A DNA stretch of 64,000 nucleotides, taken from the NCBI RefSeq assembly GCF_009749405.1, contig NZ_WBIQ01000006.1, positions 62,001-126,000 on the forward strand. The letters run 5' to 3'. The translations under genes were made by a program, and so were the position numbers. The stretch comes from Agromyces lapidis. GTDB lineage: Bacteria > Actinomycetota > Actinomycetes > Actinomycetales > Microbacteriaceae. A model generated the notes under the pieces. The model ran no database searches, was not told where the DNA came from, and saw nothing but the letters and a program-made list of their open reading frames with translations. This document shows positions 1 through 64,000 of the stretch, piece after piece; positions within the stretch are counted from its first letter, which is position 1; every line of letters begins with the position of its first letter.

Positions 1-315
1 GTCGAGCGGGAGGGCTTCGCCGGCGAGGCGGGCGATGAGGCGCGGGCGGCGCTCACCGCACTCCGCGATGCGGTCGAACGCGAACGCTACGGGCCGGGGG
101 CGGCACGATCCGGTGCCGGCGCGGTGCGCCCCGCCGGTGCGGACGGGGGCGCGGCCGAGGCATCCGACCCGCTCGTGCGCGCGCTCGCGACCGCCTGCGC
201 CGCGCTCGCGGAGGGTGAGCCGCTGCTCGTGCGATGGCGTGCGACGCTGGTGCCGCGCTCGCTGATCGAGCGTGCACGGCCGACGTTCGGCGAACGTCCA
301 CCTGTCGACGCGTAG
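1..315 (+). CDS. C-terminal fragment of an unidentified protein (possibly transglutaminase/DUF4129-like)
   Basis: The reading frame is open from the first base and stops at TAG 313-315, so only the last 104 residues are visible. They include an Arg/Glu-rich helix (ALRDAVERERYG), a low-complexity Ala/Gly linker and a C-terminal helix followed by WRATLVPRSLIERAR. A helical tail of this style with a basic WRxxLxPRS segment resembles the end of TgpA/DUF3488-type membrane transglutaminases, but there is no catalytic motif in view, so this is a guess. It stops only 11 bases before the likely start of the DUF177 gene and is probably cotranscribed with it. Confidence 0.4.
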   Translation, partial: VEREGFAGEAGDEARAALTALRDAVERERYGPGAARSGAGAVRPAGADGGAAEASDPLVRALATACAALAEGEPLLVRWRATLVPRSLIERARPTFGERPPVDA

Positions 316-326
316 AATCGTCGATC

Positions 327-896
327 GTGGCCACCAAGCATTCCGTGTTCGATCTCAGCGTGCGCGATCTCGTGAACCGTCCGGGCGAGATGCGCGAAGA
401 GCGCATCAGCGCACCCGCACCCGAGCAGTTCGGCGAGGCACTCGTCGCCGTGAAGGAGGGCTCGGCGATCGATCTCGACGTCCGGCTCGAATCCGTGCAC
501 GAGGGGATCCTCGTCACCGCCGAGGTCGATGCGACCGCGGACGGCGAGTGCGGGCGCTGCCTCATCGAACTCGCCGTGCCCGTCCAAGTCGAGTTCCAAG
601 AACTCTTCGGGTATCATGGCGGGGAAGCCATCGAGTATGAGGTTCAAGACGACCACGTGGATCTTGAACCACTCATCCGAGATGCGGTAGTGCTGGCACT
701 GCCGTTCCAGCCGGTGTGCCGACCGGATTGCCCAGGTCTCGACCCCGAGACCGGAGTCCGACTGGCCGATCATCCGGAACTCGTCACCCCTGAGCACAGC
801 GACCCCCGCTGGGCCGCGCTCGCGGGGTTCCAGGCTTCCGAAGACAACGGTCCGGATTCCATGTCCGGCGCCGACCAGCAGAGAGAAGAGAGATAG
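327..896 (+). CDS. DUF177 (YceD-like) protein
   Basis: A 189-residue protein of the YceD/DUF177 family, which in most bacteria is encoded directly upstream of ribosomal protein L32 (rpmF), as here. It carries the family's cysteine pairs (CGRC near the middle and CRPDC near the C-terminus), which probably bind metal. I chose GTG 327 because the protein from there ([10 protein letters not shown]...) matches the usual N-terminus, with the [10 protein letters not shown] segment close behind; longer in-frame extensions would overlap the upstream gene. In E. coli and plants members affect 23S rRNA accumulation; the exact role in actinobacteria is not settled. The rpmF start follows two bases after its stop. 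Confidence 0.85.
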
Positions 897-898
897 TC

Positions 899-1102
899 AT
901 GGCTGTTCCGAAGCGGAAGAAGTCACGCGCCAACACCCACGCGCGCCGTTCGCAGTGGAAGGCCGAGGTCCCCACGCTCGTCAAGACCGTCGAGAACGGC
1001 AAGGTCACCTACAGCCTTCCGCACCGCGCGAAGGTAGTCGAGGACTCGGCGGGCACCCCGCTCTTCCTCGAGTACAAGGGCCGCAAGGTCGCCGACGTCT
1101 AG
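899..1102 (+). CDS. rpmF: Ribosomal protein bL32
   Basis: A 67-residue basic protein starting [20 protein letters not shown], the typical N-terminus of bL32, a component of the large ribosomal subunit. It begins two bases after the DUF177 stop, the standard operon arrangement. The zinc-binding cysteines found in C+ versions of L32 are absent, so this is a C- paralogue or the only L32 type of this lineage. AGAGAAGAGAGATAGTC just upstream gives a strong purine-rich ribosome binding site inside the preceding gene. Confidence 0.97.
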
Positions 1103-1130
1103 TCGGCCCGAGACGCACCGACGACCGGTC

Positions 1131-1859
1131 GTGACGCGAACGGAACGCATGGGAGGCGGGCGCACAGCGCTCGAAGATCGCACGCTCGACGAGTTGCAGC
1201 GAACGCTGCAGGTCGACATCGATCCCACCCTGCTCCTCCTCGCGCTCACGCACCGGTCGTTCGCGTACGAGAACGGCGGCATCCCGACGAACGAGCGCCT
1301 CGAGTTCCTCGGCGATTCGATCCTCGGGCAGGCCGTCACGGTCCGGCTCTTCAGGGATCATCCCGACCTCGATGAGGGCGAGCTCGCGAAGCGGCGCGCC
1401 AGCCTCGTGTCGAGTGTGGCCCTCGCCGAAGTCGGCCGCACCATCGGCATCGGCTCGTACATCAGGCTGGGCCGCGGCGAGACGATGACCGGCGGCGCCG
1501 ACAAGCCGTCGATCCTCGCCGACACCGTCGAGGCGATCATCGGCGCGGTCTACCTCGATGCCGGCGGAGACGCTGCGACCGAGCTCGTGCTGCGTCTCAT
1601 CACGCCGCTCATGCAGGACCCCGAGCGCTTCGGCGCCGCGATGGACCCCAAGACGAGCCTGCAGGAGATCGCGGCCCGCCGCGGTGCTCCGGCACCGTCG
1701 TACTCGGTCGCCGAATCCGGCCCCGATCACAACAAGCACTTCGTCGCGACCGTCACGGTCGGTGAACTCGTGCAGGCGTCGGGCGAGGGGTCGAGCAAGA
1801 AGCAGGCCGAGATGGCCGCCGCACTCGAGGCCTGGACCCGCATCAGCGGCGCGGCCTGA
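1131..1859 (+). CDS. rnc: Ribonuclease III
   Basis: A 242-residue double-stranded-RNA endonuclease that processes rRNA precursors and structured mRNAs. The RNase III signature NERLEFLGDS lies at residues 54-63, the second acidic cluster (ADTVEAIIGAVYLD) follows about 70 residues later, and a C-terminal double-stranded RNA-binding domain begins near DPKTSLQE. The GTG at 1131 is taken as start; ATG 1149 is an alternative that removes six residues and no conserved sequence. It lies between rpmF and mutM as in other Microbacteriaceae, and mutM starts one base after its stop. Confidence 0.95.
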   Translation: MTRTERMGGGRTALEDRTLDELQRTLQVDIDPTLLLLALTHRSFAYENGGIPTNERLEFLGDSILGQAVTVRLFRDHPDLDEGELAKRRASLVSSVALAEVGRTIGIGSYIRLGRGETMTGGADKPSILADTVEAIIGAVYLDAGGDAATELVLRLITPLMQDPERFGAAMDPKTSLQEIAARRGAPAPSYSVAESGPDHNKHFVATVTVGELVQASGEGSSKKQAEMAAALEAWTRISGAA

Positions 1860-1860
1860 G

Positions 1861-2790
1861 TTGCCCGAACTCCCCGAGGTCGAGGTCGTCCGCTCAGGGC
1901 TTGCACCCGCGGTGACCGGTGCCGTCGTCACCGCGGTCGAGGTGCTCGAGCCGCGCTCGCTGAAGCGCCACGATCCGGCATCCGGCGACTTCGAGGCGTT
2001 GCTGACCGGCGCCCGCATCGACGCGGCCGTGCGCCGCGGCAAGTTCCTCTGGCTGCCGCTCTCGGGTGACGAGCGCCGTGGCGGTCGGGCAGTGGTCGGC
2101 CACCTCGGCATGAGCGGCCAGATGCTCCTGCGCACCCCCGAACACCCGGGCGACGACCGGCACGCACGGGTGCGCCTGCACCTCGAGCATCCCGAGCACG
2201 GCGAGCTCCGCGTCGACTTCGTCGACCAGCGCATCTTCGGCTCGCTCGCGGTCGATCGTCTCGTGCCGACGAGCGACGGCGAGCTCGGCGGCTTCTCCGA
2301 CCGGGTGACGGGGGAGTGGGCGCGGCTGCTGCCCACCCAGGTCGCCCATATCGCGCGAGATCCCCTCGACCCCGCCTTCTCCGAGCGTGCGTTCGTCGCC
2401 GCGCTCGCGAAGCGCGGCACCGCCGTCAAGCGCGTGCTGCTCGACCAGGGAGTCGTCAGCGGCATCGGCAACATCTACGCCGATGAGTCGCTGTGGGCCG
2501 TGCGGCTGCACGGCGAGCAGCCCGCCTCGTCGCTCTCGCCTCGCAAGGCGCGCGACCTCCTCGCCGCCGTGCGCGACGTGCTCGGCAAGGCGCTCGCCGA
2601 GGGCGGCACGAGCTTCGACGCCCAGTACGTCAACGTCAACGGGGCATCCGGGTACTTCGAGCATTCCCTGAACGCCTACGGGCGCGCCGGCAAGCCGTGC
2701 CCGCGTTGCGGCACGCCGATGGTGCGGGAGGCCTTCATGAACCGCGGTTCGCACTTCTGCCCGAGGTGCCAGCGACGGCGCTCTCGATGA
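1861..2790 (+). CDS. mutM: Formamidopyrimidine-DNA glycosylase
   Basis: A bifunctional DNA glycosylase/AP lyase that removes 8-oxoguanine and formamidopyrimidines. The start must be the TTG at 1861: it gives fMet-PELPEVEVV, and the mature enzyme needs Pro as its first residue for Schiff-base chemistry, followed by Glu. Lys61 (GKFLWLPL) corresponds to the conserved catalytic lysine, and the C-terminal zinc finger is complete (Cys280, Cys283, Cys300, Cys303). The length of 309 residues is slightly above the E. coli enzyme. TTG begins one base after the rnc stop, so the two are translationally coupled. Confidence 0.95.
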   Translation: MPELPEVEVVRSGLAPAVTGAVVTAVEVLEPRSLKRHDPASGDFEALLTGARIDAAVRRGKFLWLPLSGDERRGGRAVVGHLGMSGQMLLRTPEHPGDDRHARVRLHLEHPEHGELRVDFVDQRIFGSLAVDRLVPTSDGELGGFSDRVTGEWARLLPTQVAHIARDPLDPAFSERAFVAALAKRGTAVKRVLLDQGVVSGIGNIYADESLWAVRLHGEQPASSLSPRKARDLLAAVRDVLGKALAEGGTSFDAQYVNVNGASGYFEHSLNAYGRAGKPCPRCGTPMVREAFMNRGSHFCPRCQRRRSR

Positions 2791-2865
2791 TCACGGATAC
2801 CGTTCTGGATGGAATGAGCGAGTGGTAGAACCGGCCGTTGGATCCGGGGCGTCTTCTGCCCGGTC

Positions 2866-3024
2866 GTGTTCATCGGGGTCGAACGCGACACGGACGGGCA
2901 GCTGTCCTCGACCACCTCGAACCTGATGGGCCACCTCGAGCGTGACGAGCGCGACGTCGCCGTCCGTGACGGGGGAGCGGAGGCAATCATCTACGACACC
3001 CTCCGTGATCACGGGATGGTCTGA
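2866..3024 (+). pseudogene. Possible 3' remnant of a lost gene
   Basis: An open frame from an in-frame stop at 2815 to TGA 3022-3024 encodes a coding-looking tail (FIGVERDTDGQLSSTTSNLM ... EAIIYDTLRDHGMV) but has no convincing start or ribosome binding site; GTG 2866 is the only possible start I see. I do not recognise the family. Its position between mutM and the promoter region of the Fic gene suggests the 3' end of a gene whose front was lost when this patch was inserted. It could instead be a small functional ORF. Confidence 0.3.
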
Positions 3025-3025
3025 A

Positions 3026-3136
3026 CCCATAATCCGATTCGCATCGTTTATGAGTATCGACATGAATTCATAAATTAGTCCCTATCTCTTATGGAAAACG
3101 GCGATTTCCCATAAAATGGGTGCAGCGGGTTATGAA
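3026..3136 (+). promoter_or_regulatory. Triple palindrome array upstream of the Fic gene
   Basis: Three copies of CATAA-N15-TTATG lie at 3028-3052, 3069-3093 and 3110-3134, with an exact 41-bp period and identical 15-bp spacers. Adjacent half-sites are therefore 20 or 21 bp apart, about two helical turns, so all six face the same side of the DNA. The stretch is AT-rich against its surroundings and ends seven bases before the Fic gene's ribosome binding site. The obvious candidate ligand is the winged-helix domain at the C-terminus of the Fic protein itself, giving autoregulation; that is an inference. Confidence 0.7.
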
Positions 3137-3153
3137 TCCGCACGAGGAGAGCG

Positions 3154-4434
3154 ATGAGCACATTCGACCCCAGGAAGGACCCGCGAGGCCGCACAAGCAA
3201 CGCAGGTTCGTTCTCCGAACGAACTCACTCCGACCCAGAGACCACCCTCGGCGCACCAGAAGACTGGCCGGCCATCGGCTCCGAAACCCTCGACTGGGAG
3301 AGCCGGTATGCGGAACCCTCCGCGCTCGAGCGGTACGGCCCCCACCCGCAGACCTATACCGCAGCCGTGCCGCCGCTCATCTCCGGGCGCGCGCTCCGGC
3401 TGAGCCCCCAGACCGCCGCGCTCGCGCGCGCAGCCGAGAACGAGCTCATCCGCTTCGATGCATCCCTGAACGACGAGATGACCGGGTTCGCGCCGCTCCT
3501 CCTCCGCTCCGAGGCCGCCGCGTCGTCGCAGATCGAGCACCTCTCCGCCAGCGCCCGCGCCATCCTCACCGCCGAGATCGGCGACACCAGCAAGCGCAAC
3601 GCCACCGAGATCGTGGGCAATACCCGGGCGATGCAGTCTGCCCTCGCCCTCGCCGACGAGCTCACCCCTGGCTCCGTGCGGAAGATGCACGAGGTCCTCA
3701 TGGGCGGCACGAACCACGCACCCGGCGACTGGCGGACCGAACCCGTCTGGATCGGCACGAGCGCGCGCAGCCCCGTCGGCGCCGCGTTCGTCGCACCCAG
3801 GTTCGAACGTGTGCCCGCACTCATGGACGACGTCATGAAGTTCGCGCGCCGAGACGACCTCCCCGTCCTCAGCCAGGTCGCCATCGCCCACGCCCAGTTC
3901 GAGACGATCCACCCCTTCACCGACGGCAACGGCCGCACCGGCCGTGCGCTCGTCCAGTCGATGCTCCGAGGCAAGGACATCACCCGCTCCGTCACCGTCC
4001 CAGTCTCCGCAGGGCTCCTCACCGACGTGAACGCCTACCATGACGCGCTCACCGCGTACCGGGCCGGTAACGTCGAACCCATCGTCGAGCAGATGGCGGT
4101 CGCCAGCGACGACGCCATCCGGAACGCCCGAACCCTCGTCGGCCAGATCCGCGAGACGACCACCGGATGGCGCGAGCAGGCGAAGCCGCGCACCGGCTCG
4201 CAGCTCGAGAAGATCCTCGACTACGCCGCCCGGCAGCCGGTGTTCACCGCCGCGACCGCGTCCGCGGACCTCGGCATCGGCACGACGAACATCTACCCGC
4301 ACCTGCGGAAGCTCGCCGAACTCGGCATTCTCAAGCAGAAGTCCGAGTACAAGATCGGCCAGGTCTGGCGCTCCGACGATGTGCTCGCCGCGCTCGACCA
4401 GTTCGTGGACCGCGCCGGCCGCCGCCGCAGCTGA
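3154..4434 (+). CDS. Fic-domain protein with C-terminal winged helix
   Basis: A 426-residue Fic family protein; the family typically transfers AMP or another nucleotide moiety to a protein hydroxyl. The core motif HPFTDGNGRTGR is intact at residues 253-264, including the catalytic His and the phosphate-binding residues. Residues 124-129 (SSQIEH) sit where the inhibitory helix motif (S/T)xxxE(G/N) is found in N-terminally inhibited Fic proteins; the Glu is kept but the last residue is His. The last 80 or so residues form a winged helix (ATASADLGIGTTNIYPHLRKLAELGIL). The ATG is preceded by GAGGAGA. No antitoxin gene is adjacent, consistent with built-in inhibition. The target is unknown. Confidence 0.9.
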   Translation: MSTFDPRKDPRGRTSNAGSFSERTHSDPETTLGAPEDWPAIGSETLDWESRYAEPSALERYGPHPQTYTAAVPPLISGRALRLSPQTAALARAAENELIRFDASLNDEMTGFAPLLLRSEAAASSQIEHLSASARAILTAEIGDTSKRNATEIVGNTRAMQSALALADELTPGSVRKMHEVLMGGTNHAPGDWRTEPVWIGTSARSPVGAAFVAPRFERVPALMDDVMKFARRDDLPVLSQVAIAHAQFETIHPFTDGNGRTGRALVQSMLRGKDITRSVTVPVSAGLLTDVNAYHDALTAYRAGNVEPIVEQMAVASDDAIRNARTLVGQIRETTTGWREQAKPRTGSQLEKILDYAARQPVFTAATASADLGIGTTNIYPHLRKLAELGILKQKSEYKIGQVWRSDDVLAALDQFVDRAGRRRS

Positions 4435-4907
4435 CCGCGCAGAGACGAGGATGCCACCGCGTCGGCCGCGCCCGGCGCACGACAGGAGACCCGACCCCTG
4501 GCCGACGAACACGCCAGCGCCGCACTGCCGTGGCACGTCGTCGTGCTCCCGTTCGGGCTCCGCCGGGTCGCACCGCGTACCTGACGGCGATGGACGGCGC
4601 GTGGACGTGGCGCGGTGGCGGTAGATGAGCAGTAGGGCGAGCTGCTCGCAGGTGATGCCTTGTAGCTGAGCGTGAGGCCGGTGGAGTGACTCGAAGGTTC
4701 CGTCGCTCTGCAGCGAACGGGTGTGACCTCAGCCGTTCAGCTTGACCCAGGCGACCGCGCCGTCATGCACCGAGGCGGCCACGTCGACCCCGGCATCGAT
4801 ACCAGAGGCCAGAGCGATGCTGGGCGCATCCGCCGTCGAGTCCAGGAAGCGCTGAGGGAGACGAGTTCGCACCGGTCGAAGAGTGCCGGATCAGCGCCGG
4901 CGGGCAG
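4435..4907. other. Gap without an intact gene, with scrambled coding remnants
   Basis: No intact gene, RNA or repeat is visible here. On the minus strand around 4625-4710 there is a coding-looking stretch (SLHRPHAQLQGITCEQLALL) without start or stop context, and the frameshifted remnant at 4729-4934 overlaps the right end. The composition is less regular than in the neighbouring genes. Together with the remnant left of the Fic gene this looks like a site of past insertion and deletion between mutM and smc. Confidence 0.45.
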
Positions 4908-4934
4908 ATGTGCAGCGACGTCGGCGCGGAGCAT
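4729..4934 (-). pseudogene. Frameshifted C-terminal gene remnant
   Basis: Read on the minus strand from ATG 4934, one frame gives MLRADVAAHLPAGADPALFD and on to LVSLSAS; a +1 shift then continues as LDSTADAPSIALASGIDAG and ends HDGAVAWVKLNG with TGA at 4731-4729. The two halves join smoothly across the shift, as expected for the decayed 3' end of a real gene. I do not recognise the family. It overlaps, on the opposite strand, the proposed 5' end of the TetR gene, which makes that start suspect. Confidence 0.35.
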
Positions 4935-5585
4935 CCGCGGTTCCTTTTCCTGCACGACCCTGGAACGGAAGAAGCCGGAGCCCAGTGGTTCGAACCGGAT
5001 GGCGTCCTTTCCGCAACTGCCGCCAACGTGCTGTTCCTCGAGCACGGCTACGACCGCACCTCGCTGGCTCGCGTCGCCGAGCGCGCCGGCGTCTCCAAGG
5101 CGACGCTGTTCAAGCAGTTCCCGACCAAGGCCGAGCTCTTCGAGGCGATGGTGCTCGCCGCGGCCGGCTCGCCGGACGGCGCCTTCGAGGATCCCACGTC
5201 GGGTGACTTCAGTGCGGGACTGATCGGCTTGGGCCTCGCCTACGTCGAGCTCCTGAACCGACCGGGGATGACGGATCTGATCCGCGCGGTGATCGCCGAA
5301 TCGTCGCGGTTCCCCGAACTCCGAGAACGGGTCTTCGACTTCGGCACGCTGCCGCTGTTCGCGGCGGTGCGGTGCTGCTTCGTCACCGCGAGCGCCGAGG
5401 GGACCGCGGTCGTCGACGACCCGGACACGGCGTCCGCGCAGTTCCTCGGCATGATCTCGACCGTCGTCTTCTGGCCGCGACTGATCCATGGCGGCTGGTC
5501 GCTGAGCGACGCCGAGATGCGCCGCGTCGTGGACGAGGCGGTGTTGACCGTCGTGGCGCGGTACGGCTCACGAACCGGCGGCTGA
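4908..5585 (+). CDS. TetR-family transcriptional regulator, 5' end doubtful
   Basis: A TetR/AcrR-type repressor. The DNA-binding helix-turn-helix is clear (LFLEHGYDRTSLARVAERAG followed by VSKATLFKQFPTKAELFEAM), and the remainder is a helical ligand-binding domain without an assignable ligand. The frame opens with about 35 residues (MCSDVGAEHPRFLFLHDPG...) that are not typical of TetR proteins and overlap a decayed gene on the other strand. No good ribosome binding site or in-frame ATG lies nearer to the domain, so the original start may have been lost and replaced. The gene ends five bases from the convergent acetyltransferase gene. Confidence 0.7.
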   Translation: MCSDVGAEHPRFLFLHDPGTEEAGAQWFEPDGVLSATAANVLFLEHGYDRTSLARVAERAGVSKATLFKQFPTKAELFEAMVLAAAGSPDGAFEDPTSGDFSAGLIGLGLAYVELLNRPGMTDLIRAVIAESSRFPELRERVFDFGTLPLFAAVRCCFVTASAEGTAVVDDPDTASAQFLGMISTVVFWPRLIHGGWSLSDAEMRRVVDEAVLTVVARYGSRTGG

Positions 5586-5590
5586 CCGGC

Positions 5591-6661
5591 TCAGCCGCGC
5601 TGGAACTCGGCGCCCATGCCGTGCTGCTCGAACCCGAGTGCGAGGTTGATCGCGAGCATATGCTCGTTCTCGTCGGCGTTCCACGTGTAGACCGCGGTGC
5701 GCTCCGGCGCGAACTCGGCGAGGCGCACGAGGTTCGCGAGCTTCACGCGCATGCCGAGCCCGTGTCCGCGGTGCGCTGCGACCACGAGCGTGTCGGATTG
5801 GTAGGCGAGCGACTTGCCTGGCGGGAGCTCGAGCTCGGTGTAGCCGGCGATCGCACCGTCGGGCGCGACGGCGGCGGCGACGAGCAGCCTGCGGCCGCCG
5901 CGAGTCGCCCGCGATTCGTGCACGCGCACCCGTTCGGCGTCCCAGATCTCGGGGTCGAGGTCGAGGCCGCCCGCGGGAACGTCGAGCACCATGCGCGCAC
6001 GGGCAGCGGCATAGCTCTCGACGAGCGCGTCGGGCACGTGGTCGACCCACGAGACGGTGCGGTAGTCGGATGCCCCGGCTTCGAGCCGCTCGGAATCGGC
6101 CCGGAACTCGTCGCGACGGGCGGCGATCTCGAGCACGCTCGCCCGTTCGAGCTGGCCGAGCACGTAACCGTGACGGAGCGCGAAGCGCACGCCCGGCAGC
6201 TCGGCGGGCAGGGACGCATCGCCCTCGGGCGCGTGCAGTCGGTCGCCGGGTGCCTCGAGTGCGGCGAGCGGGAAGTCGATCCAGCCCGTGTTGCGGTGCC
6301 GGCCGAGTTCGGTGATCACCCCCTCGGCGAGCTCGAGCAGGCGGCTCCCGATTCCCTGCCGGCGGTAGGCGGGGGCGACCTCGACGATGACGATGCCGCT
6401 CTCGGCGGCGGCGTCGCGCTCGCCCCAGGAGATCGAGCGACCGACGCACGCGTCGCCGTCCCAGGCGGCGAACGCCCGTCTGATCTCGTAGTCGTCATCG
6501 CGGTACATCGACAGCATCTCGGCGGGCGTATCGGCGAACCGGTCGTCCCCCCAGCGTTCGACCTCGATGTCGGTCGCCAGGGCGGCGTAGCGCTCGAACT
6601 CGACGGCCTCGGGCGTGCCGAGCCGCTCAGGGAGCGTGATCGGGCGGATCTCGACGGACAT
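5591..6661 (-). CDS. Tandem GNAT-domain acetyltransferase
   Basis: A 356-residue protein with two GNAT (Gcn5-related N-acetyltransferase) folds. The first has the acetyl-CoA loop in VEVAPAYRRQGIGSRLLELA, the second in VVAAHRGHGLGMRVKLANL, with the C-terminal NxxxLxLGF-like segment (INLALGFEQHGMGAEF). Actinobacterial two-domain GNATs of this type include mycothiol synthase-like and uncharacterised enzymes; the substrate cannot be read from the sequence. The ATG at 6661 is chosen because it follows GAGAGGAGCTGCGC. It runs divergently from smc and converges on the TetR gene. Confidence 0.85.
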   Translation of the reverse strand: MSVEIRPITLPERLGTPEAVEFERYAALATDIEVERWGDDRFADTPAEMLSMYRDDDYEIRRAFAAWDGDACVGRSISWGERDAAAESGIVIVEVAPAYRRQGIGSRLLELAEGVITELGRHRNTGWIDFPLAALEAPGDRLHAPEGDASLPAELPGVRFALRHGYVLGQLERASVLEIAARRDEFRADSERLEAGASDYRTVSWVDHVPDALVESYAAARARMVLDVPAGGLDLDPEIWDAERVRVHESRATRGGRRLLVAAAVAPDGAIAGYTELELPPGKSLAYQSDTLVVAAHRGHGLGMRVKLANLVRLAEFAPERTAVYTWNADENEHMLAINLALGFEQHGMGAEFQRG

Positions 6662-6843
6662 GCGCAGCTCCTCTCGGATGGTTCCGGATGATGCGCCGCC
6701 GGGTGGGCAGCCGCCCAGACTACCGAGCGCAGCGGGCGACGACAAGCGTGGAATCCCCGCGGGCGCGGCGCGCGTGCACGGCGGCGGCCGCAACCTCGGA
6801 TACGGTAGTCCGCAGCGTTCTCGCGCACAGGGGAGGGTAGGAC

Positions 6844-9800
6844 GTGTACCTCAAGAGCCTGACGCTCAAGGGCTTCAAGTCCTTCGCACAGCCGACGACC
6901 TTCGCCTTCGAGCCCGGCGTGACGTGCATCGTCGGTCCGAACGGCTCCGGCAAGTCGAACGTCGTCGACGCGCTCGCCTGGGTGATGGGCGAGCAGGGAG
7001 CGAAGACCCTCCGCGGCGGCAAGATGGAGGACGTCATCTTCGCAGGCACCTCCACGCGGGGTCCGCTCGGCCGCGCCGAGGTGAGCCTCACGATCGACAA
7101 CTCCGACGGCGCCCTCCCGATCGAGTACAGCGAGGTCACGATCTCGCGCACGCTGTTCCGCAACGGCACGAGCGAGTACGCGATCAACGGCGACCAGTGC
7201 CGCCTGCTCGACGTGCAGGAGCTGCTCAGCGACTCGGGCCTCGGCAGGGAGATGCACGTCATCGTCGGCCAGGGCCAGCTCGACCAGGTGCTGCGCGCGA
7301 CGCCTGAGGACCGTCGGGGCTTCATCGAGGAGGCCGCGGGCATCCTCAAGCACCGCCGCCGCAAGGAGAAGACGCTCCGCAAGCTCGACGCGATGCAGAC
7401 GAACCTCACACGCCTCTCCGACCTCGCCGGCGAGATCCGGCGCCAGCTGAAGCCGCTCGGCCGGCAGGCCGAGGTCGCCCGCGAGGCCGCGACCATCGCC
7501 GCCGTCGTCCGCGACGCCAAGGCGCGACTGCTCGCCGACGAGGTCGTCGGCCTCCGACGCGCCCTCGAGGAGCACGGGAAGAGCGAGCACGAACGGCACT
7601 CCGAGCGGCTCGTGCTGCAGGAGCGCCTCGAACAGCATCAGGCCAAGGTCACACGGCTCGAGGAGGCGCAGGGCGGCGACGACGTCGACCGGGCCCGTTC
7701 GACGAGCTTCGCGCTCGAGCAGGCGCAGTCGCGCCTGCGCTCGCTCGACTCGCTCGCCCGGCAGCGCATCGCGCTCCTCGAGGGCGCGTCAGACGAATCG
7801 GATGCCGCGCCGAGCGTGACCCGCGAGATGATCGACGGCGCCGTCGCCGAACTCGACGGGCTCCGCGACCGCATCGGCGCAGAAGCATCCGCCCTCGATC
7901 TCGCGCACGAGGCGACCATGCGCACGCGCGCCGAACTCGACTCGGTCGACGAGGGCATCGCGCGGCAGTCGGCGCTCGTCTCCGCGTACGACCTCGAGCT
8001 CTCGAAGCTCGCGGGGCAGGCCGATTCGGCTGCCTCGAAGCTCGCCGCCGTGCGCGGCGAGGTGCTGCGCCACGCCAACGCGCTCGACGCTGCTGCGGGC
8101 CGCCGCGAATCGGCCGCCGCTGCGCTCGCCGAGGCCGAGGCGGCCGCAGGCATGGAGGAGACCGCCGAGACCGATCTCGACGAGGCGTACGAGCTCGCGC
8201 AGGGTGCGGTGTTCGAGGCCGAAGCCGAGATCGAGCGTATCCGCGAGGAACTGCACGGGCGCGAACGCGAGCACGGCGCCCTCAGCGCACGCACCCAGGC
8301 GCTCTCGCTCGCGCTCGACCAGAAGGACGGCTCGGCCGCCCTCGTCGCCGCAGAAGTCCCGGGTGTCCGAGGGCTCCTCGCCGAGTCGATGCAGGTCGAG
8401 CCCGGGTTCGAGGCCGCGATCGCCGCCGCGCTCGGCTCGCTCGCCGACGCCGTGCTCGTCGACGACCGCGACGCCGCCTTCCGCGCGCTCGGCCGCGCCG
8501 AGTCGGGCGAGCTCGGCCGCGTCGCGCTCGCCGTCGCCGAAGCCGGTGGCGAGCCGGTCGCCGCGCCGCCGCTCGACGGGCTCACCGCCGCGGCCGCCGT
8601 CGTCAGCGCCCCGCCGGGAGTGCGAGGGCTGCTCGCCGAGATCTTCATCGCCGACGACCTCGCTGCGGCGCGCGCCGCGGAGCCCGCCCTCGCCGGGGCA
8701 TCCCAGCCGGCGACCGTGATCACCCGCGACGGTACCGTCATCGGCCGCTACGTGGTGCGCGGTGGATCGGGCCGGAAGCAGAGCCGGATCGAACTCATCG
8801 CCGAGCGCGACCGAGCCGCCGCCCGTCTCGAGGAGGTGCGCGGCGAGATCGAGCGCAGTCGTGCGGAGCTCGCCGAGCAGCGACAGCTCGTCGAGGCCGC
8901 CAAGGAGCAGTCGAAGCGCGCGCTCGCCGCGCTCCGCGAGTTCGACGCGCAGCTCGCGCAGCGCACCGAACGGCTGAACCGCGCCCGGGTGCAGGCCGAG
9001 GCGGCCGAGGCCGACTCGGAGCGGCTCCGGCAGACGTCGGCGCACGCCGAGGAGCGGGTCGCCGAGGCCGAGCAGGCGGCGGGCGAGGCGAAGGCCGCGC
9101 TCGAAGCCGCCCGCGCCGTACCGCGCCCGGTGCTCGACGTCTCGGTGCGCGATGCGGCCCTCGCGACCGTCGAATCGGCCAGGGAGGCCGAGGTCGAGGC
9201 GAAGCTCCGGCTCGAGACCGCGAAGGAGCGCGTGCGTGCCGAAGAGGCCCGCATCCGCACGATGGAGGCGCAGTACGACGCCGAGCGGCAGGCCGCGGTC
9301 GAGGCCGCCCGCCGCGCGGTGATCCGCCGGGCGCAGCTCGAGGCGGCGCGGCGCGTGGCCGAGGCGCTGCCGCCCGCGCTCGAATCCGTCGACGCCTCGG
9401 TCGCCGAGGCCCGCGTCGCCCTCGGCCGTGCAGAGGCCGAGCGCTCCAGCCGCAACGAAGAGCTGCAGGCGGTACGCCGCGAGGAGGCCGCGGTGCGGGA
9501 GCGCCTGCACTCGGTCACCGAGGACGTGCACGGGCTCGAACTGCGCATCTACGAGAAGAAGCTGCACGTCGGCGGGCTCGTCGAGCGCGCCGAGTCGGAG
9601 CTCGGCCTCGACGAGCAGGTGCTGATCGCCGAGTACGGCCCCGACGAGCTCATTCCCGCAGAAGACGAGGAGGGCGAGCCGCGGCCGTACCGCAAGGAGG
9701 AGCAGCAGCGACGCCTCGCGGGCGCCGAGCGCAAGCTCGCCCAGCTCGGCCGGGTGAACCCCCTCGCGCTCGAGGAGTTCGCGGCGCTCGAACAGCGCCA

Positions 9801-10362
9801 CCAGTTCCTCAGCGAGCAGCTCACCGATCTCGCGAACACCCGCAAGGACCTGCTCACGATCATCGAGGAGATCGACGGGCGGATGGAGACGATCTTCCGC
9901 AGCGCTTTCGACGACACCAAGGCGGCCTTCGCCGAGGTGTTCCCCGTGCTCTTCCCGGGCGGCACCGGCAGCATCTCGCTGACGAACCCCGACGACATGC
10001 TGACGACCGGCATCGAGGTGAGCGTGAAGCCCGCGGGCAAGAAGATCGAACGGCTCTCGCTGCTCTCGGGCGGCGAGCGCTCGCTCGCGGCGGTCGCGCT
10101 GCTCATGGCGATCTTCAAGGCCCGCCCCAGCCCGTTCTACATCATGGACGAGGTGGAGGCCGCGCTCGACGACGCCAACCTCGGGCGCCTGCTCACGACC
10201 TTCGAGAGCCTGCGCGACGCGAGCCAGCTGATCGTCATCACCCACCAGAAGCGCACCATGGAGATCGCCGACGCCCTCTACGGCGTCTCGATGCGACAGG
10301 ACGGCGTCTCGGCGGTCGTCGGACAGCGCGTTCGCGAGGAGCGCGAGGCGAAGGCGAGCTGA
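6844..10362 (+). CDS. smc: Chromosome segregation protein SMC
   Basis: The 1172-residue core ATPase of the bacterial condensin, which with ScpA and ScpB organises and resolves chromosomes. The Walker A motif GPNGSGKSN is at residues 31-39, the ABC signature LSGGERS starts at 1074, and the Walker B IMDE is at 1100-1103. Long Ala/Glu/Arg-rich coiled coils flank a hinge domain at about residues 480-640. The GTG at 6844 gives the canonical N-terminus MYLKSLTLKGFKSFA. No scpA or scpB is present in the window. Its very long antisense frames are compositional shadows. Confidence 0.98.
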   Translation: MYLKSLTLKGFKSFAQPTTFAFEPGVTCIVGPNGSGKSNVVDALAWVMGEQGAKTLRGGKMEDVIFAGTSTRGPLGRAEVSLTIDNSDGALPIEYSEVTISRTLFRNGTSEYAINGDQCRLLDVQELLSDSGLGREMHVIVGQGQLDQVLRATPEDRRGFIEEAAGILKHRRRKEKTLRKLDAMQTNLTRLSDLAGEIRRQLKPLGRQAEVAREAATIAAVVRDAKARLLADEVVGLRRALEEHGKSEHERHSERLVLQERLEQHQAKVTRLEEAQGGDDVDRARSTSFALEQAQSRLRSLDSLARQRIALLEGASDESDAAPSVTREMIDGAVAELDGLRDRIGAEASALDLAHEATMRTRAELDSVDEGIARQSALVSAYDLELSKLAGQADSAASKLAAVRGEVLRHANALDAAAGRRESAAAALAEAEAAAGMEETAETDLDEAYELAQGAVFEAEAEIERIREELHGREREHGALSARTQALSLALDQKDGSAALVAAEVPGVRGLLAESMQVEPGFEAAIAAALGSLADAVLVDDRDAAFRALGRAESGELGRVALAVAEAGGEPVAAPPLDGLTAAAAVVSAPPGVRGLLAEIFIADDLAAARAAEPALAGASQPATVITRDGTVIGRYVVRGGSGRKQSRIELIAERDRAAARLEEVRGEIERSRAELAEQRQLVEAAKEQSKRALAALREFDAQLAQRTERLNRARVQAEAAEADSERLRQTSAHAEERVAEAEQAAGEAKAALEAARAVPRPVLDVSVRDAALATVESAREAEVEAKLRLETAKERVRAEEARIRTMEAQYDAERQAAVEAARRAVIRRAQLEAARRVAEALPPALESVDASVAEARVALGRAEAERSSRNEELQAVRREEAAVRERLHSVTEDVHGLELRIYEKKLHVGGLVERAESELGLDEQVLIAEYGPDELIPAEDEEGEPRPYRKEEQQRRLAGAERKLAQLGRVNPLALEEFAALEQRHQFLSEQLTDLANTRKDLLTIIEEIDGRMETIFRSAFDDTKAAFAEVFPVLFPGGTGSISLTNPDDMLTTGIEVSVKPAGKKIERLSLLSGGERSLAAVALLMAIFKARPSPFYIMDEVEAALDDANLGRLLTTFESLRDASQLIVITHQKRTMEIADALYGVSMRQDGVSAVVGQRVREEREAKAS

Positions 10363-10402
10363 CGCGTCCGACGAACCGTCGGCGATCCGCGCGATCCGCG
10401 GG

Positions 10403-12064
10403 TCAAGTGAGCCGGCGGTCGTCGGGCTCGACGATCCGGAACCAGCGGAACCCGTACGCGTCCAGGTGCACCTCGATGCGCCCGCGCTCGTCGATCGGGA
10501 AAGCGTCGGCCGCGAACAGGTCGGAGAGCACGGTGCCCGGCGCGACCGGCCCGAGCTCGAGGTGCACGAGCGTCGGCGTCGGTGCGAAGTTGTGCACCGC
10601 GACGAACCGTCCGACATCGGCGGTGATCCGGTGGGCGAGCACCGGGTCCTGTTCGGTGGCCAGTACCTCGAGCTCGCCCCAGCCGATCTCGGGAGAGCTG
10701 CGGTATCGAGTCGCGAGCCGCCTGATGAACGAGAGCAGCGACTCGGGGTCGTGCATCTGCGCCTCGACGTTGACGTGGTCGGGTGAGTACCCGTCGCTCG
10801 GCGGCGAGGCGACGAGCCTCGACGGGGCGGCCCGGGAGAATCCGCCGTTGCGCTCGTCGCTCCACTGCATGGGCGTGCGCACCGCCTGGCGGCCGACCTG
10901 CGCGCCGTTCTCGCCCATGCCGATCTCCTCGCCGTAGAAGAGCACCGGCGTGCCGGGCAGCGAGAAGAGCAGGCTGTAGACGAGTCGGATGCGACGGGGG
11001 TCCCCGTCGAGCATCGTCGGCAGCCTGCGCACGATCCCGCGGTCGTAGACGCGCATCCACTCCTCGGGGGCGAACGCGTCGAATACCTCCGCGCGCTCGA
11101 CCTCGGAGAGCTTGTCGAGCGTGAGCTCGTCGTGGTTGCGCACGAAGTTCGCCCACTGCGCCTCGGGCTCGAGCACCGGCCGCTGTGCGAGTGACTCGGC
11201 GAGCGGGCGTGCATCCGCGCGGGCGAGCGACAGGTAGAGGGCCTGCATGCCGAGGAAGTCGAACTGCATGGTGAGTTCGGCGGCGTCCCCGGAGCGGCCG
11301 AAGTAGTCGAGCTGCTGATCGTAGGGCAGGTTCACCTCGCCGAGCAGTACGGCCTCGCTCGAACGCCGCTGCAGGAATCGGCGCAGATCGCGCAGGAACT
11401 CGTGCGGATCTCCGATGTCGACGCCCTCGGGCGGTTCGATGAGGAATGGGACGGCGTCGACGCGGAACCCCGAGATGCCGAGTTGCAGCCAGAAGCCGAG
11501 CGTACGCGCGATCTCGTCGCGGACGGCGGGGTTCGCGATGTTCAGGTCGGGCTGGTGACGGTAGAAGCTGTGCAGGTAGTACTGGCCGGTGCGCTCGTCG
11601 AGCTCCCAGATCGAGTCCTCCTCGCCCGGGAACACCGCATGCGCCTGCTTGGGCGGGTCGTCGCGCCACACGTACCAGTCGCGGAACGGCGAGGTACGGC
11701 TGCGCCTCGCGGCCGTGAACCACGGATGCCGCTCCGAGGTGTGGTTCATGACGAAGTCGATGATCACGCGCATGCCTCGGTCACGCGCCGTGCGCGTGAA
11801 CTCGGCGACGTCGCCGAGCGAGCCGAGGCGGGGATCGACGCCGAGGAAGTCGGTGATGTCGTACCCGTCGTCGAGGTCGGGGGTCGGCTGGAAGGGCATC
11901 AGCCAGATGCAGGTGACGCCGAGCTCTGCGAGGTGGTCGAGCCGATGGGCGAGTCCCTCGAAGTCGCCGGAGCCGTCGTCGTTCCAGTCCATGTAGGTCT
12001 CGACGTCGAGGCAGTAGATGACCGCGGTCTTCCACCACAGGTCGCTCCGGTCGGTGATCCTCAT
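10403..12064 (-). CDS. GH13 alpha-amylase-family enzyme (trehalose synthase-like)
   Basis: A 553-residue GH13 (alpha/beta)8-barrel enzyme. The catalytic triad is visible: nucleophile Asp203 in GFRVDAVPF, acid/base Glu243 in LLGEVN, and Asp312 in VRNHDEL, with the DFVMNHTSERHPWF region before them. The N-terminus (WWKTAVIYCLDVETYMDWND) resembles trehalose synthase and oligo-1,6-glucosidase subfamilies. There is no maltokinase domain. Its start overlaps the stop of the upstream LLM oxidoreductase by ATGA, so the two are translated together. The exact reaction (maltose-trehalose isomerisation, hydrolysis or transglycosylation) cannot be decided from the sequence. Confidence 0.85.
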   Translation of the reverse strand: MRITDRSDLWWKTAVIYCLDVETYMDWNDDGSGDFEGLAHRLDHLAELGVTCIWLMPFQPTPDLDDGYDITDFLGVDPRLGSLGDVAEFTRTARDRGMRVIIDFVMNHTSERHPWFTAARRSRTSPFRDWYVWRDDPPKQAHAVFPGEEDSIWELDERTGQYYLHSFYRHQPDLNIANPAVRDEIARTLGFWLQLGISGFRVDAVPFLIEPPEGVDIGDPHEFLRDLRRFLQRRSSEAVLLGEVNLPYDQQLDYFGRSGDAAELTMQFDFLGMQALYLSLARADARPLAESLAQRPVLEPEAQWANFVRNHDELTLDKLSEVERAEVFDAFAPEEWMRVYDRGIVRRLPTMLDGDPRRIRLVYSLLFSLPGTPVLFYGEEIGMGENGAQVGRQAVRTPMQWSDERNGGFSRAAPSRLVASPPSDGYSPDHVNVEAQMHDPESLLSFIRRLATRYRSSPEIGWGELEVLATEQDPVLAHRITADVGRFVAVHNFAPTPTLVHLELGPVAPGTVLSDLFAADAFPIDERGRIEVHLDAYGFRWFRIVEPDDRRLT

Positions 12065-13029
12065 GCTGAGACCGCCGCGAGTTCGGGCACGACGCGCTCG
12101 CCGAAGACCTCGATGAACGCCGTCTGCTCGGTGCCGACATGGTGCAGGTGGATCCGGTCGACGCCGAGTTCGGCGATGCGCAGGAGGTGGTCGAGGTGGC
12201 GCGCGGGGTCGGCTGAGGCGAGCAGCGTCCCAGCCACCTGGGCGGCGGTGGCATCGGCGGTTCGGGCGTCGAAGTCCTCAGGCCGATCGAGCTCCCAGGC
12301 GAGGTGCGCCGGAACGAGCCCGTGCCGCCATTGCTCGTGGGCGATCGCGAGCGCCTCGTCGTCGGTGCTCGCCCAGCTGAGGTGCACCTGCACGGCGATC
12401 GGTCCCCGACCGCCGGCGTCGCGATAGGCGTCGATGAACTCTCGCAGCGCCTCGCGCGGCTGATCGACGGTGATCACGCCGTCGGCCCAGCTCGCCGCGG
12501 CGCGTGCGGTGTCGGGGCTCACCGCCGCGGCGAGGAGCGGCGCCGGTACGGCGGGCAGGCTCCACAGCCGGGCGCGGTCGACGCGGATCAGCCCGTCCGC
12601 GGTCACCTCCTCGCCCGCGAGCAGTCGACGCATCACCTCGATCGATTCGAGAAGCCGAGCGTCCCGCTCGTCCTTCGTCGGCCACCGGTCGCCCGTGATG
12701 TGCTCGTTGATCGCCTCGCCGCTGCCGAGCGCGGCCCAGAACCGGCCGGGGTACATCTCGGCGAGGGTGGCGATCTTCTGGGCCGCGACAGCGGGATGGT
12801 ACCGCTGCCCGGGCGCCGTCACGACGCCGATCGAGAACCGGGTGGCCTCGAGGGCGGCGCCGAGCCAGCTCCAGGCGTACCCCGAGTGTCCTTGGCGGAG
12901 GCTCCACGGCGCGAAGTGGTCGCTGCACATCGCCGCGGTGAACCCGGCCCGCTCTGCGCGTTGCACGGCCTCGAGCAGCCGACCGGGGGGCATCTGCTCG
13001 TGCGAGGCGTGGAACCCCACGGAGGTCAT
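12061..13029 (-). CDS. LLM-class flavin-dependent oxidoreductase
   Basis: A 322-residue luciferase-like TIM-barrel protein starting TSVGFHASHEQMPPGRLLEA, with the flavin-binding segments CSDHFAPW and AALGSGEAINEHITG. It resembles the TIGR03885 group of probable non-F420 (FMN-type) LLM oxidoreductases. The start ATG follows AAGGAGCGCTG. It is the first gene of a two-gene operon with the GH13 enzyme, with which it shares a four-base overlap; I recall this pairing from other actinobacteria but know of no established joint function. Confidence 0.8.
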   Translation of the reverse strand: MTSVGFHASHEQMPPGRLLEAVQRAERAGFTAAMCSDHFAPWSLRQGHSGYAWSWLGAALEATRFSIGVVTAPGQRYHPAVAAQKIATLAEMYPGRFWAALGSGEAINEHITGDRWPTKDERDARLLESIEVMRRLLAGEEVTADGLIRVDRARLWSLPAVPAPLLAAAVSPDTARAAASWADGVITVDQPREALREFIDAYRDAGGRGPIAVQVHLSWASTDDEALAIAHEQWRHGLVPAHLAWELDRPEDFDARTADATAAQVAGTLLASADPARHLDHLLRIAELGVDRIHLHHVGTEQTAFIEVFGERVVPELAAVSA

Positions 13030-13134
13030 CAGCGCTCCTTCCGACGTCCAGAGACTCCTCCGAGCGTGCGGTTGCGGGCAACCCCTTGCGGAGCCTCCGG
13101 CCTCCGTGTAACGGCTGCGGAGGAGTCGCCGGCC

Positions 13135-13770
13135 TCAGCCGCCCAGGATGCGACGCTGGACGGGGTCCCGCCGGGAATGTGCGCGGTGGACGCGGAACAC
13201 GCCCCCGAACACGCCGCACCCGACGACGATGAGCAGCGCGCCGATCGATGCCGCCGCGGCGGTGAGCGCGATCTCACTCGGATCGCCGGCGGACATCGGC
13301 TTGAACACGATCGACGCCGACAGAACCCCGAACAGGAGGCTGAGCGATGCGGCCGCGATTCGCCAGACGATGAACGGCTCGAGGATGAAGGTGCGCGCGA
13401 GGACGACGTCGGCGATCGAGCCGCCGGACCCGACGGCGGCGCTCAGCCGATCGGCGAGCGCGACCGAGAGCCTTCGGCCGCTGCGATGCAGACCGAGCAG
13501 CAGCCAGGCCGCGCCGGCGCCGAGCGCGGCGAGGGGGATCGCCGTCACGGCCGCGAACGGGTTCGCGAGTCCGACGGCGCCGACGAGTCCGTACACGAGG
13601 AAGATCGCGATCACGAGCACGAGCGTGGCCGCGATGCCGATGAGCAGTCTCGAGGCGCGGCCGTAGTCGGCGCGCAGCGTCGCGATCTGCCATTCGATCG
13701 ATCCGGTGCCGTCGACCGTCGGCGGGCCGAGGAGCGGCCGGGACTCGGGGAGCACGAATCGGAACGTCAC
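13135..13770 (-). CDS. Four-helix membrane protein of unknown function
   Basis: A 211-residue protein that I do not recognise. It has a polar N-terminus of about 40 residues, then two hydrophobic segments near 42-65 and 70-92, a short charged stretch, and two more near 130-155 and 168-192, and ends in an Arg-rich tail. That arrangement fits four transmembrane helices with both termini in the cytoplasm. It lies between the LLM gene and the divergent ftsY, about 84 bases from the latter. Confidence 0.7.
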   Translation of the reverse strand: MTFRFVLPESRPLLGPPTVDGTGSIEWQIATLRADYGRASRLLIGIAATLVLVIAIFLVYGLVGAVGLANPFAAVTAIPLAALGAGAAWLLLGLHRSGRRLSVALADRLSAAVGSGGSIADVVLARTFILEPFIVWRIAAASLSLLFGVLSASIVFKPMSAGDPSEIALTAAAASIGALLIVVGCGVFGGVFRVHRAHSRRDPVQRRILGG

Positions 13771-13854
13771 GCGCCGAGTCTACGGATCACCGCACCGGCC
13801 GGCCGCCGCGGGCGGCACGCCCGCCGAGACGTCCGCCCCCCGTAGGCTGGAGGC

Positions 13855-14730
13855 ATGGCAGAACGCGCATCCTGGTCGCTCGGCGCGGCCCTTCGCGGGG
13901 TCTTCGGAGCGAAGACGATCGACGACGACACCTGGGACGACCTCGAATCGGCACTCATCCGGGCCGACTTCGGGCCAGCGGTCACCGAGGAGATCGTCGC
14001 GCAGATCCGCGCGCAGGTCGAGCGGTTCAAGACCACCGACCCGAAGGACGTCCAGCGGATGCTCCGGGAGGTCGTCGAGGAGCGCCTCGCCAAGTACGAC
14101 CCCACCCTGAAGCTCACCGAGCGGCCGGCCGTCGTGCTCGTCGTCGGCGTGAACGGCGTCGGCAAGACGACGACGATCGGCAAGTTCGCGCGCTTCCTCC
14201 GCAGTTACGACCGCTCGGTCGTCGTCGGTGCGGCCGACACCTTCCGCGCGGCGGCCGTCGACCAGCTGGCGACCTGGGCCGAGCGCGCGGGCGTCGGCAT
14301 CGTCCGCCCCGAGCGCGAGGGGCAGGATCCGGCCTCGGTCGCCTTCCAGACGGTCGACAAGGCCAAGCAGGACGGCACCGAGATCGTGATCATCGACACC
14401 GCCGGCCGCCTGCACACCAAGGGCGGCCTCATGGACGAGCTCGGCAAGATCCGCCGCGTGGTCGAGAAGCAGGCCCCGATCAGCGAAGTGCTGCTCGTGC
14501 TCGACGCGACGACGGGCCAGAACGGGCTCGCCCAGGCCGAGGCGTTCATCGAGCACGGGGGAGTGACCGGACTCGTGCTCACGAAGCTCGACGGCAGCGC
14601 GAAGGGCGGCTTCGTGCTCGCGGTGCAGGAGAAGACGGGCCTGCCGATCAAGCTCATCGGTCAGGGTGAGGGCATCGGCGACCTCACCGGCTTCACGCCG
14701 CACGTCTTCGCGCAGAAACTCGTCGGTTAG
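13855..14730 (+). CDS. ftsY: Signal recognition particle receptor FtsY
   Basis: The 291-residue GTPase that receives ribosome-nascent chain-SRP complexes at the membrane. It has the NG domain: the four-helix N domain at 1-85, G1 GVNGVGKTTT with Lys104, the DTAGRLHT motif, and TKLDGSAKGG near the end. The acidic N-terminal A domain found in E. coli FtsY is missing; the protein begins almost directly with the N domain (ERASWSLGAALRGVF), so membrane attachment must rest on the short amphipathic N-terminus. Its partner Ffh is encoded 600 bases downstream. Confidence 0.97.
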   Translation: MAERASWSLGAALRGVFGAKTIDDDTWDDLESALIRADFGPAVTEEIVAQIRAQVERFKTTDPKDVQRMLREVVEERLAKYDPTLKLTERPAVVLVVGVNGVGKTTTIGKFARFLRSYDRSVVVGAADTFRAAAVDQLATWAERAGVGIVRPEREGQDPASVAFQTVDKAKQDGTEIVIIDTAGRLHTKGGLMDELGKIRRVVEKQAPISEVLLVLDATTGQNGLAQAEAFIEHGGVTGLVLTKLDGSAKGGFVLAVQEKTGLPIKLIGQGEGIGDLTGFTPHVFAQKLVG

Positions 14731-14739
14731 GAGCATCCC

Positions 14740-15228
14740 ATGTCGATCGAACACGACTACTTCGGCCTCGTCGGCGACTACTGGTCCGAGACGTTCGAGT
14801 ACGCCGACCAGCGCGTCGAGGTCGTGCTCGACGCCGACGCCGACCTCGTGTCGCTGCCGTCGCTCGACGTCGCCTCGTCGCTCGTCGGCGAGCTCGAGCT
14901 CGTCGACGACGAGCTCCGTCAGGCCTTCGTCAGCCAGCTCGACACCAAGAGCTCGCCGATCGTGCGCTACCTCGACGTCGTGCTCGACCCCGAGCTCGAG
15001 CAGGCCGAAGACATCGAGGCGGCGATCGGCCGCGACTCGGGCGACCGGCAGGTCGACGCGCTGCGCTCGCTGAGCCTCGTGCGCGTCGACCTCCGTCCCG
15101 ACGCCGACGAGCCCGGCGACGCCTTCGCCGAGTTCGAGTACGCGCTCGCCCCCGACGACACCGACGAGCGACTCGTGGCGTCGATCGACCTCGAGCGCGA
15201 GATCGTCGACGTCCGTTTCGAAGGCTGA
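14740..15228 (+). CDS. DUF2004-like protein
   Basis: A 162-residue acidic protein (MSIEHDYFGLVGDYWSETFE) with no transmembrane segment or catalytic motif that I can see. Small acidic proteins of the DUF2004 family lie between ftsY and ffh in Microbacteriaceae, and this one fits by position, length and sequence style; the assignment is from memory. It starts ten bases after the ftsY stop behind a GGAG site and is probably cotranscribed with it. Function unknown. Confidence 0.7.
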   Translation: MSIEHDYFGLVGDYWSETFEYADQRVEVVLDADADLVSLPSLDVASSLVGELELVDDELRQAFVSQLDTKSSPIVRYLDVVLDPELEQAEDIEAAIGRDSGDRQVDALRSLSLVRVDLRPDADEPGDAFAEFEYALAPDDTDERLVASIDLEREIVDVRFEG

Positions 15229-15324
15229 GCGGGCACCCGAGCGCGCCGCGGCGCGCAGACCGGGGGCGCGGTTCGCCCCGGCGAAGCGGAGAGGCATCCG
15301 ACCTCGCTTAGAATCGAAGGCACC

Positions 15325-16908
15325 ATGGCTACCTTCGGAAACCTGTCTGACCGCCTCGCGGAGACCTTCAAGAACCTCCGCACCAAGGGCAAGCTCTCCG
15401 CTTCCGACGTCGACGGCACGGTGCGCGAGATCCGTCGCGCCCTCCTCGACGCCGACGTCTCGCTCGACGTGGTCAAGCAGTTCACCGGGCACGTGCGCGA
15501 GCGCGCGCTCGGCGACGAGGTCAACAAGGCGCTGAACCCGGCCCAGCAGGTCGTGCAGATCGTCAACGAGGAGCTCGTCGCGATCCTCGGCGGCCAGCAG
15601 CGCCGCCTGCAGTTCGCGAAGAACCCGCCGACGGTGATCATGCTCGCGGGCCTCCAGGGCGCCGGCAAGACGACCCTCGCGGGCAAGCTCGCGAAGCACC
15701 TCGCGAAAGAGGGGCACACGCCGCTGCTCGTCGCGAGCGACCTGCAGCGCCCGAACGCGGTCAACCAGCTGCAGGTCGTCGGCGCGCAGGCCGGCGTGCC
15801 GGTATTCGCGCCCGAGCCGGGCAACGGCGTCGGCGACCCCGTGAAGGTCGCGAAGGCCGGCGTCGAGCAGGCGCGTCGCGCGCAGCACGACGTCGTCATC
15901 ATCGACACGGCCGGCCGTCTCGGCGTCGACGCCGAGATGATGAAGCAGGCCTCGAACATCCGCAAGGCGACGAACCCCGACGAAGTGCTCTTCGTCATCG
16001 ACGCGATGATCGGTCAAGACGCGGTCACGACCGCGAAGGCGTTCCAGGAGGGCGTCGACTTCACCGGCGTCGTGCTCTCGAAGCTCGACGGCGACGCGCG
16101 CGGCGGTGCCGCGCTCTCGGTGGCCTCGGTGACGGGCCGGCCCATCATCTTCGCGTCGACCGGTGAGGGCCTCGACGACTTCGAGCCGTTCCACCCCGAC
16201 CGCATGGCGAGCCGCATCCTCGACCTCGGCGACATCCTCACGCTCATCGAGCAGGCCCAGCAGGCCTTCGACGAAGAAGAGGCGCTGAAGGTCGCCGAGA
16301 AGCTCGCGACCGAGCAGTTCACCCTCGACGACTTCCTCGCGCAGATGCAGCAGCTGCGCGGCGCGGGCTCGATCAAGAAGATGCTCGGCATGCTGCCGGG
16401 CGCGGGCGGCATGAAGCAGCAGCTCGAGAACTTCGACGAGCGCGAGATCGTGCGCACCGAGGCGATCATCCAGTCGATGACCCCGGCCGAGCGCAAGAAC
16501 ACGAAGCTCCTGAACGGCTCGCGGCGCCTGCGTATCGCGAAGGGCTCCGGCATGACGGTCACCGACGTGAACCAGCTCGTGCAGCGCTTCGAGCAGGCCG
16601 CGAAGATGATGAAGACCGTCGCCCGCGGCGGCGTGCCGCAGATCCCCGGCATGGGCCCGATCCCGGGCGCCGGCGGCTACGGCGGCGGCAAGCGCCAGGC
16701 CGCGAAGGCGAAGAAGAAGTCGGGCGGTTCGCGCTCGGGCAACCCCGCGAAGCGCGCGGCCGAGAACCAGGCCATCGCGTCCGGCGTGACGCCGGCGGGC
16801 CAGGGGCAGGCGGCCTCGGGCTCGGGCTTCGGCCTCGGCGGCGCCAAGAAGGACGCGCCGAGCGAGGCCGACCTGGCGGCGATGCAGAAGCTGCTCGGCG
16901 GCCGCTGA
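15325..16908 (+). CDS. ffh: Signal recognition particle protein Ffh
   Basis: The 527-residue SRP54 homologue, which binds signal sequences and 4.5S RNA and docks on FtsY. The N domain spans 1-95, G1 GLQGAGKTT starts at 109, the DTAGRL motif and SKLDGDARGG follow, and the Met-rich M domain lies at about 330-440 (QMQQLRGAGSIKKMLGMLPG). The C-terminal 80 residues are a low-complexity Gly/Lys/Ala tail typical of actinobacterial Ffh. In relatives ffh is followed closely by rpsP; here about 25 kb of accessory genes lie between. Confidence 0.97.
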   Translation: MATFGNLSDRLAETFKNLRTKGKLSASDVDGTVREIRRALLDADVSLDVVKQFTGHVRERALGDEVNKALNPAQQVVQIVNEELVAILGGQQRRLQFAKNPPTVIMLAGLQGAGKTTLAGKLAKHLAKEGHTPLLVASDLQRPNAVNQLQVVGAQAGVPVFAPEPGNGVGDPVKVAKAGVEQARRAQHDVVIIDTAGRLGVDAEMMKQASNIRKATNPDEVLFVIDAMIGQDAVTTAKAFQEGVDFTGVVLSKLDGDARGGAALSVASVTGRPIIFASTGEGLDDFEPFHPDRMASRILDLGDILTLIEQAQQAFDEEEALKVAEKLATEQFTLDDFLAQMQQLRGAGSIKKMLGMLPGAGGMKQQLENFDEREIVRTEAIIQSMTPAERKNTKLLNGSRRLRIAKGSGMTVTDVNQLVQRFEQAAKMMKTVARGGVPQIPGMGPIPGAGGYGGGKRQAAKAKKKSGGSRSGNPAKRAAENQAIASGVTPAGQGQAASGSGFGLGGAKKDAPSEADLAAMQKLLGGR

Positions 16909-16949
16909 CCGGCTGAGCCCGCCCGGGTCGGGTGCGCGCGGCGCCGTGT

Positions 16950-18119
16950 TCAGCCGGCGGATGCTCCGTGGTCGCCGTGCGGCGCGACCCCCTCGCGCAG
17001 CTCACGGGCGAGATGCGCGACGACGGCCCTGAGGTCGCCGCCCGCGGCGTTGGCGACGTCGAGCTGGCGCTGAGCGCTCGCGCCCGAGTCGAGGGTCGCC
17101 CGTACGCCCTGGAGCTCGACTGCGCAGCCGAGCCGTTCAGCGACCGGGGCGAGGGTCGTGAGGAGCTCCCGCAGGTCGTCGGCGACGGGTTTCTCGGTGC
17201 CCGAGACATCCGTGATGACCTCGGCGGCGAGCCCGTATCGCGCCGCGCGCCACTTGTTCTCGCGCACGTACCAGGGCTGCAGCACGGTGAGCGTCTCGCC
17301 GTCGTCGAGGCGCGTCGACATCCACTCGACGAGGCACTGCACGAGTGCGCCGATCGCGGCGATCTCGGCCGCGGTCGACACGCCGTCGCAGACGCGCACC
17401 TCGACGGTGCCCCAGCGAGGCGAGGGGCGGATGTCCCAACGGACCTCGCTGTGGTCCTCGATGACGCCGGTGCGCACGAGGTCGCCGACGTAGCGCTCGT
17501 ACGCCGCCCAGTCGGCGAGCGGGTAGGGCAGTCCAGCCGTGGGCAGCTGCTGGAACATGAGCGCGCGGTTCGAGGCGTAGCCGGTGTCGACACCGGCCCA
17601 GAACGGACTCGAGGCGCTGAGCGCCTGCAGATGAGGAAGGTAGGCGAGCAGCCCGTCGAGGACCGGCAGCGCCTTGTCGCGGTGCTCGAGGCCGACGTGC
17701 ACGTGCACACCCCAGATCATCATGTTGCGGCCCCACCAGCGGGTGCGCTCGATGAGCTTGTGGTACCTGGGCTTGTCGGTGAGGTGCTGGTCGTACCACT
17801 GGCTGAACGGGTGCGATCCGCTGCAGATGAGGTCGTAGTCGCCGAGCCCGTCGATGACCGCGCGCACCTCGGCGAGCTGCTGTTCGAGGTCGCGCACCGC
17901 GCCCGCGATCGTCGTGTGCACCCCGCTCACCAGTTCGACGGTGTTCGTCAAGAGCTCGGAGGTGATCGAGGGGTGCTTGCCGCCGGGGCTGCCCGCATCG
18001 AGCAGCTCGAGCACCCGATCGCCGATCGAGGCGAGTTCGCCGGTCGCGCGGTCCACGATCGCGATCTCCCATTCGAGGCCGACGGTGGATCGTCGGGAAT
18101 GCGCGAACTCGATCGGCAT
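16950..18119 (-). CDS. Glutamate-cysteine ligase, GCS2/YbdK type
   Basis: A 389-residue carboxylate-amine ligase of the GCS2 family, members of which join glutamate to cysteine or another amine using ATP. The N-terminus FAHSRRSTVGLEWEIAIVDR contains the conserved GxEWE motif that holds ATP and metal, and the middle has GVHVHVGLEHRD and the SSPFWAG segment. ATG 18119 is chosen because it follows GAGGAAGGCCGCC. Actinobacteria make mycothiol rather than glutathione, so the product may be gamma-glutamylcysteine for ergothioneine (EgtA role) or another amide. It converges on ffh and diverges from the GntR gene. Confidence 0.85.
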   Translation of the reverse strand: MPIEFAHSRRSTVGLEWEIAIVDRATGELASIGDRVLELLDAGSPGGKHPSITSELLTNTVELVSGVHTTIAGAVRDLEQQLAEVRAVIDGLGDYDLICSGSHPFSQWYDQHLTDKPRYHKLIERTRWWGRNMMIWGVHVHVGLEHRDKALPVLDGLLAYLPHLQALSASSPFWAGVDTGYASNRALMFQQLPTAGLPYPLADWAAYERYVGDLVRTGVIEDHSEVRWDIRPSPRWGTVEVRVCDGVSTAAEIAAIGALVQCLVEWMSTRLDDGETLTVLQPWYVRENKWRAARYGLAAEVITDVSGTEKPVADDLRELLTTLAPVAERLGCAVELQGVRATLDSGASAQRQLDVANAAGGDLRAVVAHLARELREGVAPHGDHGASAG

Positions 18120-18303
18120 GGCGGCCTTCCTCGGGGTCGCGCGCGGGGGGCGGCCCGTGCGCCAATCATCCCACGGGGCACCCCGCCGATCGCCGGTGCG
18201 ACGCGGGATGACGTCGGCCGGGTTCGCCGGTTCGGACGGCTGACTGGAGTACGATGTGCCGCATGATATCTCGCCAGATCGGTACCCCGTGAGCCCCGAG
18301 CCG

Positions 18304-18954
18304 ATGCGGTTGCTCGAGGTGCAGAGCCTGCGCGAACAGGTCGAGCGTACGCTGTCCTCGCGGATCGTGGCGGGCGAGTTCGCACCGGGGGCCGTGCTCA
18401 CGGTGCCGACGCTCGCCGCCGAGTTCGGGGTCAGCGCGACGCCCGTGCGCGAGGCGATGCTGAACCTCGCCCGGCGCGGGTTCCTGAGCCCGATCCGCAA
18501 CCGCGGCTTCCGCGTGACCGAGATCTCGCTCGACGAGCTCAGGGAGCTCGGCGAGGTACGGGCGCTGCTCGAGGCCCCGCCGATGCGTCGGCTCGCAGGA
18601 AACCTGCCCGACGCGACGGTCGCGCGGCTCGAAGAACTCGCGGCCGAGATCGTCGCCGCGGGCCGTGAGGGCCGGTTCGAGGACTACCTCGAGGCCGACA
18701 CGGCGTTCCACCTCACCCTGCTCGAGCTCACCGGAAACCGGCACCTCGTTCGGCTCGTGAGCGAGTTGCGGCAGCAGACGCGTCTCGTCGGGCTCGTGAA
18801 CCTGGCCGAGAGCGATGCGCTCGTGGCCTCCTCGCTCGAGCACACCGAGCTCGTGCGACTGCTCGTGGCGGGCGACGGCGTCGCCGCCGAAGACCTGATG
18901 CGCCGCCACGTCGGCCACGTCGCCGGGCTCTGGAGCGGTCAGGACGAGGGCTGA
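18304..18954 (+). CDS. GntR-family (FadR/FCD) regulator of the catabolic island
   Basis: A 216-residue regulator with an N-terminal winged helix (ILxG-like IVAGEFAPGAVLTVPTLAAE then FGVSATPVREAMLNLARRGF) and a C-terminal all-helical FCD domain holding the Asp/His ligand-binding residues (LEADTAFHLTLLELTGNRHL, and RRHVGHV). A TACGAT -10 element at 18250-18255 would start transcription near 18262, favouring ATG 18304 or GTG 18289. It sits directly upstream of, and on the same strand as, the ABC importer that opens the hydroxyproline island, and is the only FCD regulator in it, so it is the likely reader of the 12-bp operators at 19033, 19055, 27117 and 32815. The effector is probably a hydroxyproline-pathway compound (inference). 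Confidence 0.85.
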   Translation: MRLLEVQSLREQVERTLSSRIVAGEFAPGAVLTVPTLAAEFGVSATPVREAMLNLARRGFLSPIRNRGFRVTEISLDELRELGEVRALLEAPPMRRLAGNLPDATVARLEELAAEIVAAGREGRFEDYLEADTAFHLTLLELTGNRHLVRLVSELRQQTRLVGLVNLAESDALVASSLEHTELVRLLVAGDGVAAEDLMRRHVGHVAGLWSGQDEG

Positions 18955-19032
18955 CGGGCTGACGCCCGGCACCCGCGGCGAACCGCTTCGATAACGGTTG
19001 GGTCGCGGCGCTTGCGAGGCGCCCGCCGAGCA

Positions 19033-19066
19033 GTAATATGTCACGTATCGCAGAGTGACATGTCAC
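19033..19066 (+). promoter_or_regulatory. Tandem 12-bp operators upstream of the branched-chain-type importer
   Basis: GTAATATGTCAC at 19033-19044 and the perfect palindrome GTGACATGTCAC at 19055-19066 are 22 bp apart, two helical turns. A third, weaker copy overlaps at 19062-19073. The same 12-mer pattern recurs before the deaminase and the reductase genes of this island. The pair lies 48 bases upstream of the start codon of the importer's binding protein, where a repressor would block transcription. Confidence 0.7.
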
Positions 19067-19113
19067 ACGTGACGCGCATTCTGATCATGCATCGACGCAT
19101 CAGAGGAGAGCCC

Positions 19114-20298
19114 ATGTCCCACGGAACCCGGCGCCGCACGCGCACCCTGCAACTCGCCGCCGCCGCGAGCCTGATCCTCGTCACCGCCGGCTGCTCAGGC
19201 GGCCTCGGCGGCGACGGCGGCGGAGGCGGCGACGCCGACGGCCCGATCAGCTTCGGCATGCTCGCCCCGTTCTCGGGCAGCGAGTCGGCCTTCGGCGCCT
19301 ACATGGAGAACGGCGCCCAGCTCGCCGTCGACGAGATCAACGCCGACGGCGGCGTGCTCGGTCGCGAACTCCAGCTCGTCGTCGAAGACGACGCCTGCGA
19401 CGCCACGACCGCCGTGGCCGGAGCCAACAAGCTCGTCACCGACGGCATCGTCGCCTCGGTCGGCGGGTACTGCTCGGGAGCCACCCTTCCCACGCTCCCG
19501 ATCTTCGACGAGGCGGGGATCCCCATGGTGATCCCGGCCGCGAACGCCAACTCGCTCGTGGAGGAGGGGCTTCCCGGCGTCTTCCTCATCAACGGCACCG
19601 GCACCCAGCAGGCAGCGGCCGCGGTGCAGTACGCCGAGCAGATCGGCGCCACGAGCGTCGCCGCGATCGACGACGCGACCGCGTACTCGGCCGACCTCGC
19701 GGCATCCTTCGTCGAGCAGGCCGCCGATGCCGGCCTCGACGTCGCCTTCGAGGCGACCGTCACCCCCGGCGAGAACGACTACTCGGCCGTCGCCACCCAG
19801 CTCGCCGATGAACAGCCCCAGCTCATCTACTGGACCGGCTACTACCAGGAGGGCGGACTCATCGCCCGCCAGTCGAGCGACGCCGGCTTCGCCGGAGCGT
19901 TCCTCGTGGGCGACGGCTCGGTCGACGCGAAGTTCGCCGAGATCGCCGGAGACGGCTACACCGACAACGTCGTCGGCACCTTCACGCAGACGCCCGACAT
20001 GATCGAGGGCGCCGACGACTGGATCGCCGACTACACCGAGCTCGCGGGCGCCGCTCCCGGCCCGTACTCGACGCAGTCCTACGACGCCGTGCGCGTCATG
20101 GCCCAGGCGATCGAGGACGCGGGCAGCACCGAGTTCGACGACGTCGTCGCGGCGCTCGAGGGCCTCGACGGATTCGAGACCTTCGCCGGCCCCCTCACCT
20201 TCACCGAGAGCCACACGCTCTCGGGCGGCGGCTTCGTGATCGTCTCGATCGACCCGGCGACCGGCGCATTCGTCCTGAAGGACGACCTCCAGGGATGA
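19114..20298 (+). CDS. ABC importer substrate-binding lipoprotein, branched-chain amino-acid type
   Basis: A 394-residue extracellular solute-binding protein. The signal peptide ends in the lipobox VTAGCSGG, so it is anchored by a lipidated Cys, followed by a Gly/Asp linker. The rest is a two-lobed Peripla_BP_6 (LivJ-like) domain with typical segments SFGMLAPFSGSESAFGAYM and VVEDDACDATTAVAGANKLV. The ATG at 19114 follows AGAGGAGAGCCC. It opens a livKHMGF-like operon and is separated from the permease by a hairpin. Given its neighbours, the ligand is more likely hydroxyproline, proline or a derivative than leucine; that is inferred. Confidence 0.9.
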   Translation: MSHGTRRRTRTLQLAAAASLILVTAGCSGGLGGDGGGGGDADGPISFGMLAPFSGSESAFGAYMENGAQLAVDEINADGGVLGRELQLVVEDDACDATTAVAGANKLVTDGIVASVGGYCSGATLPTLPIFDEAGIPMVIPAANANSLVEEGLPGVFLINGTGTQQAAAAVQYAEQIGATSVAAIDDATAYSADLAASFVEQAADAGLDVAFEATVTPGENDYSAVATQLADEQPQLIYWTGYYQEGGLIARQSSDAGFAGAFLVGDGSVDAKFAEIAGDGYTDNVVGTFTQTPDMIEGADDWIADYTELAGAAPGPYSTQSYDAVRVMAQAIEDAGSTEFDDVVAALEGLDGFETFAGPLTFTESHTLSGGGFVIVSIDPATGAFVLKDDLQG

Positions 20299-20304
20299 AC
20301 CGAC

Positions 20305-20331
20305 GGGGTGCGGGCCAGAAGCCCGCACCCC
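20305..20331 (+). terminator. Intercistronic hairpin after the binding-protein gene
   Basis: A perfect 11-bp stem (GGGGTGCGGGC paired with GCCCGCACCCC) with a CAGAA loop begins six bases after the stop of the binding-protein gene and is not followed by a T run. It probably stabilises the upstream mRNA or causes partial termination, so that more binding protein than permease is made, as is common in such operons. Confidence 0.6.
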
Positions 20332-20364
20332 GCACCGGCCCTCGGAAGGAGCCGCACCACCGTG

Positions 20365-21252
20365 ATGCAACTCATCTGGAACGGGATCATCGTCGGGTCG
20401 TTCTACGCGCTCGTCGCGCTCGGCTACAGCATGGTCTACGGAATCATCAAGCTGCTGAACTTCGCCCACGGCGACATCTACATGCTCGGCGCCTTCGTCG
20501 GGTTCTTCACCCTCAGCTCGTTCGGCATCTCCAACGAGACGTCCATCCCGCTGCTGCTCGTCGTGCTGCTGCTCTCGATGGTCACGACCGGGCTCATCGG
20601 CGTCGGCATCGAACGGATCGCCTACCGGCCGTTGCGGCGGAGTCCGCGCCTCGCGGTGCTGATCACCGCGATCGGCGTCTCGTTCACCCTCGAGTACGGC
20701 GTGCGCCAGATCTTCGGTCCGAACCCCGAGGCGTTCCCGATCCGGCTCGAGTCGAGCGGGTTCGAGGTGGCCGGCGTCCGCGTGACCGCCTCGCAGCTCG
20801 TGCTCGTCATCATCGCCGCCGCCCTCATGCTCGTGCTCGCGCACATCGTCGAACGCACCCGCCAGGGTCGCGCGATGCGCGCGATCGCCCTCGACCCGCA
20901 GGGCGCGCAGCTCATGGGCGTGAACGTCGACCGCGTGATCTCGACGGTCTTCTTCATCGGTTCGGCGCTCGCGGGCGCCGCCGGTGTCATGGCCGGGGCG
21001 TACTACGGGTCGATCGACTTCCTGATGGGCTTCATCATCGGGTTGAAGGCCTTCACGGCCGCCGTCATCGGCGGCATCGGCAATCTCTACGGCGCCATGC
21101 TCGGCGGGCTGCTGCTCGGCCTGCTCGAGTCCTTCGGCGCCGCCTGGTTCGGCGGGGAGTGGCGCGACGTGTTCTCGTTCGCGTTCCTCATCCTCTTCCT
21201 GACCTTCAAACCGACGGGCCTGCTCGGTGCCCGTGTCGTCGAGAGGATGTGA
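20365..21252 (+). CDS. Branched-chain-type ABC permease, LivH-like
   Basis: A 295-residue integral membrane protein of the LivH family, with about eight hydrophobic segments, beginning MQLIWNGIIVGSFYALVALG. The conserved motif GYSMVYGIIKLLNFAHGDIY and the cytoplasmic segment RAIALDPQGAQLMGVNVDRV, which contacts the ATPases, are present. The start is ATG 20365 or the GTG one codon earlier. It pairs with the LivM-like permease that begins two bases after its stop. Confidence 0.93.
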   Translation: MQLIWNGIIVGSFYALVALGYSMVYGIIKLLNFAHGDIYMLGAFVGFFTLSSFGISNETSIPLLLVVLLLSMVTTGLIGVGIERIAYRPLRRSPRLAVLITAIGVSFTLEYGVRQIFGPNPEAFPIRLESSGFEVAGVRVTASQLVLVIIAAALMLVLAHIVERTRQGRAMRAIALDPQGAQLMGVNVDRVISTVFFIGSALAGAAGVMAGAYYGSIDFLMGFIIGLKAFTAAVIGGIGNLYGAMLGGLLLGLLESFGAAWFGGEWRDVFSFAFLILFLTFKPTGLLGARVVERM

Positions 21253-21253
21253 C

Positions 21254-22465
21254 GTGGCCCGCGATCTCGCCGCCGCGCTGAAGCACGCGCCGCTGCGCGC
21301 CCCGGCGCCCCTGTTCGACCGCCCCGCGGCACCCCGCGGCATCCTCGACTCGCAACGCGGCTTCATGCGCGCCCTCGGTGCGCTCTGCGTCGTGCTCGTC
21401 GCGATCCTCCCCTTCGTCGACGCCTCGCGGTACACGATCTCGATCGCGACGAGCGCGCTCATCTACGTCATGCTGTGCATGGGCCTCAACGTCGTCGTCG
21501 GGTACGCCGGGCTGCTCGACCTCGGGTACATCGCGTTCTTCGCCGTCGGGGCCTACGTCTCGGGCATCTTCACGACGGTGCTCGGATTCCCGATGTGGCT
21601 CGCGCTGCCCGCCACGATCCTCGCGTGCATCCTCGCCGGCATCATCATCGGTGCTCCGACGCTGCGACTGCGCAGCGACTACCTCGCGATCGTGACGCTC
21701 GGCTTCGGCGAGATCATCCGCATCACGGCGAACAACCTCGAGGTGACCGGCGGCCCCTCGGGCATCCACGGCATCCCCACCTGGGAGTTCTTCGGATGGA
21801 GCTTCGCCGACGGCTTCACGATCGGCGGCATCGAGTTCCCCGAGCGCGTGGTGTTCTACTACTTCGTCGCCCTCGTCGTCATCGTGGTCGGCGTGATCGG
21901 CGCGGGGCGGCTCGGCAAGGGCAAGCTCGGCCGGGCGTGGAAGGCGGTGCGCGACGACGAGGACGCCGCCGAGGCGATGGGCATCAACACCTACGTCGCG
22001 AAGATCTCGGCCTACATCATCGGCGCCGTCTGGGCGGGCATGGCGGGGCAGCTCATGGCGACCCACCTCTCGGCGATCAGCCCGAACAGCTTCCAGTTCC
22101 TCTACTCGACGCTCATCCTCATGGCCGTCGTGCTCGGCGGCATGGGCTCGACCCCCGGCGTCATCATCGGCGCGCTCTTCGTGTCGCTCGCCCCCGAGCT
22201 GCTGCGCGACTTCGCCGAATGGCGCTACCTCATCTTCGGCGTGCTGCTCGTCGTGGTCATGCTGTTCCGTCCGGCCGGGCTCTGGCCCGCGACGGCCGTG
22301 CTGCCGTGGCTCAAGAAGCGACGACCGCAGCCGCCGCCGTTCACCGCGGCGATCGGCGCGGTCGACGAGGCCGCGAGCACGGGCGGCGACGCCGTCGAAC
22401 CGAGCGTCATGGAGTCGGTCGACGGACTGCCGGCGACCGACGCGGAAGAGGGGAGGCGCGGATGA
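21254..22465 (+). CDS. Branched-chain-type ABC permease, LivM-like
   Basis: A 403-residue second permease subunit. After about 40 polar residues the hydrophobic core begins (RALGALCVVLVAILPFV) and includes the LivM segments GLNVVVGYAGLLDLGYIAFF and TLRLRSDYLAIVTLGFGEII, the latter being the coupling region. The C-terminal 50 residues are a soluble tail. GTG 21254 is the start because it follows the LivH stop by one base; the gene ends in an ATGA overlap with the first ATPase. Confidence 0.93.
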   Translation: MARDLAAALKHAPLRAPAPLFDRPAAPRGILDSQRGFMRALGALCVVLVAILPFVDASRYTISIATSALIYVMLCMGLNVVVGYAGLLDLGYIAFFAVGAYVSGIFTTVLGFPMWLALPATILACILAGIIIGAPTLRLRSDYLAIVTLGFGEIIRITANNLEVTGGPSGIHGIPTWEFFGWSFADGFTIGGIEFPERVVFYYFVALVVIVVGVIGAGRLGKGKLGRAWKAVRDDEDAAEAMGINTYVAKISAYIIGAVWAGMAGQLMATHLSAISPNSFQFLYSTLILMAVVLGGMGSTPGVIIGALFVSLAPELLRDFAEWRYLIFGVLLVVVMLFRPAGLWPATAVLPWLKKRRPQPPPFTAAIGAVDEAASTGGDAVEPSVMESVDGLPATDAEEGRRG

Positions 22466-23433
22466 GCGCGTTGCTCGAGGTCACCGATCTCACCCTGCGA
22501 TTCGGCGGCGTGAAGGCCGTCGACGGATTGAGCTTCGAGGTCCGCGAGGGCGAGATCCTCGCCGTCATCGGGCCGAACGGCGCCGGCAAGACGAGCGCGT
22601 TCAACTGCATCTCGGGGTTCTACCTGCCGACGTCGGGCTCGGTGGTGTTCCAGGGACGGAGCATCGTGCGCGAGGTGCCGCGGCTGTGGCACTCGCTGCG
22701 ACTCGTGCACCTCCTGCAGAGCTTCGGCTTCTACCGGGTGCTGCCCTCGCGGGTCACGAAGTGGGGGATGGCCCGCACCTTCCAGAACCTGCGCCTGTTC
22801 CGCGAGCTGTCGGTGCTCGACAACGTCAAGACGGCGATGCACGCGAACCTGCGCGAGGGATTCTGGTCGACCCTGCTCCACACCCCCGGGTACCGCCGCG
22901 CCGAGGCCGCGTGCGCCCGCGAGGCGCGCGGCTGGCTCGACTTCGTCGGCTTCGACGACGACGAGGAGCTCTACGTCGGGCAGCTGCCCTACGGCGAGCA
23001 GCGTCGGGTCGAGATCGCCCGGGCGCTCGCGACGAGCCCGAAGCTGCTCCTCCTCGACGAGCCGGCGGCCGGCCTCAACTTCAACGAGAAGCAGGCGCTC
23101 ATGGCGCTCATCAGGAAGGTCAGGGACCTCGGGGTCGCCGTCGTCCTGATCGAGCACGACATGGGCATGGTGATGGAGCTCGCCGAGCGGATCGTCGTGC
23201 TCAACTACGGCCGCGAGATCGCCGACGGCACCCCAGAGGAGATCAAGGCCGACCCGCTCGTCATCGAGGCCTATCTCGGCGTCGACGACGACGGCGCGGC
23301 CGTCGACGACACGCGCCTGCGGACGGGCGCCGTCTCGGCCGACGCCATCGCGGCGGCCATCGGAGACGGGGCGGGCGGGGCATCCACACCGCTGCCGGGA
23401 ACCCGCGCAGATCAGGAAGGCGACGTACGATGA
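22462..23433 (+). CDS. Branched-chain-type ABC ATPase, LivG-like
   Basis: A 323-residue ATPase with Walker A GPNGAGKTS, the signature LPYGEQRRVEIARALATSPK and Walker B LLLLDEPAAGLN; the H-loop is LIEHDMG. The LivG-type segment ARTFQNLRLFRELSVLDNV is present. A Gly/Ala/Asp-rich tail of about 40 residues follows the domain and is longer than usual. ATG overlaps the LivM stop, and its own stop overlaps the start of the second ATPase. Confidence 0.95.
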   Translation: MSALLEVTDLTLRFGGVKAVDGLSFEVREGEILAVIGPNGAGKTSAFNCISGFYLPTSGSVVFQGRSIVREVPRLWHSLRLVHLLQSFGFYRVLPSRVTKWGMARTFQNLRLFRELSVLDNVKTAMHANLREGFWSTLLHTPGYRRAEAACAREARGWLDFVGFDDDEELYVGQLPYGEQRRVEIARALATSPKLLLLDEPAAGLNFNEKQALMALIRKVRDLGVAVVLIEHDMGMVMELAERIVVLNYGREIADGTPEEIKADPLVIEAYLGVDDDGAAVDDTRLRTGAVSADAIAAAIGDGAGGASTPLPGTRADQEGDVR

Positions 23434-24140
23434 CGACCCTCGAAGTGGCCGATGTCGAGGTCTACTACGGCCGGGTGCACGCCCTGCGCAAGCTGAGCTT
23501 CACCGTGGGCGAGGGTGAGATCGTGTGCCTGCTCGGCAACAACGGCGCCGGCAAGTCGACCACCATGAACCTCCTGTCCGGGCTCGTCCGGCCGAAGTCC
23601 GGCCGGGTGACGTGGGACGGCATGGACCTCGCGACCGCCAAGCCGTGGGACATCGTCGCCTCGGGGCTCATCCACGTGCCCGAGGGCCGGCGCATCTTCT
23701 CGACCATGACGGTGCACGAGAACCTGCTGCTCGGCGGCTACACGGTGCGCGACCGCCGCGCCGTCGACGAACGCATCGAGCGCGTCTACGAGCTCATGCC
23801 CCGACTCGCCGAGCGTCGCAGGCAGCAGGGCGGCACGCTGTCGGGCGGCGAGCAGCAGATGGTCGCCATCGGCCGCGCCATCGTCGGGGGACCGAAGCTG
23901 CTGCTGCTCGACGAGCCCTCGATGGGGCTCGCCCCGCTCGTCGTCAAGCAGGTCATGGAGATCGTCGCCGCGATCAACGCGCAGGGCACGACCGTGCTGC
24001 TCGTCGAGCAGAACGCGCGGGCGGCGCTGAAGATCGCGCACCGCGCCTACGTCGTCGAGACGGGGAGCACCACGCTCTCGGGGCCCGCCGCGGAGCTCGC
24101 CCGCGACGCCCGCGTCGTCGAGGCGTATCTGGGATCCTGA
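23430..24140 (+). CDS. Branched-chain-type ABC ATPase, LivF-like
   Basis: A compact 236-residue ATPase: Walker A GNNGAGKST, signature LSGGEQQMVAIGRAIVGGPK, Walker B LLLDEPSMGLAP and H-loop LVEQNA. EVYYGRVHALRKLSFTVGEG and VPEGRRIFSTMTVHENL are characteristic of LivF. It completes the importer, and the FAD-dependent dehydrogenase gene starts 25 bases later, linking uptake to catabolism. Confidence 0.95.
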   Translation: MTTLEVADVEVYYGRVHALRKLSFTVGEGEIVCLLGNNGAGKSTTMNLLSGLVRPKSGRVTWDGMDLATAKPWDIVASGLIHVPEGRRIFSTMTVHENLLLGGYTVRDRRAVDERIERVYELMPRLAERRRQQGGTLSGGEQQMVAIGRAIVGGPKLLLLDEPSMGLAPLVVKQVMEIVAAINAQGTTVLLVEQNARAALKIAHRAYVVETGSTTLSGPAAELARDARVVEAYLGS

Positions 24141-24165
24141 GACGGAAGAGCACGGAAGGACAGCG

Positions 24166-25323
24166 ATGCGGATCGCAGTGATCGGGGCGGGCGTCGTCGG
24201 CGCAGCGTGCGCCCTCGAACTCGCCGAGCGGGGCGCCGAGGTGGTGCTCGTCGACCGGGTGGGCATCGCCGCAGAGACCTCGAGCCGATGCGAGGGCAAC
24301 CTCCTCGTCAGCGACAAGGCGCCGGGGCCCGAGGCCGACCTCGCCATCCACTCCAACGCACGCTGGCGCGCGCTGGCAGATCGGCTCGACGCCGAGCGCA
24401 CCGGCGGCCAGCCCGAGACCGAGTTTGAGGCGAAGGGCGGCGTGGTGGTGGCGTTCCCCGGCGGCGAGGAGGCGCTCCGGCGCTTCGCGGCGGCCCAGCG
24501 GGGCATCGGCATCCGGGCGGAGGAGCTCGACGCCGAGCGGCTGCTCGCGGCCGAGCCGCACCTCTCGCCCGAGGTCGCCCTCGCGATCCACTACCCCGAC
24601 GACGCCCAGTTGCAGCCCTCGAACACGACCCAGGCGCTCGCCGCCGCGGCCGTCCGGCATGGCGCCCGCCTCGTCGTCGCCGAAGTGACCGGCTCCCGTG
24701 CGGAGGCCGGGCGCATCGCGGCGATCGAGACGACGGCCGGGGCGATCGAGGTCGACGCCGTCGTCAACTGCGCCGGTCCCTGGGCGGGCGAGCTCGGCCG
24801 CCGTCTCGGTGCGCCGCTCGACATCCGACCGCGCCGCGGCGTCATCCTCGTGACGACCCCGATGCCCCAGCGGGTCTTCCACAAGGTCTACGACGCCGAT
24901 TACGTCGGCGCCGTCGGTTCGGGGGATGCCGCGTTGCAGACCTCGACCGTCGTCGAATCGACCCCCGGCGGCACCGTGCTCATCGGGTCGAGCCGGGAAC
25001 GCGTGGGCTTCGACGAGCACCCCGGGGTCGACCCGGTGCGCGCGATCGCGGCCAAGGCGACCCGCCTCTTCCCCTTCCTCGAGGAGACCATCCTGCTGCG
25101 CAGCTACTTCGGGTTCCGCCCGTACGCCCCCGACCATCTGCCCGTGATCGGCGAGGACCCGCGCGTCGGCGGCCTGTTCCATGCCACCGGTCACGAGGGC
25201 GCCGGCATCGGTCTCGCCCCGGCGACGGCCGAGCTCGTCGCCCACGCCGTGCTCGGCGCACCGACGTCGCTCGACCCCGTGCCGTTCCTGCCCGGGCGCC
25301 CGGGGATCGGGGTGGCCGCGTGA
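24166..25323 (+). CDS. FAD-dependent oxidase/dehydrogenase, D-hydroxyproline dehydrogenase beta-like subunit
   Basis: A 385-residue DAO-family flavoprotein. The N-terminal dinucleotide-binding motif is GAGVVGAACALELAERG, followed by a Glu/Asp-ending strand (VVLVDR), and the C-terminal FAD segment is GLFHATGHEGAGIGLAPATA. Proteins of this type next to a small [2Fe-2S] protein and a larger FAD/NAD protein form heteromeric dehydrogenases, among them D-hydroxyproline and hydrogen-cyanide synthase-like complexes. With the epimerase and deaminase downstream, oxidation of cis-4-hydroxy-D-proline to pyrroline-4-hydroxy-2-carboxylate is the best-supported role. It overlaps the next gene by GTGA. Confidence 0.8.
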   Translation: MRIAVIGAGVVGAACALELAERGAEVVLVDRVGIAAETSSRCEGNLLVSDKAPGPEADLAIHSNARWRALADRLDAERTGGQPETEFEAKGGVVVAFPGGEEALRRFAAAQRGIGIRAEELDAERLLAAEPHLSPEVALAIHYPDDAQLQPSNTTQALAAAAVRHGARLVVAEVTGSRAEAGRIAAIETTAGAIEVDAVVNCAGPWAGELGRRLGAPLDIRPRRGVILVTTPMPQRVFHKVYDADYVGAVGSGDAALQTSTVVESTPGGTVLIGSSRERVGFDEHPGVDPVRAIAAKATRLFPFLEETILLRSYFGFRPYAPDHLPVIGEDPRVGGLFHATGHEGAGIGLAPATAELVAHAVLGAPTSLDPVPFLPGRPGIGVAA

Positions 25324-25634
25324 GCGGGGCGCGCGGCGCGACCGCCGCGCACGGCTCGTCCGGCGCGCACGGCTCGTCCGGCGCGCACGGCTCCGTCGAG
25401 ATCCTCGTCGAGGGCGAGACCGTCGCCGGGCGCGCGGGCCAGACGATCGCGGGCGTGCTGCTGGGCTCGGGCCGGGTCGCCTGGCGCGGCGCCCAGCAGG
25501 GCGAGCGCGGCGTGTTCTGCGGCATCGGGGTCTGCCACGACTGCCTCGTCACGGTCAACGGCGTCGAGGGCGTGCGCGCCTGCCAACGGGAGGCCGTCCA
25601 CGGCGACCGCGTCGAACGCGAGGTGCGCGGATGA
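25320..25634 (+). CDS. [2Fe-2S] subunit of the D-hydroxyproline dehydrogenase-like complex
   Basis: A 104-residue ferredoxin-like protein with the Cys cluster CGIGVCHDC and a fourth Cys in VRACQRE, the pattern of the small iron-sulphur subunit (HcnA-like) of three-part amino-acid dehydrogenases. The N-terminal 25 residues are a Gly/Ser/His linker made by an 18-bp tandem repeat (AHGSSG AHGSSG AHGS) at about 25347-25395, unusual for this family. GTG 25320 overlaps the previous stop, and the gene ends in an ATGA overlap with the next subunit. Confidence 0.85.
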   Translation: MSGARGATAAHGSSGAHGSSGAHGSVEILVEGETVAGRAGQTIAGVLLGSGRVAWRGAQQGERGVFCGIGVCHDCLVTVNGVEGVRACQREAVHGDRVEREVRG

Positions 25635-27088
25635 CCCGCGTCGCCGTCCTCGGCGCCGGGCCCGCGGGACTCGCCGCAGCCGAGGCCGCGCTCGCGGCGG
25701 GCGCGCAGGTCACCGTGCTCGACGAGGGGGCTCGCCCGGGCGGGCAGTTCTGGCGCCACCGTCCCGGTCTGACCGATCCGCGCATGCAGCACGGGGTGCG
25801 CCGGTTCGAGCAGCTGCAGTCGGCGCTCGCCGGCGCCGTGGTGCATTCGGGCGCCGCCGTGTGGTCGGTCGAGCTCCGCGAGCCCGGCGAGAGGGGCGGC
25901 GCCGTGGTACTCCGCGCCGCAGTCGGCCCGGCCGACGGTGCCCGCCGCGAGGCGGTCGTCGTCGAGGCCGATGCGCTCGTCATCGCGACGGGCGCCCACG
26001 ACCTCGCGCTGCCGATTCCGGGATGGACGCTGCCAGGGGTGACCACCGCCGGCGCGGCCCAGGCCCTGGCGAAGCGCGACGGCGTCTCCGTCGGGCGGCG
26101 CACCCTCGTGGCCGGCGCGGGGCCGTTCCTGCTGCCCGTCGCCCAGTCGCTGGCGCTCGTCGGCTCGACGGTCGTCGGCGTGCACGAGGCATCCCGCATC
26201 GGCGCACTCGCCGGCGGCTGGCTGCCGAAGCCGTGGCAGCTCCTCGGCAAGTCGGCCGAGCTCGCGCAGTACGCGGGCGCGCTCGCGCGCCACCGCATCC
26301 CGTACCGCATCGGCAGCGGGGTCGTGCGCGTGCTCGGAGACGAGCGGGTCGAGGGCGCGGTCGTCGCGCAGCTCGATGCCGACTGGCGGCCGCGGCCCGG
26401 CACCGAGCGCGTCATCGAGTGCGACGCCGTCGCGCTCGGGCACGGGTTCACGCCGCGGCTCGAGGCCGCCGTCATGCTCGGCTGCGAGGTGACCGGCGAT
26501 CGGCGCGGGCGTTTCGTCGTCGTCGACGACGGGCAGCGCACGACGCAGCCGCGGGTCTTCGCCGCCGGCGAGGTGACGGGCATCGGCGGCGCCGACGCCG
26601 CGCTCGCCGAGGGCGCGATCGCAGGCTATCGTGCGGCCGGGCTCGCGCAGGACGACGAGCGGCTGCACGCCGCACTCCGCGTGCGCGATCGGATGCGCCG
26701 CTTCGCGCGGCGACTCGAGACGGCGCACGGCATCCGGCCGGGCTGGACGGCGTGGCTCGACGACGACACGATCATCTGCCGCTGCGAGGCGGTCGCGAAG
26801 CGCGCGATCGTCGAACGTGCCGAGGTGCCGCTGCGGGCGATGCGCCTCGCCACGCGGGCCGGGCTCGGGCCCTGCCAGGCGCGTACCTGCGGGCGCGCGG
26901 TCGAGGCGATCGTCGCCGAGGCTCGCGTGTCGGCGACCGGGGTCACCGCGGCGGGGCAGGCGGTCGACGGTTCGGATTCCGCGGCGCCGGGCGGCGGAGA
27001 CCTCGGCTTCGAACGCCGGCCGTTGCTCGCTCCGGTGCGGCTCGGTGAACTCGGCGGCGCGGATCGGCCGACGTGCGGGGAGAATTGA
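25631..27088 (+). CDS. FAD/NAD(P)-binding subunit with BFD-like [2Fe-2S] domain
   Basis: A 485-residue pyridine-nucleotide-disulphide-oxidoreductase-type flavoprotein (GAGPAGLAAAEAALAAGAQV; second dinucleotide site VAGAGPFLLPVAQSLA), followed by a BFD-like iron-sulphur domain whose ligands are in IICRCEAV and GLGPCQARTCG. This is the HcnB-like alpha subunit that takes electrons from the DAO-type subunit. The last 45 residues are a variable tail. The ATGA overlap on its left shows the three subunits are translated as a unit; 27117 downstream starts a separately controlled operon. Confidence 0.85.
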   Translation: MTRVAVLGAGPAGLAAAEAALAAGAQVTVLDEGARPGGQFWRHRPGLTDPRMQHGVRRFEQLQSALAGAVVHSGAAVWSVELREPGERGGAVVLRAAVGPADGARREAVVVEADALVIATGAHDLALPIPGWTLPGVTTAGAAQALAKRDGVSVGRRTLVAGAGPFLLPVAQSLALVGSTVVGVHEASRIGALAGGWLPKPWQLLGKSAELAQYAGALARHRIPYRIGSGVVRVLGDERVEGAVVAQLDADWRPRPGTERVIECDAVALGHGFTPRLEAAVMLGCEVTGDRRGRFVVVDDGQRTTQPRVFAAGEVTGIGGADAALAEGAIAGYRAAGLAQDDERLHAALRVRDRMRRFARRLETAHGIRPGWTAWLDDDTIICRCEAVAKRAIVERAEVPLRAMRLATRAGLGPCQARTCGRAVEAIVAEARVSATGVTAAGQAVDGSDSAAPGGGDLGFERRPLLAPVRLGELGGADRPTCGEN

Positions 27089-27128
27089 CAAGAAACCGCA
27101 CAACTCCTCGTAGTGCGTGATATATTAC
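27085..27128 (+). promoter_or_regulatory. Promoter and operator of the deaminase-epimerase-dehydrogenase operon
   Basis: GTGATATATTAC at 27117-27128 is the third copy of the 12-bp island operator. A TTGACA box lies at 27085-27090. The TATATT inside the operator at 27121-27126 could be a -10 element, though 30 bp from that TTGACA, so the exact promoter pair is unclear. The upstream TAGTGCGTGAT is shared with the promoter of the reductase gene at 32802-32812. Confidence 0.6.
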
Positions 27129-27210
27129 ACATTACTTGAGGTCGAGGATGTCCCGTCGACGCCCCGAGACCCACCAGACCCGCATCGAGACCGACAGGAT
27201 GGAAACCCCG

Positions 27211-28143
27211 ATGACCGAGAAGAACATGGACCTGGGCGGTGTCGTCGTCGCCACCACCCTCGCCTTCCGCGAGGACGCCGCAGCGCCCGCCGGGCTCGCC
27301 GTCGACTACGACAAGTTCGGCGAGCACGTCGACTTCCTCATGTCGAACGGCTGCCGCGGCGTCGGCCCGAACGGCTCGCTCGGCGAGTACTCCTCGCTCA
27401 CCGACGAGGAGCGCCGCAAGGTGATCCAGGTCGCCGTCGAGGCGGTCGACGGCCGCGGCATCGTGATCGCGGGCGTCCACGGCGTCGGCAGCCACCAGGC
27501 GCGCAAGTGGGCCGAGATCTCGCAGGAGGACGGCGCCGACGGCGTGCTCCTGCTGCCGCCGACGCTCTACCGGGCCAACGAGGCCGAGGTCATCGCGCAC
27601 TACCAGGAGGTCGCGAAGGTCGGGCTGCCGATCATGGCCTACAACAACCCCTTCGACACCAAGGTCGACCTCGTGCCCTCGCTCGTCGCGAAGCTCGCCG
27701 AGATCCCCGAGGTCGTCGCGATCAAGGAGTTCTCGGGCGATGTCCGCCGGGTCTACGAGATCAAGGAGCTGTGCGACATCGACGTCATCGCCGGTGCCGA
27801 TGACGTGCTCTTCGAGCTCATGGTGAACGGCGCCGTCGGCTGGTTCGCCGGCTACCCCAACGCCTTCCCGAAGGAGGCCGTCGAGCTCTACAACCTCTGC
27901 GCCGACGGCAAGTGGCACGAGGCGAAGGCGCTCTACGAGCAGCTCGTCGCCGTCTTCCGCTGGGATTCGCGCACCGAGTTCGTGCAGGCCATCAAGCTCT
28001 CGATGGACATCTGCGGCAACTCGTACGGCGGGCCGACCCGCCCGCCGCGCGGCCCGCTCTCGGCCGAGCAGCACGCGCAGGTCACCGCCGACACCGAGCG
28101 TGCCCTCGCTGCGCTCGCGGCACGGCAGCCGGTGCTCGCCTGA
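27211..28143 (+). CDS. Dihydrodipicolinate synthase-family deaminase (hydroxyproline pathway)
   Basis: A 310-residue Schiff-base TIM-barrel protein. Lys172 in VVAIKEFSGD is the imine-forming lysine, Tyr144 in MAYNNPF the partner tyrosine, and VGPNGSLGEYSSLT the substrate loop. In hydroxyproline catabolism a family member converts pyrroline-4-hydroxy-2-carboxylate to alpha-ketoglutarate semialdehyde and ammonia; position between a D-hydroxyproline dehydrogenase, an epimerase and an aldehyde dehydrogenase supports that role. ATG 27211 is chosen because AGGATGG lies about eight bases upstream and homologues begin near this point; ATG 27199 is possible. The stop overlaps the epimerase start by one base. 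Confidence 0.85.
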   Translation: MTEKNMDLGGVVVATTLAFREDAAAPAGLAVDYDKFGEHVDFLMSNGCRGVGPNGSLGEYSSLTDEERRKVIQVAVEAVDGRGIVIAGVHGVGSHQARKWAEISQEDGADGVLLLPPTLYRANEAEVIAHYQEVAKVGLPIMAYNNPFDTKVDLVPSLVAKLAEIPEVVAIKEFSGDVRRVYEIKELCDIDVIAGADDVLFELMVNGAVGWFAGYPNAFPKEAVELYNLCADGKWHEAKALYEQLVAVFRWDSRTEFVQAIKLSMDICGNSYGGPTRPPRGPLSAEQHAQVTADTERALAALAARQPVLA

Positions 28144-29144
28144 TGCGCGCGCGCCGGGTTCTGTCCGCCGTCGACTCCCATACCGAGGGCATGCCGACCC
28201 GCGTCGTCACCGGCGGGGTCGGCCGGATCCCCGGCGCGACCATGAACGACCGTCGCCTGTACGCCATGGAACACCTCGACGGGCTGCGGGGCCTCCTCAT
28301 GAACGAGCCCCGCGGCCACGCGTCGATGTCGGGCGCGCTGCTGCAGCCGCCCGCGCGCGACGACGCCGACTGGGGCGTCGTGTTCATCGAGGCGAGCGGC
28401 TTCCTGCCGATGTGCGGACACGGCACGATCGGCGTCGCGACGGTGCTCGTCGAGACGGGCATGGTCGAGGTGACCGAACCGGTCACCGAGATCCGGCTCG
28501 ACGTGCCCGCCGGCCTCGTCATCGCGCGCGTCGCGGTCGAGGGCGGCCGAGCGAAGCACGTCACGATCGAGAACGTGCCGAGCTTCGCCGAGCGGCTGGA
28601 TGCCTCGATCGAGGTGCCGGGCTACGGCGAGGTGCCGTACTCGATCGCCTTCGGCGGCAACTTCTACGCCCTCGTCGAGCTCGAGGCGGTCGGGCTGCCG
28701 TTCGACCGCTCGCGCCAGGACGAGATCCTCAGGGCGGGGCTCGCGATCATGGACGCGATCAACACGCAGGCGCCGCCGCAGCATCCGGTGATCGCCGGCG
28801 CGAACCACGTGCACCACGTCGAGTTCATCGCGCCCGGCTCGGACGCCGTCCGCTCCCGGCATGCCATGGCGATCCACCCCGGCTGGTTCGACCGATCGCC
28901 CTGCGGCACCGGCACGAGCGCGCGCATGGCCGAGCTCTTCGCCCGCGGCGAGCTCGCCCTCGACACCGACTTCGTCAACGAGTCGTTCATCGGCACCGAG
29001 TTCACGGGGCGCCTCGTCCGCGAGACCGAGGTCGGCGGCATCCCCGCCGTCGTCCCGACGATCACGGGCCGCGCGTGGGTGACCGGCCTCGGCCAGTACC
29101 TGCTCGACGACGACGACCCGTTCCCCGAGGGATTCGTGTTCTGA
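28143..29144 (+). CDS. 4-hydroxyproline 2-epimerase / proline racemase-family enzyme
   Basis: A 333-residue PLP-independent racemase. Both catalytic cysteines are present: Cys91 in FLPMCGHGTIG and Cys254 in DRSPCGTGTSAR. Family members with two cysteines interconvert L- and D-proline or trans-4-hydroxy-L-proline and cis-4-hydroxy-D-proline; those with a replaced second Cys dehydrate 3-hydroxyproline. Together with the D-hydroxyproline dehydrogenase and deaminase genes this is the first step of the pathway. The ATG overlaps the deaminase stop (TGATG). Confidence 0.88.
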   Translation: MRARRVLSAVDSHTEGMPTRVVTGGVGRIPGATMNDRRLYAMEHLDGLRGLLMNEPRGHASMSGALLQPPARDDADWGVVFIEASGFLPMCGHGTIGVATVLVETGMVEVTEPVTEIRLDVPAGLVIARVAVEGGRAKHVTIENVPSFAERLDASIEVPGYGEVPYSIAFGGNFYALVELEAVGLPFDRSRQDEILRAGLAIMDAINTQAPPQHPVIAGANHVHHVEFIAPGSDAVRSRHAMAIHPGWFDRSPCGTGTSARMAELFARGELALDTDFVNESFIGTEFTGRLVRETEVGGIPAVVPTITGRAWVTGLGQYLLDDDDPFPEGFVF

Positions 29145-29193
29145 GCCATCCCGTCGGCGACGCCATCCGATACGACCAGTTGGAGACCCACGC

Positions 29194-30687
29194 ATGACCA
29201 CCGAGATCGACCTCGACGACGTCGCCGCGCGCGCCGCGCGCGCCGCGCGACCCTTCGCCGAGACACCGCCGCGCGAGCGCGCCGCCGCACTCGTCGCCGT
29301 CGCCGACGCGCTCGACGCGGCATCCGCCGAGCTCATCGCCATCGCGATGCGCGAGACCGGCCTCACCGAGGCGCGCCTCACGGGCGAGGTGCGCCGCACC
29401 ACCAACCAGCTGCGGCTGTTCGCGGAGGTGATCGTCGACGGCGGCTACCTCGACGCGCGCATCGACGACGCCGACCCCGAGTACGTGATCGGGCCGCGGC
29501 CCGACGTGCGGCGCGTGCTCGAGCCCGTGGGCCCGGTGCTGAACTTCGCCGCGTCGAACTTCCCCTTCGCCTTCTCGGTCGCCGGCGGCGACTCGGCCGC
29601 GGCGCTCGCGGCCGGGTGCCCCCTCATCGTGAAGGCGCACTCGGGGCATCCCGAGCTCTCGCGGCGCACCGGCGAGGTCGTCGCCGCCGCGCTCGCCGGG
29701 GCGGGCATGCCCGACGGCGTCTTCCAGGTGGTCGCGGGGCAGCAGGCGGGGGTCGCGCTCCTGAAGGACGACCGCATCCGCGCCGGCGCCTTCACCGGGT
29801 CGACGCATGTGGGGCGGCTCCTCGCCGACGTCGCCGCGTCGCGGCCGCGCCCCATCCCGTTCTTCGGCGAGCTCGGCAGCGTGAACCCCGTCTACGCGAC
29901 GGCGGGCGCGGTGTCGGAGGACCCCGAACTTCTCCAGGGCTTCCTCGCGTCGGTCTCGGGATCGGCGGGGCAGCTGTGCACCAAGCCCGGCTTCCTCTTC
30001 GTGCCGCGCGGGGCCGCGCTCGGCGCCGTCGGCGAGACCGCAGCCACGCTCGCCGAGCACCGCCTGCTGAACCCGGGTATCGGCCGCGCATTCGAGGAGC
30101 GCCGCACCGCCGTGCTCGGCGCCCCCGGCGTCACCGTGCTCGCCGAGGGCGCGGTGCGCGTCGACGACGCCGAGCAGCGTTTCGCGACGCCCACCGTGGT
30201 CGAGGTCGACCTCGCGACCCTGCGCGAGCACCGCGACGAACTGCTCGAGGAGTCGTTCGGCCCGCTCTCGATCATCGTCCGCTACGACGACGCAGCCGAG
30301 TTGCCCGAGGTGCAGCGCGAGCTGTTCCCCGGCAACCTCACCTCGACCCTGCATGCGAGCGACGCCGAGCTCGCGGGCGGCGGTCTCGCCGATCTCGTCG
30401 ACGCGCTCGCCGAGACGAGCGGCCGCGTGCTGTTCGGCGGCTGGCCGACCGGTGTGTCGGTCACGAGCGCGATGCAGCACGGCGGACCCTACCCGGCGAC
30501 CACGAGCGACGCGACGAGCGTCGGCACCGCGGCGATCACCCGGTTCCTGCGCGGCGTCGCCTACCAGAACGCGCCGCAGGCGCTGCTGCCCGCGCCGCTC
30601 CGCGACGACAACCCCTGGGGGGTGCCGCAGCGGCGCAGCGCCGCGGGCCGTTCGAGCGGGTGGGGGAGTCTCACCGGCGTGCACTGA
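29194..30687 (+). CDS. Aldehyde dehydrogenase, alpha-ketoglutarate semialdehyde type
   Basis: A 497-residue ALDH-superfamily enzyme with catalytic Cys262 in GQLCTKPG, the glutamate in FFGELGSVNP, and the cofactor loop FTGSTHVGRL. The overall pattern (PVGPVLNFAASNFPFAFSVAGG at the start of the nucleotide domain; CTKPGFLFVP) is that of NADP-type alpha-ketoglutarate semialdehyde (2,5-dioxovalerate) dehydrogenases. It would convert the deaminase product to alpha-ketoglutarate, which enters the citric-acid cycle. It ends the operon and is followed by two hairpins. Confidence 0.87.
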   Translation: MTTEIDLDDVAARAARAARPFAETPPRERAAALVAVADALDAASAELIAIAMRETGLTEARLTGEVRRTTNQLRLFAEVIVDGGYLDARIDDADPEYVIGPRPDVRRVLEPVGPVLNFAASNFPFAFSVAGGDSAAALAAGCPLIVKAHSGHPELSRRTGEVVAAALAGAGMPDGVFQVVAGQQAGVALLKDDRIRAGAFTGSTHVGRLLADVAASRPRPIPFFGELGSVNPVYATAGAVSEDPELLQGFLASVSGSAGQLCTKPGFLFVPRGAALGAVGETAATLAEHRLLNPGIGRAFEERRTAVLGAPGVTVLAEGAVRVDDAEQRFATPTVVEVDLATLREHRDELLEESFGPLSIIVRYDDAAELPEVQRELFPGNLTSTLHASDAELAGGGLADLVDALAETSGRVLFGGWPTGVSVTSAMQHGGPYPATTSDATSVGTAAITRFLRGVAYQNAPQALLPAPLRDDNPWGVPQRRSAAGRSSGWGSLTGVH

Positions 30688-30700
30688 GCACGGAACACGG

Positions 30701-30738
30701 CGACGGATGCCGCGGGCGAGGCCCCGGGGCATCCGTCG
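30701..30738 (+). terminator. Hairpin after the aldehyde dehydrogenase gene
   Basis: An 11-bp perfect stem (CGACGGATGCC with GGCATCCGTCG) encloses a 16-nt loop that itself contains the palindrome GCCCCGGGGC. It begins 13 bases after the stop and probably terminates the forward operon. Confidence 0.6.
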
Positions 30739-30766
30739 TCGTCGTTCGTACCCGTGACCCCACCGT

Positions 30767-30835
30767 TTCAGGAACACGAACGCCGCTCAGGACGGAATCT
30801 CGTGGATCGTCCTGAGCGGCGTTCGTGTTCCTGAA
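30767..30835. terminator. Long bidirectional terminator hairpin between convergent operons
   Basis: A perfect 27-bp inverted repeat (arms 30767-30793 and 30809-30835, starting TTCAGGAACACG and ending CGTGTTCCTGAA) with a 15-nt loop lies between the convergent aldehyde dehydrogenase and racemase genes. The A-rich end on one strand and T-rich end on the other fit a two-way terminator, although the stem is longer than usual. Confidence 0.6.
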
Positions 30836-30869
30836 TCCGTGCGATGCACGAGGCGACGGGCGCGGGCGG

Positions 30870-31853
30870 TCAGCGCAGGCTGAAGCCCTCGGCGAGCGGG
30901 TCGGCCGGATCGAGCTCGAACTCGCAGCGGCCGACGCGGTACGCCTGGCCGGCGACCTCGGGGATCACTCCGGCCTCGGTGCGCTCGGCGACCCGGGCGA
31001 GGAAGCGGGTGCCGATGATGGAGTCGTGCGTCAGCGTCTCGCCGTCGGCGAGCTCGCCCGTGTGCGCGAGGAGGGCGACGCGCGAGGCGGTGCCCGAGCC
31101 GCAGGGGCTGCGGTCGACCTCGCCGTCGGCGAAGACCGTCACGTTGCGTTGCCACGGGCCCGACTCGGTGCGGCCGAGCTCGTCGACGAGGATCGTGCCG
31201 TAGACGCCCGAGAGGCGGTCGTCGTCGAGTCGCGCCGCGGGGTGGTCGTTCAGCGCCCACTTGATCTCGCGACCGAGGCGGATGAGCTCGGTCGTGTCGG
31301 CCGGGGCGACCTCGAGCCCGAGCGATGAGGCAGGGAGCGTCGCGTAGACGGCGCCGCCGAAGACGAGGTCGACGAGCACCTCGCCGCGGCTCGTCGAGAG
31401 CGGGATCGCCCGCGCGAGGACGCGGGAGGCGACGTTGCGGAACACGACGCCCGTCGTGCGGCCGTGTTCGCGCTGCACCCGCGCCTGCACCCGTCCGCTC
31501 GGCACGTCGATCGTGACGACCGCCTCGCCGTCGTCGGGTGCGGCGATGCGACCGCTTGCGACCGCCCAGGCGCCGAGTGCCATCGTGCCGTGCCCGCACG
31601 CGGTCGAGAACCCGTCCTTGTGCCAGAACAGCACGCCGAAGTCGGCGCCGTCGTCGTCGGGCGGCGTGATGAAGCCGCCGTACATGTCGTCGTGGCCGCG
31701 CGGCTCAAGGCAGAGGAAGCGGCGCACGGCATCCGGTTCGCCGGTCATCGCGTGCACCCGCCGCTCGGCCACGGTCCGGCCCTCGGTCGCGACGCCCTCG
31801 ACGATCCGGAACGGTTCGCCGGCGGTGTGCCAGTCCTCGGTGCTCCAACGCAT
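30870..31853 (-). CDS. Second proline racemase-family enzyme
   Basis: A 327-residue member of the proline racemase family, clearly different from the epimerase at 28143. It keeps both catalytic cysteines (Cys86 in STACGHGTMALG and Cys251 in DRSPCGSGTAS), so the dehydratase assignment often given to racemase homologues paired with an ornithine-cyclodeaminase-like gene is not supported by the active site; human trans-3-hydroxyproline dehydratase has Thr at the second position. Racemisation of proline or epimerisation of 3- or 4-hydroxyproline is more likely. ATG 31853 overlaps the stop of the reductase gene by one base. Confidence 0.82.
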   Translation of the reverse strand: MRWSTEDWHTAGEPFRIVEGVATEGRTVAERRVHAMTGEPDAVRRFLCLEPRGHDDMYGGFITPPDDDGADFGVLFWHKDGFSTACGHGTMALGAWAVASGRIAAPDDGEAVVTIDVPSGRVQARVQREHGRTTGVVFRNVASRVLARAIPLSTSRGEVLVDLVFGGAVYATLPASSLGLEVAPADTTELIRLGREIKWALNDHPAARLDDDRLSGVYGTILVDELGRTESGPWQRNVTVFADGEVDRSPCGSGTASRVALLAHTGELADGETLTHDSIIGTRFLARVAERTEAGVIPEVAGQAYRVGRCEFELDPADPLAEGFSLR

Positions 31854-32791
31854 CACGCGCCCTCCTCCTCGAGCGCGGCCTGTGCGACCGCGAGGTCCTG
31901 CCAGCCCATGCCGCACGTCTTCACGACCCGCGGACGATCCCGCGCCACGGCGACGTCCCCGGTCGCGATCCGCGCCATCGGCACGACGTCGCCGGGGGAG
32001 AGGTGCCCCTCCGCGACGGCCAGGATCACATCCCCGGCCTCCGTGCGCGCCACCCGATCGGTCTCCACGATCACCTGCGCGCGCCCGAGGAGCGCGCCGG
32101 GCAGCTCGCGCGCGTCGCGCTCGTGCGAGCCGACCGCGACGAGCGCGGTGCCCTCGCGCACGAGGGCGGCGTCGAAGAGGGGTTCGCGCGCGGTCGTCGC
32201 GCACACCACGAGGTCGGCGTCGGCGACGTCGGCGGCGGTGCCGACGGCGACATCGAGGCCGGATGCCGCGAATGCGGCCACCGCGCGTTCGGCCCGCTCC
32301 GGATCGCGGCCGACGAAGCGCACCCGCTCGATCGGGCGGATGGCGCGCATCGCCTCGACGTGGCGGACGCCCTGTGGGCCGGTGCCGAACACGACGACGC
32401 TCGACGCGTCGGGCTCGGCCACGAGGTCGAGCATCGCGGCCGACATGGCGGGGGTGCGCAGGTTCGTGAGCTCGGTGCCGTCGAGGAGGGCGACGGGCGA
32501 GAGGGTCTCGGCGTCGAGCACGATGTAGACGGCCTGGATGCGCTCGAGGCCCCGCTCGGGGTTCGCGGGAGCGACGGTCGCGAGCTTCTGCCCGGCGTAG
32601 CGCCCGAGGTCGGCCGGCATCAGCAGGAGCTGCCCGTGCCGGACGTCGACGATCGATCGCGGCGGATCGTCGTCGGGATCGAACCCGGCTCGGAGCGCAT
32701 GCTGGAGGGCTCGGATGGCGCGGGGGAGGTCGACGCGGGCGCGGAGCGCCGCCGCATCGAGGACCCGCATGGCGGCGATGACATCGGTCAT
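31853..32791 (-). CDS. Ornithine cyclodeaminase/mu-crystallin-family reductase (delta1-pyrroline-2-carboxylate reductase-like)
   Basis: A 312-residue NAD(P)-binding protein with the nucleotide-binding segment VVVFGTGPQGVRHVEAM and the substrate region YVKVATVxP-like LATVAPANPERGLERI. In hydroxyproline gene clusters this family reduces delta1-pyrroline-2-carboxylate to L-proline. The gene lies upstream of and overlaps the second racemase gene, and its promoter region carries the island operator. D-proline oxidised by the three-subunit dehydrogenase would give this same pyrroline, offering a source that does not need a dehydratase. Confidence 0.8.
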   Translation of the reverse strand: MTDVIAAMRVLDAAALRARVDLPRAIRALQHALRAGFDPDDDPPRSIVDVRHGQLLLMPADLGRYAGQKLATVAPANPERGLERIQAVYIVLDAETLSPVALLDGTELTNLRTPAMSAAMLDLVAEPDASSVVVFGTGPQGVRHVEAMRAIRPIERVRFVGRDPERAERAVAAFAASGLDVAVGTAADVADADLVVCATTAREPLFDAALVREGTALVAVGSHERDARELPGALLGRAQVIVETDRVARTEAGDVILAVAEGHLSPGDVVPMARIATGDVAVARDRPRVVKTCGMGWQDLAVAQAALEEEGA

Positions 32792-32801
32792 ATCGACATC
32801 C

Positions 32802-32826
32802 TAGTGCGTGATGTGTAATATGCTAC
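32802..32826 (-). promoter_or_regulatory. Operator of the reductase-racemase operon
   Basis: GTAATATGCTAC at 32815-32826 matches the island operator (reverse complement GTAGCATATTAC). It lies 24 bases upstream of the reductase start and 146 bases before the divergent peptide-binding-protein gene, so it could act on both. The adjacent TAGTGCGTGAT matches 27111-27121. Confidence 0.6.
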
Positions 32827-32971
32827 TCATCGCGGATTGTTCGACGAAGCGCGTCCGAGGTTCGCCCGGCCCCTCCCATTTCGGAGGCCGGGCGCGCCGC
32901 TGGCCCCCGTCGCAGCCGGCGATCCGCGGTGCTGACCGGTATCGCGGCTCGGATCAACCCGAAGGTGACCG

Positions 32972-34735
32972 ATGTCCCGGAAGCTCCTCGTGCCTGCCAC
33001 CGCCCTCACCGTCGCCACGGTGTTCGCGCTGGCCGCGTGCGCGCCATCGTCCGACGACGCCGCGGGCGGAGGTGAACCCAAGGCCGGCGGCACGCTCAAG
33101 GTGCTCGCGAACGGCGACGTCGACCACCTCGACCCCCAGCTCGTCGCGTACGTGCCCACCTACAACGTCATGCGCTCGATCTCGCGCTCGCTGCTGAGCT
33201 ATTCGGCGAGCAACGACGCCGCCGAGCGCATCGTGCTGCAGCCCGACCTCGCCGAGGCCGTGCCCGAGCCCAGCGCCGACGGGCTGAGCTACACCATCAC
33301 CCTGCGTGACGGCATCACCTGGGGCGCCCCCGACGGCGAGCGCGCGATCGTCGCATCCGACGTGGAGCGCGGCATCAAGCGGCTCTGCAACCCGCTCATC
33401 TCGGGCGCCCTCGCCGGGTACTTCACCGGTCTGATCGAGGGCATGGCGGAGTTCTGCACCGGCTTCGCCGCCGTCGCCCCCGAGGTCGATCCCATGCGCG
33501 AGTACCTCGAGAACACCGACATCTCGGGCATCGAGACGCCCGACGACACCACCGTCGTGTTCACGCTCACGAAGCCCGCGAGCGACTTCCCGTTCATGCT
33601 GTCGCTCGATGCGGCCGACCCCGCGCCGATCGAGGCGCTCGACGAGCTGCCCGACTCGCCCGAGTACCGTCGCAGCTTCGTCTCCTCCGGCCCGTACAAG
33701 GTCGCCGACTACACGCCGGACGCCAAGCTCGTGCTCGAGCGCAACGAGGCGTGGAACCCCGACAGCGACCCGCTGCGCAAGGCCTACGTCGACTCGATCG
33801 AGATGACGATGGGCGTCGAGGGCGACGCCGCGATGCAGCAGCTGCAGGCCGGCTCCGCCGACCTGCTCTTCGACCTCTCGCCGAGCCCCGCGAACATCCA
33901 GCAGCTCAAGGCGCAGAACGACGACAAGCTCTCCACCATGGAGAACGGCGGCGTCGACCAGTTCATGTGGATCAACACGAAGTCGCCGAACAACGGCGGC
34001 GCGCTCGCCGACCTGAAGCTGCGCCAGGCGCTGCAGTACGCGGTCGACAAGACCGCGGTCGTCCAGACGATGGGCGGCGAGGAGCTCGCCGGCGTCACCA
34101 ACGGCATCTTCGGGCCCGGCATCCTCGGCTACGAGGAGTACGACCCGTACCCCGCGAACGACGGCAAGGGCGACCCCGAGAAGGCGAAGCAGCTGCTCGC
34201 CGAGGCCGGGTTCCCCGACGGCATCACCCTCAAGCTGCCGTACCGCAACGTGGGCACCCAGCCCGACATCGCGCAGACGGTGCAGGCGAGCCTCGAGCGC
34301 GCCGGCATCACGGTCGAGCTCACCCCGGTGCCGCCGACCGACTACTACGCGAACTTCATGACGAACCCCGAGAACGCCACGACCGGCGCCTGGGACATCG
34401 CGCTCGTCGGATGGTCGCCCGACTGGCAGGGCGGCGCCGCGCGCAGCGTCTTCCAGCCGCAGTTCGTCTTCGATGGCACGCACCAGAGCTACAACTACGT
34501 CGACTACAACAGCGACGCGGCCAACGCCCTCGCCGAGCAGGCGCTCGCGGCGACGACCCCCGAGGAGGCCGGCGACCTCTGGCACCAGGTCGACGAGGCG
34601 GTCATGGCCGACTCGCCGATGGTGAGCATCGCCTACCGGCTCAAGCCGAACTACCACTCGGAGCGCGTCGGCGGATTCGTCGAGTACGCGCAGAGCCAGA
34701 ACGGGGACTGGACCAACGTCTGGCTGAACGGCTGA
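32972..34735 (+). CDS. Peptide ABC importer substrate-binding lipoprotein
   Basis: A 587-residue SBP_bac_5 family protein with lipobox FALAACAPSS and Gly-rich linker. The domain hallmarks PDLAEAVPEPSADGLSYTIT and the C-terminal IALVGWSPDWQGGAA region are those of DppA/OppA proteins. At 587 residues it is at the upper end of the family, suggesting a binding pocket for longer peptides. The ATG follows CGAAGGTGACC. Located beside hydroxyproline genes and two proline peptidases, the likely ligands are Pro/Hyp-containing peptides such as collagen fragments (inference). Confidence 0.9.
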   Translation: MSRKLLVPATALTVATVFALAACAPSSDDAAGGGEPKAGGTLKVLANGDVDHLDPQLVAYVPTYNVMRSISRSLLSYSASNDAAERIVLQPDLAEAVPEPSADGLSYTITLRDGITWGAPDGERAIVASDVERGIKRLCNPLISGALAGYFTGLIEGMAEFCTGFAAVAPEVDPMREYLENTDISGIETPDDTTVVFTLTKPASDFPFMLSLDAADPAPIEALDELPDSPEYRRSFVSSGPYKVADYTPDAKLVLERNEAWNPDSDPLRKAYVDSIEMTMGVEGDAAMQQLQAGSADLLFDLSPSPANIQQLKAQNDDKLSTMENGGVDQFMWINTKSPNNGGALADLKLRQALQYAVDKTAVVQTMGGEELAGVTNGIFGPGILGYEEYDPYPANDGKGDPEKAKQLLAEAGFPDGITLKLPYRNVGTQPDIAQTVQASLERAGITVELTPVPPTDYYANFMTNPENATTGAWDIALVGWSPDWQGGAARSVFQPQFVFDGTHQSYNYVDYNSDAANALAEQALAATTPEEAGDLWHQVDEAVMADSPMVSIAYRLKPNYHSERVGGFVEYAQSQNGDWTNVWLNG

Positions 34736-34763
34736 CGCAGGTCACGAGTCATCCATGAACCGT

Positions 34764-34790
34764 GGGGCGGGCCGCCCGGGGGCCCGCCCC
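34764..34790 (+). terminator. Intercistronic hairpin after the peptide-binding-protein gene
   Basis: A perfect 10-bp GC stem (GGGGCGGGCC and GGCCCGCCCC) with a 7-nt loop starts 28 bases after the stop. It resembles the hairpin after the first importer's binding-protein gene and should limit transcription of the downstream transporter genes. The 100 bases after it are unusually rich in G and C runs. Confidence 0.5.
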
Positions 34791-34882
34791 CCCCGCGGGG
34801 GGCACGGCCCCCCCCACGGCCGGCTCGCGGGGGCGGCACGCGGTGGGGTTCGGGGTGGCTTCTGTAGCTTCTACACCCGCCC

Positions 34883-34916
34883 GGGGGGGGGGGGGGGGGG
34901 GGGGGCCCCCCCCCCC
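34883..34916. repeat. G23C11 homopolymer tract
   Basis: Twenty-three consecutive G are followed directly by eleven C, just before the ribosome binding site GGAGGAAAGG of the ATPase gene. No other run in the window approaches this. Poly-G ends are a known artefact of two-colour sequencing chemistry, and the preceding strong hairpin is a typical place for it, so this tract may not exist in the genome. Confidence 0.8.
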
Positions 34917-34938
34917 GCTCGGAGGAAAGGACCACGCA

Positions 34939-36827
<1,889 letters not shown>

Positions 36828-36831
<4 letters not shown>

Positions 36832-37808
36832 GCCTCTCGACCTCCAAGCCACCGGCGCCGCGGCTCGCGACGCCGAAGACCGCGGCGATCGCAGCGCGCA
36901 ACGCCGCGGACGTGCAACTGCGCGGTTCCTGGTCGCTGACCTTCGCGCGGCTGCGCCGCGACCCGGCGAGCATCGGCTCGATCGCGGTCATCCTGCTGAT
37001 CGTCGCCTTCGCGATCGGGGCGCCGCTCGTCGCCGCGTGGACGGGCCACGGCCCGACAGAGCAGTTCCGCGACACCGGGCTCAGCCCGTCCGGAATCCCG
37101 GTCGGCCCCTCAGCGGAGTTCCTGCTCGGTGCCGACCAGCTCGGCCGCGACGTGCTCGTCCGACTCGCCTACGGTGCGCAGGTGTCGCTGCTCGTGGGCG
37201 TCGTCGCCTCGATCGCCGCCTCGATGATCGGGGTCGTCGTCGGCGTCGTGGCCGGCTTCTTCGGCGGCCCGGTCGACACCGTCCTCAGCCGCATCACCGA
37301 CCTCGTCATGAGCGTGCCGTTCCTGCTCTGCGCGATCGCGCTCGTCGCGGTGCTCGGGCCGAGCCTGCCGCTCTCGATCGCCGTGATCGTCTTCTTCAGC
37401 TGGACGGGCCTCGCCCGGGTCATCCGGGGCCAGGTCATGGCGTTGCGCCACCGCGAGTTCGTCGAGGCGGCGCGCTCGCTCGGTGCCTCGCGCACCTCGA
37501 TCATGTTCCGCGACATCCTGCCGAACCTCGTCGTGCCGATCATCGTCTACACCACGCTCATGATCCCGTCGGCGATCGTGTTCGAGGCGACGCTCTCCTT
37601 CCTCGGACTCGGCATCGTGCCGCCGACGCCGAGCTGGGGCAACATGCTCGCCGATGCGGCGAACGGCTCGCTCTACCTCATCGCGTGGTGGATGGTCGTG
37701 GTGCCCGGCGGCGCCCTGCTCGCCCTGACACTCGCATTCAACCTGCTCGGCGACGGCCTGCGCGATGCGCTCGACCCCGCCGCATCGAAGGGGGGCAAGG
37801 GCGCATGA
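36828..37808 (+). CDS. Peptide importer permease, DppC-like
   Basis: A 326-residue permease with a 40-residue cytoplasmic N-terminus, then a membrane helix (SIAVILLIVAFAIGAPLVAA), the DppC landmark HxLGTDxxGRDxxSR-like FLLGADQLGRDVLVRLAYGA, and the coupling motif EFVEAARSLGASRTSIMFRD. It has six predicted membrane helices. It overlaps both neighbours by four bases. Confidence 0.92.
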
Positions 37809-38770
37809 CCCGCTTCATCCTCTCGCGCGTGGGCTTCGGCCTGCTCGTCCTGTTCCTGCTCAGCGTGTTCGTGTTCGTGCTCTTCTACGTCTCGCCGTCC
37901 GACCCCGCCCGCATCATCGCGGGCGACAAGGCGACCGAGGAGCTGATGGCCCAGATCCGGGTGAAACTGGGTCTCGACCAGCCGATCTACGTCCAGTACC
38001 TGAACTTCGTCGGCAACCTGCTCCGCGGCGACATCGGTTTCTCGTACCGCTCGGGGCTCCCGGTCTCCGACCTCCTGTACGCGCGCATCCCGGTCACGAT
38101 GTCGCTCGTGTTCGGCGCCGTCGTGCTGTGGCTCGCAATCGGCATCCCGATCGGCATCGCCTCGGCGAAGCACCCGGGGAGCCTGCGCGACCGCTTCGGG
38201 CAGGGCTTCGCCATCGTCGGCATCAGCTTCCCGACCTTCGTGCTCGGCATGATGGCGCTCTTCCTGCTGTACTTCCTGCCGACGAAGGCCGGCGTGACCC
38301 TGTTCCCGCCCGGCGGGTACGTGCCGTTCGCACAGGACCCGCTCGGTTGGGCGTGGCACCTGATCCTGCCGTGGACGACGCTCGCGCTCGTCGTCGCGGC
38401 GGTGTACGCGCGCCTCACCCGAGGTCAGATGCTCGAGGTGCTCGGCCAGGACTACATCCGCACCGCTCGGGCGAAGGGCCTCACCGAGCGCCGGATCACC
38501 TACACGCACGCGTTCCGCAGCGCGATGCCGCCGCTCGTGACGCAGCTCGGCATCGACATCGGCCTCATGCTCGGCGGCGTGATCGTCATCGAGCAGGTGT
38601 TCGGCCTGCTCGGCGTCGGCAGTCTCGCCGTGACGAGCGTCGCGATGCAGGACCGCCCCGTCGTGATCGCGATCGTGCTGCTCGGCGGCGTCTTCGTCGT
38701 CGTCGCGAACCTCGTCGTCGACCTGCTCTACGCCGTGCTCGACTCCCGCGTGAGGACGGCGGCACGATGA
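37805..38770 (+). CDS. Peptide importer permease, DppB-like
   Basis: A 321-residue permease beginning MTRFILSRVGFGLLVLFLLS, with the family region VSPSDPARIIAGDKATEEL, LGLDQPIYVQYLNFVGNLLR and the coupling motif DYIRTARAKGLTERRITYTH. Six membrane helices are predicted. In most dpp operons dppB precedes dppC; here the order is reversed and the ATPase comes first. It overlaps the peptidase gene by ATGA, tying peptide uptake to hydrolysis. Confidence 0.92.
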   Translation: MTRFILSRVGFGLLVLFLLSVFVFVLFYVSPSDPARIIAGDKATEELMAQIRVKLGLDQPIYVQYLNFVGNLLRGDIGFSYRSGLPVSDLLYARIPVTMSLVFGAVVLWLAIGIPIGIASAKHPGSLRDRFGQGFAIVGISFPTFVLGMMALFLLYFLPTKAGVTLFPPGGYVPFAQDPLGWAWHLILPWTTLALVVAAVYARLTRGQMLEVLGQDYIRTARAKGLTERRITYTHAFRSAMPPLVTQLGIDIGLMLGGVIVIEQVFGLLGVGSLAVTSVAMQDRPVVIAIVLLGGVFVVVANLVVDLLYAVLDSRVRTAAR

Positions 38771-40095
38771 GCGGCTCCGGCTACCTCGTCGGTCGGGACG
38801 TCGTCGCCCGCGACCTCTGGACCGACGTCCCGCTCGACTGGGACGACCCCGAGGGCGAGACGATCCGGGTGTTCTCGCGCGAGCTCGTCGACGCCCGACG
38901 CGCGCACGAGCGCTTGCCGCTGCTCGTCTACCTGCAGGGCGGACCGGGCGGCAAGTCTCCCCGGCCGACCGGCCGCGACGGCTTCCTCGCGGCCGCGCTC
39001 GAGCGGTTCCGCGTGGTGCTGCCCGACCAGAGGGGGACGGGGCGCTCCACACCGCTCGACGGCGAGGCCTTCGCGGGGATGCCGGCGGCCGAGCAGGCCC
39101 GCCGGCTCGCCCTGCACCGCGCCGACTCGATCGTGCGCGATCTCGAGGCGGTGCGCACGACCCACTATGGCGGCGAGCGCTGGTGGACGCTCGGCCAGAG
39201 CTACGGCGGATTCCTCACGCTCCACTACCTCTCGGTCGCCCCTGAGGCGATCGTCGCCGCGGCGATCGCCGGAGGACTGCCGTCGCTCGACCCCTCGGCC
39301 GATGCGGTCTACGCGCGCACCTTCCCGCGCGTCCGCGCGAAGAACCTCCGCTTCGAGCGGAGGTTCCCGCACCTCGGCGAACGCGTCGCCGCGGTGGCCG
39401 ATCACCTCGCCGCGAGCGACGTCCGGCTGCCCGACGGCGACCGGCTGACGGTGCACCGCCTCCAGACGCTCGGCTTCGACTTCGGCATGGTGGTCGGCTT
39501 CGACCGCGTGCACTGGGTGTTCGACGAAGCGTGGGCGGATGCCTCGGAGACGCGCCTGTCCACGACCTTCCTCGCCGAGGCGCAGCAGCTCACGGGCTTC
39601 GAGCGCAATCCGCTGTTCATCGCGTTGCAGGAGAGCATCTACGGAGAGGGGCCGACCGGGTGGGCGGCGGAGCGGGCCAGGACCGCCCATCCCGACTTCG
39701 ACCCCGCGGCGCGGCCGCTGCGCTTCACCGGTGAGATGGTGTTCCCGTGGATGTTCGAGGAGATCCGGGCGCTGCGCGGCTTCCGGCGCGGAGTCGAGCT
39801 GCTCGCCGAATCCCGCGTGCCGATCGCGCTCTACGACCTGCCGCGTCTCGCCGCGAACGAGGTGCCCGTCCAGGCGGCCGTCTACCACGACGACATGTAC
39901 GTCGATGCGGGCCTCTCGCTCGAGACGGCCGCACGCGTCGGCGCCCTCGAAGCGTGGATCACCAATGAGTTCGAGCACGACGGCCTGCACCAGGGCGACG
40001 TCGCCGAGCGACTGTTCACCGCCCTCGAGGTGCGCCTCGGCATGGCACCAGCAACGGATGGCCCGCGCACCGCGGGCCGGGAGGAGACCCGATGA
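38767..40095 (+). CDS. Alpha/beta hydrolase, proline iminopeptidase-like (family S33)
   Basis: A 442-residue serine hydrolase. The oxyanion motif is LQGGPGGKSP at 57-66, the nucleophile Ser145 lies in GQSYGG, and a late His (EHDGLHQGDV) completes the triad. GGPG followed by DQRGTGRSTP is typical of prolyl aminopeptidases of the large Streptomyces/Aeromonas type, which remove N-terminal Pro and can also accept Hyp. No signal peptide is present, so it acts on imported peptides in the cytoplasm. It is coupled to the permease before it and the Xaa-Pro peptidase after it. Confidence 0.85.
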   Translation: MSGSGYLVGRDVVARDLWTDVPLDWDDPEGETIRVFSRELVDARRAHERLPLLVYLQGGPGGKSPRPTGRDGFLAAALERFRVVLPDQRGTGRSTPLDGEAFAGMPAAEQARRLALHRADSIVRDLEAVRTTHYGGERWWTLGQSYGGFLTLHYLSVAPEAIVAAAIAGGLPSLDPSADAVYARTFPRVRAKNLRFERRFPHLGERVAAVADHLAASDVRLPDGDRLTVHRLQTLGFDFGMVVGFDRVHWVFDEAWADASETRLSTTFLAEAQQLTGFERNPLFIALQESIYGEGPTGWAAERARTAHPDFDPAARPLRFTGEMVFPWMFEEIRALRGFRRGVELLAESRVPIALYDLPRLAANEVPVQAAVYHDDMYVDAGLSLETAARVGALEAWITNEFEHDGLHQGDVAERLFTALEVRLGMAPATDGPRTAGREETR

Positions 40096-41576
40096 CCACC
40101 AATGACGCCCCCGACGCCGTCGCCGAACTCGCCGCGCCCGCAGCGGCGGCGCCGCCCGCACGATCGATGCCGCAGGCGGCCGAGCCCGATCCGCGCATGC
40201 CGCGGCTCGCCGAGGCGACCGGCTTCAGCGAATGGATGCTCCAGGGCTGGGGCGAGGCCGATCGCACGCCCGTCGTCCCGTCGGGCGCCTCAGGCGCCGC
40301 CGCTCGGCACCGGGCGCGACTGGGGGAGGCGCTGCCGGGGCGCGTGCTCGCGATCGCCGCGGGCCGGGCGCCCATGCGCGTGAACGACAACGCGTACGAG
40401 TTCCGCGCCGACAGCGACTTCCTCTGGCTCGTCGGCGCCGCGATCGACGATGCGGTGCTCGTGCTCGAACCGGTCGCGGGCGGCCACGAGGCGACGCTCT
40501 ACCTGCCCGCGCCGTTCCGTCCGGGCGACTCCGGCTTCTTCGCGGATCCGCTCCGGGGCGAGCTCTGGGTCGGCCCGATGCCCGGCCTCCGCGAGTACGG
40601 CGACGCGCTCGGCGTGCGCACCCGGCGCCTCGAGGAGCTCGAACTGCCCGGCGACGCCCTGCTGGCCGGCACGCCCACCGCGGCCGGCCCCGCCGCTGCG
40701 CTCGGCGCCCGCCCCCGCTCGGTGGAGCTCGACCGGGTGCTCGCCGAGCTCCGCATGATCAAGGACGACTGGGAGCTCGCCGAGCTGCGTGCGGCCGTCG
40801 ACACGACGGTCGACGGGTTCGCCGCGACCGCGCTCGAGATCCCGCAGGCGGTGCGCCTCGGCGGCGAGCGTTGGCTCCAGGGCACCTTCGATCGGCACGC
40901 GCGCACCTTCGGGGCCGGGGTGGGCTACGCGTCGATCGTCGGGTCCGGCGCGCACGCGCCCATCCTGCACTGGGTGCGTGCGGAGTGCGAGGTCGACCCC
41001 GAGGCCCTGCTGCTGCTCGACCTCGGCGTCGAACGCCGTTCGGGCTACACCGCGGACGTCACGCGCACCCTGCCCGCTTCGGGGCGGTTCGGTACGGCGC
41101 AGCGCGAGGTCCACGACCTCGTCGAGCGTTCGCACCGCGCGGGCCTCGCGGCGGTCGGGCCGGGTCGCGACTGGGCCGACTTCCACACGGCCTGCATGGA
41201 GGTGCTCGCCCGCGGGCTCGCCGATTGGGGCCTCCTGCCCGTCTCGGTCGACGAGGCGCTCTCGCCGGGCGGGCAGCAGCACCGTCGCTACATCGTGTGC
41301 GGGGTCGGGCACCACCTCGGCATCGATGTGCACGACTGCTCGACGGCGAGCCACGCGGCCTACCAGGGGGCGAAGATGCGCCCCGGCATGGTGCTGACCG
41401 TCGAGCCGGGGCTCTATTTCCACGCCTTCGACGAGACGCTTCCGCCCGAGCTCCGCGGCGTCGGGGTGCGCCTCGAGGACGACCTCGTGGTCACCGCCGA
41501 CGGCAGCGAGGTGCTCTCGGCGGGGCTGCCCATCGACGCCGACGGCATCGAGCGCTGGATGGCGGGGCTGCACTGA
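40092..41576 (+). CDS. Xaa-Pro aminopeptidase/dipeptidase (family M24B)
   Basis: A 494-residue pita-bread-fold metallopeptidase. The five metal ligands are present: Asp310 in LLLDLG, Asp322 in YTADVTRT, His407 in GVGHHLGIDV, Glu438 in TVEPGLYF and Glu462 in VRLEDDL. The N-terminal creatinase-like domain occupies about residues 60-220. It cleaves the bond before a proline, and with the prolyl aminopeptidase would release free Pro/Hyp from imported peptides. It is the last gene of the transporter-peptidase operon. Confidence 0.93.
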   Translation: MTTNDAPDAVAELAAPAAAAPPARSMPQAAEPDPRMPRLAEATGFSEWMLQGWGEADRTPVVPSGASGAAARHRARLGEALPGRVLAIAAGRAPMRVNDNAYEFRADSDFLWLVGAAIDDAVLVLEPVAGGHEATLYLPAPFRPGDSGFFADPLRGELWVGPMPGLREYGDALGVRTRRLEELELPGDALLAGTPTAAGPAAALGARPRSVELDRVLAELRMIKDDWELAELRAAVDTTVDGFAATALEIPQAVRLGGERWLQGTFDRHARTFGAGVGYASIVGSGAHAPILHWVRAECEVDPEALLLLDLGVERRSGYTADVTRTLPASGRFGTAQREVHDLVERSHRAGLAAVGPGRDWADFHTACMEVLARGLADWGLLPVSVDEALSPGGQQHRRYIVCGVGHHLGIDVHDCSTASHAAYQGAKMRPGMVLTVEPGLYFHAFDETLPPELRGVGVRLEDDLVVTADGSEVLSAGLPIDADGIERWMAGLH

Positions 41577-41595
41577 CGCGCCGACGCTGCCCCGG

Positions 41596-41630
41596 TTCGC
41601 GGGCGCCCGCCGAATCTGGCAGAATAGGGG
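41596..41630 (+). promoter_or_regulatory. Candidate rpsP promoter
   Basis: TGGCAGAATAGGGG at 41617-41630, with CAGAAT as -10, is almost identical to TGGCACAATAGAGG upstream of rplS. The -35 candidate (TTCGCG at 41596) is weak. A long leader of about 115 bases separates it from the rpsP start. Confidence 0.5.
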
Positions 41631-41747
41631 GTTGGATCGCCGCCCGACCCTCTATCAGGCCGTGGTCCGACCATTTCGAGCTTCCGCCGGGTGTGCACCC
41701 CACGCTCCAGGCGATCGGTTCAACCTTTCTACACATTCAGGAGAATC

Positions 41748-42176
41748 GTGGCTGTCAAGATCCGTCTCAAGCGTCTCGGCAAGATCCGTGCGCCGTACTA
41801 CCGCATCGTCGTCGCCGACTCGCGCACCAAGCGCGACGGTCGTGTGATCGAGGAGATCGGCAAGTACCACCCCACCGAGCAGCCCTCGTTCATCGAGGTC
41901 GACTCGGAGCGTGCCCAGTACTGGCTCTCCGTCGGCGCGCAGCCGACCGAGCAGGTCACCGCCATCCTCAAGCTCACGGGCGACTGGGGCAAGTTCAAGG
42001 GCGACGCGAACGCCGTCTCGACGGTGCAGACGAAGGCCGCCAAGGTCGAGTTCGTCGCCGACGAGAAGAAGAAGCCGGTGCTGAAGCCCAAGGCCGAGAA
42101 GCCGGCACCCAAGGCCGAAGAGGCCCCCGCCGAGGCCGAGGCCGAGGCTGCGGAGACCGCGACGGACGAGGCGTAA
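41748..42176 (+). CDS. rpsP: Ribosomal protein bS16
   Basis: A 142-residue protein whose first 80 residues are the bS16 core ([24 protein letters not shown]-like [10 protein letters not shown]). The rest is a Lys/Pro/Ala/Glu tail found in actinobacterial S16 proteins. GTG 41748 follows CAGGAGA and gives the canonical N-terminus. First gene of the rpsP-khpA-rimM-trmD operon. Confidence 0.97.
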
Positions 42177-42179
42177 GCC

Positions 42180-42416
42180 TTGCTCCAGTCCGCGCTCGAA
42201 CACCTCGTCAAGGGGATCGTCGATCACCCTGACGACGTGAAGGTCGTCTCCGCGTCGAGCGCACGCGGCGAGGTCCTCGAGGTTCACGTGAACCCCGAGG
42301 ACCTCGGTCGCGTCATCGGACGCGCCGGCCGCACGGCCAAGGCGCTCCGCACGCTCGTGACCGCGCTGGCCGATGGCCGCCGTGTGCGTGTCGACGTCGT
42401 CGACACCGACGACTGA
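42180..42416 (+). CDS. khpA: KH-domain RNA-binding protein KhpA
   Basis: A 78-residue single KH domain with the RNA-binding loop GRAG at 47-50 (VIGRAGRTAKALRTLV). Members bind RNA together with the Jag/KhpB protein and affect cell-wall and growth genes. The TTG at 42180, three bases after the rpsP stop, is the only reasonable start. The position between rpsP and rimM is conserved in actinobacteria and firmicutes. Confidence 0.93.
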   Translation: MLQSALEHLVKGIVDHPDDVKVVSASSARGEVLEVHVNPEDLGRVIGRAGRTAKALRTLVTALADGRRVRVDVVDTDD

Positions 42417-42417
42417 C

Positions 42418-43032
42418 GTGGCCGACTCACCGGGTACGCAGCTCCGGGTCGGGCGCCTCACGAAGGCGCACGGTCTGAAGGGCGCGATCAAGCTCGAGCT
42501 CTACACCGACGACCCCGAGCGTCGCTTCGTCCCCGGCGCGGTGTTCTCGCTGCAGGTCCCCAAGGACTCGCCGTGGCACGGCCGGCACCTGACGCTCCGC
42601 GAGGTGCGCTGGTACAACGGGCAGCCGGTCGGGTTCTTCGAGGGAGTCGACGATCGCACCGCGGCCGAGACCCTGCTGAAGGCCATCCTCTGGGTCGACC
42701 AGGTCGACGACGAGGATCCTGAAGACGACGCCTGGTACGACCACCAGCTCATCGGGCTCGCCGTGCTCCGCGACGGCGGCCGGATCGGCGAGGTCGTCCA
42801 CGTCGAGCACCTTCCCGCGCAAGACCTTCTGATCGTCCGCGTCGACGAGGAGCGTCCCGGCGGTCGCGACGTCATGGTGCCGTTCGTCTCCGCGATCGTG
42901 CCCGAGGTCGACCTCGCCGCAGGCACCCTCACGGTCACCCCGCCGGCCGGGCTCTTCGAGGAGCTCGCCGAGAGCGCGTCGGCCGATAACGCGGCCGCGC
43001 CCGCCGGCGACGGCGACGCGCCCGCCGAGTAG
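42418..43032 (+). CDS. rimM: 16S rRNA maturation protein RimM
   Basis: A 204-residue assembly factor for the 30S head that works with ribosomal protein S19. The N-terminal beta-barrel (LRVGRLTKAHGLKGAIKLEL) and the PRC-barrel domain (WYDHQLIGLAVLRDGGRIGE) are present; the last 25 residues are a variable acidic tail. GTG 42418 follows the khpA stop by one base and gives the usual length. Confidence 0.95.
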   Translation: MADSPGTQLRVGRLTKAHGLKGAIKLELYTDDPERRFVPGAVFSLQVPKDSPWHGRHLTLREVRWYNGQPVGFFEGVDDRTAAETLLKAILWVDQVDDEDPEDDAWYDHQLIGLAVLRDGGRIGEVVHVEHLPAQDLLIVRVDEERPGGRDVMVPFVSAIVPEVDLAAGTLTVTPPAGLFEELAESASADNAAAPAGDGDAPAE

Positions 43033-43041
43033 GGCCTGCCG

Positions 43042-43752
43042 ATGCGCGTCGACATCGTCACGATCTTTCCCGAGTTCTTCTCGGTGCTCGACCTGTCGCT
43101 CCTCGGCAAGGCGCGCGAGTCCGGCCTCCTCGAGGTCACCGCGCACGACCTGCGCGACTTCACGCGCGACCGACACCGCACCGTCGACGACACGCCGTAC
43201 GGCGGCGGTGCGGGCATGGTCATGAAGCCCGAGCCGTGGGGCGAGGCCCTCGACTCGATCGTCGGCGACGAGGCATCCGATGCCCTGCTCATCGTGCCCT
43301 CGCCCGCCGGCGAGCCGTTCACGCAGGCGATCGCCCGTGAACTCGCCGAAGAGCAGCACCTCGTGTTCGCCTGCGGACGCTACGAGGGCATCGACCAGCG
43401 CGTCGTCGACCACTACTCGACGCGCATGCGCGTGCGGCTCATCTCGCTCGGCGACTACGTGCTGAACGGCGGCGAGGTCGCCGTCATGGCGATGATCGAG
43501 GCGGCGGGCCGTCTCGTGCCCGGCGTGGTCGGCAACCCCGAGTCGCTCGTCGAGGAGTCGCACGAGAACGGCCTGCTCGAGTATCCGAGCTACACGAAGC
43601 CCGCCGAGTGGCGGGGCCTCGAGGTGCCGCCGGTGCTGCGCTCGGGCAACCACGGCGCGGTCGCGGCCTGGCGGCACGAGCAGCAGCTCGAACGCACCCG
43701 CCGCGTGCGGCCCGAGCTGCTCGCAGACGGGCCCGACGGCGCGAGCGCGTGA
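43042..43752 (+). CDS. trmD: tRNA (guanine-N1)-methyltransferase
   Basis: A 236-residue SPOUT methyltransferase that makes m1G37 in tRNAs and prevents +1 frameshifting. Start [13 protein letters not shown], the substrate loop [13 protein letters not shown] and the knot motif [13 protein letters not shown] are canonical. It ends the operon; rplS, which usually follows, is 13 kb away. Confidence 0.97.
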
Positions 43753-43759
43753 GGCGTTC

Positions 43760-43797
43760 TTCACGCGCCCGAAACATCCGGCTCGCCGCCCCGTAAC
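43760..43797 (+). promoter_or_regulatory. GlnR-like box upstream of the chelatase gene
   Basis: TTCAC-N6-GAAAC-N6-CTCGC-N6-GTAAC: four 5-bp half-sites at 11-bp steps, the layout of the actinobacterial GlnR box (GTNAC-N6-GAAAC repeated). The first two match well, the others partly. It lies 66 bases before the start of cbiX. Confidence 0.65.
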
Positions 43798-43863
43798 ACC
43801 CGCTCCATACCGTCGAATCGGCGGGCACCACCGATTCCCCCGCCGGAGAGCGCGGGTCGGAGC

Positions 43864-44619
43864 ATGGTCACGAGTGCAGTTCCGGCCCCGCTCGACTCCG
43901 CATCGATGCCGCTCCGCCTCGTCGCGGTGACGCACGGCGCGCCATCCGGGGCCAACCGGGAGGCGATCATGCGCCTCGTCGACGGCGTCGCCTCGGCCAG
44001 GCCCGAACTCGACGTCGCCATCAGCTTCGTCGACGCCCGCGACGGCGACCTCGCGGTCGGCCTCGTCGGCGGCGGCCCCGCGCCGGTGATCGTGCCGCTC
44101 GTGCTGTCGGCGGGGTTCCACGTGCGCACCGGGCTCTCGCTCGGGCTCGAACGGCTCGGAGCGGATGCGGGACTGGCCGAGGCGCTCGGGCCCGACGACC
44201 GCATCGTCGAGGTGCTCGCGCGCCGGCTCGCGCTCGCGGGCCTCGAGCGCGACGACGCCGTCGTGCTCGCCGCCGCGGGCTCGAACGATCCCCGCGCAGT
44301 CCGGGAGTGCTTCGAGACGGCTCGCCGGTTGGGCCTCAGGCTCGGCCGCTCGGTCACGGTCGGGTTCATCGCCGCGGCGATCCCGCGGCTGCCCGACGCG
44401 ATCGAGATGATCCGCGAGGTGCACCCGGGGGAGCGGATCGCGGTCGTCCCCTACCTGCTGGCGCCCGGCGCATTCTCCGACGCGGCGGCGACCTCGGGGG
44501 CCGAGGTCGTGGCGGACCCGCTACTCCTGCCCGGCGAGCCGGCTCCCGCTGAACTCGTCGCGCTCGTGCTCGAACGCTATCGGGCGGCCGCCGACGCTGC
44601 GCACCGGATCACGGCGTAG
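43864..44619 (+). CDS. cbiX: Sirohydrochlorin chelatase-like protein (CbiX/SirB family)
   Basis: A 251-residue two-module chelatase. The N-terminal VAVTHGAPSG carries the metal-binding His, VIVPLVLSAGFHVRTGLS the second conserved His region, and AIPRLPDAIEMI lies in the C-terminal module. It would insert iron (siroheme) or cobalt into sirohydrochlorin. Siroheme is the cofactor of NirB encoded nearby, and cobA is in the same cluster, so iron is more likely. It has its own GlnR-like box. Confidence 0.8.
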   Translation: MVTSAVPAPLDSASMPLRLVAVTHGAPSGANREAIMRLVDGVASARPELDVAISFVDARDGDLAVGLVGGGPAPVIVPLVLSAGFHVRTGLSLGLERLGADAGLAEALGPDDRIVEVLARRLALAGLERDDAVVLAAAGSNDPRAVRECFETARRLGLRLGRSVTVGFIAAAIPRLPDAIEMIREVHPGERIAVVPYLLAPGAFSDAAATSGAEVVADPLLLPGEPAPAELVALVLERYRAAADAAHRITA

Positions 44620-44678
44620 GCGCGTCGGGGCGACGCATTCGGGCGTGCGCGACAACCGGCGGGTGCGTCCCGCGACGA

Positions 44679-46361
44679 TCAGCCCGTGAGACTGGTGGCG
44701 TCGTCGGGCTCGCCGATGGGTGCGACGTCGTTCGCTCCTGCCGCCGCGCGCGCGAGCACCTCGGCGATCCGCCCCTTGCAGCCGCCGCAGCCGGTGCCGG
44801 CGCGGGTGTCGCGCCCCACGCACTCGACCGTGGTGCTGCCGCTCGCCGCCGCGGCCTCGATGCGCTCCACCGTGACGCCGTTGCACCAGCACACGGTCGC
44901 GGTGGGGGCGAACGCGTCGCCCGACGCCGTCGGGTCGTCGTCGGGTCCGTCGAAGCGGAGGAGCAGGGAGCGGTCCGCCGGCAGTTCGGCCCGGCGCTCG
45001 AAGAGCAGGGTCAGCTCGGCGGCGGTGCGGGGCATCCCGACGCTCGCGAACGCCGTGAGCACCCCGCCCTCGGTGACCATCTTCACGTAACGGTGGTGCT
45101 CGGGGTCGGCCCACTGGGCCACCCGGCGCTGCGGGTTCCTGGGGTCCTCGTCCCACGGCTCGGGCCCGACGTCGCCGACCGCGACGACATCGAGGTGCTC
45201 GGCCTTCAGCATGACGATCGGCTCGCGTTCGGCGGGCGGCGCAGTGCGCTCGCCGTGTGACGAGGGGCCGGCGCCGCCGGCGATCGAATCGGCGGATGCC
45301 TCGCCGCGGGCCTCGGCCGCGAAGCTCGCCGCGAGCCAGTCGGCCTGCCGCCAGCCGGGTCCGATGAGACCGGACGGGGCGCCGGGCAGGGTGCGTTCGA
45401 GCGAGTTCTCCTCGGTGCGTTCGACGACCTGCGCGCAGTCGCCGATGGCGAAGACCGCGGGGTCGCTCCAGGAGGCGAGCCACGGGTTCACGACGATGCC
45501 GGACGCGGTGCGGAGCCCGGCGAGGGTCGCGAGCTCGGTTCGGGCGCCGACGCCGCACGAGAGCACGAGCAGGTCGCCCCGGAGCTGCTTGCCGTCGGCC
45601 GTGACGAGCTGGTCGAACGATCGTGAGCCGTCGGCCTCGTCGCGGAAGCCGACCGCCTCGGCGCGCGAGTTCGCGACGACGGTGACACCGGTGCGTCGGA
45701 GCCCGGCACGGAGCACGAGCCCGGCGCCGCGGTCGAGGTTGCGGGGCATCGGGTGCGGTCCGTGGTGCACGACGCAGACCTCGGCGCCCGCGTGCGCGGC
45801 GGCGAGCGCCAGTTCGAGCCCGAGTACGCCGGCGCCGAGCACGATGATCCGGCGCCGCGAGCGCACCGCCGCGAGCACCCGTTCGGCGTCGGCGAGGTCG
45901 CGCAATGCCGTGATGCCCGCCGGCAGTTCGTCGTCACGGCCGACGAGCGCGTCGGCGTACTTCTCGAGCGAGACGAGGTCGCGCCTGCGGCGCTCGACGC
46001 CGTCGAGGGTCGGCACGTTCGCGCGGGCGCCCGTCGCGAGCACGAGCCGGTCGTAGCCGAGGTGCTCGCCCGTCTCGAGCTTGACCGTGCGGGCGTCGCG
46101 GTCGATCGCGCGGGCGGTGACGCCGAGCCGCATCCTGACGCCGGCGGCCTCGGCCGCCGCCCGATCGCCGACGAGCATCGCGTCGAGCTCGGTGCCGCCG
46201 ACCGCGTACTCGGCGACGAGCACGCGGTTGTACGCCTCGACCGGCTCACCGCCGACGACCGTCAGCTCGAGCGAGCCATCGGCGACGGCCGGCAGCAGCT
46301 CCTCGACGAAGCGTGCGCCGACCGGTCCGTACCCGAGGAGGACGATGCGCTGCACGGTCAT
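44679..46361 (-). CDS. nasB: Assimilatory nitrate reductase FAD-dependent electron-transfer subunit
   Basis: A 560-residue flavoprotein starting QRIVLLGYGPVGARFVEELL. It has two dinucleotide-binding sites (second: IIVLGAGVLGLELALAAAHA), the FAD segment VFAIGDCAQVVERT and a C-terminal BFD-like [2Fe-2S] domain (CWCNGVT and TGCGGCKGRIAEV). It resembles NirB's N-terminal half without the siroheme part and would pass electrons from NAD(P)H to the nitrate reductase. The ATG at 46361 overlaps the nasA stop by four bases. Confidence 0.85.
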   Translation of the reverse strand: MTVQRIVLLGYGPVGARFVEELLPAVADGSLELTVVGGEPVEAYNRVLVAEYAVGGTELDAMLVGDRAAAEAAGVRMRLGVTARAIDRDARTVKLETGEHLGYDRLVLATGARANVPTLDGVERRRRDLVSLEKYADALVGRDDELPAGITALRDLADAERVLAAVRSRRRIIVLGAGVLGLELALAAAHAGAEVCVVHHGPHPMPRNLDRGAGLVLRAGLRRTGVTVVANSRAEAVGFRDEADGSRSFDQLVTADGKQLRGDLLVLSCGVGARTELATLAGLRTASGIVVNPWLASWSDPAVFAIGDCAQVVERTEENSLERTLPGAPSGLIGPGWRQADWLAASFAAEARGEASADSIAGGAGPSSHGERTAPPAEREPIVMLKAEHLDVVAVGDVGPEPWDEDPRNPQRRVAQWADPEHHRYVKMVTEGGVLTAFASVGMPRTAAELTLLFERRAELPADRSLLLRFDGPDDDPTASGDAFAPTATVCWCNGVTVERIEAAAASGSTTVECVGRDTRAGTGCGGCKGRIAEVLARAAAGANDVAPIGEPDDATSLTG

Positions 46362-48499
46362 ATCGGGGCTCCGGCTTCTGCGAGGCGGCCTGCGGGGCGG
46401 GCAGCGGGGCGCAGCCGCACGCGGTTCGTCTTGAACTCGGGCATGGCCGACACGGGGTCGACGAGGTCGCTCGTCAAGAGGTTCGCCGCCCGGTCGTCGC
46501 CGAAGTGGAACGGCAGGAACACCGTCTCGACCCGCACCTCGGTCGTGAGCAGCGCCGGGCAGCAGACGCGACCGCGTGCGTTCTCGACTTCGACGAGCTC
46601 GCCGTCGGCGATGCCGAGCCGTTCGGCGGTCGCGGGGTGGATCGACGCACGCAACTCGGGCTCGGCGGCGAGCAGCTCGGGCACGAGCCGCGTCTGCGCC
46701 CCGCTCTGGTAGTGCTCGAGCAGCCGACCGGTCACGAGGGTGAGTTCGTCGGGGGCGGGGCCCTCGAGCACGGCCGGGCGCACCGAGACCGGCACGAGCC
46801 TGGCCAGGCCGTCGGCGTGCGCGAAGCGCTCGTCGAAGAGCCGCGGGGTGCCGGTGCCGCCACGCGGGAACGGCCAGTACGCGGCCTCGCCCCGATCGAG
46901 CATCGCGTAGTCGATGCCCGAGTAGTCGGCGAGGCCGCCCTCCGACGCGAGCCTCAGCTCTTCGAAGACCCGTTCGGGATCGGTGTCGAACGTCGCCGGG
47001 CATTCGAGCCGCCGGGCGAGCTCGGCCAGCACCCAGAGCTCGTCGCGCGTGCCCTCGGGCGGCTCGATCGCCCGGCGTCGTCGCAGCACGCGTCCTTCGA
47101 GCGAGGTCATCGTGCCCTCCTCCTCGGCCCACTGGCGCACGGGCAGCACGACGTCGGCGAGCGCCGCCGTCTCCGAGCGCACGAAGTCGCAGACCACGAG
47201 CAGCTCGAGCGAGGCGAGCCCGTCGCGCACCGCGGCGACGTTCGGCGAGGAGACGACGAGGTTCGAGCCGTGCACGAGGAGTGCTCGCACGCCGCCGTCG
47301 CGGCCGAGCGACTGCAGCAGCTCGACCGCGGGCAGCCCCGGGCCGGGGATCGCCTCGGGCTCGACGCCCCAGACGCGGGCCACGTGGGCGCGTGCGGCCG
47401 GGTCGGTGATCTTGCGGTATCCGGGCAGCTGATCGCATTTCTGCCCGTGCTCGCGCCCGCCCTGCCCGTTGCCCTGACCGGTCAGCGTGCCGTAGCCGCT
47501 GCCGGGGCGCCCGGGAAGCCCCAGCAGCAGCGCGAGGTTGATCGCGGCCGTGGCGGTGTCGGTGCCGTCGACGTGCTGCTCGACGCCGCGCCCGGTGAGG
47601 ATGAACGTGTTTCCGCCGGCGGCGAGGCGCCGGGCGAGGCGCCGCAGCGCCGTCGCGGGCACGCCGGTGACCGACTGCACGCGCTCCGGCCACCAGCTCG
47701 ACACCGACCGCCGGAGCGCCGCGTACCCGATCGTGCGCCGTTCGAGGTAGTCGGCGTCGACGAGCCGCTCGGCGACGACCTGGTGGATGAGGCCGAGGAG
47801 CAGCACGAGGTCGGTGCCGGGCGCCGGCTGCAGGTGGAGGCCCTGCCCGTCGTCGGTCAGTCGCGCGGTCGCGGTGCGGCGCGGGTCGACGACCACGAGC
47901 CCGCCGGCGGACTGCGCGCCGGCGAGGTGCCCGATGAAGGGGGGCATGGTCGCCGCCACGTTCGACCCGAGGAGGAGGACGGTATCGGCCGCGTCCAGGT
48001 CCTCGACCGGGAACGGCAGCCCCCGATCGACGCCGAAGGCCCGGTTGCCCGCGGCGGCGGCCGACGACATGCAGTAGCGGCCGTTGTAGTCGATTCGGCT
48101 CGTCCCGAGGGCGAGCCTCGCGAACTTGCCGAGCAGGTAGGCCTTCTCGTTCGTGAGCCCGCCGCCGCCGAAGACGCCGACGGCGTCGGCGCCGTACTCG
48201 TCGCGGATGCCTCGCAGCCGACTCGCGACGAGATCGAGCGCCTCGTCCCAGCTCGCCTCCGCGAGCTCGCCGTCCGCGCCACGCACGAGCGGCACCCGCA
48301 GCCGCGAGGCGGTGCCGAGCAGTTCGGCGGAGGTCCACCCCTTCTTGCAGAGGCCCCCGCGATTCGTCGGGAAGTCGCGAGCGGTGACGCTCACCGGCGC
48401 CGTCGACGAGGGCGACGCCGAGGCATCCGGCTCGCCGAGCGTCATCGCGCACTGCAGCGCGCAATACGGGCAGTGGGTGTCGACTGAGGCTCGTGGCAT
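46358..48499 (-). CDS. nasA: Assimilatory nitrate reductase catalytic subunit
   Basis: A 713-residue molybdopterin oxidoreductase. Cys10, Cys13, Cys17 (CPYCALQC) and Cys51 (GGLCKKGW) bind the N-terminal [4Fe-4S] cluster; YCMSSAAAAGNRAFG and the C-terminal molydopterin-binding domain (ELTLVTGRLLEHYQSGAQTR) follow. The TGQGNGQGGREHGQKCDQLP region is typical of NasA. It reduces nitrate to nitrite in the cytoplasm. Eleven bases separate it from narK upstream, and it overlaps nasB downstream. Confidence 0.92.
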   Translation of the reverse strand: MPRASVDTHCPYCALQCAMTLGEPDASASPSSTAPVSVTARDFPTNRGGLCKKGWTSAELLGTASRLRVPLVRGADGELAEASWDEALDLVASRLRGIRDEYGADAVGVFGGGGLTNEKAYLLGKFARLALGTSRIDYNGRYCMSSAAAAGNRAFGVDRGLPFPVEDLDAADTVLLLGSNVAATMPPFIGHLAGAQSAGGLVVVDPRRTATARLTDDGQGLHLQPAPGTDLVLLLGLIHQVVAERLVDADYLERRTIGYAALRRSVSSWWPERVQSVTGVPATALRRLARRLAAGGNTFILTGRGVEQHVDGTDTATAAINLALLLGLPGRPGSGYGTLTGQGNGQGGREHGQKCDQLPGYRKITDPAARAHVARVWGVEPEAIPGPGLPAVELLQSLGRDGGVRALLVHGSNLVVSSPNVAAVRDGLASLELLVVCDFVRSETAALADVVLPVRQWAEEEGTMTSLEGRVLRRRRAIEPPEGTRDELWVLAELARRLECPATFDTDPERVFEELRLASEGGLADYSGIDYAMLDRGEAAYWPFPRGGTGTPRLFDERFAHADGLARLVPVSVRPAVLEGPAPDELTLVTGRLLEHYQSGAQTRLVPELLAAEPELRASIHPATAERLGIADGELVEVENARGRVCCPALLTTEVRVETVFLPFHFGDDRAANLLTSDLVDPVSAMPEFKTNRVRLRPAARPAGRLAEAGAPI

Positions 48500-48510
48500 C
48501 CGTGCTCGAT

Positions 48511-49917
48511 TCAGATCTGCTGCGCGCGCGCCCGGCCGGGGCGCACGTAGACGAGGGCGGTCAGGACGAGGAGCACGGCGTAGCCGGCGACGAAGCCGAG
48601 GAAGGCGCCCGCGTAGCCGCCCGTCGCCTGGAACGAGAGGTTCAGCGCCTGGGGGATGAGGAAGCCGCCGTACGCGCCGATCGCCGAGATCAGGCCGAGC
48701 GCCGCGGCCGCCTTGCGTGCGCGTGCGCTCTGGTCGCCCGAGGCGCGCAGCGCGAAGACGATCGGCACCATCCGGTAGGTCGAGCCGTTGCCGGCGCCCG
48801 CCGCGGCGAAGAGCAGCAGGAACAGGCCGAGGAATCCCCAGAACCCCGTGACCGGAAGCGCGAGGACGACCGCGAGCGTGATCGCGGCCATCGCCGCGAA
48901 GGCGCACATCGTGATGCGGGCGCCGCCGAAGCGGTCGGCCAGACGACCGCCGTACGGGCGCGCCAGCGAACCGACGAGCGCCCCGAGGAAGGCGAGCCCG
49001 ATCGACGTGCCGCCGACCTCGATCACCCCGAACTCGGGGAACTGGTCGACGATGAGCTTCGGGAACACGCTCGCGAATCCGATGAACGAGCCGAAGGTGC
49101 CGATGTAGAGCAGCGACAGCACCCAGAGGTGCGGCTCCCTGAGGGCCGCCGCCGAACCCGCGAGGTCGGCCTTCGCGTTCGAGAGGTTGTCCATGCTGCG
49201 CCACGCGCCGACCATCGCGACGAGGATGAACGGCACCCAGATCCAGCCGGCGAGCGGCAGGTCGAGGGCAGCCCCCGCACCGACCGTGATGATGATCGGC
49301 ACGACGAACTGGGCGACGGCGGCGCCGAGGTTGCCGCCCGCGGCGTTGAGTCCGAGCGCCCAGCCCTTCTCGCGCTGCGGGTAGAAGTACGTGATGTTCG
49401 ACATCGAGCTCGCGAAGTTGCCGCCGCCGAAGCCGGCGAGGGCGGCGGCTCCGAGGAGCACGCCGAAGGGCGTCTCGGGGTTTCCGACGCAGACGGCGAG
49501 GGCGATCGCCGGGGCGAGCAGCAGCCCCGCCGAGATGATCGTCCAGTTGCGGCCGCCGACGAGCGGCACGAGGAAGGAGTAGGGGATGCGCAGCGTCGCG
49601 CCGACGAGGCTCGGGATCGAGATCAGCCAGAAGATCTCACCGGTGGAGAGCTCGAATCCGGCGCGGGGCAGGGTCACGGCGACGATCGACCAGAGCTGCC
49701 AGATCACGAAGCCGAGGAACTCGGCGAAGATCGACCAGCGGAGGTTGCGGCGGGCGATGGCGCGCCCCTCGGTCTGCCACTGCTCGTGGTCCTCCGGATC
49801 CCAGTGGTCGATCCAGCGGCCCGGCCGCATCGCGAGCGCGGGGGCCTTGGCGGGGGCCGCGGTCGTGGCGGTCGCGGGATCCGGCTGGTGCTGCTCGGTG
49901 CTGACGGTGTCGGTCAT
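48511..49917 (-). CDS. narK: Nitrate/nitrite MFS transporter NarK-like
   Basis: A 468-residue transporter with about 12 membrane helices and a 60-residue hydrophilic N-terminus (WIDHWDPEDHEQWQTEGRAI). The two nitrate signatures are visible: GFGGGNFASSMSNITYFYPQ and AAAGAGNGSTYRMVP. A GlnR-like box lies 62 bases upstream. First gene of the narK-nasA-nasB operon. Confidence 0.95.
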   Translation of the reverse strand: MTDTVSTEQHQPDPATATTAAPAKAPALAMRPGRWIDHWDPEDHEQWQTEGRAIARRNLRWSIFAEFLGFVIWQLWSIVAVTLPRAGFELSTGEIFWLISIPSLVGATLRIPYSFLVPLVGGRNWTIISAGLLLAPAIALAVCVGNPETPFGVLLGAAALAGFGGGNFASSMSNITYFYPQREKGWALGLNAAGGNLGAAVAQFVVPIIITVGAGAALDLPLAGWIWVPFILVAMVGAWRSMDNLSNAKADLAGSAAALREPHLWVLSLLYIGTFGSFIGFASVFPKLIVDQFPEFGVIEVGGTSIGLAFLGALVGSLARPYGGRLADRFGGARITMCAFAAMAAITLAVVLALPVTGFWGFLGLFLLLFAAAGAGNGSTYRMVPIVFALRASGDQSARARKAAAALGLISAIGAYGGFLIPQALNLSFQATGGYAGAFLGFVAGYAVLLVLTALVYVRPGRARAQQI

Positions 49918-49978
49918 CGGTGCCTCCGGCGGGGTCGGTGGTGCGCGGAACTCGTGCGGCCGACGCTACGGAGCGGGT

Positions 49979-50005
49979 GTTTCCGCCGGTCGTGCCGCCC
50001 GTGAA
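49979..50005 (-). promoter_or_regulatory. GlnR-like box upstream of narK
   Basis: On the minus strand TTCAC-N6-CACGA-N6-GAAAC, i.e. half-sites at 11-bp spacing with the middle one degenerate. It is the weakest of the four boxes in this cluster but sits in the only non-coding stretch upstream of the narK operon. Confidence 0.45.
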
Positions 50006-50056
50006 CGCCTCGTCTCGAGGTGCTCACCCGGCGCCGAGCGGCGTGTGAGGCGGAGC

Positions 50057-51187
50057 TCAGACATCGATCCGATACCCGCGCTTGACCACGGTGGCGATGA
50101 GCCCGGGCACCCCGATCGTCTGCCGCAGGCGGCTGAGCGCGACCTCGAGGGCGTGCAGGTCGCCCGTGCCGGGCAGCCCCGACGCGAGCCGGTCGCGGGC
50201 GACGACGGCGCCGTGGGCGAGCACGAGCGCGCGCAGCAGGGCGAGCGCGACGGGCGCGAGCGGCACCCGCCGGTCGTCGATCTCGAGCACCGCCCCGCGG
50301 AGGGCGAGCAGCCCGTGACGGGTCTCGAGGCGCAGCACGCGCGACTGCTCGAGGTGTTCGCAGACGAGGCGGATGAGGGCGCCCATGCGGAAGCGTTCGG
50401 GCTGGATCGGCGTGATGCCCGCGTCGAGGAGGGGCGCCGCCGTCACCGGACCGACCGCCGCGGCGACGACGGGCCCGCACATCGCGTCGACGAGTTCGTC
50501 GTACCGGCCGCGCGCCTCGGCGGCGCCGAACAGCGCGTGCACGGCGGGTGCGCTCGTGAAGGTGATGGCGTCGAGCCCGCCCGAGCAGGCGGCGTCGATC
50601 AGCCGGTCGACCCGATCGTCGTCGGCGTCGGTCTCCACCCAACGGTACGGCTCGACGGTGAGCACGCGGGCGTGGGCGGCGCGCAGGCGATCGAGCTGGT
50701 GGGCCTGCAGGAAGCCGTGCAGCTGCACCGCGATCGTGAGCCCGGGCGGGTAGCGGTCGAGCACCTCGTCGATGAGCGACTCGGTCGTCTCCTCGGCGCT
50801 CATGCCGACGTCGTTCAGCCCCGCCGCGCGGATCCCGCCGCGCGCCTTCGGCCCGCGCACCAGGATCGCGGTCGCCTGCAGCGCGTCGACGAGGTCTTCG
50901 CCGAGTCCCGCCGAGTCGGCGACCTCGAACCAGCGCCGCACCCCGTAGGCGGTCGTCGCGAGCAGCACCTCGGGTCGCGCGGCGACGATCGCGCGGGTGT
51001 CGGCGATGACGGGATCGTCGCTCGCGGCGTTCGCCATCCGCAGCGTCGGCGCGTGCAGCACCTGCGCCCCGCGCCGCGCGAGGGCGTCGATGAGGTCGGC
51101 CGAGCGCCGGTCGCTCGTGACTCCGATGCGGAACCCCGCCAACTGGTCGGGCCGGAAGCCGGGCGGGCACTCCGTGGCATCCGTCAT
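50057..51187 (-). CDS. nnaR: HemD-like protein fused to a winged helix, nitrate-assimilation regulator NnaR
   Basis: A 376-residue two-domain protein. Residues 1-260 have the uroporphyrinogen-III synthase fold (FRIGVTSDRRSADLIDALAR, ITFTSAPAVHALF, AVGPVTAAPLLDAG); residues 275-376 are an OmpR-type winged helix (LHALEVALSRLRQTIGVPGL then VVKRGYRIDV). This architecture is that of NnaR, which acts with GlnR on nitrate and nitrite assimilation genes in Streptomyces and mycobacteria. Whether it still makes uroporphyrinogen III is unclear. It is translationally coupled to cobA (ATGA). Confidence 0.85.
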   Translation of the reverse strand: MTDATECPPGFRPDQLAGFRIGVTSDRRSADLIDALARRGAQVLHAPTLRMANAASDDPVIADTRAIVAARPEVLLATTAYGVRRWFEVADSAGLGEDLVDALQATAILVRGPKARGGIRAAGLNDVGMSAEETTESLIDEVLDRYPPGLTIAVQLHGFLQAHQLDRLRAAHARVLTVEPYRWVETDADDDRVDRLIDAACSGGLDAITFTSAPAVHALFGAAEARGRYDELVDAMCGPVVAAAVGPVTAAPLLDAGITPIQPERFRMGALIRLVCEHLEQSRVLRLETRHGLLALRGAVLEIDDRRVPLAPVALALLRALVLAHGAVVARDRLASGLPGTGDLHALEVALSRLRQTIGVPGLIATVVKRGYRIDV

Positions 51188-51957
51188 GCGATCACCGGCA
51201 TCGCGGCCGCGCGGGCCATCGTCTCGGACGCAGCGGTCTCGCCGTCGTGGGCGAGCCGAACGACCTCGCCGATGACGACCACCGCGGGGGAGACGACCCG
51301 CGCTCGCGCGGCCGTCGCGACGATGTCGGCCAGCGTGCCGACGGTCGTGCGCTGCTCGGGGCCGAAGCCGCGTTCGACGACGGCGACCGGATGCTCCGCC
51401 GGAAGGCCGTGCCGGGTGAGCCCGGCCGCGAGCGAGGGGAGCGTGCCGACGCCCATGAGCACCACGATGGTGCCGCCGAGCCCCGCGAGGTGGGCGAGCT
51501 CGTCGTCGCCGAGCGGGGCGTGCCCCGAGACGACCGTGAACAGGCGGCTCACGTCGCGATGCGTGACGGGGATGCCGGCCGACGCCGGAACGGCGATCGC
51601 GCTCGAGACGCCGGGGACCACTTCGACCGGGATCCCCGCCGCCCGGCAGGCGAGCACCTCCTCGCCGCCGCGGCCGAGCACGTAGGGGTCGCCGCCCTTC
51701 AGGCGCACCACGTGGGCGCCGGATGCCGCGTACCGCACGAGCATCGCCTCGATCTCGTGCTGGGGCACGGCGTGGTGACCGGGGGTCTTGCCCACGTCGA
51801 CGATCTCGGCGCGCGGCGCCAGGGCCGCCAGCTCCTCGTGGGGAGCGAGCCGGTCGACGAGCACGACGTCCGCGTCGGCGAGGGCGCGCACGGCGCGAAC
51901 GGTGAGCAGGTCGGCGGCGCCGGGGCCGCCGCCCACGAGCGTGACGCGCCCGGTCAT
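51184..51957 (-). CDS. cobA: Uroporphyrinogen-III C-methyltransferase
   Basis: A 257-residue SAM-dependent methyltransferase that makes precorrin-2. The motifs VTLVGGGPGAADLLTVRAVR, VRLKGGDPYVLGRGGEE and the PGVSSAIAVPASAGIPVTHR segment are all present. It lacks the N-terminal precorrin-2 dehydrogenase/ferrochelatase domain of CysG, so dehydrogenation and iron insertion need other enzymes; only a chelatase (cbiX) is in the window. Start overlaps the nirB stop, and the stop overlaps the nnaR start. Confidence 0.95.
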   Translation of the reverse strand: MTGRVTLVGGGPGAADLLTVRAVRALADADVVLVDRLAPHEELAALAPRAEIVDVGKTPGHHAVPQHEIEAMLVRYAASGAHVVRLKGGDPYVLGRGGEEVLACRAAGIPVEVVPGVSSAIAVPASAGIPVTHRDVSRLFTVVSGHAPLGDDELAHLAGLGGTIVVLMGVGTLPSLAAGLTRHGLPAEHPVAVVERGFGPEQRTTVGTLADIVATAARARVVSPAVVVIGEVVRLAHDGETAASETMARAAAMPVIA

Positions 51958-54569
51958 GCGAGCTCCTCCCGCATCGGGATCGTGGCGCCTGCGATGAGCA
52001 CGGCCCGGCCGTCGGCCCGTTCCGCGGCGGTCGCCGGTCGGAACTGCTCGCGCTCGGCGACCCGGGCGATCGACGGATCGGGCGTGTTCGGGGCGTTCAC
52101 GAACGAGCGGAACCGGCGCAGCCGCTCGGGATCGGCGAGCGTCGCCGCCCACTCGTCCTCGTAGTGCTCGACGTGGGTCGCCACGGCCGCCTCGAGTTCC
52201 GCGGCGAGACCGAGGCGGTCGTCCACGACGACCTCGCGCACGTGCTCGAGGCCACCCTCGAGGTCCTCAATCCACCGCGCGGTGCGCTGCAGTCGGTCAG
52301 CGGTGCGGATGTAGTACATGAGGTAGCGGTCGATGTAGCGGATCAGCGTCTCGTCGTCGAGGTCGCTCGCGAGCAGTTGCGCGTGCGCCGGCTGGAAGCC
52401 GCCGTTGCCGCCGACGTAGAGGTTCCAGCCCTGGTCCGTCGCGATGACGCCGACGTCCTTGCCCCGGGCCTCGGCGCACTCTCGCGCGCACCCCGAGACG
52501 CCGAACTTGAGCTTGTGCGGCGAACGCAGCCCCCGGTAGCGCAGCTCGAGTCTGACCGCCATCGCCACCGAGTCCTGCACGCCGTAGCGGCACCAGGTCG
52601 ATCCGACGCAGCTCTTCACGTTGCGGAGCGCCTTGCCGTAGGCCTGGCCGGACTCGAAGCCGGCGTCGACGAGCTGCTTCCAGATGTCTGGCAGCTGGTC
52701 GAGCCGTGCACCGAACAGGTCGATGCGCTGGCCGCCGGTGATCTTCGTGTAGAGGCCGAACTCCTGAGCGACCGCGGCGATCACGGCGAGCTTCTCGGGG
52801 GTGATCTCGCCGGCGGGGATGCGCGGCACGACCGAGTAGGTGCCGTCCTTCTGCATGTTCGCCATCGCCCGGTCGTTCGTGTCCTGCAGGCCGCCGCGGC
52901 CGCCGTCGAGGATGTACGAGCCGTGCTGGGTGGCGAGGATCGAGGCGATCACGGGCTTGCAGATGTCGCAGCCGAGACCGGTGCCGAGGCGCTCGATGAT
53001 CTCGTCGAACGAGGTCAGCCCGATCACGCGCACCGACTCGAACAACTCCTGGCGGGAGAGCTCGAAGTGCTCGCACAGCGCCCGCGAGAGGGCGACGCCC
53101 GACTTCTTCAACTCGCCCTCGAGGAGCTTCTTCACGAGCGGGACGCACGAGCCGCACTGCGTGCCTGCACGGGTGCACGACTTCAGTGCTCCGAGCTCCG
53201 TGCAGCCCTCCACGTGGCCGTCGCCGGCGATCGCGTCGCGGATGGTTCCCGCCGTCACGTTGTTGCAGGCGCAGACGAGCGCCGCCGCGGGCAGCTCGTC
53301 GCCCGCTGGAGGTTCGACCCCCGAGGCCGAGAGGTACGCGGCCGGCTCGCTCGAGAGCTCGGTGCCGAGGAGCGGGCGCAGGCTCGAGTACGGCGAGGCA
53401 TCGCCGACGAAGATCCCGCCGAGGAGCGTCTTGGCGTCACCCGTCATGACGAGCTTCTGGTACAGCCCGCGCGCGGGGTCGGCGTAGACGATCTCGAGCG
53501 CGTGCGGGGTGCGGGCGAGCGCATCGCCGAAGCTCGCCACATCGACGCCCGAGAGCTTCAGCTTCGTCGCGTCGTCGACCGTCGTGAATTCGGCCACGCC
53601 GCCGAGCAGACGGTCGGCGACGACCTCGGCCATCGCGTTCGCCGGTGCGACGAGCCCCGTGCAGCGCCCCTCGAAGCTCGCGACCTCGCCGATCGCCCGA
53701 ACATGCGGCAGCGACGTCGCGCAGGCCGAGTCGATCGCGACGCCGCCGCGCGGCCCGAGCTCGAGACCGAGTTCGCGGGCGAGCTCGTCGCGCGGGCTGA
53801 TGCCGATCGCGAAGACGACGAGATCGCAGTCGATGCGGCGCCCGTTCGCGAGGTCGACGCCGACCACCGCGTCGTCGTCGACGAGCAGCGCGGTCGGGCG
53901 CACGCCGAGGTGCAGGCCGATGCCCTGGCCCGCGATGATGCGGCCGAGCGCCCGCCCCGCGCCCTCGTCGAGCTGGGCCGACATGAGCCAGCCGCCCGAA
54001 TGCACGATCGCGGCATCGGCCCCGAGCGCGGTGAGTCCGCCGGCCGCCTCGAGCCCCAGCAGGCCGCCGCCGGCGACGACGACCCGGGCGGGCCGTCCGT
54101 GAAGCGCGGCGATCGCCGCGGTCTCGGCGACGAGCGCGTCGACGTCCTCGATGGTGCGATACACGCGGGCGTGCTCGGAACCGGGCAGCTCGGGCACCGG
54201 TGCGCTCGAACCGGTCGCGAGCACGAGTTCGTCCCAGTGCAACCGGCGTCCCGTCGAGGTGGTCGCCGTGTGCGCGACGGGGTCGATCGTCACGACGCGT
54301 TCGCCGACGACGAGCTCGACGTGCCCGCCGTCCCACATCTCGCTCGGTTGGAGTGAGAGGTCGGTGGTGCGGTCGGCGAGGCGGGTGCTGAGGGCGACCC
54401 GGTCGTAGGGCGCGTGCGGCTCTTCGCCGACGACGGTGACCCGCAGGCTCCGGGCCGCGTCGCGGGCGTGCAGGCTGTCGGCCAGCCGGTGCGCGGCGGG
54501 CCCGCCGCCGACGATGAGGACGTCGCGCACCCCGGTGCTGCGGCGGTGCTCGGTCGTGCTGCCGGTCAT
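51954..54569 (-). CDS. nirB: Assimilatory nitrite reductase large subunit
   Basis: An 871-residue enzyme reducing nitrite to ammonium with NAD(P)H. In order: FAD/NAD domain (VLIVGGGPAAHRLADSL; VVAGGGLLGLEAAGGL), BFD-like [2Fe-2S] (CACNNVT and GTQCGSC), second Cys pair GLGCDICKP, and sulphite/nitrite reductase domains with siroheme-[4Fe-4S] ligands Cys654, Cys660, Cys694 and Cys698. ATG 54569 follows GGGAGGCAGC. First gene of nirB-cobA-nnaR; a strong GlnR-like box lies 43 bases upstream. Confidence 0.95.
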   Translation of the reverse strand: MTGSTTEHRRSTGVRDVLIVGGGPAAHRLADSLHARDAARSLRVTVVGEEPHAPYDRVALSTRLADRTTDLSLQPSEMWDGGHVELVVGERVVTIDPVAHTATTSTGRRLHWDELVLATGSSAPVPELPGSEHARVYRTIEDVDALVAETAAIAALHGRPARVVVAGGGLLGLEAAGGLTALGADAAIVHSGGWLMSAQLDEGAGRALGRIIAGQGIGLHLGVRPTALLVDDDAVVGVDLANGRRIDCDLVVFAIGISPRDELARELGLELGPRGGVAIDSACATSLPHVRAIGEVASFEGRCTGLVAPANAMAEVVADRLLGGVAEFTTVDDATKLKLSGVDVASFGDALARTPHALEIVYADPARGLYQKLVMTGDAKTLLGGIFVGDASPYSSLRPLLGTELSSEPAAYLSASGVEPPAGDELPAAALVCACNNVTAGTIRDAIAGDGHVEGCTELGALKSCTRAGTQCGSCVPLVKKLLEGELKKSGVALSRALCEHFELSRQELFESVRVIGLTSFDEIIERLGTGLGCDICKPVIASILATQHGSYILDGGRGGLQDTNDRAMANMQKDGTYSVVPRIPAGEITPEKLAVIAAVAQEFGLYTKITGGQRIDLFGARLDQLPDIWKQLVDAGFESGQAYGKALRNVKSCVGSTWCRYGVQDSVAMAVRLELRYRGLRSPHKLKFGVSGCARECAEARGKDVGVIATDQGWNLYVGGNGGFQPAHAQLLASDLDDETLIRYIDRYLMYYIRTADRLQRTARWIEDLEGGLEHVREVVVDDRLGLAAELEAAVATHVEHYEDEWAATLADPERLRRFRSFVNAPNTPDPSIARVAEREQFRPATAAERADGRAVLIAGATIPMREELA

Positions 54570-54611
54570 GCTGCCTCCCCGGATCGGATGAGGCGAGCGT
54601 AGGAGCGAGTC

Positions 54612-54638
54612 GTTTCCGGGCTGTTTCGGCCCGGTAAC
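54612..54638 (-). promoter_or_regulatory. GlnR-like box upstream of nirB
   Basis: On the minus strand the sequence reads GTTAC-N6-GAAAC-N6-GAAAC, an exact match to the first two half-sites of the GlnR consensus plus a third at the same 11-bp step. This is the best of the four boxes. Confidence 0.75.
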
Positions 54639-54687
54639 CGCGGAACGCGTGCGCCGCACGCTCGCAGGCGGGGGAGGTGAGGCGGTC

Positions 54688-54725
54688 TTCACCGCGCCGA
54701 AACACGGCGACCGGTCGGCCGAAAC
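54688..54725 (+). promoter_or_regulatory. GlnR-like box upstream of nirD
   Basis: TTCAC-N6-GAAAC-N6-ACCGG-N6-GAAAC on the plus strand: four half-sites at 11-bp steps, two of them perfect GAAAC. It is 69 bases upstream of the nirD start, with a possible -10 (TTAGCG) shortly after it. Confidence 0.7.
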
Positions 54726-54794
54726 GACCCGGGGTTAGCGTCGGCGCAGGCACCGCCGGGCAGGAGCGCCCGGCTCGACCCTGGAGGAACCGCC

Positions 54795-55154
54795 ATGACG
54801 CCGACCGCCGCCGACACCGCCACGAGGACCACCTGGCTCGCGGCCTGCCTTCTCGACGATCTCGAGCCGGAGTGGGGCGAGGTCGCACTGCACGGCCGCC
54901 GGCAGATCGCGCTCGTGCGCCTCCGCGACGACGAGGTCTACGCCGTCGACCATCTCGATCCCCACACCGGGGCGCCCGTGATGGCGCGCGGCATCGTCGG
55001 ATCGCGGGGCGAGCGCCCCACCATCGCCTCGCCGCTGCACAAGGAGGTCTACGACCTCGGAACCGGCGAGTGCTTCACCGATGCGGCGCTCGCTCTGCGC
55101 ACCTATCGCACGAGGATCGTGGGCGGCATGATCGAGGTCGAGCTCGACGGGTGA
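54795..55154 (+). CDS. nirD: Nitrite reductase small subunit
   Basis: A 119-residue Rieske-fold protein lacking the cluster ligands, as usual in NirD (VYAVDHLDPHTGAPVMARGI; IASPLHKEVYDLGTGECF). It supports NirB. The gene is divergent from nirB rather than following it, the more common arrangement. ATG 54795 follows GGAGGAACCGCC. A strong hairpin separates it from the convergent map gene. Confidence 0.92.
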   Translation: MTPTAADTATRTTWLAACLLDDLEPEWGEVALHGRRQIALVRLRDDEVYAVDHLDPHTGAPVMARGIVGSRGERPTIASPLHKEVYDLGTGECFTDAALALRTYRTRIVGGMIEVELDG

Positions 55155-55161
55155 GCGCCGT

Positions 55162-55186
55162 CAGCGGGGCGCACCGCGCCCCGCTG
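55162..55186. terminator. Bidirectional hairpin between nirD and map
   Basis: A perfect 11-bp stem (CAGCGGGGCGC and GCGCCCCGCTG) with an ACC loop lies in the 46-base gap between two convergent genes. Confidence 0.65.
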
Positions 55187-55200
55187 CCTCGAGTAACGCA

Positions 55201-55989
55201 TCAGCCGCGCTGCGTGAGCACGATCGGGTCGCCGTCGGTGATGGCGATCGTGTGCTCGGAGTGCGCACCGCGCGAGCCGTCGGCACTGCGCAGCGTCCAG
55301 CCGTCGGGGTCGGTGAAGATCTCGTCGGTCGTCTGGAGGAACCACGGCTCGATCGCGACGACGAGGCCCGGCTTCAGCGGCAACCCGCGACCCGGTCGCC
55401 CGTTGTTCGGGATGTGCGGGTCGCCGTGCATGGTGCGACCGACGCCGTGGCCGCCGAAATCGGTGTTGATCGAGTAGCCGTCGGCCTTCGCGACGTCGGC
55501 GATCGCGCGCGAGATGTCGCCGATGCGGTTGCCGGTGCGGGCGGCGGCGATGCCGGCGTCGAGTGCGCGCTGCGTCGTGTCGATCAGGCGCAGGTCCTCG
55601 TCGCGCGGGGTGCCGACGACGACCGAGATCGCCGAGTCCGAGACCCACCCGTTCAGCGAGGCCGCGAAGTCGAGGCTCAGCAGGTCGCCGTCGCGCAGCT
55701 TGTAGTCGCGCGGGAGGCCGTGCAGCACCGCGTCGTTCACCGAGGTGCAGATGACCTTGCCGAACGGGCTCGCCCCGAACGACGGGTGGTAGTCGATGTA
55801 GCAGCTCTCGGCACCCGCCTTGCGGATCATCTCGTGCGCGAGCGCATCGAGCTCGAGCAGGTTGACGCCGACGGCGGCCGCCTTCGACGTCGCCTCGATC
55901 ACGCTGGCCACGAAACGGCCCGCGGGCCGCATCTCCTCGAGCTCGGCGGGGGTCCTCAGTTCGATCACGCTCATCATCTCCGAGACCAT
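55201..55989 (-). CDS. map: Methionine aminopeptidase, type I
   Basis: A 262-residue metallopeptidase that removes the initiator Met. Metal ligands lie in LLSLDFAASLNGWVSDSAIS (two Asp), GHGVGRTMHGDP (His) and VVAIEPWF (Glu); a late Glu is in HSEHTIAI. There is no N-terminal zinc finger. ATG 55989 follows GGAGACGACAGA; ATG 55974 and an upstream ATG at 56016 are alternatives that alter only a poorly conserved tail. Confidence 0.93.
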   Translation of the reverse strand: MVSEMMSVIELRTPAELEEMRPAGRFVASVIEATSKAAAVGVNLLELDALAHEMIRKAGAESCYIDYHPSFGASPFGKVICTSVNDAVLHGLPRDYKLRDGDLLSLDFAASLNGWVSDSAISVVVGTPRDEDLRLIDTTQRALDAGIAAARTGNRIGDISRAIADVAKADGYSINTDFGGHGVGRTMHGDPHIPNNGRPGRGLPLKPGLVVAIEPWFLQTTDEIFTDPDGWTLRSADGSRGAHSEHTIAITDGDPIVLTQRG

Positions 55990-56053
55990 TCTGTCGTCTC
56001 CGCCCTGAGTGAACACCCGGCGCGCTCACGGCCCGGCGGATTACGCTGGCCTC

Positions 56054-56563
56054 ATGCTCATCCGGCGCCTCTTCTACCGCTGGCAGTTCATCGCGATCGT
56101 CGCACTGCCGGTGTGGCTGCTCGTGGGCTGGGCGATCTTCGGCTCGGGGGGCTGGGGCACCCTCGGCCTCGTGATCGTCGTGCCCGTCGCCTTCCTCACC
56201 CTCGGGGTCGTCGCGCTCCTGGTGAACGCGCGGACGACGGTGCGGAGTGAGCGGGCGGTCTCCTGGACCGACGTCGGCGTGATCGGCGCCTGGCACGCCT
56301 CCCTCATCGCCACCGGCTTCTACACCGAGGGGTCGACGTTCTTCGGCGTCCTCGCGATCGTCGCGGCGATCGCCGCGTTCTGGGTCGCGCTCTGGCAGCT
56401 CGTGAAAGACGGCGCGAAGCGCATGAACGCCTCGATGGCCGAGTTCGAACGGCTCGCGGCCGAGCAGCAGGGCGGTGCGCCGCGTCAGGATGCCCCCGGC
56501 ACGCGCCGTCCGCCGTTCGACGACGGCGACGACGTCATCATCATCCACGAGGTGCGCGACTGA
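56054..56563 (+). CDS. Membrane protein of unknown function
   Basis: A 169-residue protein not recognised as a named family. It has an Arg-rich first ten residues (LIRRLFYRW), two hydrophobic helices near 12-31 and 35-58, a further pair near 78-94 and 96-118, and an acidic C-terminal tail ending [18 protein letters not shown] -10-like box lies only a few bases before ATG 56054, suggesting a leaderless transcript. It stands between divergent map and rplS. Confidence 0.65.
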
Positions 56564-56611
56564 CGCGTGCGGCGGCGGCGCCGTGGCATCCTCGGGACTG
56601 TGTCGCCCGCT

Positions 56612-56654
56612 TTGCCTGCCGGGGGATCGGCATGGCACAATAGAGGATTGTGCC
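56612..56654 (+). promoter_or_regulatory. Candidate rplS promoter with hairpin
   Basis: TTGCCT at 56612-56617 and CACAAT at 56636-56641, 18 bp apart, form a -35/-10 pair; the surrounding TGGCACAATAGAGG parallels the rpsP promoter. The bases GGCACAAT and ATTGTGCC (56634-56641, 56647-56654) also form a perfect 8-bp inverted repeat across the -10, which could be an operator. About 135 bases of leader follow. Confidence 0.5.
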
Positions 56655-56789
56655 GCTGCGGGAGCGATCCCGCCGACGTCTCTGCCTCCGGGGAGCATGC
56701 GACGCACGGGTCATCCGTGCGAGGCGGCACCAGACACTTTCCATTCAAGATCCGCGTTCGACCGGTTGCGGGCGCAGAGAGCGAACATC

Positions 56790-57137
56790 ATGCACATTCT
56801 CGACCATGTCGACGCCGCGAGCCTGCGGTCGGACATCCCCGACTTCCGCCCCGGCGACACCGTCAAGGTGCACGTGAACATCATCGAAGGCACCCGCTCG
56901 CGCATCCAGGTCTTCCAGGGCGTCGTCATCGGCCGCTCGGGCGAAGGCGTGCGCGAGACCTTCACGGTCCGCAAGGTCAGCTTCCAGGTCGGCGTCGAGC
57001 GCAAGTTCCCGGTGCACTCGCCGGTCATCGACCACATCGAGGTCGTCACCCGCGGTGACGTGCGTCGCGCGAAGCTCTACTACCTGCGCAAGCTCCGTGG
57101 CAAGAAGGCCAAGATCAAGGAGAAGCGCGACGCCTGA
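56790..57137 (+). CDS. rplS: Ribosomal protein bL19
   Basis: A 115-residue large-subunit protein with the bL19 landmarks [40 protein letters not shown] and [23 protein letters not shown] 56790 gives the standard length. It is followed by lepB, rnhB and DUF2469 in the order usual for actinobacteria. Confidence 0.97.
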
Positions 57138-57174
57138 TCCGTCAGCGCGAATCGCGGTCACCCGCGAACTCCGA

Positions 57175-57210
57175 CCGAGCTCCTCACCAATAGACTGGTG
57201 GGGAGCTCGG
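57175..57210 (+). terminator. 15-bp hairpin between rplS and lepB
   Basis: Arms 57175-57189 and 57196-57210 (CCGAGCTCCTC.../...GGAGCTCGG) pair over 15 bp with one G-U pair and a 6-nt loop. The right arm contains GGGGAG, the best ribosome binding sequence for lepB, nine bases before its ATG, so the hairpin may both end rplS transcripts and limit lepB translation. Confidence 0.55.
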
Positions 57211-57218
57211 GCGGTTAA

Positions 57219-57968
57219 ATGACAGAAGACACCACCATGCGCGAAGATCGCGCTGGTTCGGCATCGGCACGCGGCAGGCAGCGCGGCATCCTCCTCTTCC
57301 TGAGGGACCTGCTCGTCATCTTCGTGGTGGCGGTGCTCGTTTCGTTCCTCATCAAGACGTTCCTCATCAGATCGTTCTTCATCCCATCGCAGTCGATGGA
57401 GATGACGCTCGTGAAGGACGATCGCATCATCGTGAACCAGCTGGTTCCCGAGGTGACGCCGATCTCCCGCGGCGACGTGGTGGTCTTCAAGGACCCTGGC
57501 GGCTGGTTGCCGGCCCGTGTCGAAGAGCCGCAACCGCCGCTGATCGCGGCGGTCGACTGGTTCATGGCCTTCGTCGGGCTCTCGGCGCCCGATTCGAACG
57601 ATCACCTCGTCAAGCGGGTGATCGGACTGCCCGGCGACCACGTCGTCTGCTGCAACGCGCTCGGACAGATGAGCGTCAACGGCGTGCCGCTCGACGAATC
57701 GGCCTACGTCGCCCTGCCGCCCGGTGACACGAAGGTCTCCGAGGTCGACTTCGACGAGACCGTGCCCGAGGGGGCGCTCTGGGTGATGGGCGACAACCGC
57801 GGCAACTCGAAGGACTCGCGCTTCAACGGCGACACGCCGCTCAAGGGGTTCGTGCCGATCGACAACGTCGTCGGCCGCGCGTTCGTCGTCAGCTGGCCGA
57901 TCTCGCACTGGGCGTGGCTCGACAACTACCCGACGGTCTTCGAGGGCGTCGACGAGGGCGCGGGTTGA
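57219..57968 (+). CDS. lepB: Signal peptidase I
   Basis: A 249-residue membrane protease that cleaves Sec and Tat signal peptides. A single membrane anchor (LLVIFVVAVLVSFLIKTFLI) precedes the catalytic Ser59 in PSQSM; the general base is Lys132 in KRVIGLPGD, and the C-terminal box GDNRGNSKDSR is intact. Its stop overlaps the rnhB start (TGATG). Confidence 0.96.
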   Translation: MTEDTTMREDRAGSASARGRQRGILLFLRDLLVIFVVAVLVSFLIKTFLIRSFFIPSQSMEMTLVKDDRIIVNQLVPEVTPISRGDVVVFKDPGGWLPARVEEPQPPLIAAVDWFMAFVGLSAPDSNDHLVKRVIGLPGDHVVCCNALGQMSVNGVPLDESAYVALPPGDTKVSEVDFDETVPEGALWVMGDNRGNSKDSRFNGDTPLKGFVPIDNVVGRAFVVSWPISHWAWLDNYPTVFEGVDEGAG

Positions 57969-58660
57969 TGGCCGGGCAGGCGATTCCCAATCTCCGCGCC
58001 GAGCGCGAGCTCTTCGACGAGGGGGCGCCATTCGTGCTCGCCTGCGACGAGGTCGGCCGGGGGGCGCTCGCGGGCCCCGTGTCGGTCGGGCTCGTCGTCA
58101 TCGACCCCGCCGTGCGGCGGATGCCCACTGGCCTTCGCGACTCGAAGCTCATGACCGAGCCCAAGCGTGACGCGATGGCGCCGCGCGCCGGCGCCTGGGT
58201 GCGCGCGTGGGCGGTGGGCGAGGCCTCCGCCGCCGAGATCGACGAGCTCGGCATCATGGCGTGCCTCGGGCTCGCCGGTGCCCGTGCCTTCGCCGCGCTC
58301 GCCCCCGGCACCCCGCTCGCCGACGAGGTGGCCGGCTCGCCGCTCATCCTCGACGGCAACCACGACTGGCTGAGTCCTGCGATCGCCCGACGGGTGGCCG
58401 TGCGCACCCGCATCAAGGCCGACCGAGACTGCGCTTCGGTGGCGGCAGCGTCGGTGCTCGCGAAGGTGCATCGCGACGGCGGGATGCGCCGCGCCCACGC
58501 CGAGACCCCGCTCTACTCGTGGGACGAGAACAAGGGCTACTCGAGCCGCGCGCACTTCGCCGCGATCGACGAGCACGGTCCCGATGCCCTGCACCGACGC
58601 ACCTGGCTGCACGAGCGTGCACCCGAGGCGCCGGCGCTCTTCGACCTCGGCGTAGGATGA
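57968..58660 (+). CDS. rnhB: Ribonuclease HII
   Basis: A 230-residue enzyme that removes ribonucleotides from DNA. The DEG motif is CDEVGRGALAGPV (Asp27, Glu28, Gly30), with the further acidic residue in LILDGNHDWL and RTRIKADRDCASVAAASVLA. The start overlaps the lepB stop by one base. Confidence 0.95.
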   Translation: MAGQAIPNLRAERELFDEGAPFVLACDEVGRGALAGPVSVGLVVIDPAVRRMPTGLRDSKLMTEPKRDAMAPRAGAWVRAWAVGEASAAEIDELGIMACLGLAGARAFAALAPGTPLADEVAGSPLILDGNHDWLSPAIARRVAVRTRIKADRDCASVAAASVLAKVHRDGGMRRAHAETPLYSWDENKGYSSRAHFAAIDEHGPDALHRRTWLHERAPEAPALFDLGVG

Positions 58661-58666
58661 ACGACG

Positions 58667-58990
58667 ATGGATGAAGACGAGTTCGAAGACTACGACCGCG
58701 AGGTCGAGTTGGCCCTGTACCGCGAGTACCGAGACATCGTCTCGCAGTTCAAGTTCGTGGTCGAGACCGAGCGACGGTTCTACCTCGCCAACGAGGTCGA
58801 ACTCGTGCGCCGGGACACCGAGCACGACTTCTACTTCGAGCTGACGATGAAGGACGTCTGGGTCTGGGACGTCTACCGTGCCGATCGCTTCGTGAAGGCC
58901 GTGCGCGTGCTGACCTTCAAGGACGTGAACGTCGAGGAGCTGGCGACCCGCGAGTTCGAGCTTCCGAAGGAACTCGCGCTCGACGAGTAG
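58667..58990 (+). CDS. DUF2469 protein
   Basis: A 107-residue acidic protein (MDEDEFEDYDREVELALYRE) of the DUF2469 family, found in almost all actinobacteria directly after rnhB, as here. The conserved FYFELTMKDVWVWDVYRADRF segment is present. Function unknown. Confidence 0.93.
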   Translation: MDEDEFEDYDREVELALYREYRDIVSQFKFVVETERRFYLANEVELVRRDTEHDFYFELTMKDVWVWDVYRADRFVKAVRVLTFKDVNVEELATREFELPKELALDE

Positions 58991-59043
58991 TCGTTCGCCG
59001 GAGTCGCCTCGCCGCCGCCCTCCGGCGCGGTCGTTGCGCACCG

Positions 59044-60303
59044 TCATCGGCGCCGCGCCCGGCTCTTCCAACTGCCGTCGACGTCGCGGGCGACGAGCAG
59101 ATCGACCTCGAGCTCCGCCAGCGTCGACATCACGAGCCCGGGTGCCATGCCGCTACGACGGGCGAGGTCGTCGACCGTTCGCGGGCTTCTCGGACTGAGT
59201 GCGTCGAGCAGGCGAACGGCGTCGGGCGAGGGCTCCGGCTGGGTCGTGGGGCGACTCGGCGAGCCCGCCGCGCCGATCCCGAAGCCCATGCCCGAGGCGA
59301 GTTCGGCCATCTGCGCCGCGTCCACGACGCACATCGCGTTGTGCTCGCGCATCAGGCGGTGGCATCCGGCCGACGACGGACTCGTCACCGGACCGGGGAC
59401 GGCGCCGAGCGGGCGGCCCAGCTGCGCAGCGTGCCCGGCGGTGTTCAACGAACCCGAGCGGAGTCCGGCCTCGATCACGACCGTCGCCGCACCGGCTGCG
59501 GCAATGAGCCGGTTGCGCTGCAGGAAGCGCCACTTGGAGGGCGCCGTGCCGCAGGACACCTCCGAGATGATCGCGCCGGCCTGGGCGATGCGGGTGAGCA
59601 GCGCATCGTGGCCGGTCGGATAGAAGCGGTCGATGCCGCCGGCGAGGAACGCGACCGTCGTGCCGTCGCTCGCGAGCGCCGCACGGTGGGCGGTGCCGTC
59701 GATGCCGTACGCGCCGCCCGAGACGATGAGGAACCCGCGATCCACGAGGCCCGACGAGGCCTCGGCAGCCACGTGCTCGCCGTACCCGCTCGCGGCGCGG
59801 GCGCCGACGAGTGCGATCGCCGGCTGGGAGCCTGCGAGTGCGTCGGGTCGACCGCGCACCCAGAGTGCGAGCGGGGCGTTGGCGCCGAGATCGTCGACGC
59901 CCATCGGCCACTCCGCGTCGCCGGGGATCAGGAGACGGGCACCGACGCGGGCGGCCTGCTCGAGCGAGCGCTCGAACGCCGTCGCGTCGATGCGCGGGCG
60001 CCAGCGCCGTATTCCGTGTGCGATCGTCGGTTCGGCGAGGATCCCGCCCGCCTCGCCCGATGCTCCGAGCGCGGCCGCGAACTCGGCGGGCCGGGCGCCC
60101 GCGACGACGAGGTCGAGCACCGCGGGCGCGCCGGCGGCGGCGACGAGGCGGCCGAGCACACCGTCACCGGGCTCGGAGAGGAACCCGAGCGCGGCGCGTG
60201 CGGCCGCCTCGGCACGGCGCTCGTGGTCGTCGGGCGCATGGCCGCCCCTGACCGCGGCGATCGCGGAGGAGTACGCGGCGACGGTGCGGAGTGTGGCGCT
60301 CAC
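59044..60303 (-). CDS. dprA: DNA-processing protein DprA
   Basis: A 419-residue protein that loads RecA on incoming single-stranded DNA. The Rossmann-like core contains IALVGARAASGYGEHVAAEA, IVSGGAYGIDGTAH, AGGIDRFYPTGHDALL and GLRSGSLNTAGHAAQLGRPL; a C-terminal winged helix (RTVDDLARRSGMAPGLVMST) is present. GTG 60303 overlaps the comM stop (GTGA). In actinobacteria it may serve recombination rather than natural transformation. Confidence 0.93.
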   Translation of the reverse strand: MSATLRTVAAYSSAIAAVRGGHAPDDHERRAEAAARAALGFLSEPGDGVLGRLVAAAGAPAVLDLVVAGARPAEFAAALGASGEAGGILAEPTIAHGIRRWRPRIDATAFERSLEQAARVGARLLIPGDAEWPMGVDDLGANAPLALWVRGRPDALAGSQPAIALVGARAASGYGEHVAAEASSGLVDRGFLIVSGGAYGIDGTAHRAALASDGTTVAFLAGGIDRFYPTGHDALLTRIAQAGAIISEVSCGTAPSKWRFLQRNRLIAAAGAATVVIEAGLRSGSLNTAGHAAQLGRPLGAVPGPVTSPSSAGCHRLMREHNAMCVVDAAQMAELASGMGFGIGAAGSPSRPTTQPEPSPDAVRLLDALSPRSPRTVDDLARRSGMAPGLVMSTLAELEVDLLVARDVDGSWKSRARRR

Positions 60304-61832
60304 GTGGCGACTCCCGTCTTGAAGAACATGGCTCGGCCGACGTGTTCCGCGTTCGGAGCGGCGGTCCCGGCGAGGTCGGCGAGGGTCCACGCGACCTTCA
60401 GGATCCGGTCGTACCCGCGCATCGTGATGCCGCCGCGTTCGAGCAGCCGATCGAGCGTGGTGGTCGCACGGCTTCCGGGGTGCAGCCGGCCGGCCCCGCG
60501 GAGCCACGGGCCGGGCATCTCGGCGTTGGTCCGCCAGGGAGTGCCGCGCAGTCGTTCGGCCGCGGCGGCGCGGGCCGCCGAGACCATCACTCGCCCCTGC
60601 GCGGTGGAGACCCCGCCCCCGTCGGTCATGCGCATCGCCGCGACGGTGACCCTGGGCACGCGCAACTGCAGGTCGACGCGGTCGAGCAGCGGCCCCGAGA
60701 GGCGCGCGAGGTAGCGGCGCTGCACGATCGGTGCGCACGTGCACTCGGCGGTGCCCGAGTTGCCGCATGGGCACGGGTTGGCCGCGAGCACCAGCTGGAA
60801 CCGGGCGGGAAAGGTCGCGACGGCGTTCGCCCGGTGGATGGAGATCGTGCCCGACTCGATCGGCTGGCGGAGCACGTCGAGCACGGCTCTCGGGAACTCG
60901 GGCGCCTCGTCGAGGAAGAGCACCCCGTGGGTCGCCCGCGCCGCCGCTCCCGGCCGGATGAGCCTGCTGCCTCCGCCGACGATCGCGGCTGCGGTGGCCG
61001 TGTGGTGCGGCGCCTCGTACGGTGGCCTGAACGAGAGCTGCCCACCGGGTCGGCGACCCGCCAGCGAGTGGATCGATGCGACCTCCAGAGCCTCGTCGGC
61101 GTCGAGGTCGGGGAGGAGCCCCGGCAGACGCGAGGCGAGCATCGTCTTGCCGGCGCCGGGCGGCCCGAGCATGGAGACGTGATGCCCGCCGGACGCGGCC
61201 ACGAGCATCGCCTCGACCGCGTCGCTGTTGCCGGCGACCTCGGCGAGGTCGCCGGTTGGTTCGGGCGCGTCCTCGACGGGCGACTGGCCGGGCACAGGGT
61301 CGCTGACCCGGGGTTCGAAGGCGCCGCCGTGCCAGATCGCGGCGTCGAGCAGCGACGCGACGCCGACGACCCGCGCACCGGGGACGAGCGACGCCTCCTC
61401 GGCGTTGGCCGAGGGGACCATGACGAGGTCGTGCCCCGCGCGGACCGCGGCGAGGACGGCGGGCAGGATGCCGTCGATCGGGCGGAGGCGGCCGTCGAGC
61501 CCGAGTTCGCCGAGGTGGACCACCCGTGCGACCGACTCGGTCGAGAGCTCTCCCGCCGCCGCGAGGCAGGCGATCGCGATCGCCAGGTCGAACCCCGAGC
61601 CGTGCTTGGGGAGGGCCGCGGGCGAGAGGTTCACGGTGAGGCGGCGGCTCGGAAGCGGGCAGCCCGCGTTGCTCGCCGCCGAGCGCACCCGATCGCGTGC
61701 CTCGCCGAGCGCGGCGTCGGGCAGGCCGATGATGACGACGCCCGGCAGCTGTGCGGAGAGATCGGCCTCGACCTCCACGATCGAACCGGTGAGCCCGAGC
61801 AGGGCGACCGAGGCCGTGCGCGCGACCGGCAT
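60300..61832 (-). CDS. comM: Mg-chelatase-like helicase ComM (YifB family)
   Basis: A 510-residue AAA+ ATPase that promotes branch migration in transformation and recombination. The N-terminal Lon-like domain (IVEVEADLSAQLPGVVIIGL) is followed by Walker A GPPGAGKT at 223-230, Walker B GVLFLDEAPEF and a Cys-rich insert (NPCPCGNSGTAECTC). Coupled by overlaps to yraN and dprA in the conserved yraN-comM-dprA cassette. Confidence 0.95.
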   Translation of the reverse strand: MPVARTASVALLGLTGSIVEVEADLSAQLPGVVIIGLPDAALGEARDRVRSAASNAGCPLPSRRLTVNLSPAALPKHGSGFDLAIAIACLAAAGELSTESVARVVHLGELGLDGRLRPIDGILPAVLAAVRAGHDLVMVPSANAEEASLVPGARVVGVASLLDAAIWHGGAFEPRVSDPVPGQSPVEDAPEPTGDLAEVAGNSDAVEAMLVAASGGHHVSMLGPPGAGKTMLASRLPGLLPDLDADEALEVASIHSLAGRRPGGQLSFRPPYEAPHHTATAAAIVGGGSRLIRPGAAARATHGVLFLDEAPEFPRAVLDVLRQPIESGTISIHRANAVATFPARFQLVLAANPCPCGNSGTAECTCAPIVQRRYLARLSGPLLDRVDLQLRVPRVTVAAMRMTDGGGVSTAQGRVMVSAARAAAAERLRGTPWRTNAEMPGPWLRGAGRLHPGSRATTTLDRLLERGGITMRGYDRILKVAWTLADLAGTAAPNAEHVGRAMFFKTGVAT

Positions 61833-62188
61833 CAGCTCACCCCCTCGAGATGCTCGATGTCGGCGGGCGCGTCGCGCGGCAGGGTGACGGCGATCGCGTC
61901 GATGCGGATCCGGGTCGGGTGCGCGCCGGACTGTTCGCACCAGGCGATCGCGAGTCGTCGCATCCGAGCGAGCTTCGGGGGCGTGATCGCCTCGAACGGG
62001 TGCCCGTAGCCATGACCGGACCGCGTCTTGACCTCGACGAACACGACGGCCTCGCCGTCGCGGGCGACGAGGTCGATCTCGCCGAGTCGACATCGCCAGT
62101 TGCGCTCGATCACCGACATTCCACGCGCCTCGAGATGCTCGGCCGCGAGTTGTTCGCCGTGCCGGCCGAGCTCCGTGTTGTGGGCCAA
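61832..62188 (-). CDS. YraN-family endonuclease-like protein
   Basis: A 118-residue protein with the restriction-endonuclease-like core GEIDLVARDG (Asp) and VVFVEVKTRSG (Glu-x-Lys). I chose TTG 62188 because GGAGG lies eight bases upstream and the protein begins HNTELGRHGEQLAAEHLEAR as in homologues; extended versions add unconserved sequence. Its stop and the comM ATG share a base (TGATG). Biochemical role not established. Confidence 0.85.
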   Translation of the reverse strand: MAHNTELGRHGEQLAAEHLEARGMSVIERNWRCRLGEIDLVARDGEAVVFVEVKTRSGHGYGHPFEAITPPKLARMRRLAIAWCEQSGAHPTRIRIDAIAVTLPRDAPADIEHLEGVS

Positions 62189-62363
62189 AGCGACCACCTC
62201 CGCGTCGAGCCTCGCGTGCCGCGGCGACGGATCCACGCCGGGCGCCCGCTCCGTGGAGAGCCGGCGCCGGGCGGGAGCTGTGAAGGAGAAGTCGGCGGTC
62301 ACGGCCCGGCGCCCGTCGGCTGTCGGTGCCGGATCGTAGGCTGGCCCACGAAGGGCGGGGGAG

Positions 62364-63275
62364 ATGGAACGACTCGGCAGGTACCCGGCGGCGACGACGG
62401 TCATCGCCCATGTCAGCGACACGCACCTGCTGTCGGGCGGCGCCCCGCTCGGCGGTGCCGCCGACACGGTCGCCGCGCTCTCGCAGACTGCGGCGCAGCT
62501 CGAACGGCTCGGCGCCTCGCTCGACGCGGTCGTCGTCACGGGTGACGTGGCCGATCTCGGCGAGCCCGACGCCTACGTGCGCGCCCGCGCCGCGCTCGAC
62601 CCCCTCGCGCGGGCGACCGGTGCCGAACTCGTCTGGGTGATGGGCAACCACGATGAGCGCTCGGCGTTCCGGTTCGGCCTGCTCGACGAGGAACCCGGCG
62701 GTGCGGCGTTCGATGAGCCGGTGCACCGCGTCGTCGACCTCGACGGACTCCGGATCATCGCGCTCGACACGACCGTGCCGGGCTATCACCACGGCGAGCT
62801 CGATGCCCGCTCTCTCGACTGGCTGTCCCGAGCGCTCGCCGAGCCGGCGCGGCGCGGCACGATCGTCGCCATGCACCATGCGCCGATCGCGACGCCGCTC
62901 GCCCTCATGGACGTGCTCGAGCTCCGCGGACAGGATGAACTGGCCGGGGTGGTGCGCGGCAGCGATGTGCGGATGTTCCTCGGCGGACACCTCCACTACG
63001 CAACGCACGGCGCGTTCGCCGGCATCCCCGTCTCCGTCGCCGGGGCGACCGCCTACACGATGGACCTCTCCGCGCCGCCGCGGGAGTTGGTCGGCATCGA
63101 CGGCGGACGCTCGTTCTCGCTCGTCCACATCTTCGAGGACTCATTCGCGACCTCGGTCGTGCCGGTCGGCCCCTTCGAGGTCGTCACGAGCTTCGGCGAG
63201 TCCTATCTCGCAGAGCTCGAGGCGATGACTCCGGCCGAGCGACTCGAGCGGTTCTCACGCAAGCCGTCGCCGTGA
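62364..63275 (+). CDS. Metallophosphoesterase (CpdA-like)
   Basis: A 303-residue calcineurin-like phosphoesterase with all metal motifs: HVSDTHL, VVTGDVADLG, WVMGNHDERS, VAMHHAPIA and GGHLHYATH. CpdA-type members hydrolyse 3',5'-cyclic AMP. It starts divergently from yraN after 175 bases in which I see no other feature, and its stop overlaps the xerC start (GTGA). Confidence 0.88.
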   Translation: MERLGRYPAATTVIAHVSDTHLLSGGAPLGGAADTVAALSQTAAQLERLGASLDAVVVTGDVADLGEPDAYVRARAALDPLARATGAELVWVMGNHDERSAFRFGLLDEEPGGAAFDEPVHRVVDLDGLRIIALDTTVPGYHHGELDARSLDWLSRALAEPARRGTIVAMHHAPIATPLALMDVLELRGQDELAGVVRGSDVRMFLGGHLHYATHGAFAGIPVSVAGATAYTMDLSAPPRELVGIDGGRSFSLVHIFEDSFATSVVPVGPFEVVTSFGESYLAELEAMTPAERLERFSRKPSP

Positions 63276-64000
63276 CCTCGCCCCTCGACGTCGTCGTCGA
63301 CGACTACCTGGCGCACGTCCGCACGGAGCGCGGCTACTCCGAGCACACCGTCTCGGCGTACCGTTCAGACCTCGCCGATCTCCTCCGCTTCGCCGAGGAG
63401 CAGGGCGTCGCCGAGATGGGCGAGATCGACCTTCCGATCCTGCGGGACTGGCTCTGGGCGGCGACCGAGCGGGGGCTCGCACGGGCGACGATCGCACGTC
63501 GCGCCGCCTCGGCACGCGGGTTCACGGCATGGATGACCCGGCGCGGACTCGTGCCGGTCGATCACGGCGCGCGTCTGCGGGCCCCGCGGGCCCAGCGCAC
63601 GCTGCCGCGCGTCGTGGCGGCGCCCGCCCTCGACGAGGCGCTCGCACGGCTCGAAGCCCGGGCGGTCGCCACCCACGACCCGATCGACGTGCGAGACGTC
63701 GCGATCGTCGAGCTGCTCTACGCCTCGGCGCTGCGCGTCTCCGAGCTCGTCGGGATCGATCTCGGCGACGTCGATCGGCGGCGTCGCACCGTGCGGGTGG
63801 TCGGCAAGGGGGCGAAAGAGCGGGTCGTGCCGTACGGTGCGCCCGCCGCGCGAGCCCTCGACCGGTATCTCGACGAGGGCCGCCCGATGATCGCGGCGGG
63901 GGCAGCGGCGAAAGAGGGAGTGAGCGGCGCGCCCTCGTCTCCCCGTGCCGCGCCGACGGCGAGCGATGCGTTCTTCCTCGGCGCCAGGGGAGCGCGCATG
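63272..64000 (+). CDS. xerC: Tyrosine recombinase XerC, 5' part
   Basis: The first 243 residues of a site-specific recombinase that resolves chromosome dimers; the frame runs off the window. The N-terminal SAM-like domain (YLAHVRTERGYSEHTVSAYR) is complete, and the catalytic domain shows Arg155 in YASALRVSELVGID and Lys179 in GKGAKERVVP. The His-x-x-Arg and Tyr are beyond the end. GTG 63272 overlaps the previous stop. Confidence 0.92.
   Translation, partial: MTSPLDVVVDDYLAHVRTERGYSEHTVSAYRSDLADLLRFAEEQGVAEMGEIDLPILRDWLWAATERGLARATIARRAASARGFTAWMTRRGLVPVDHGARLRAPRAQRTLPRVVAAPALDEALARLEARAVATHDPIDVRDVAIVELLYASALRVSELVGIDLGDVDRRRRTVRVVGKGAKERVVPYGAPAARALDRYLDEGRPMIAAGAAAKEGVSGAPSSPRAAPTASDAFFLGARGARM

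What the first reader, a model, noticed from the sequence alone, without database searches (positions are those of the whole stretch)
3026..3136. Three phased palindromes control a self-contained Fic gene
CATAA-N15-TTATG occurs three times with identical spacing and an exact 41-bp period, giving six half-sites at 20-21 bp steps on one face of the helix. Such strict phasing suggests cooperative binding by an oligomer. The only regulator candidate nearby is the winged helix at the C-terminus of the Fic protein itself, so AMP-transfer activity and autorepression may be joined in one protein. I do not know a described operator of this layout for Fic proteins.
Basis: partly seen in the sequence, partly recalled or inferred. 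Interest (0 to 1): 0.72.

Follow-up and report, generated by a model that had tools for sequence, protein, structure and literature searches.

The report
Self-repressing Fic gene's phased DNA switch
A bacterial enzyme gene of the Fic family sits behind a ladder of evenly spaced DNA docking sites, and comparison of many relatives indicates that the enzyme's own DNA-binding tail sits on this ladder and switches its own gene off.

Summary
The repeat is real. Three exact CATAA-N15-TTATG units lie at 3028, 3069 and 3110 with a 41-bp period, directly upstream of a Fic gene (3154-4434) with a C-terminal winged helix. A blind scan of about 85,000 genomes for four such half-sites gave 21 loci; in 15 a Fic homologue begins beside the last half-site, and a 16th keeps a probable fic remnant. 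Sister lineages changed several half-sites together (TTCTG, GTATG) with the spacing kept. Fic paralogues in one genome have different operators. Upstream regions of 178 Fic loci show a sharp excess of direct repeats at offsets 40 and 41 bp, also where the half-site sequence is unrelated. The best explanation is autorepression by cooperative binding of Fic dimers. Autorepression by a Fic protein is already shown for Yersinia CccR, with a different operator. The phased 40/41-bp array looks like a new, widespread variant. No binding or expression has been tested.

The parts
3028..3134 (.). operator array: six TTATG/CATAA half-sites, alternating orientation, 20/21-bp steps, 41-bp period
3028..3032 (-). 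half-site 1 (flanking); not recognisable in the aligned 90%-identical Agromyces sp. Root81 locus, where half-site 2 has one mismatch
3048..3073 (.). inferred dimer site A, TTATG-N16-CATAA (half-sites 2 and 3)
3089..3114 (.). inferred dimer site B, TTATG-N16-CATAA (half-sites 4 and 5); well conserved against Root81
3130..3134 (+). half-site 6; in 18 of the 40 loci the last exact half-site holds an ATG in frame with the Fic reading frame
3112..3117 (+). possible -10 element TAAAAT overlapping half-site 5 (inference; the promoter scan found no consensus pair)
   Evidence: sequence; negative
3144..3149 (+). GAGGAG, likely ribosome-binding site
   Evidence: sequence; inference
3154..4434 (+). fic gene, 426 aa, Fic_N plus Fic plus C-terminal winged helix
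3523..3537 (+). inhibitory-helix motif SSQIE (residues 124-128); S124 and E128 in 117 of 117 aligned proteins
3910..3945 (+). Fic catalytic motif HPFTDGNGRTGR (residues 253-264)
4189..4419 (+). C-terminal winged helix (residues about 346-422), confident in the model
4282..4320 (+). predicted recognition helix (residues 377-389)

Best explanation
The array is the operator of the fic gene itself. The Fic protein dimerises and its C-terminal winged helix reads TTATG(A/G)(A/G) half-sites facing each other. Further dimers bind on the same helical face one period (40-41 bp, about four turns) away and help each other, covering the promoter and ribosome-binding region and repressing fic. The gene is thus a one-protein unit: an AMP-transferase kept off by its own inhibitory helix and kept scarce by its own DNA-binding tail. 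Shown here: the array, its recurrence at fic genes, its polarity, concerted half-site change, and the 40/41-bp period across Fic relatives. Inferred: binding, cooperativity, repression, and any link between DNA binding and enzyme activity.
For: Blind three-half-site scan of 199 family genomes: 6 genomes besides the own one hit, control pattern 0; 4 of those 6 have a Fic homologue beside the array and a fifth keeps only a Fic C-terminal tail. Blind four-half-site scan of genome contigs: 15 of 21 loci have fic beside the array. Of 26 relatives of about 49% identity or more found by protein search, 13 have at least 3 and 17 at least 2 exact phased half-sites. Several half-sites switched together to TTCTG or GTATG with spacing kept. 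Palindrome score of 11 or more upstream in 47 of 112 family fic loci against 2 of 558 coding segments. Direct repeats peak at 40 and 41 bp: 10 and 13 of 178 loci, other offsets mean 0.56; in the 146 of 175 loci that are not of the TTATG type, 6 and 9, next best offset 3; 80 loci below 60% identity: 5 and 7 against 0.15. Same-genome paralogues carry different operators. Operator similarity tracks the winged helix beyond the Fic domain (partial r 0.23, p 5e-4), and the top seven of the winged-helix columns tested fall in the recognition helix or wing. No second gene is shared by 16 array loci. Precedent: CccR.
Against: No binding, footprint or expression data. 9 of 26 protein-found relatives lack two exact TTATG half-sites, and three of these (L300, L330, L331; 49-50% identity) show no phased half-site, exact or with one mismatch. 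The covariation is modest, and the Fic domain keeps a residual correlation (0.17, p 1e-3). 6 of 21 blind hits have no fic gene: one keeps a probable remnant, two are AT-rich, one is a Flavobacterium tandem repeat, two are unexplained. Array-like sites without fic also lie in G028 and G260 and in a prophage of the own genome. The window's own upstream scored only 8 in the automatic palindrome scan, whose top hit there was a coding hairpin. No consensus promoter was found. The 178-locus count includes loci found by the array pattern itself.
Confidence: 0.83

Rival explanations
1. Another regulator, such as the TetR-type protein at 4908-5585 or a global factor, binds the array and controls fic.
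For: A TetR-type gene lies 0.5 kb downstream in the window.
Against: No gene other than fic is shared by the 16 array loci compared, apart from ORFs antisense to fic, a truncated fic-like ORF in L252 and one ORF of L271 shared with 3 others (positions read from its listing). The motif occurs only once more in the own genome. Paralogous fic genes in one genome have different operators.
Confidence: 0.06
2. The array is bound by Fic, but as an activator or as a DNA cofactor that switches the enzyme (as DNA does for CbFic2) rather than as a repressor.
For: DNA binding through the HTH changes AMPylation and deAMPylation of CbFic2 (PMC10628234, passages).
Against: The position close to or over the start codon fits repression; CccR, the relative with a tested operator, represses itself.
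Confidence: 0.15
3. The repeat is a mobile-element end, a replication iteron or a chance tandem repeat without regulatory meaning.
For: Some array-like sites lie without fic (L248, L258, L264, L325); one lies in a prophage of the own genome.
Against: 15 of 21 blind hits adjoin fic; half-sites change in concert; the 40/41-bp period persists with unrelated half-sites.
Confidence: 0.02

Closest known systems
CccR of Yersinia pseudotuberculosis (PMC9755527, PDB 7XUX; passages seen)
   Same: Class II Fic with C-terminal HTH; dimer; represses its own promoter by binding a palindrome; fold matched by the window model (Foldseek prob 1.00).
   Different: Its operator is two 10-bp half-sites 26 bp apart; no phased array appears in the passages seen. 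CccR is a T6SS-secreted effector; secretion was not examined here. Identity in the Foldseek alignment is about 20%.
Mycobacterium marinum Fic-domain protein, PDB 7CB8
   Same: Closest solved chain by sequence (E 7e-54, residues 38-422) and fold (TM 0.84/0.91), C-terminal domain included.
   Different: The PDB title mentions CDP only; the 10 of 19 papers listed include none on this structure by title, and no DNA-binding data were seen.
CbFic2 of Coxiella burnetii (PMC10628234, PDB 8CIL; passages seen)
   Same: Class II Fic with C-terminal winged helix that binds DNA and dimerises on it.
   Different: Random DNA was used and no specific operator is reported in the passages seen.
SoFic of Shewanella oneidensis (PDB 3EQX, 3ZEC)
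   Same: Fic with C-terminal winged helix, same overall fold.
   Different: No operator for it appeared in what was seen here.
Doc/Phd-type toxin-antitoxin autoregulation
   Same: Fido-domain enzyme whose operon is repressed by DNA binding of the module's own product (analogy raised in PMC2686095, passages).
   Different: There the DNA-binding part is a separate antitoxin; here it is fused to the enzyme and no second shared gene was found.

Membership tests
Class II Fic adenylyltransferase | Fic motif HxFx(D/E)GN(G/K)RxxR | tested here: met
   HPFTDGNGRTGR in the window; intact in 112 of 117 aligned proteins; Pfam Fic E 7e-20
Class II Fic adenylyltransferase | N-terminal inhibitory motif (S/T)xxxE(G/N) | tested here: inconclusive
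   S124 and E128 present (117 of 117), but the last position is H in the window; among the aligned proteins N 52, Q 25, H 18, R 9, G 6, K 2 are the six commonest
Class II Fic adenylyltransferase | AMP transfer to a target | not testable with these tools
   no assay
Fic-winged-helix autorepressor (CccR-like) | C-terminal DNA-binding winged helix | tested here: met
   fold only: AlphaFold2 model pLDDT 87.7, helices 350-360, 366-373, 377-389 and wing 394-406; Foldseek to 7cb8, 3zec, 8cil, 7xux; Pfam HTH match weak and below cut-off
Fic-winged-helix autorepressor (CccR-like) | palindromic operator at its own promoter | tested here: met
   sequence level only; promoter itself not located
Fic-winged-helix autorepressor (CccR-like) | binding and repression shown | not testable with these tools
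   no experiment
CccR operator type | two 10-bp half-sites separated by 26 bp | tested here: not met
   spacing here is N15/N16 with a 41-bp period in the window
Type II toxin-antitoxin (Phd/Doc) | separate antitoxin gene next to the enzyme gene | tested here: not met
   no second shared gene of 110 aa or more at 16 array loci; shorter genes were not examined

The most novel reading that the evidence does not exclude
Actinobacterial Fic-winged-helix proteins form ordered, cooperative assemblies on arrays with a common 40/41-bp (about four helical turns) repeat, whatever the half-site sequence, and assembly on DNA couples gene repression to the switching of the enzyme, so that one protein and its own promoter act as a toxin and antitoxin in one.
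Probability: 0.25. Interest if true: 0.8.

Novelty: new variant of a known kind. Interest (0 to 1): 0.62.

Why it matters
Fic enzymes are widespread, and what most bacterial ones do, and how cells keep them in check, is largely unknown (general knowledge). A self-encoded operator with a recurring repeat gives a readable signature: it predicts the DNA site of many of these proteins from the upstream sequence, offers matched protein-operator pairs for decoding the winged helix, and makes the question of whether DNA occupancy controls AMP transfer directly testable. The 40/41-bp period shared by unrelated half-sites points to a fixed protein-protein contact between neighbouring dimers.

Tried and rejected
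RNA element: no Rfam match in 2700-3300. Consensus promoter or terminator in 2780-3300: none. A common regulator gene beside the array: none found. The structural second look (pdb_via) was not available. Five named plasmid records with Fic relatives were viewed: Sinomonas pSA01 shows a 41-bp repeat, the other four show none at the threshold.

Rows dropped and limits: one search listed only part of its matches; 112 loci were taken from that list. One search aligned 117 of 127 proteins (10 short or broken reading frames left out). One search used the 73 of those 117 with a palindrome score of 9 or more, 66 after removing near-identical ones. One search used 50 loci (the own second Fic left out; one of the 50, L289, repeats a family locus). 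One search left out L300, L330 and L331, which adds. One search used 178 loci with at least 150 bases upstream and at least 250 residues; that set holds duplicates and loci found by the array pattern, and shrinks to 150 (counts 10 and 10) at 80% and 80 (5 and 7) at 60% identity. Controls were coding DNA, not other promoters.

Full report
What is there. The window carries three exact CATAA-N15-TTATG units at 3028, 3069 and 3110. They form six half-sites of alternating orientation at 20- and 21-bp steps, period 41 bp, ending 19 bases before the start codon of a 426-residue Fic gene. The pattern is far above chance: with up to two mismatches the window has 5 matches, and the largest of 100 shuffles had 3. 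The 3.8-Mb genome has only one other exact match, and none to the reversed pattern. Rfam, promoter and terminator scans of the region gave nothing.

The protein. Pfam finds Fic and Fic_N; an HTH match is weak and below its cut-off. The closest solved chain is the Mycobacterium marinum Fic-domain protein 7cb8. The AlphaFold2 model (41 sequences, mean pLDDT 87.7) ends in a winged helix with the recognition helix at 377-389 and the wing at 394-406. Foldseek matches 7cb8, SoFic, CbFic2 (8cil) and 7xux; 7xux is CccR. The catalytic motif is intact in the window and in 112 of 117 aligned proteins. The inhibitory serine 124 and glutamate 128 are present in 117 of 117, but the last residue of the class II motif is variable.

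Blind tests. I searched for the array without using the protein. Three half-sites: 7 of 199 family genomes including the own one, control 0. Of the 6 others, 4 have a Fic homologue (50-55% identity; one of them split) beside the array. A fifth (G087) has the array followed directly by a peptide like the Fic C-terminus, so most of fic seems to have been lost there. The sixth (G028) is unexplained. Four half-sites in genome contigs: 21 loci, of which 15 have fic (43-90% identity) beginning beside the last half-site. The 6 others are Okibacterium L258 (clean array, no fic found), Nesterenkonia L262 (array followed by a probable short Fic N-terminus), a Flavobacterium tandem repeat, two AT-rich loci and a Coriobacteriales MAG. 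The nearest fetched relative is Agromyces sp. Root81 (90% identity), so the window is probably from Agromyces or close to it.

Tests starting from the protein. A search of 299 family genomes found Fic homologues in 120. I examined 112 loci from its list. Upstream palindromes scoring 11 or more occur in 47 of 112 against 2 of 558 coding segments. In 50 order- and phylum-level loci the counts are 12 of 50 against 2 of 248. Among 26 protein-found relatives of about 49% identity or more, 13 have three or more exact phased half-sites and 17 have two or more; L300, L330 and L331 have none. In 18 of the 40 loci the ATG inside the last exact half-site is in frame with the Fic reading frame. The window's locus itself scored only 8, where the top hit was a coding hairpin; its long N-terminal extension puts part of the array outside the scanned stretch.

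Site polarity. Across 27 arrays conservation continues mainly on the 3' side of TTATG: core half-sites carry 0.65-0.93 bits at each of the next five positions (AGT, then mostly T or A, then A) against at most 0.42 on the 5' side; outer half-sites show the same more weakly, with up to 0.46 bits on the 5' side. The dimer site is therefore more likely TTATG-N15/16-CATAA. Gaps are 15 or 16, and the period in arrays with three or more exact half-sites is 41 in 35 cases, 40 in 16 and 42 in 5. In the window this gives two inward-facing sites and two flanking half-sites.

Concerted change. L138 and L140 keep the same geometry with three TTCTG-type half-sites (the last of L138 ends CAGAG), and L139 does so with its third half-site deviating; L145 has GTATG in all four positions. 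Searching for these variants as patterns gave 4 of 398 genomes for TTCTG (two fic loci already known, one palindromic orphan in G260, one in G698 that looks like chance) and 1 of 299 for GTATG (the known fic locus). A single reader protein per array is the simplest reason for half-sites to change together.

Cognate pairing. Paralogous fic genes in one genome have different palindromes, for example in G073, G093, G140 and G248, while similar palindromes recur at related proteins in other genomes. A partial Mantel test links operator similarity to the winged helix after allowing for the Fic domain (r 0.23, p 5e-4); the reverse residual is 0.17 (p 1e-3). The effect is modest. The seven best winged-helix columns (340-412 tested) all fall in the recognition helix or wing; the best Fic-domain column reaches 0.22, close to the winged-helix values except for P382 (0.29).

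The period. Direct repeats in 205-bp upstream stretches of 178 Fic loci peak at offsets 40 (10 loci) and 41 (13 loci); other offsets average 0.56 and reach at most 3; 39 has 0 and 42 has 1; the coding control has 1 at 40 and 0 at 41. That set includes loci found by the array pattern. The cleaner figure is: among 146 of 175 loci that are not of the TTATG type, 6 fall at 40 and 9 at 41, with at most 3 at any other offset. With 80 loci below 60% identity the counts are 5 and 7 against 0.15. The half-sites are unrelated in sequence, for example CTTACCAAAGG, AAGTGACA, GGAATA and TTAATGAAAC, the last with three palindromes in a row in L223. Most loci do not reach the repeat threshold; 24 do.

Neighbours. 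Among 16 array loci, all chosen because they have fic, the ORFs of 110 aa or more shared with at least three others are fic, ORFs that by their positions are antisense to it, a truncated fic-like ORF in L252, and one ORF of L271 shared with 3 others. Some loci show little of one flank. In the window fic lies between a mutM-like and an smc-like gene (labels recalled from the sequences, not tested) beside a TetR-type gene.

Literature. Seven searches (listings) and passages of four papers (PMC10628234, PMC9755527, PMC2686095, PMC12894286) were seen. CccR is an experimentally shown Fic autorepressor with a different operator. CbFic2 binds DNA, and this switches its activity. The 2009 Fido paper already suggested that fused HTH domains may regulate fic. 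None of these listings showed a phased Fic operator array by title or abstract start; subscription papers are largely absent from the library.

Verdict. Binding, repression and cooperativity remain inferences.

Noticed in passing
own genome G000:C6:333557-333602 (L247:8558-8603): CATAA-N15-TTATG-N16-CATAA lies just before a prophage DNA cytosine methyltransferase gene (phrog_363; two integrase genes nearby); from the local half-site counts about 1e-7 such chains are expected in this 18-kb stretch. The prophage gene might be under Fic control; the best-listed related phages align only from about the gene start.
   Followed up: partly
L249:8647-8692 (G087) and L262:3775-3840: Arrays without a fic gene but with a short peptide like the Fic C-terminus (L249) or N-terminus (L262) next to them: probable remnants after loss of fic.
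   Followed up: partly
L325 (G260:C6:38391-38435) and L248 near 8618 (G028): Palindromic TTCTG-type and TTATG-type arrays with no Fic homologue found nearby.
   Followed up: partly
L258:1830-1894 (Okibacterium fritillariae): Clean four-half-site array with no Fic found within the 8-kb locus.
   Followed up: partly
L264:1669-1816 (Flavobacterium sp. AS60): Tandem array of CATAA/TTATG units with a 41-bp period, no Fic found in the locus.
   Followed up: no
L131/L250 (G139:C4:119900-123600): Fic homologue split into two matched pieces beside an array.
   Followed up: no
own genome G000:C11:163850-165031 (L227): Second, distant Fic paralogue (34% identity) with no strong upstream palindrome, best score 5.5.
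   Followed up: no
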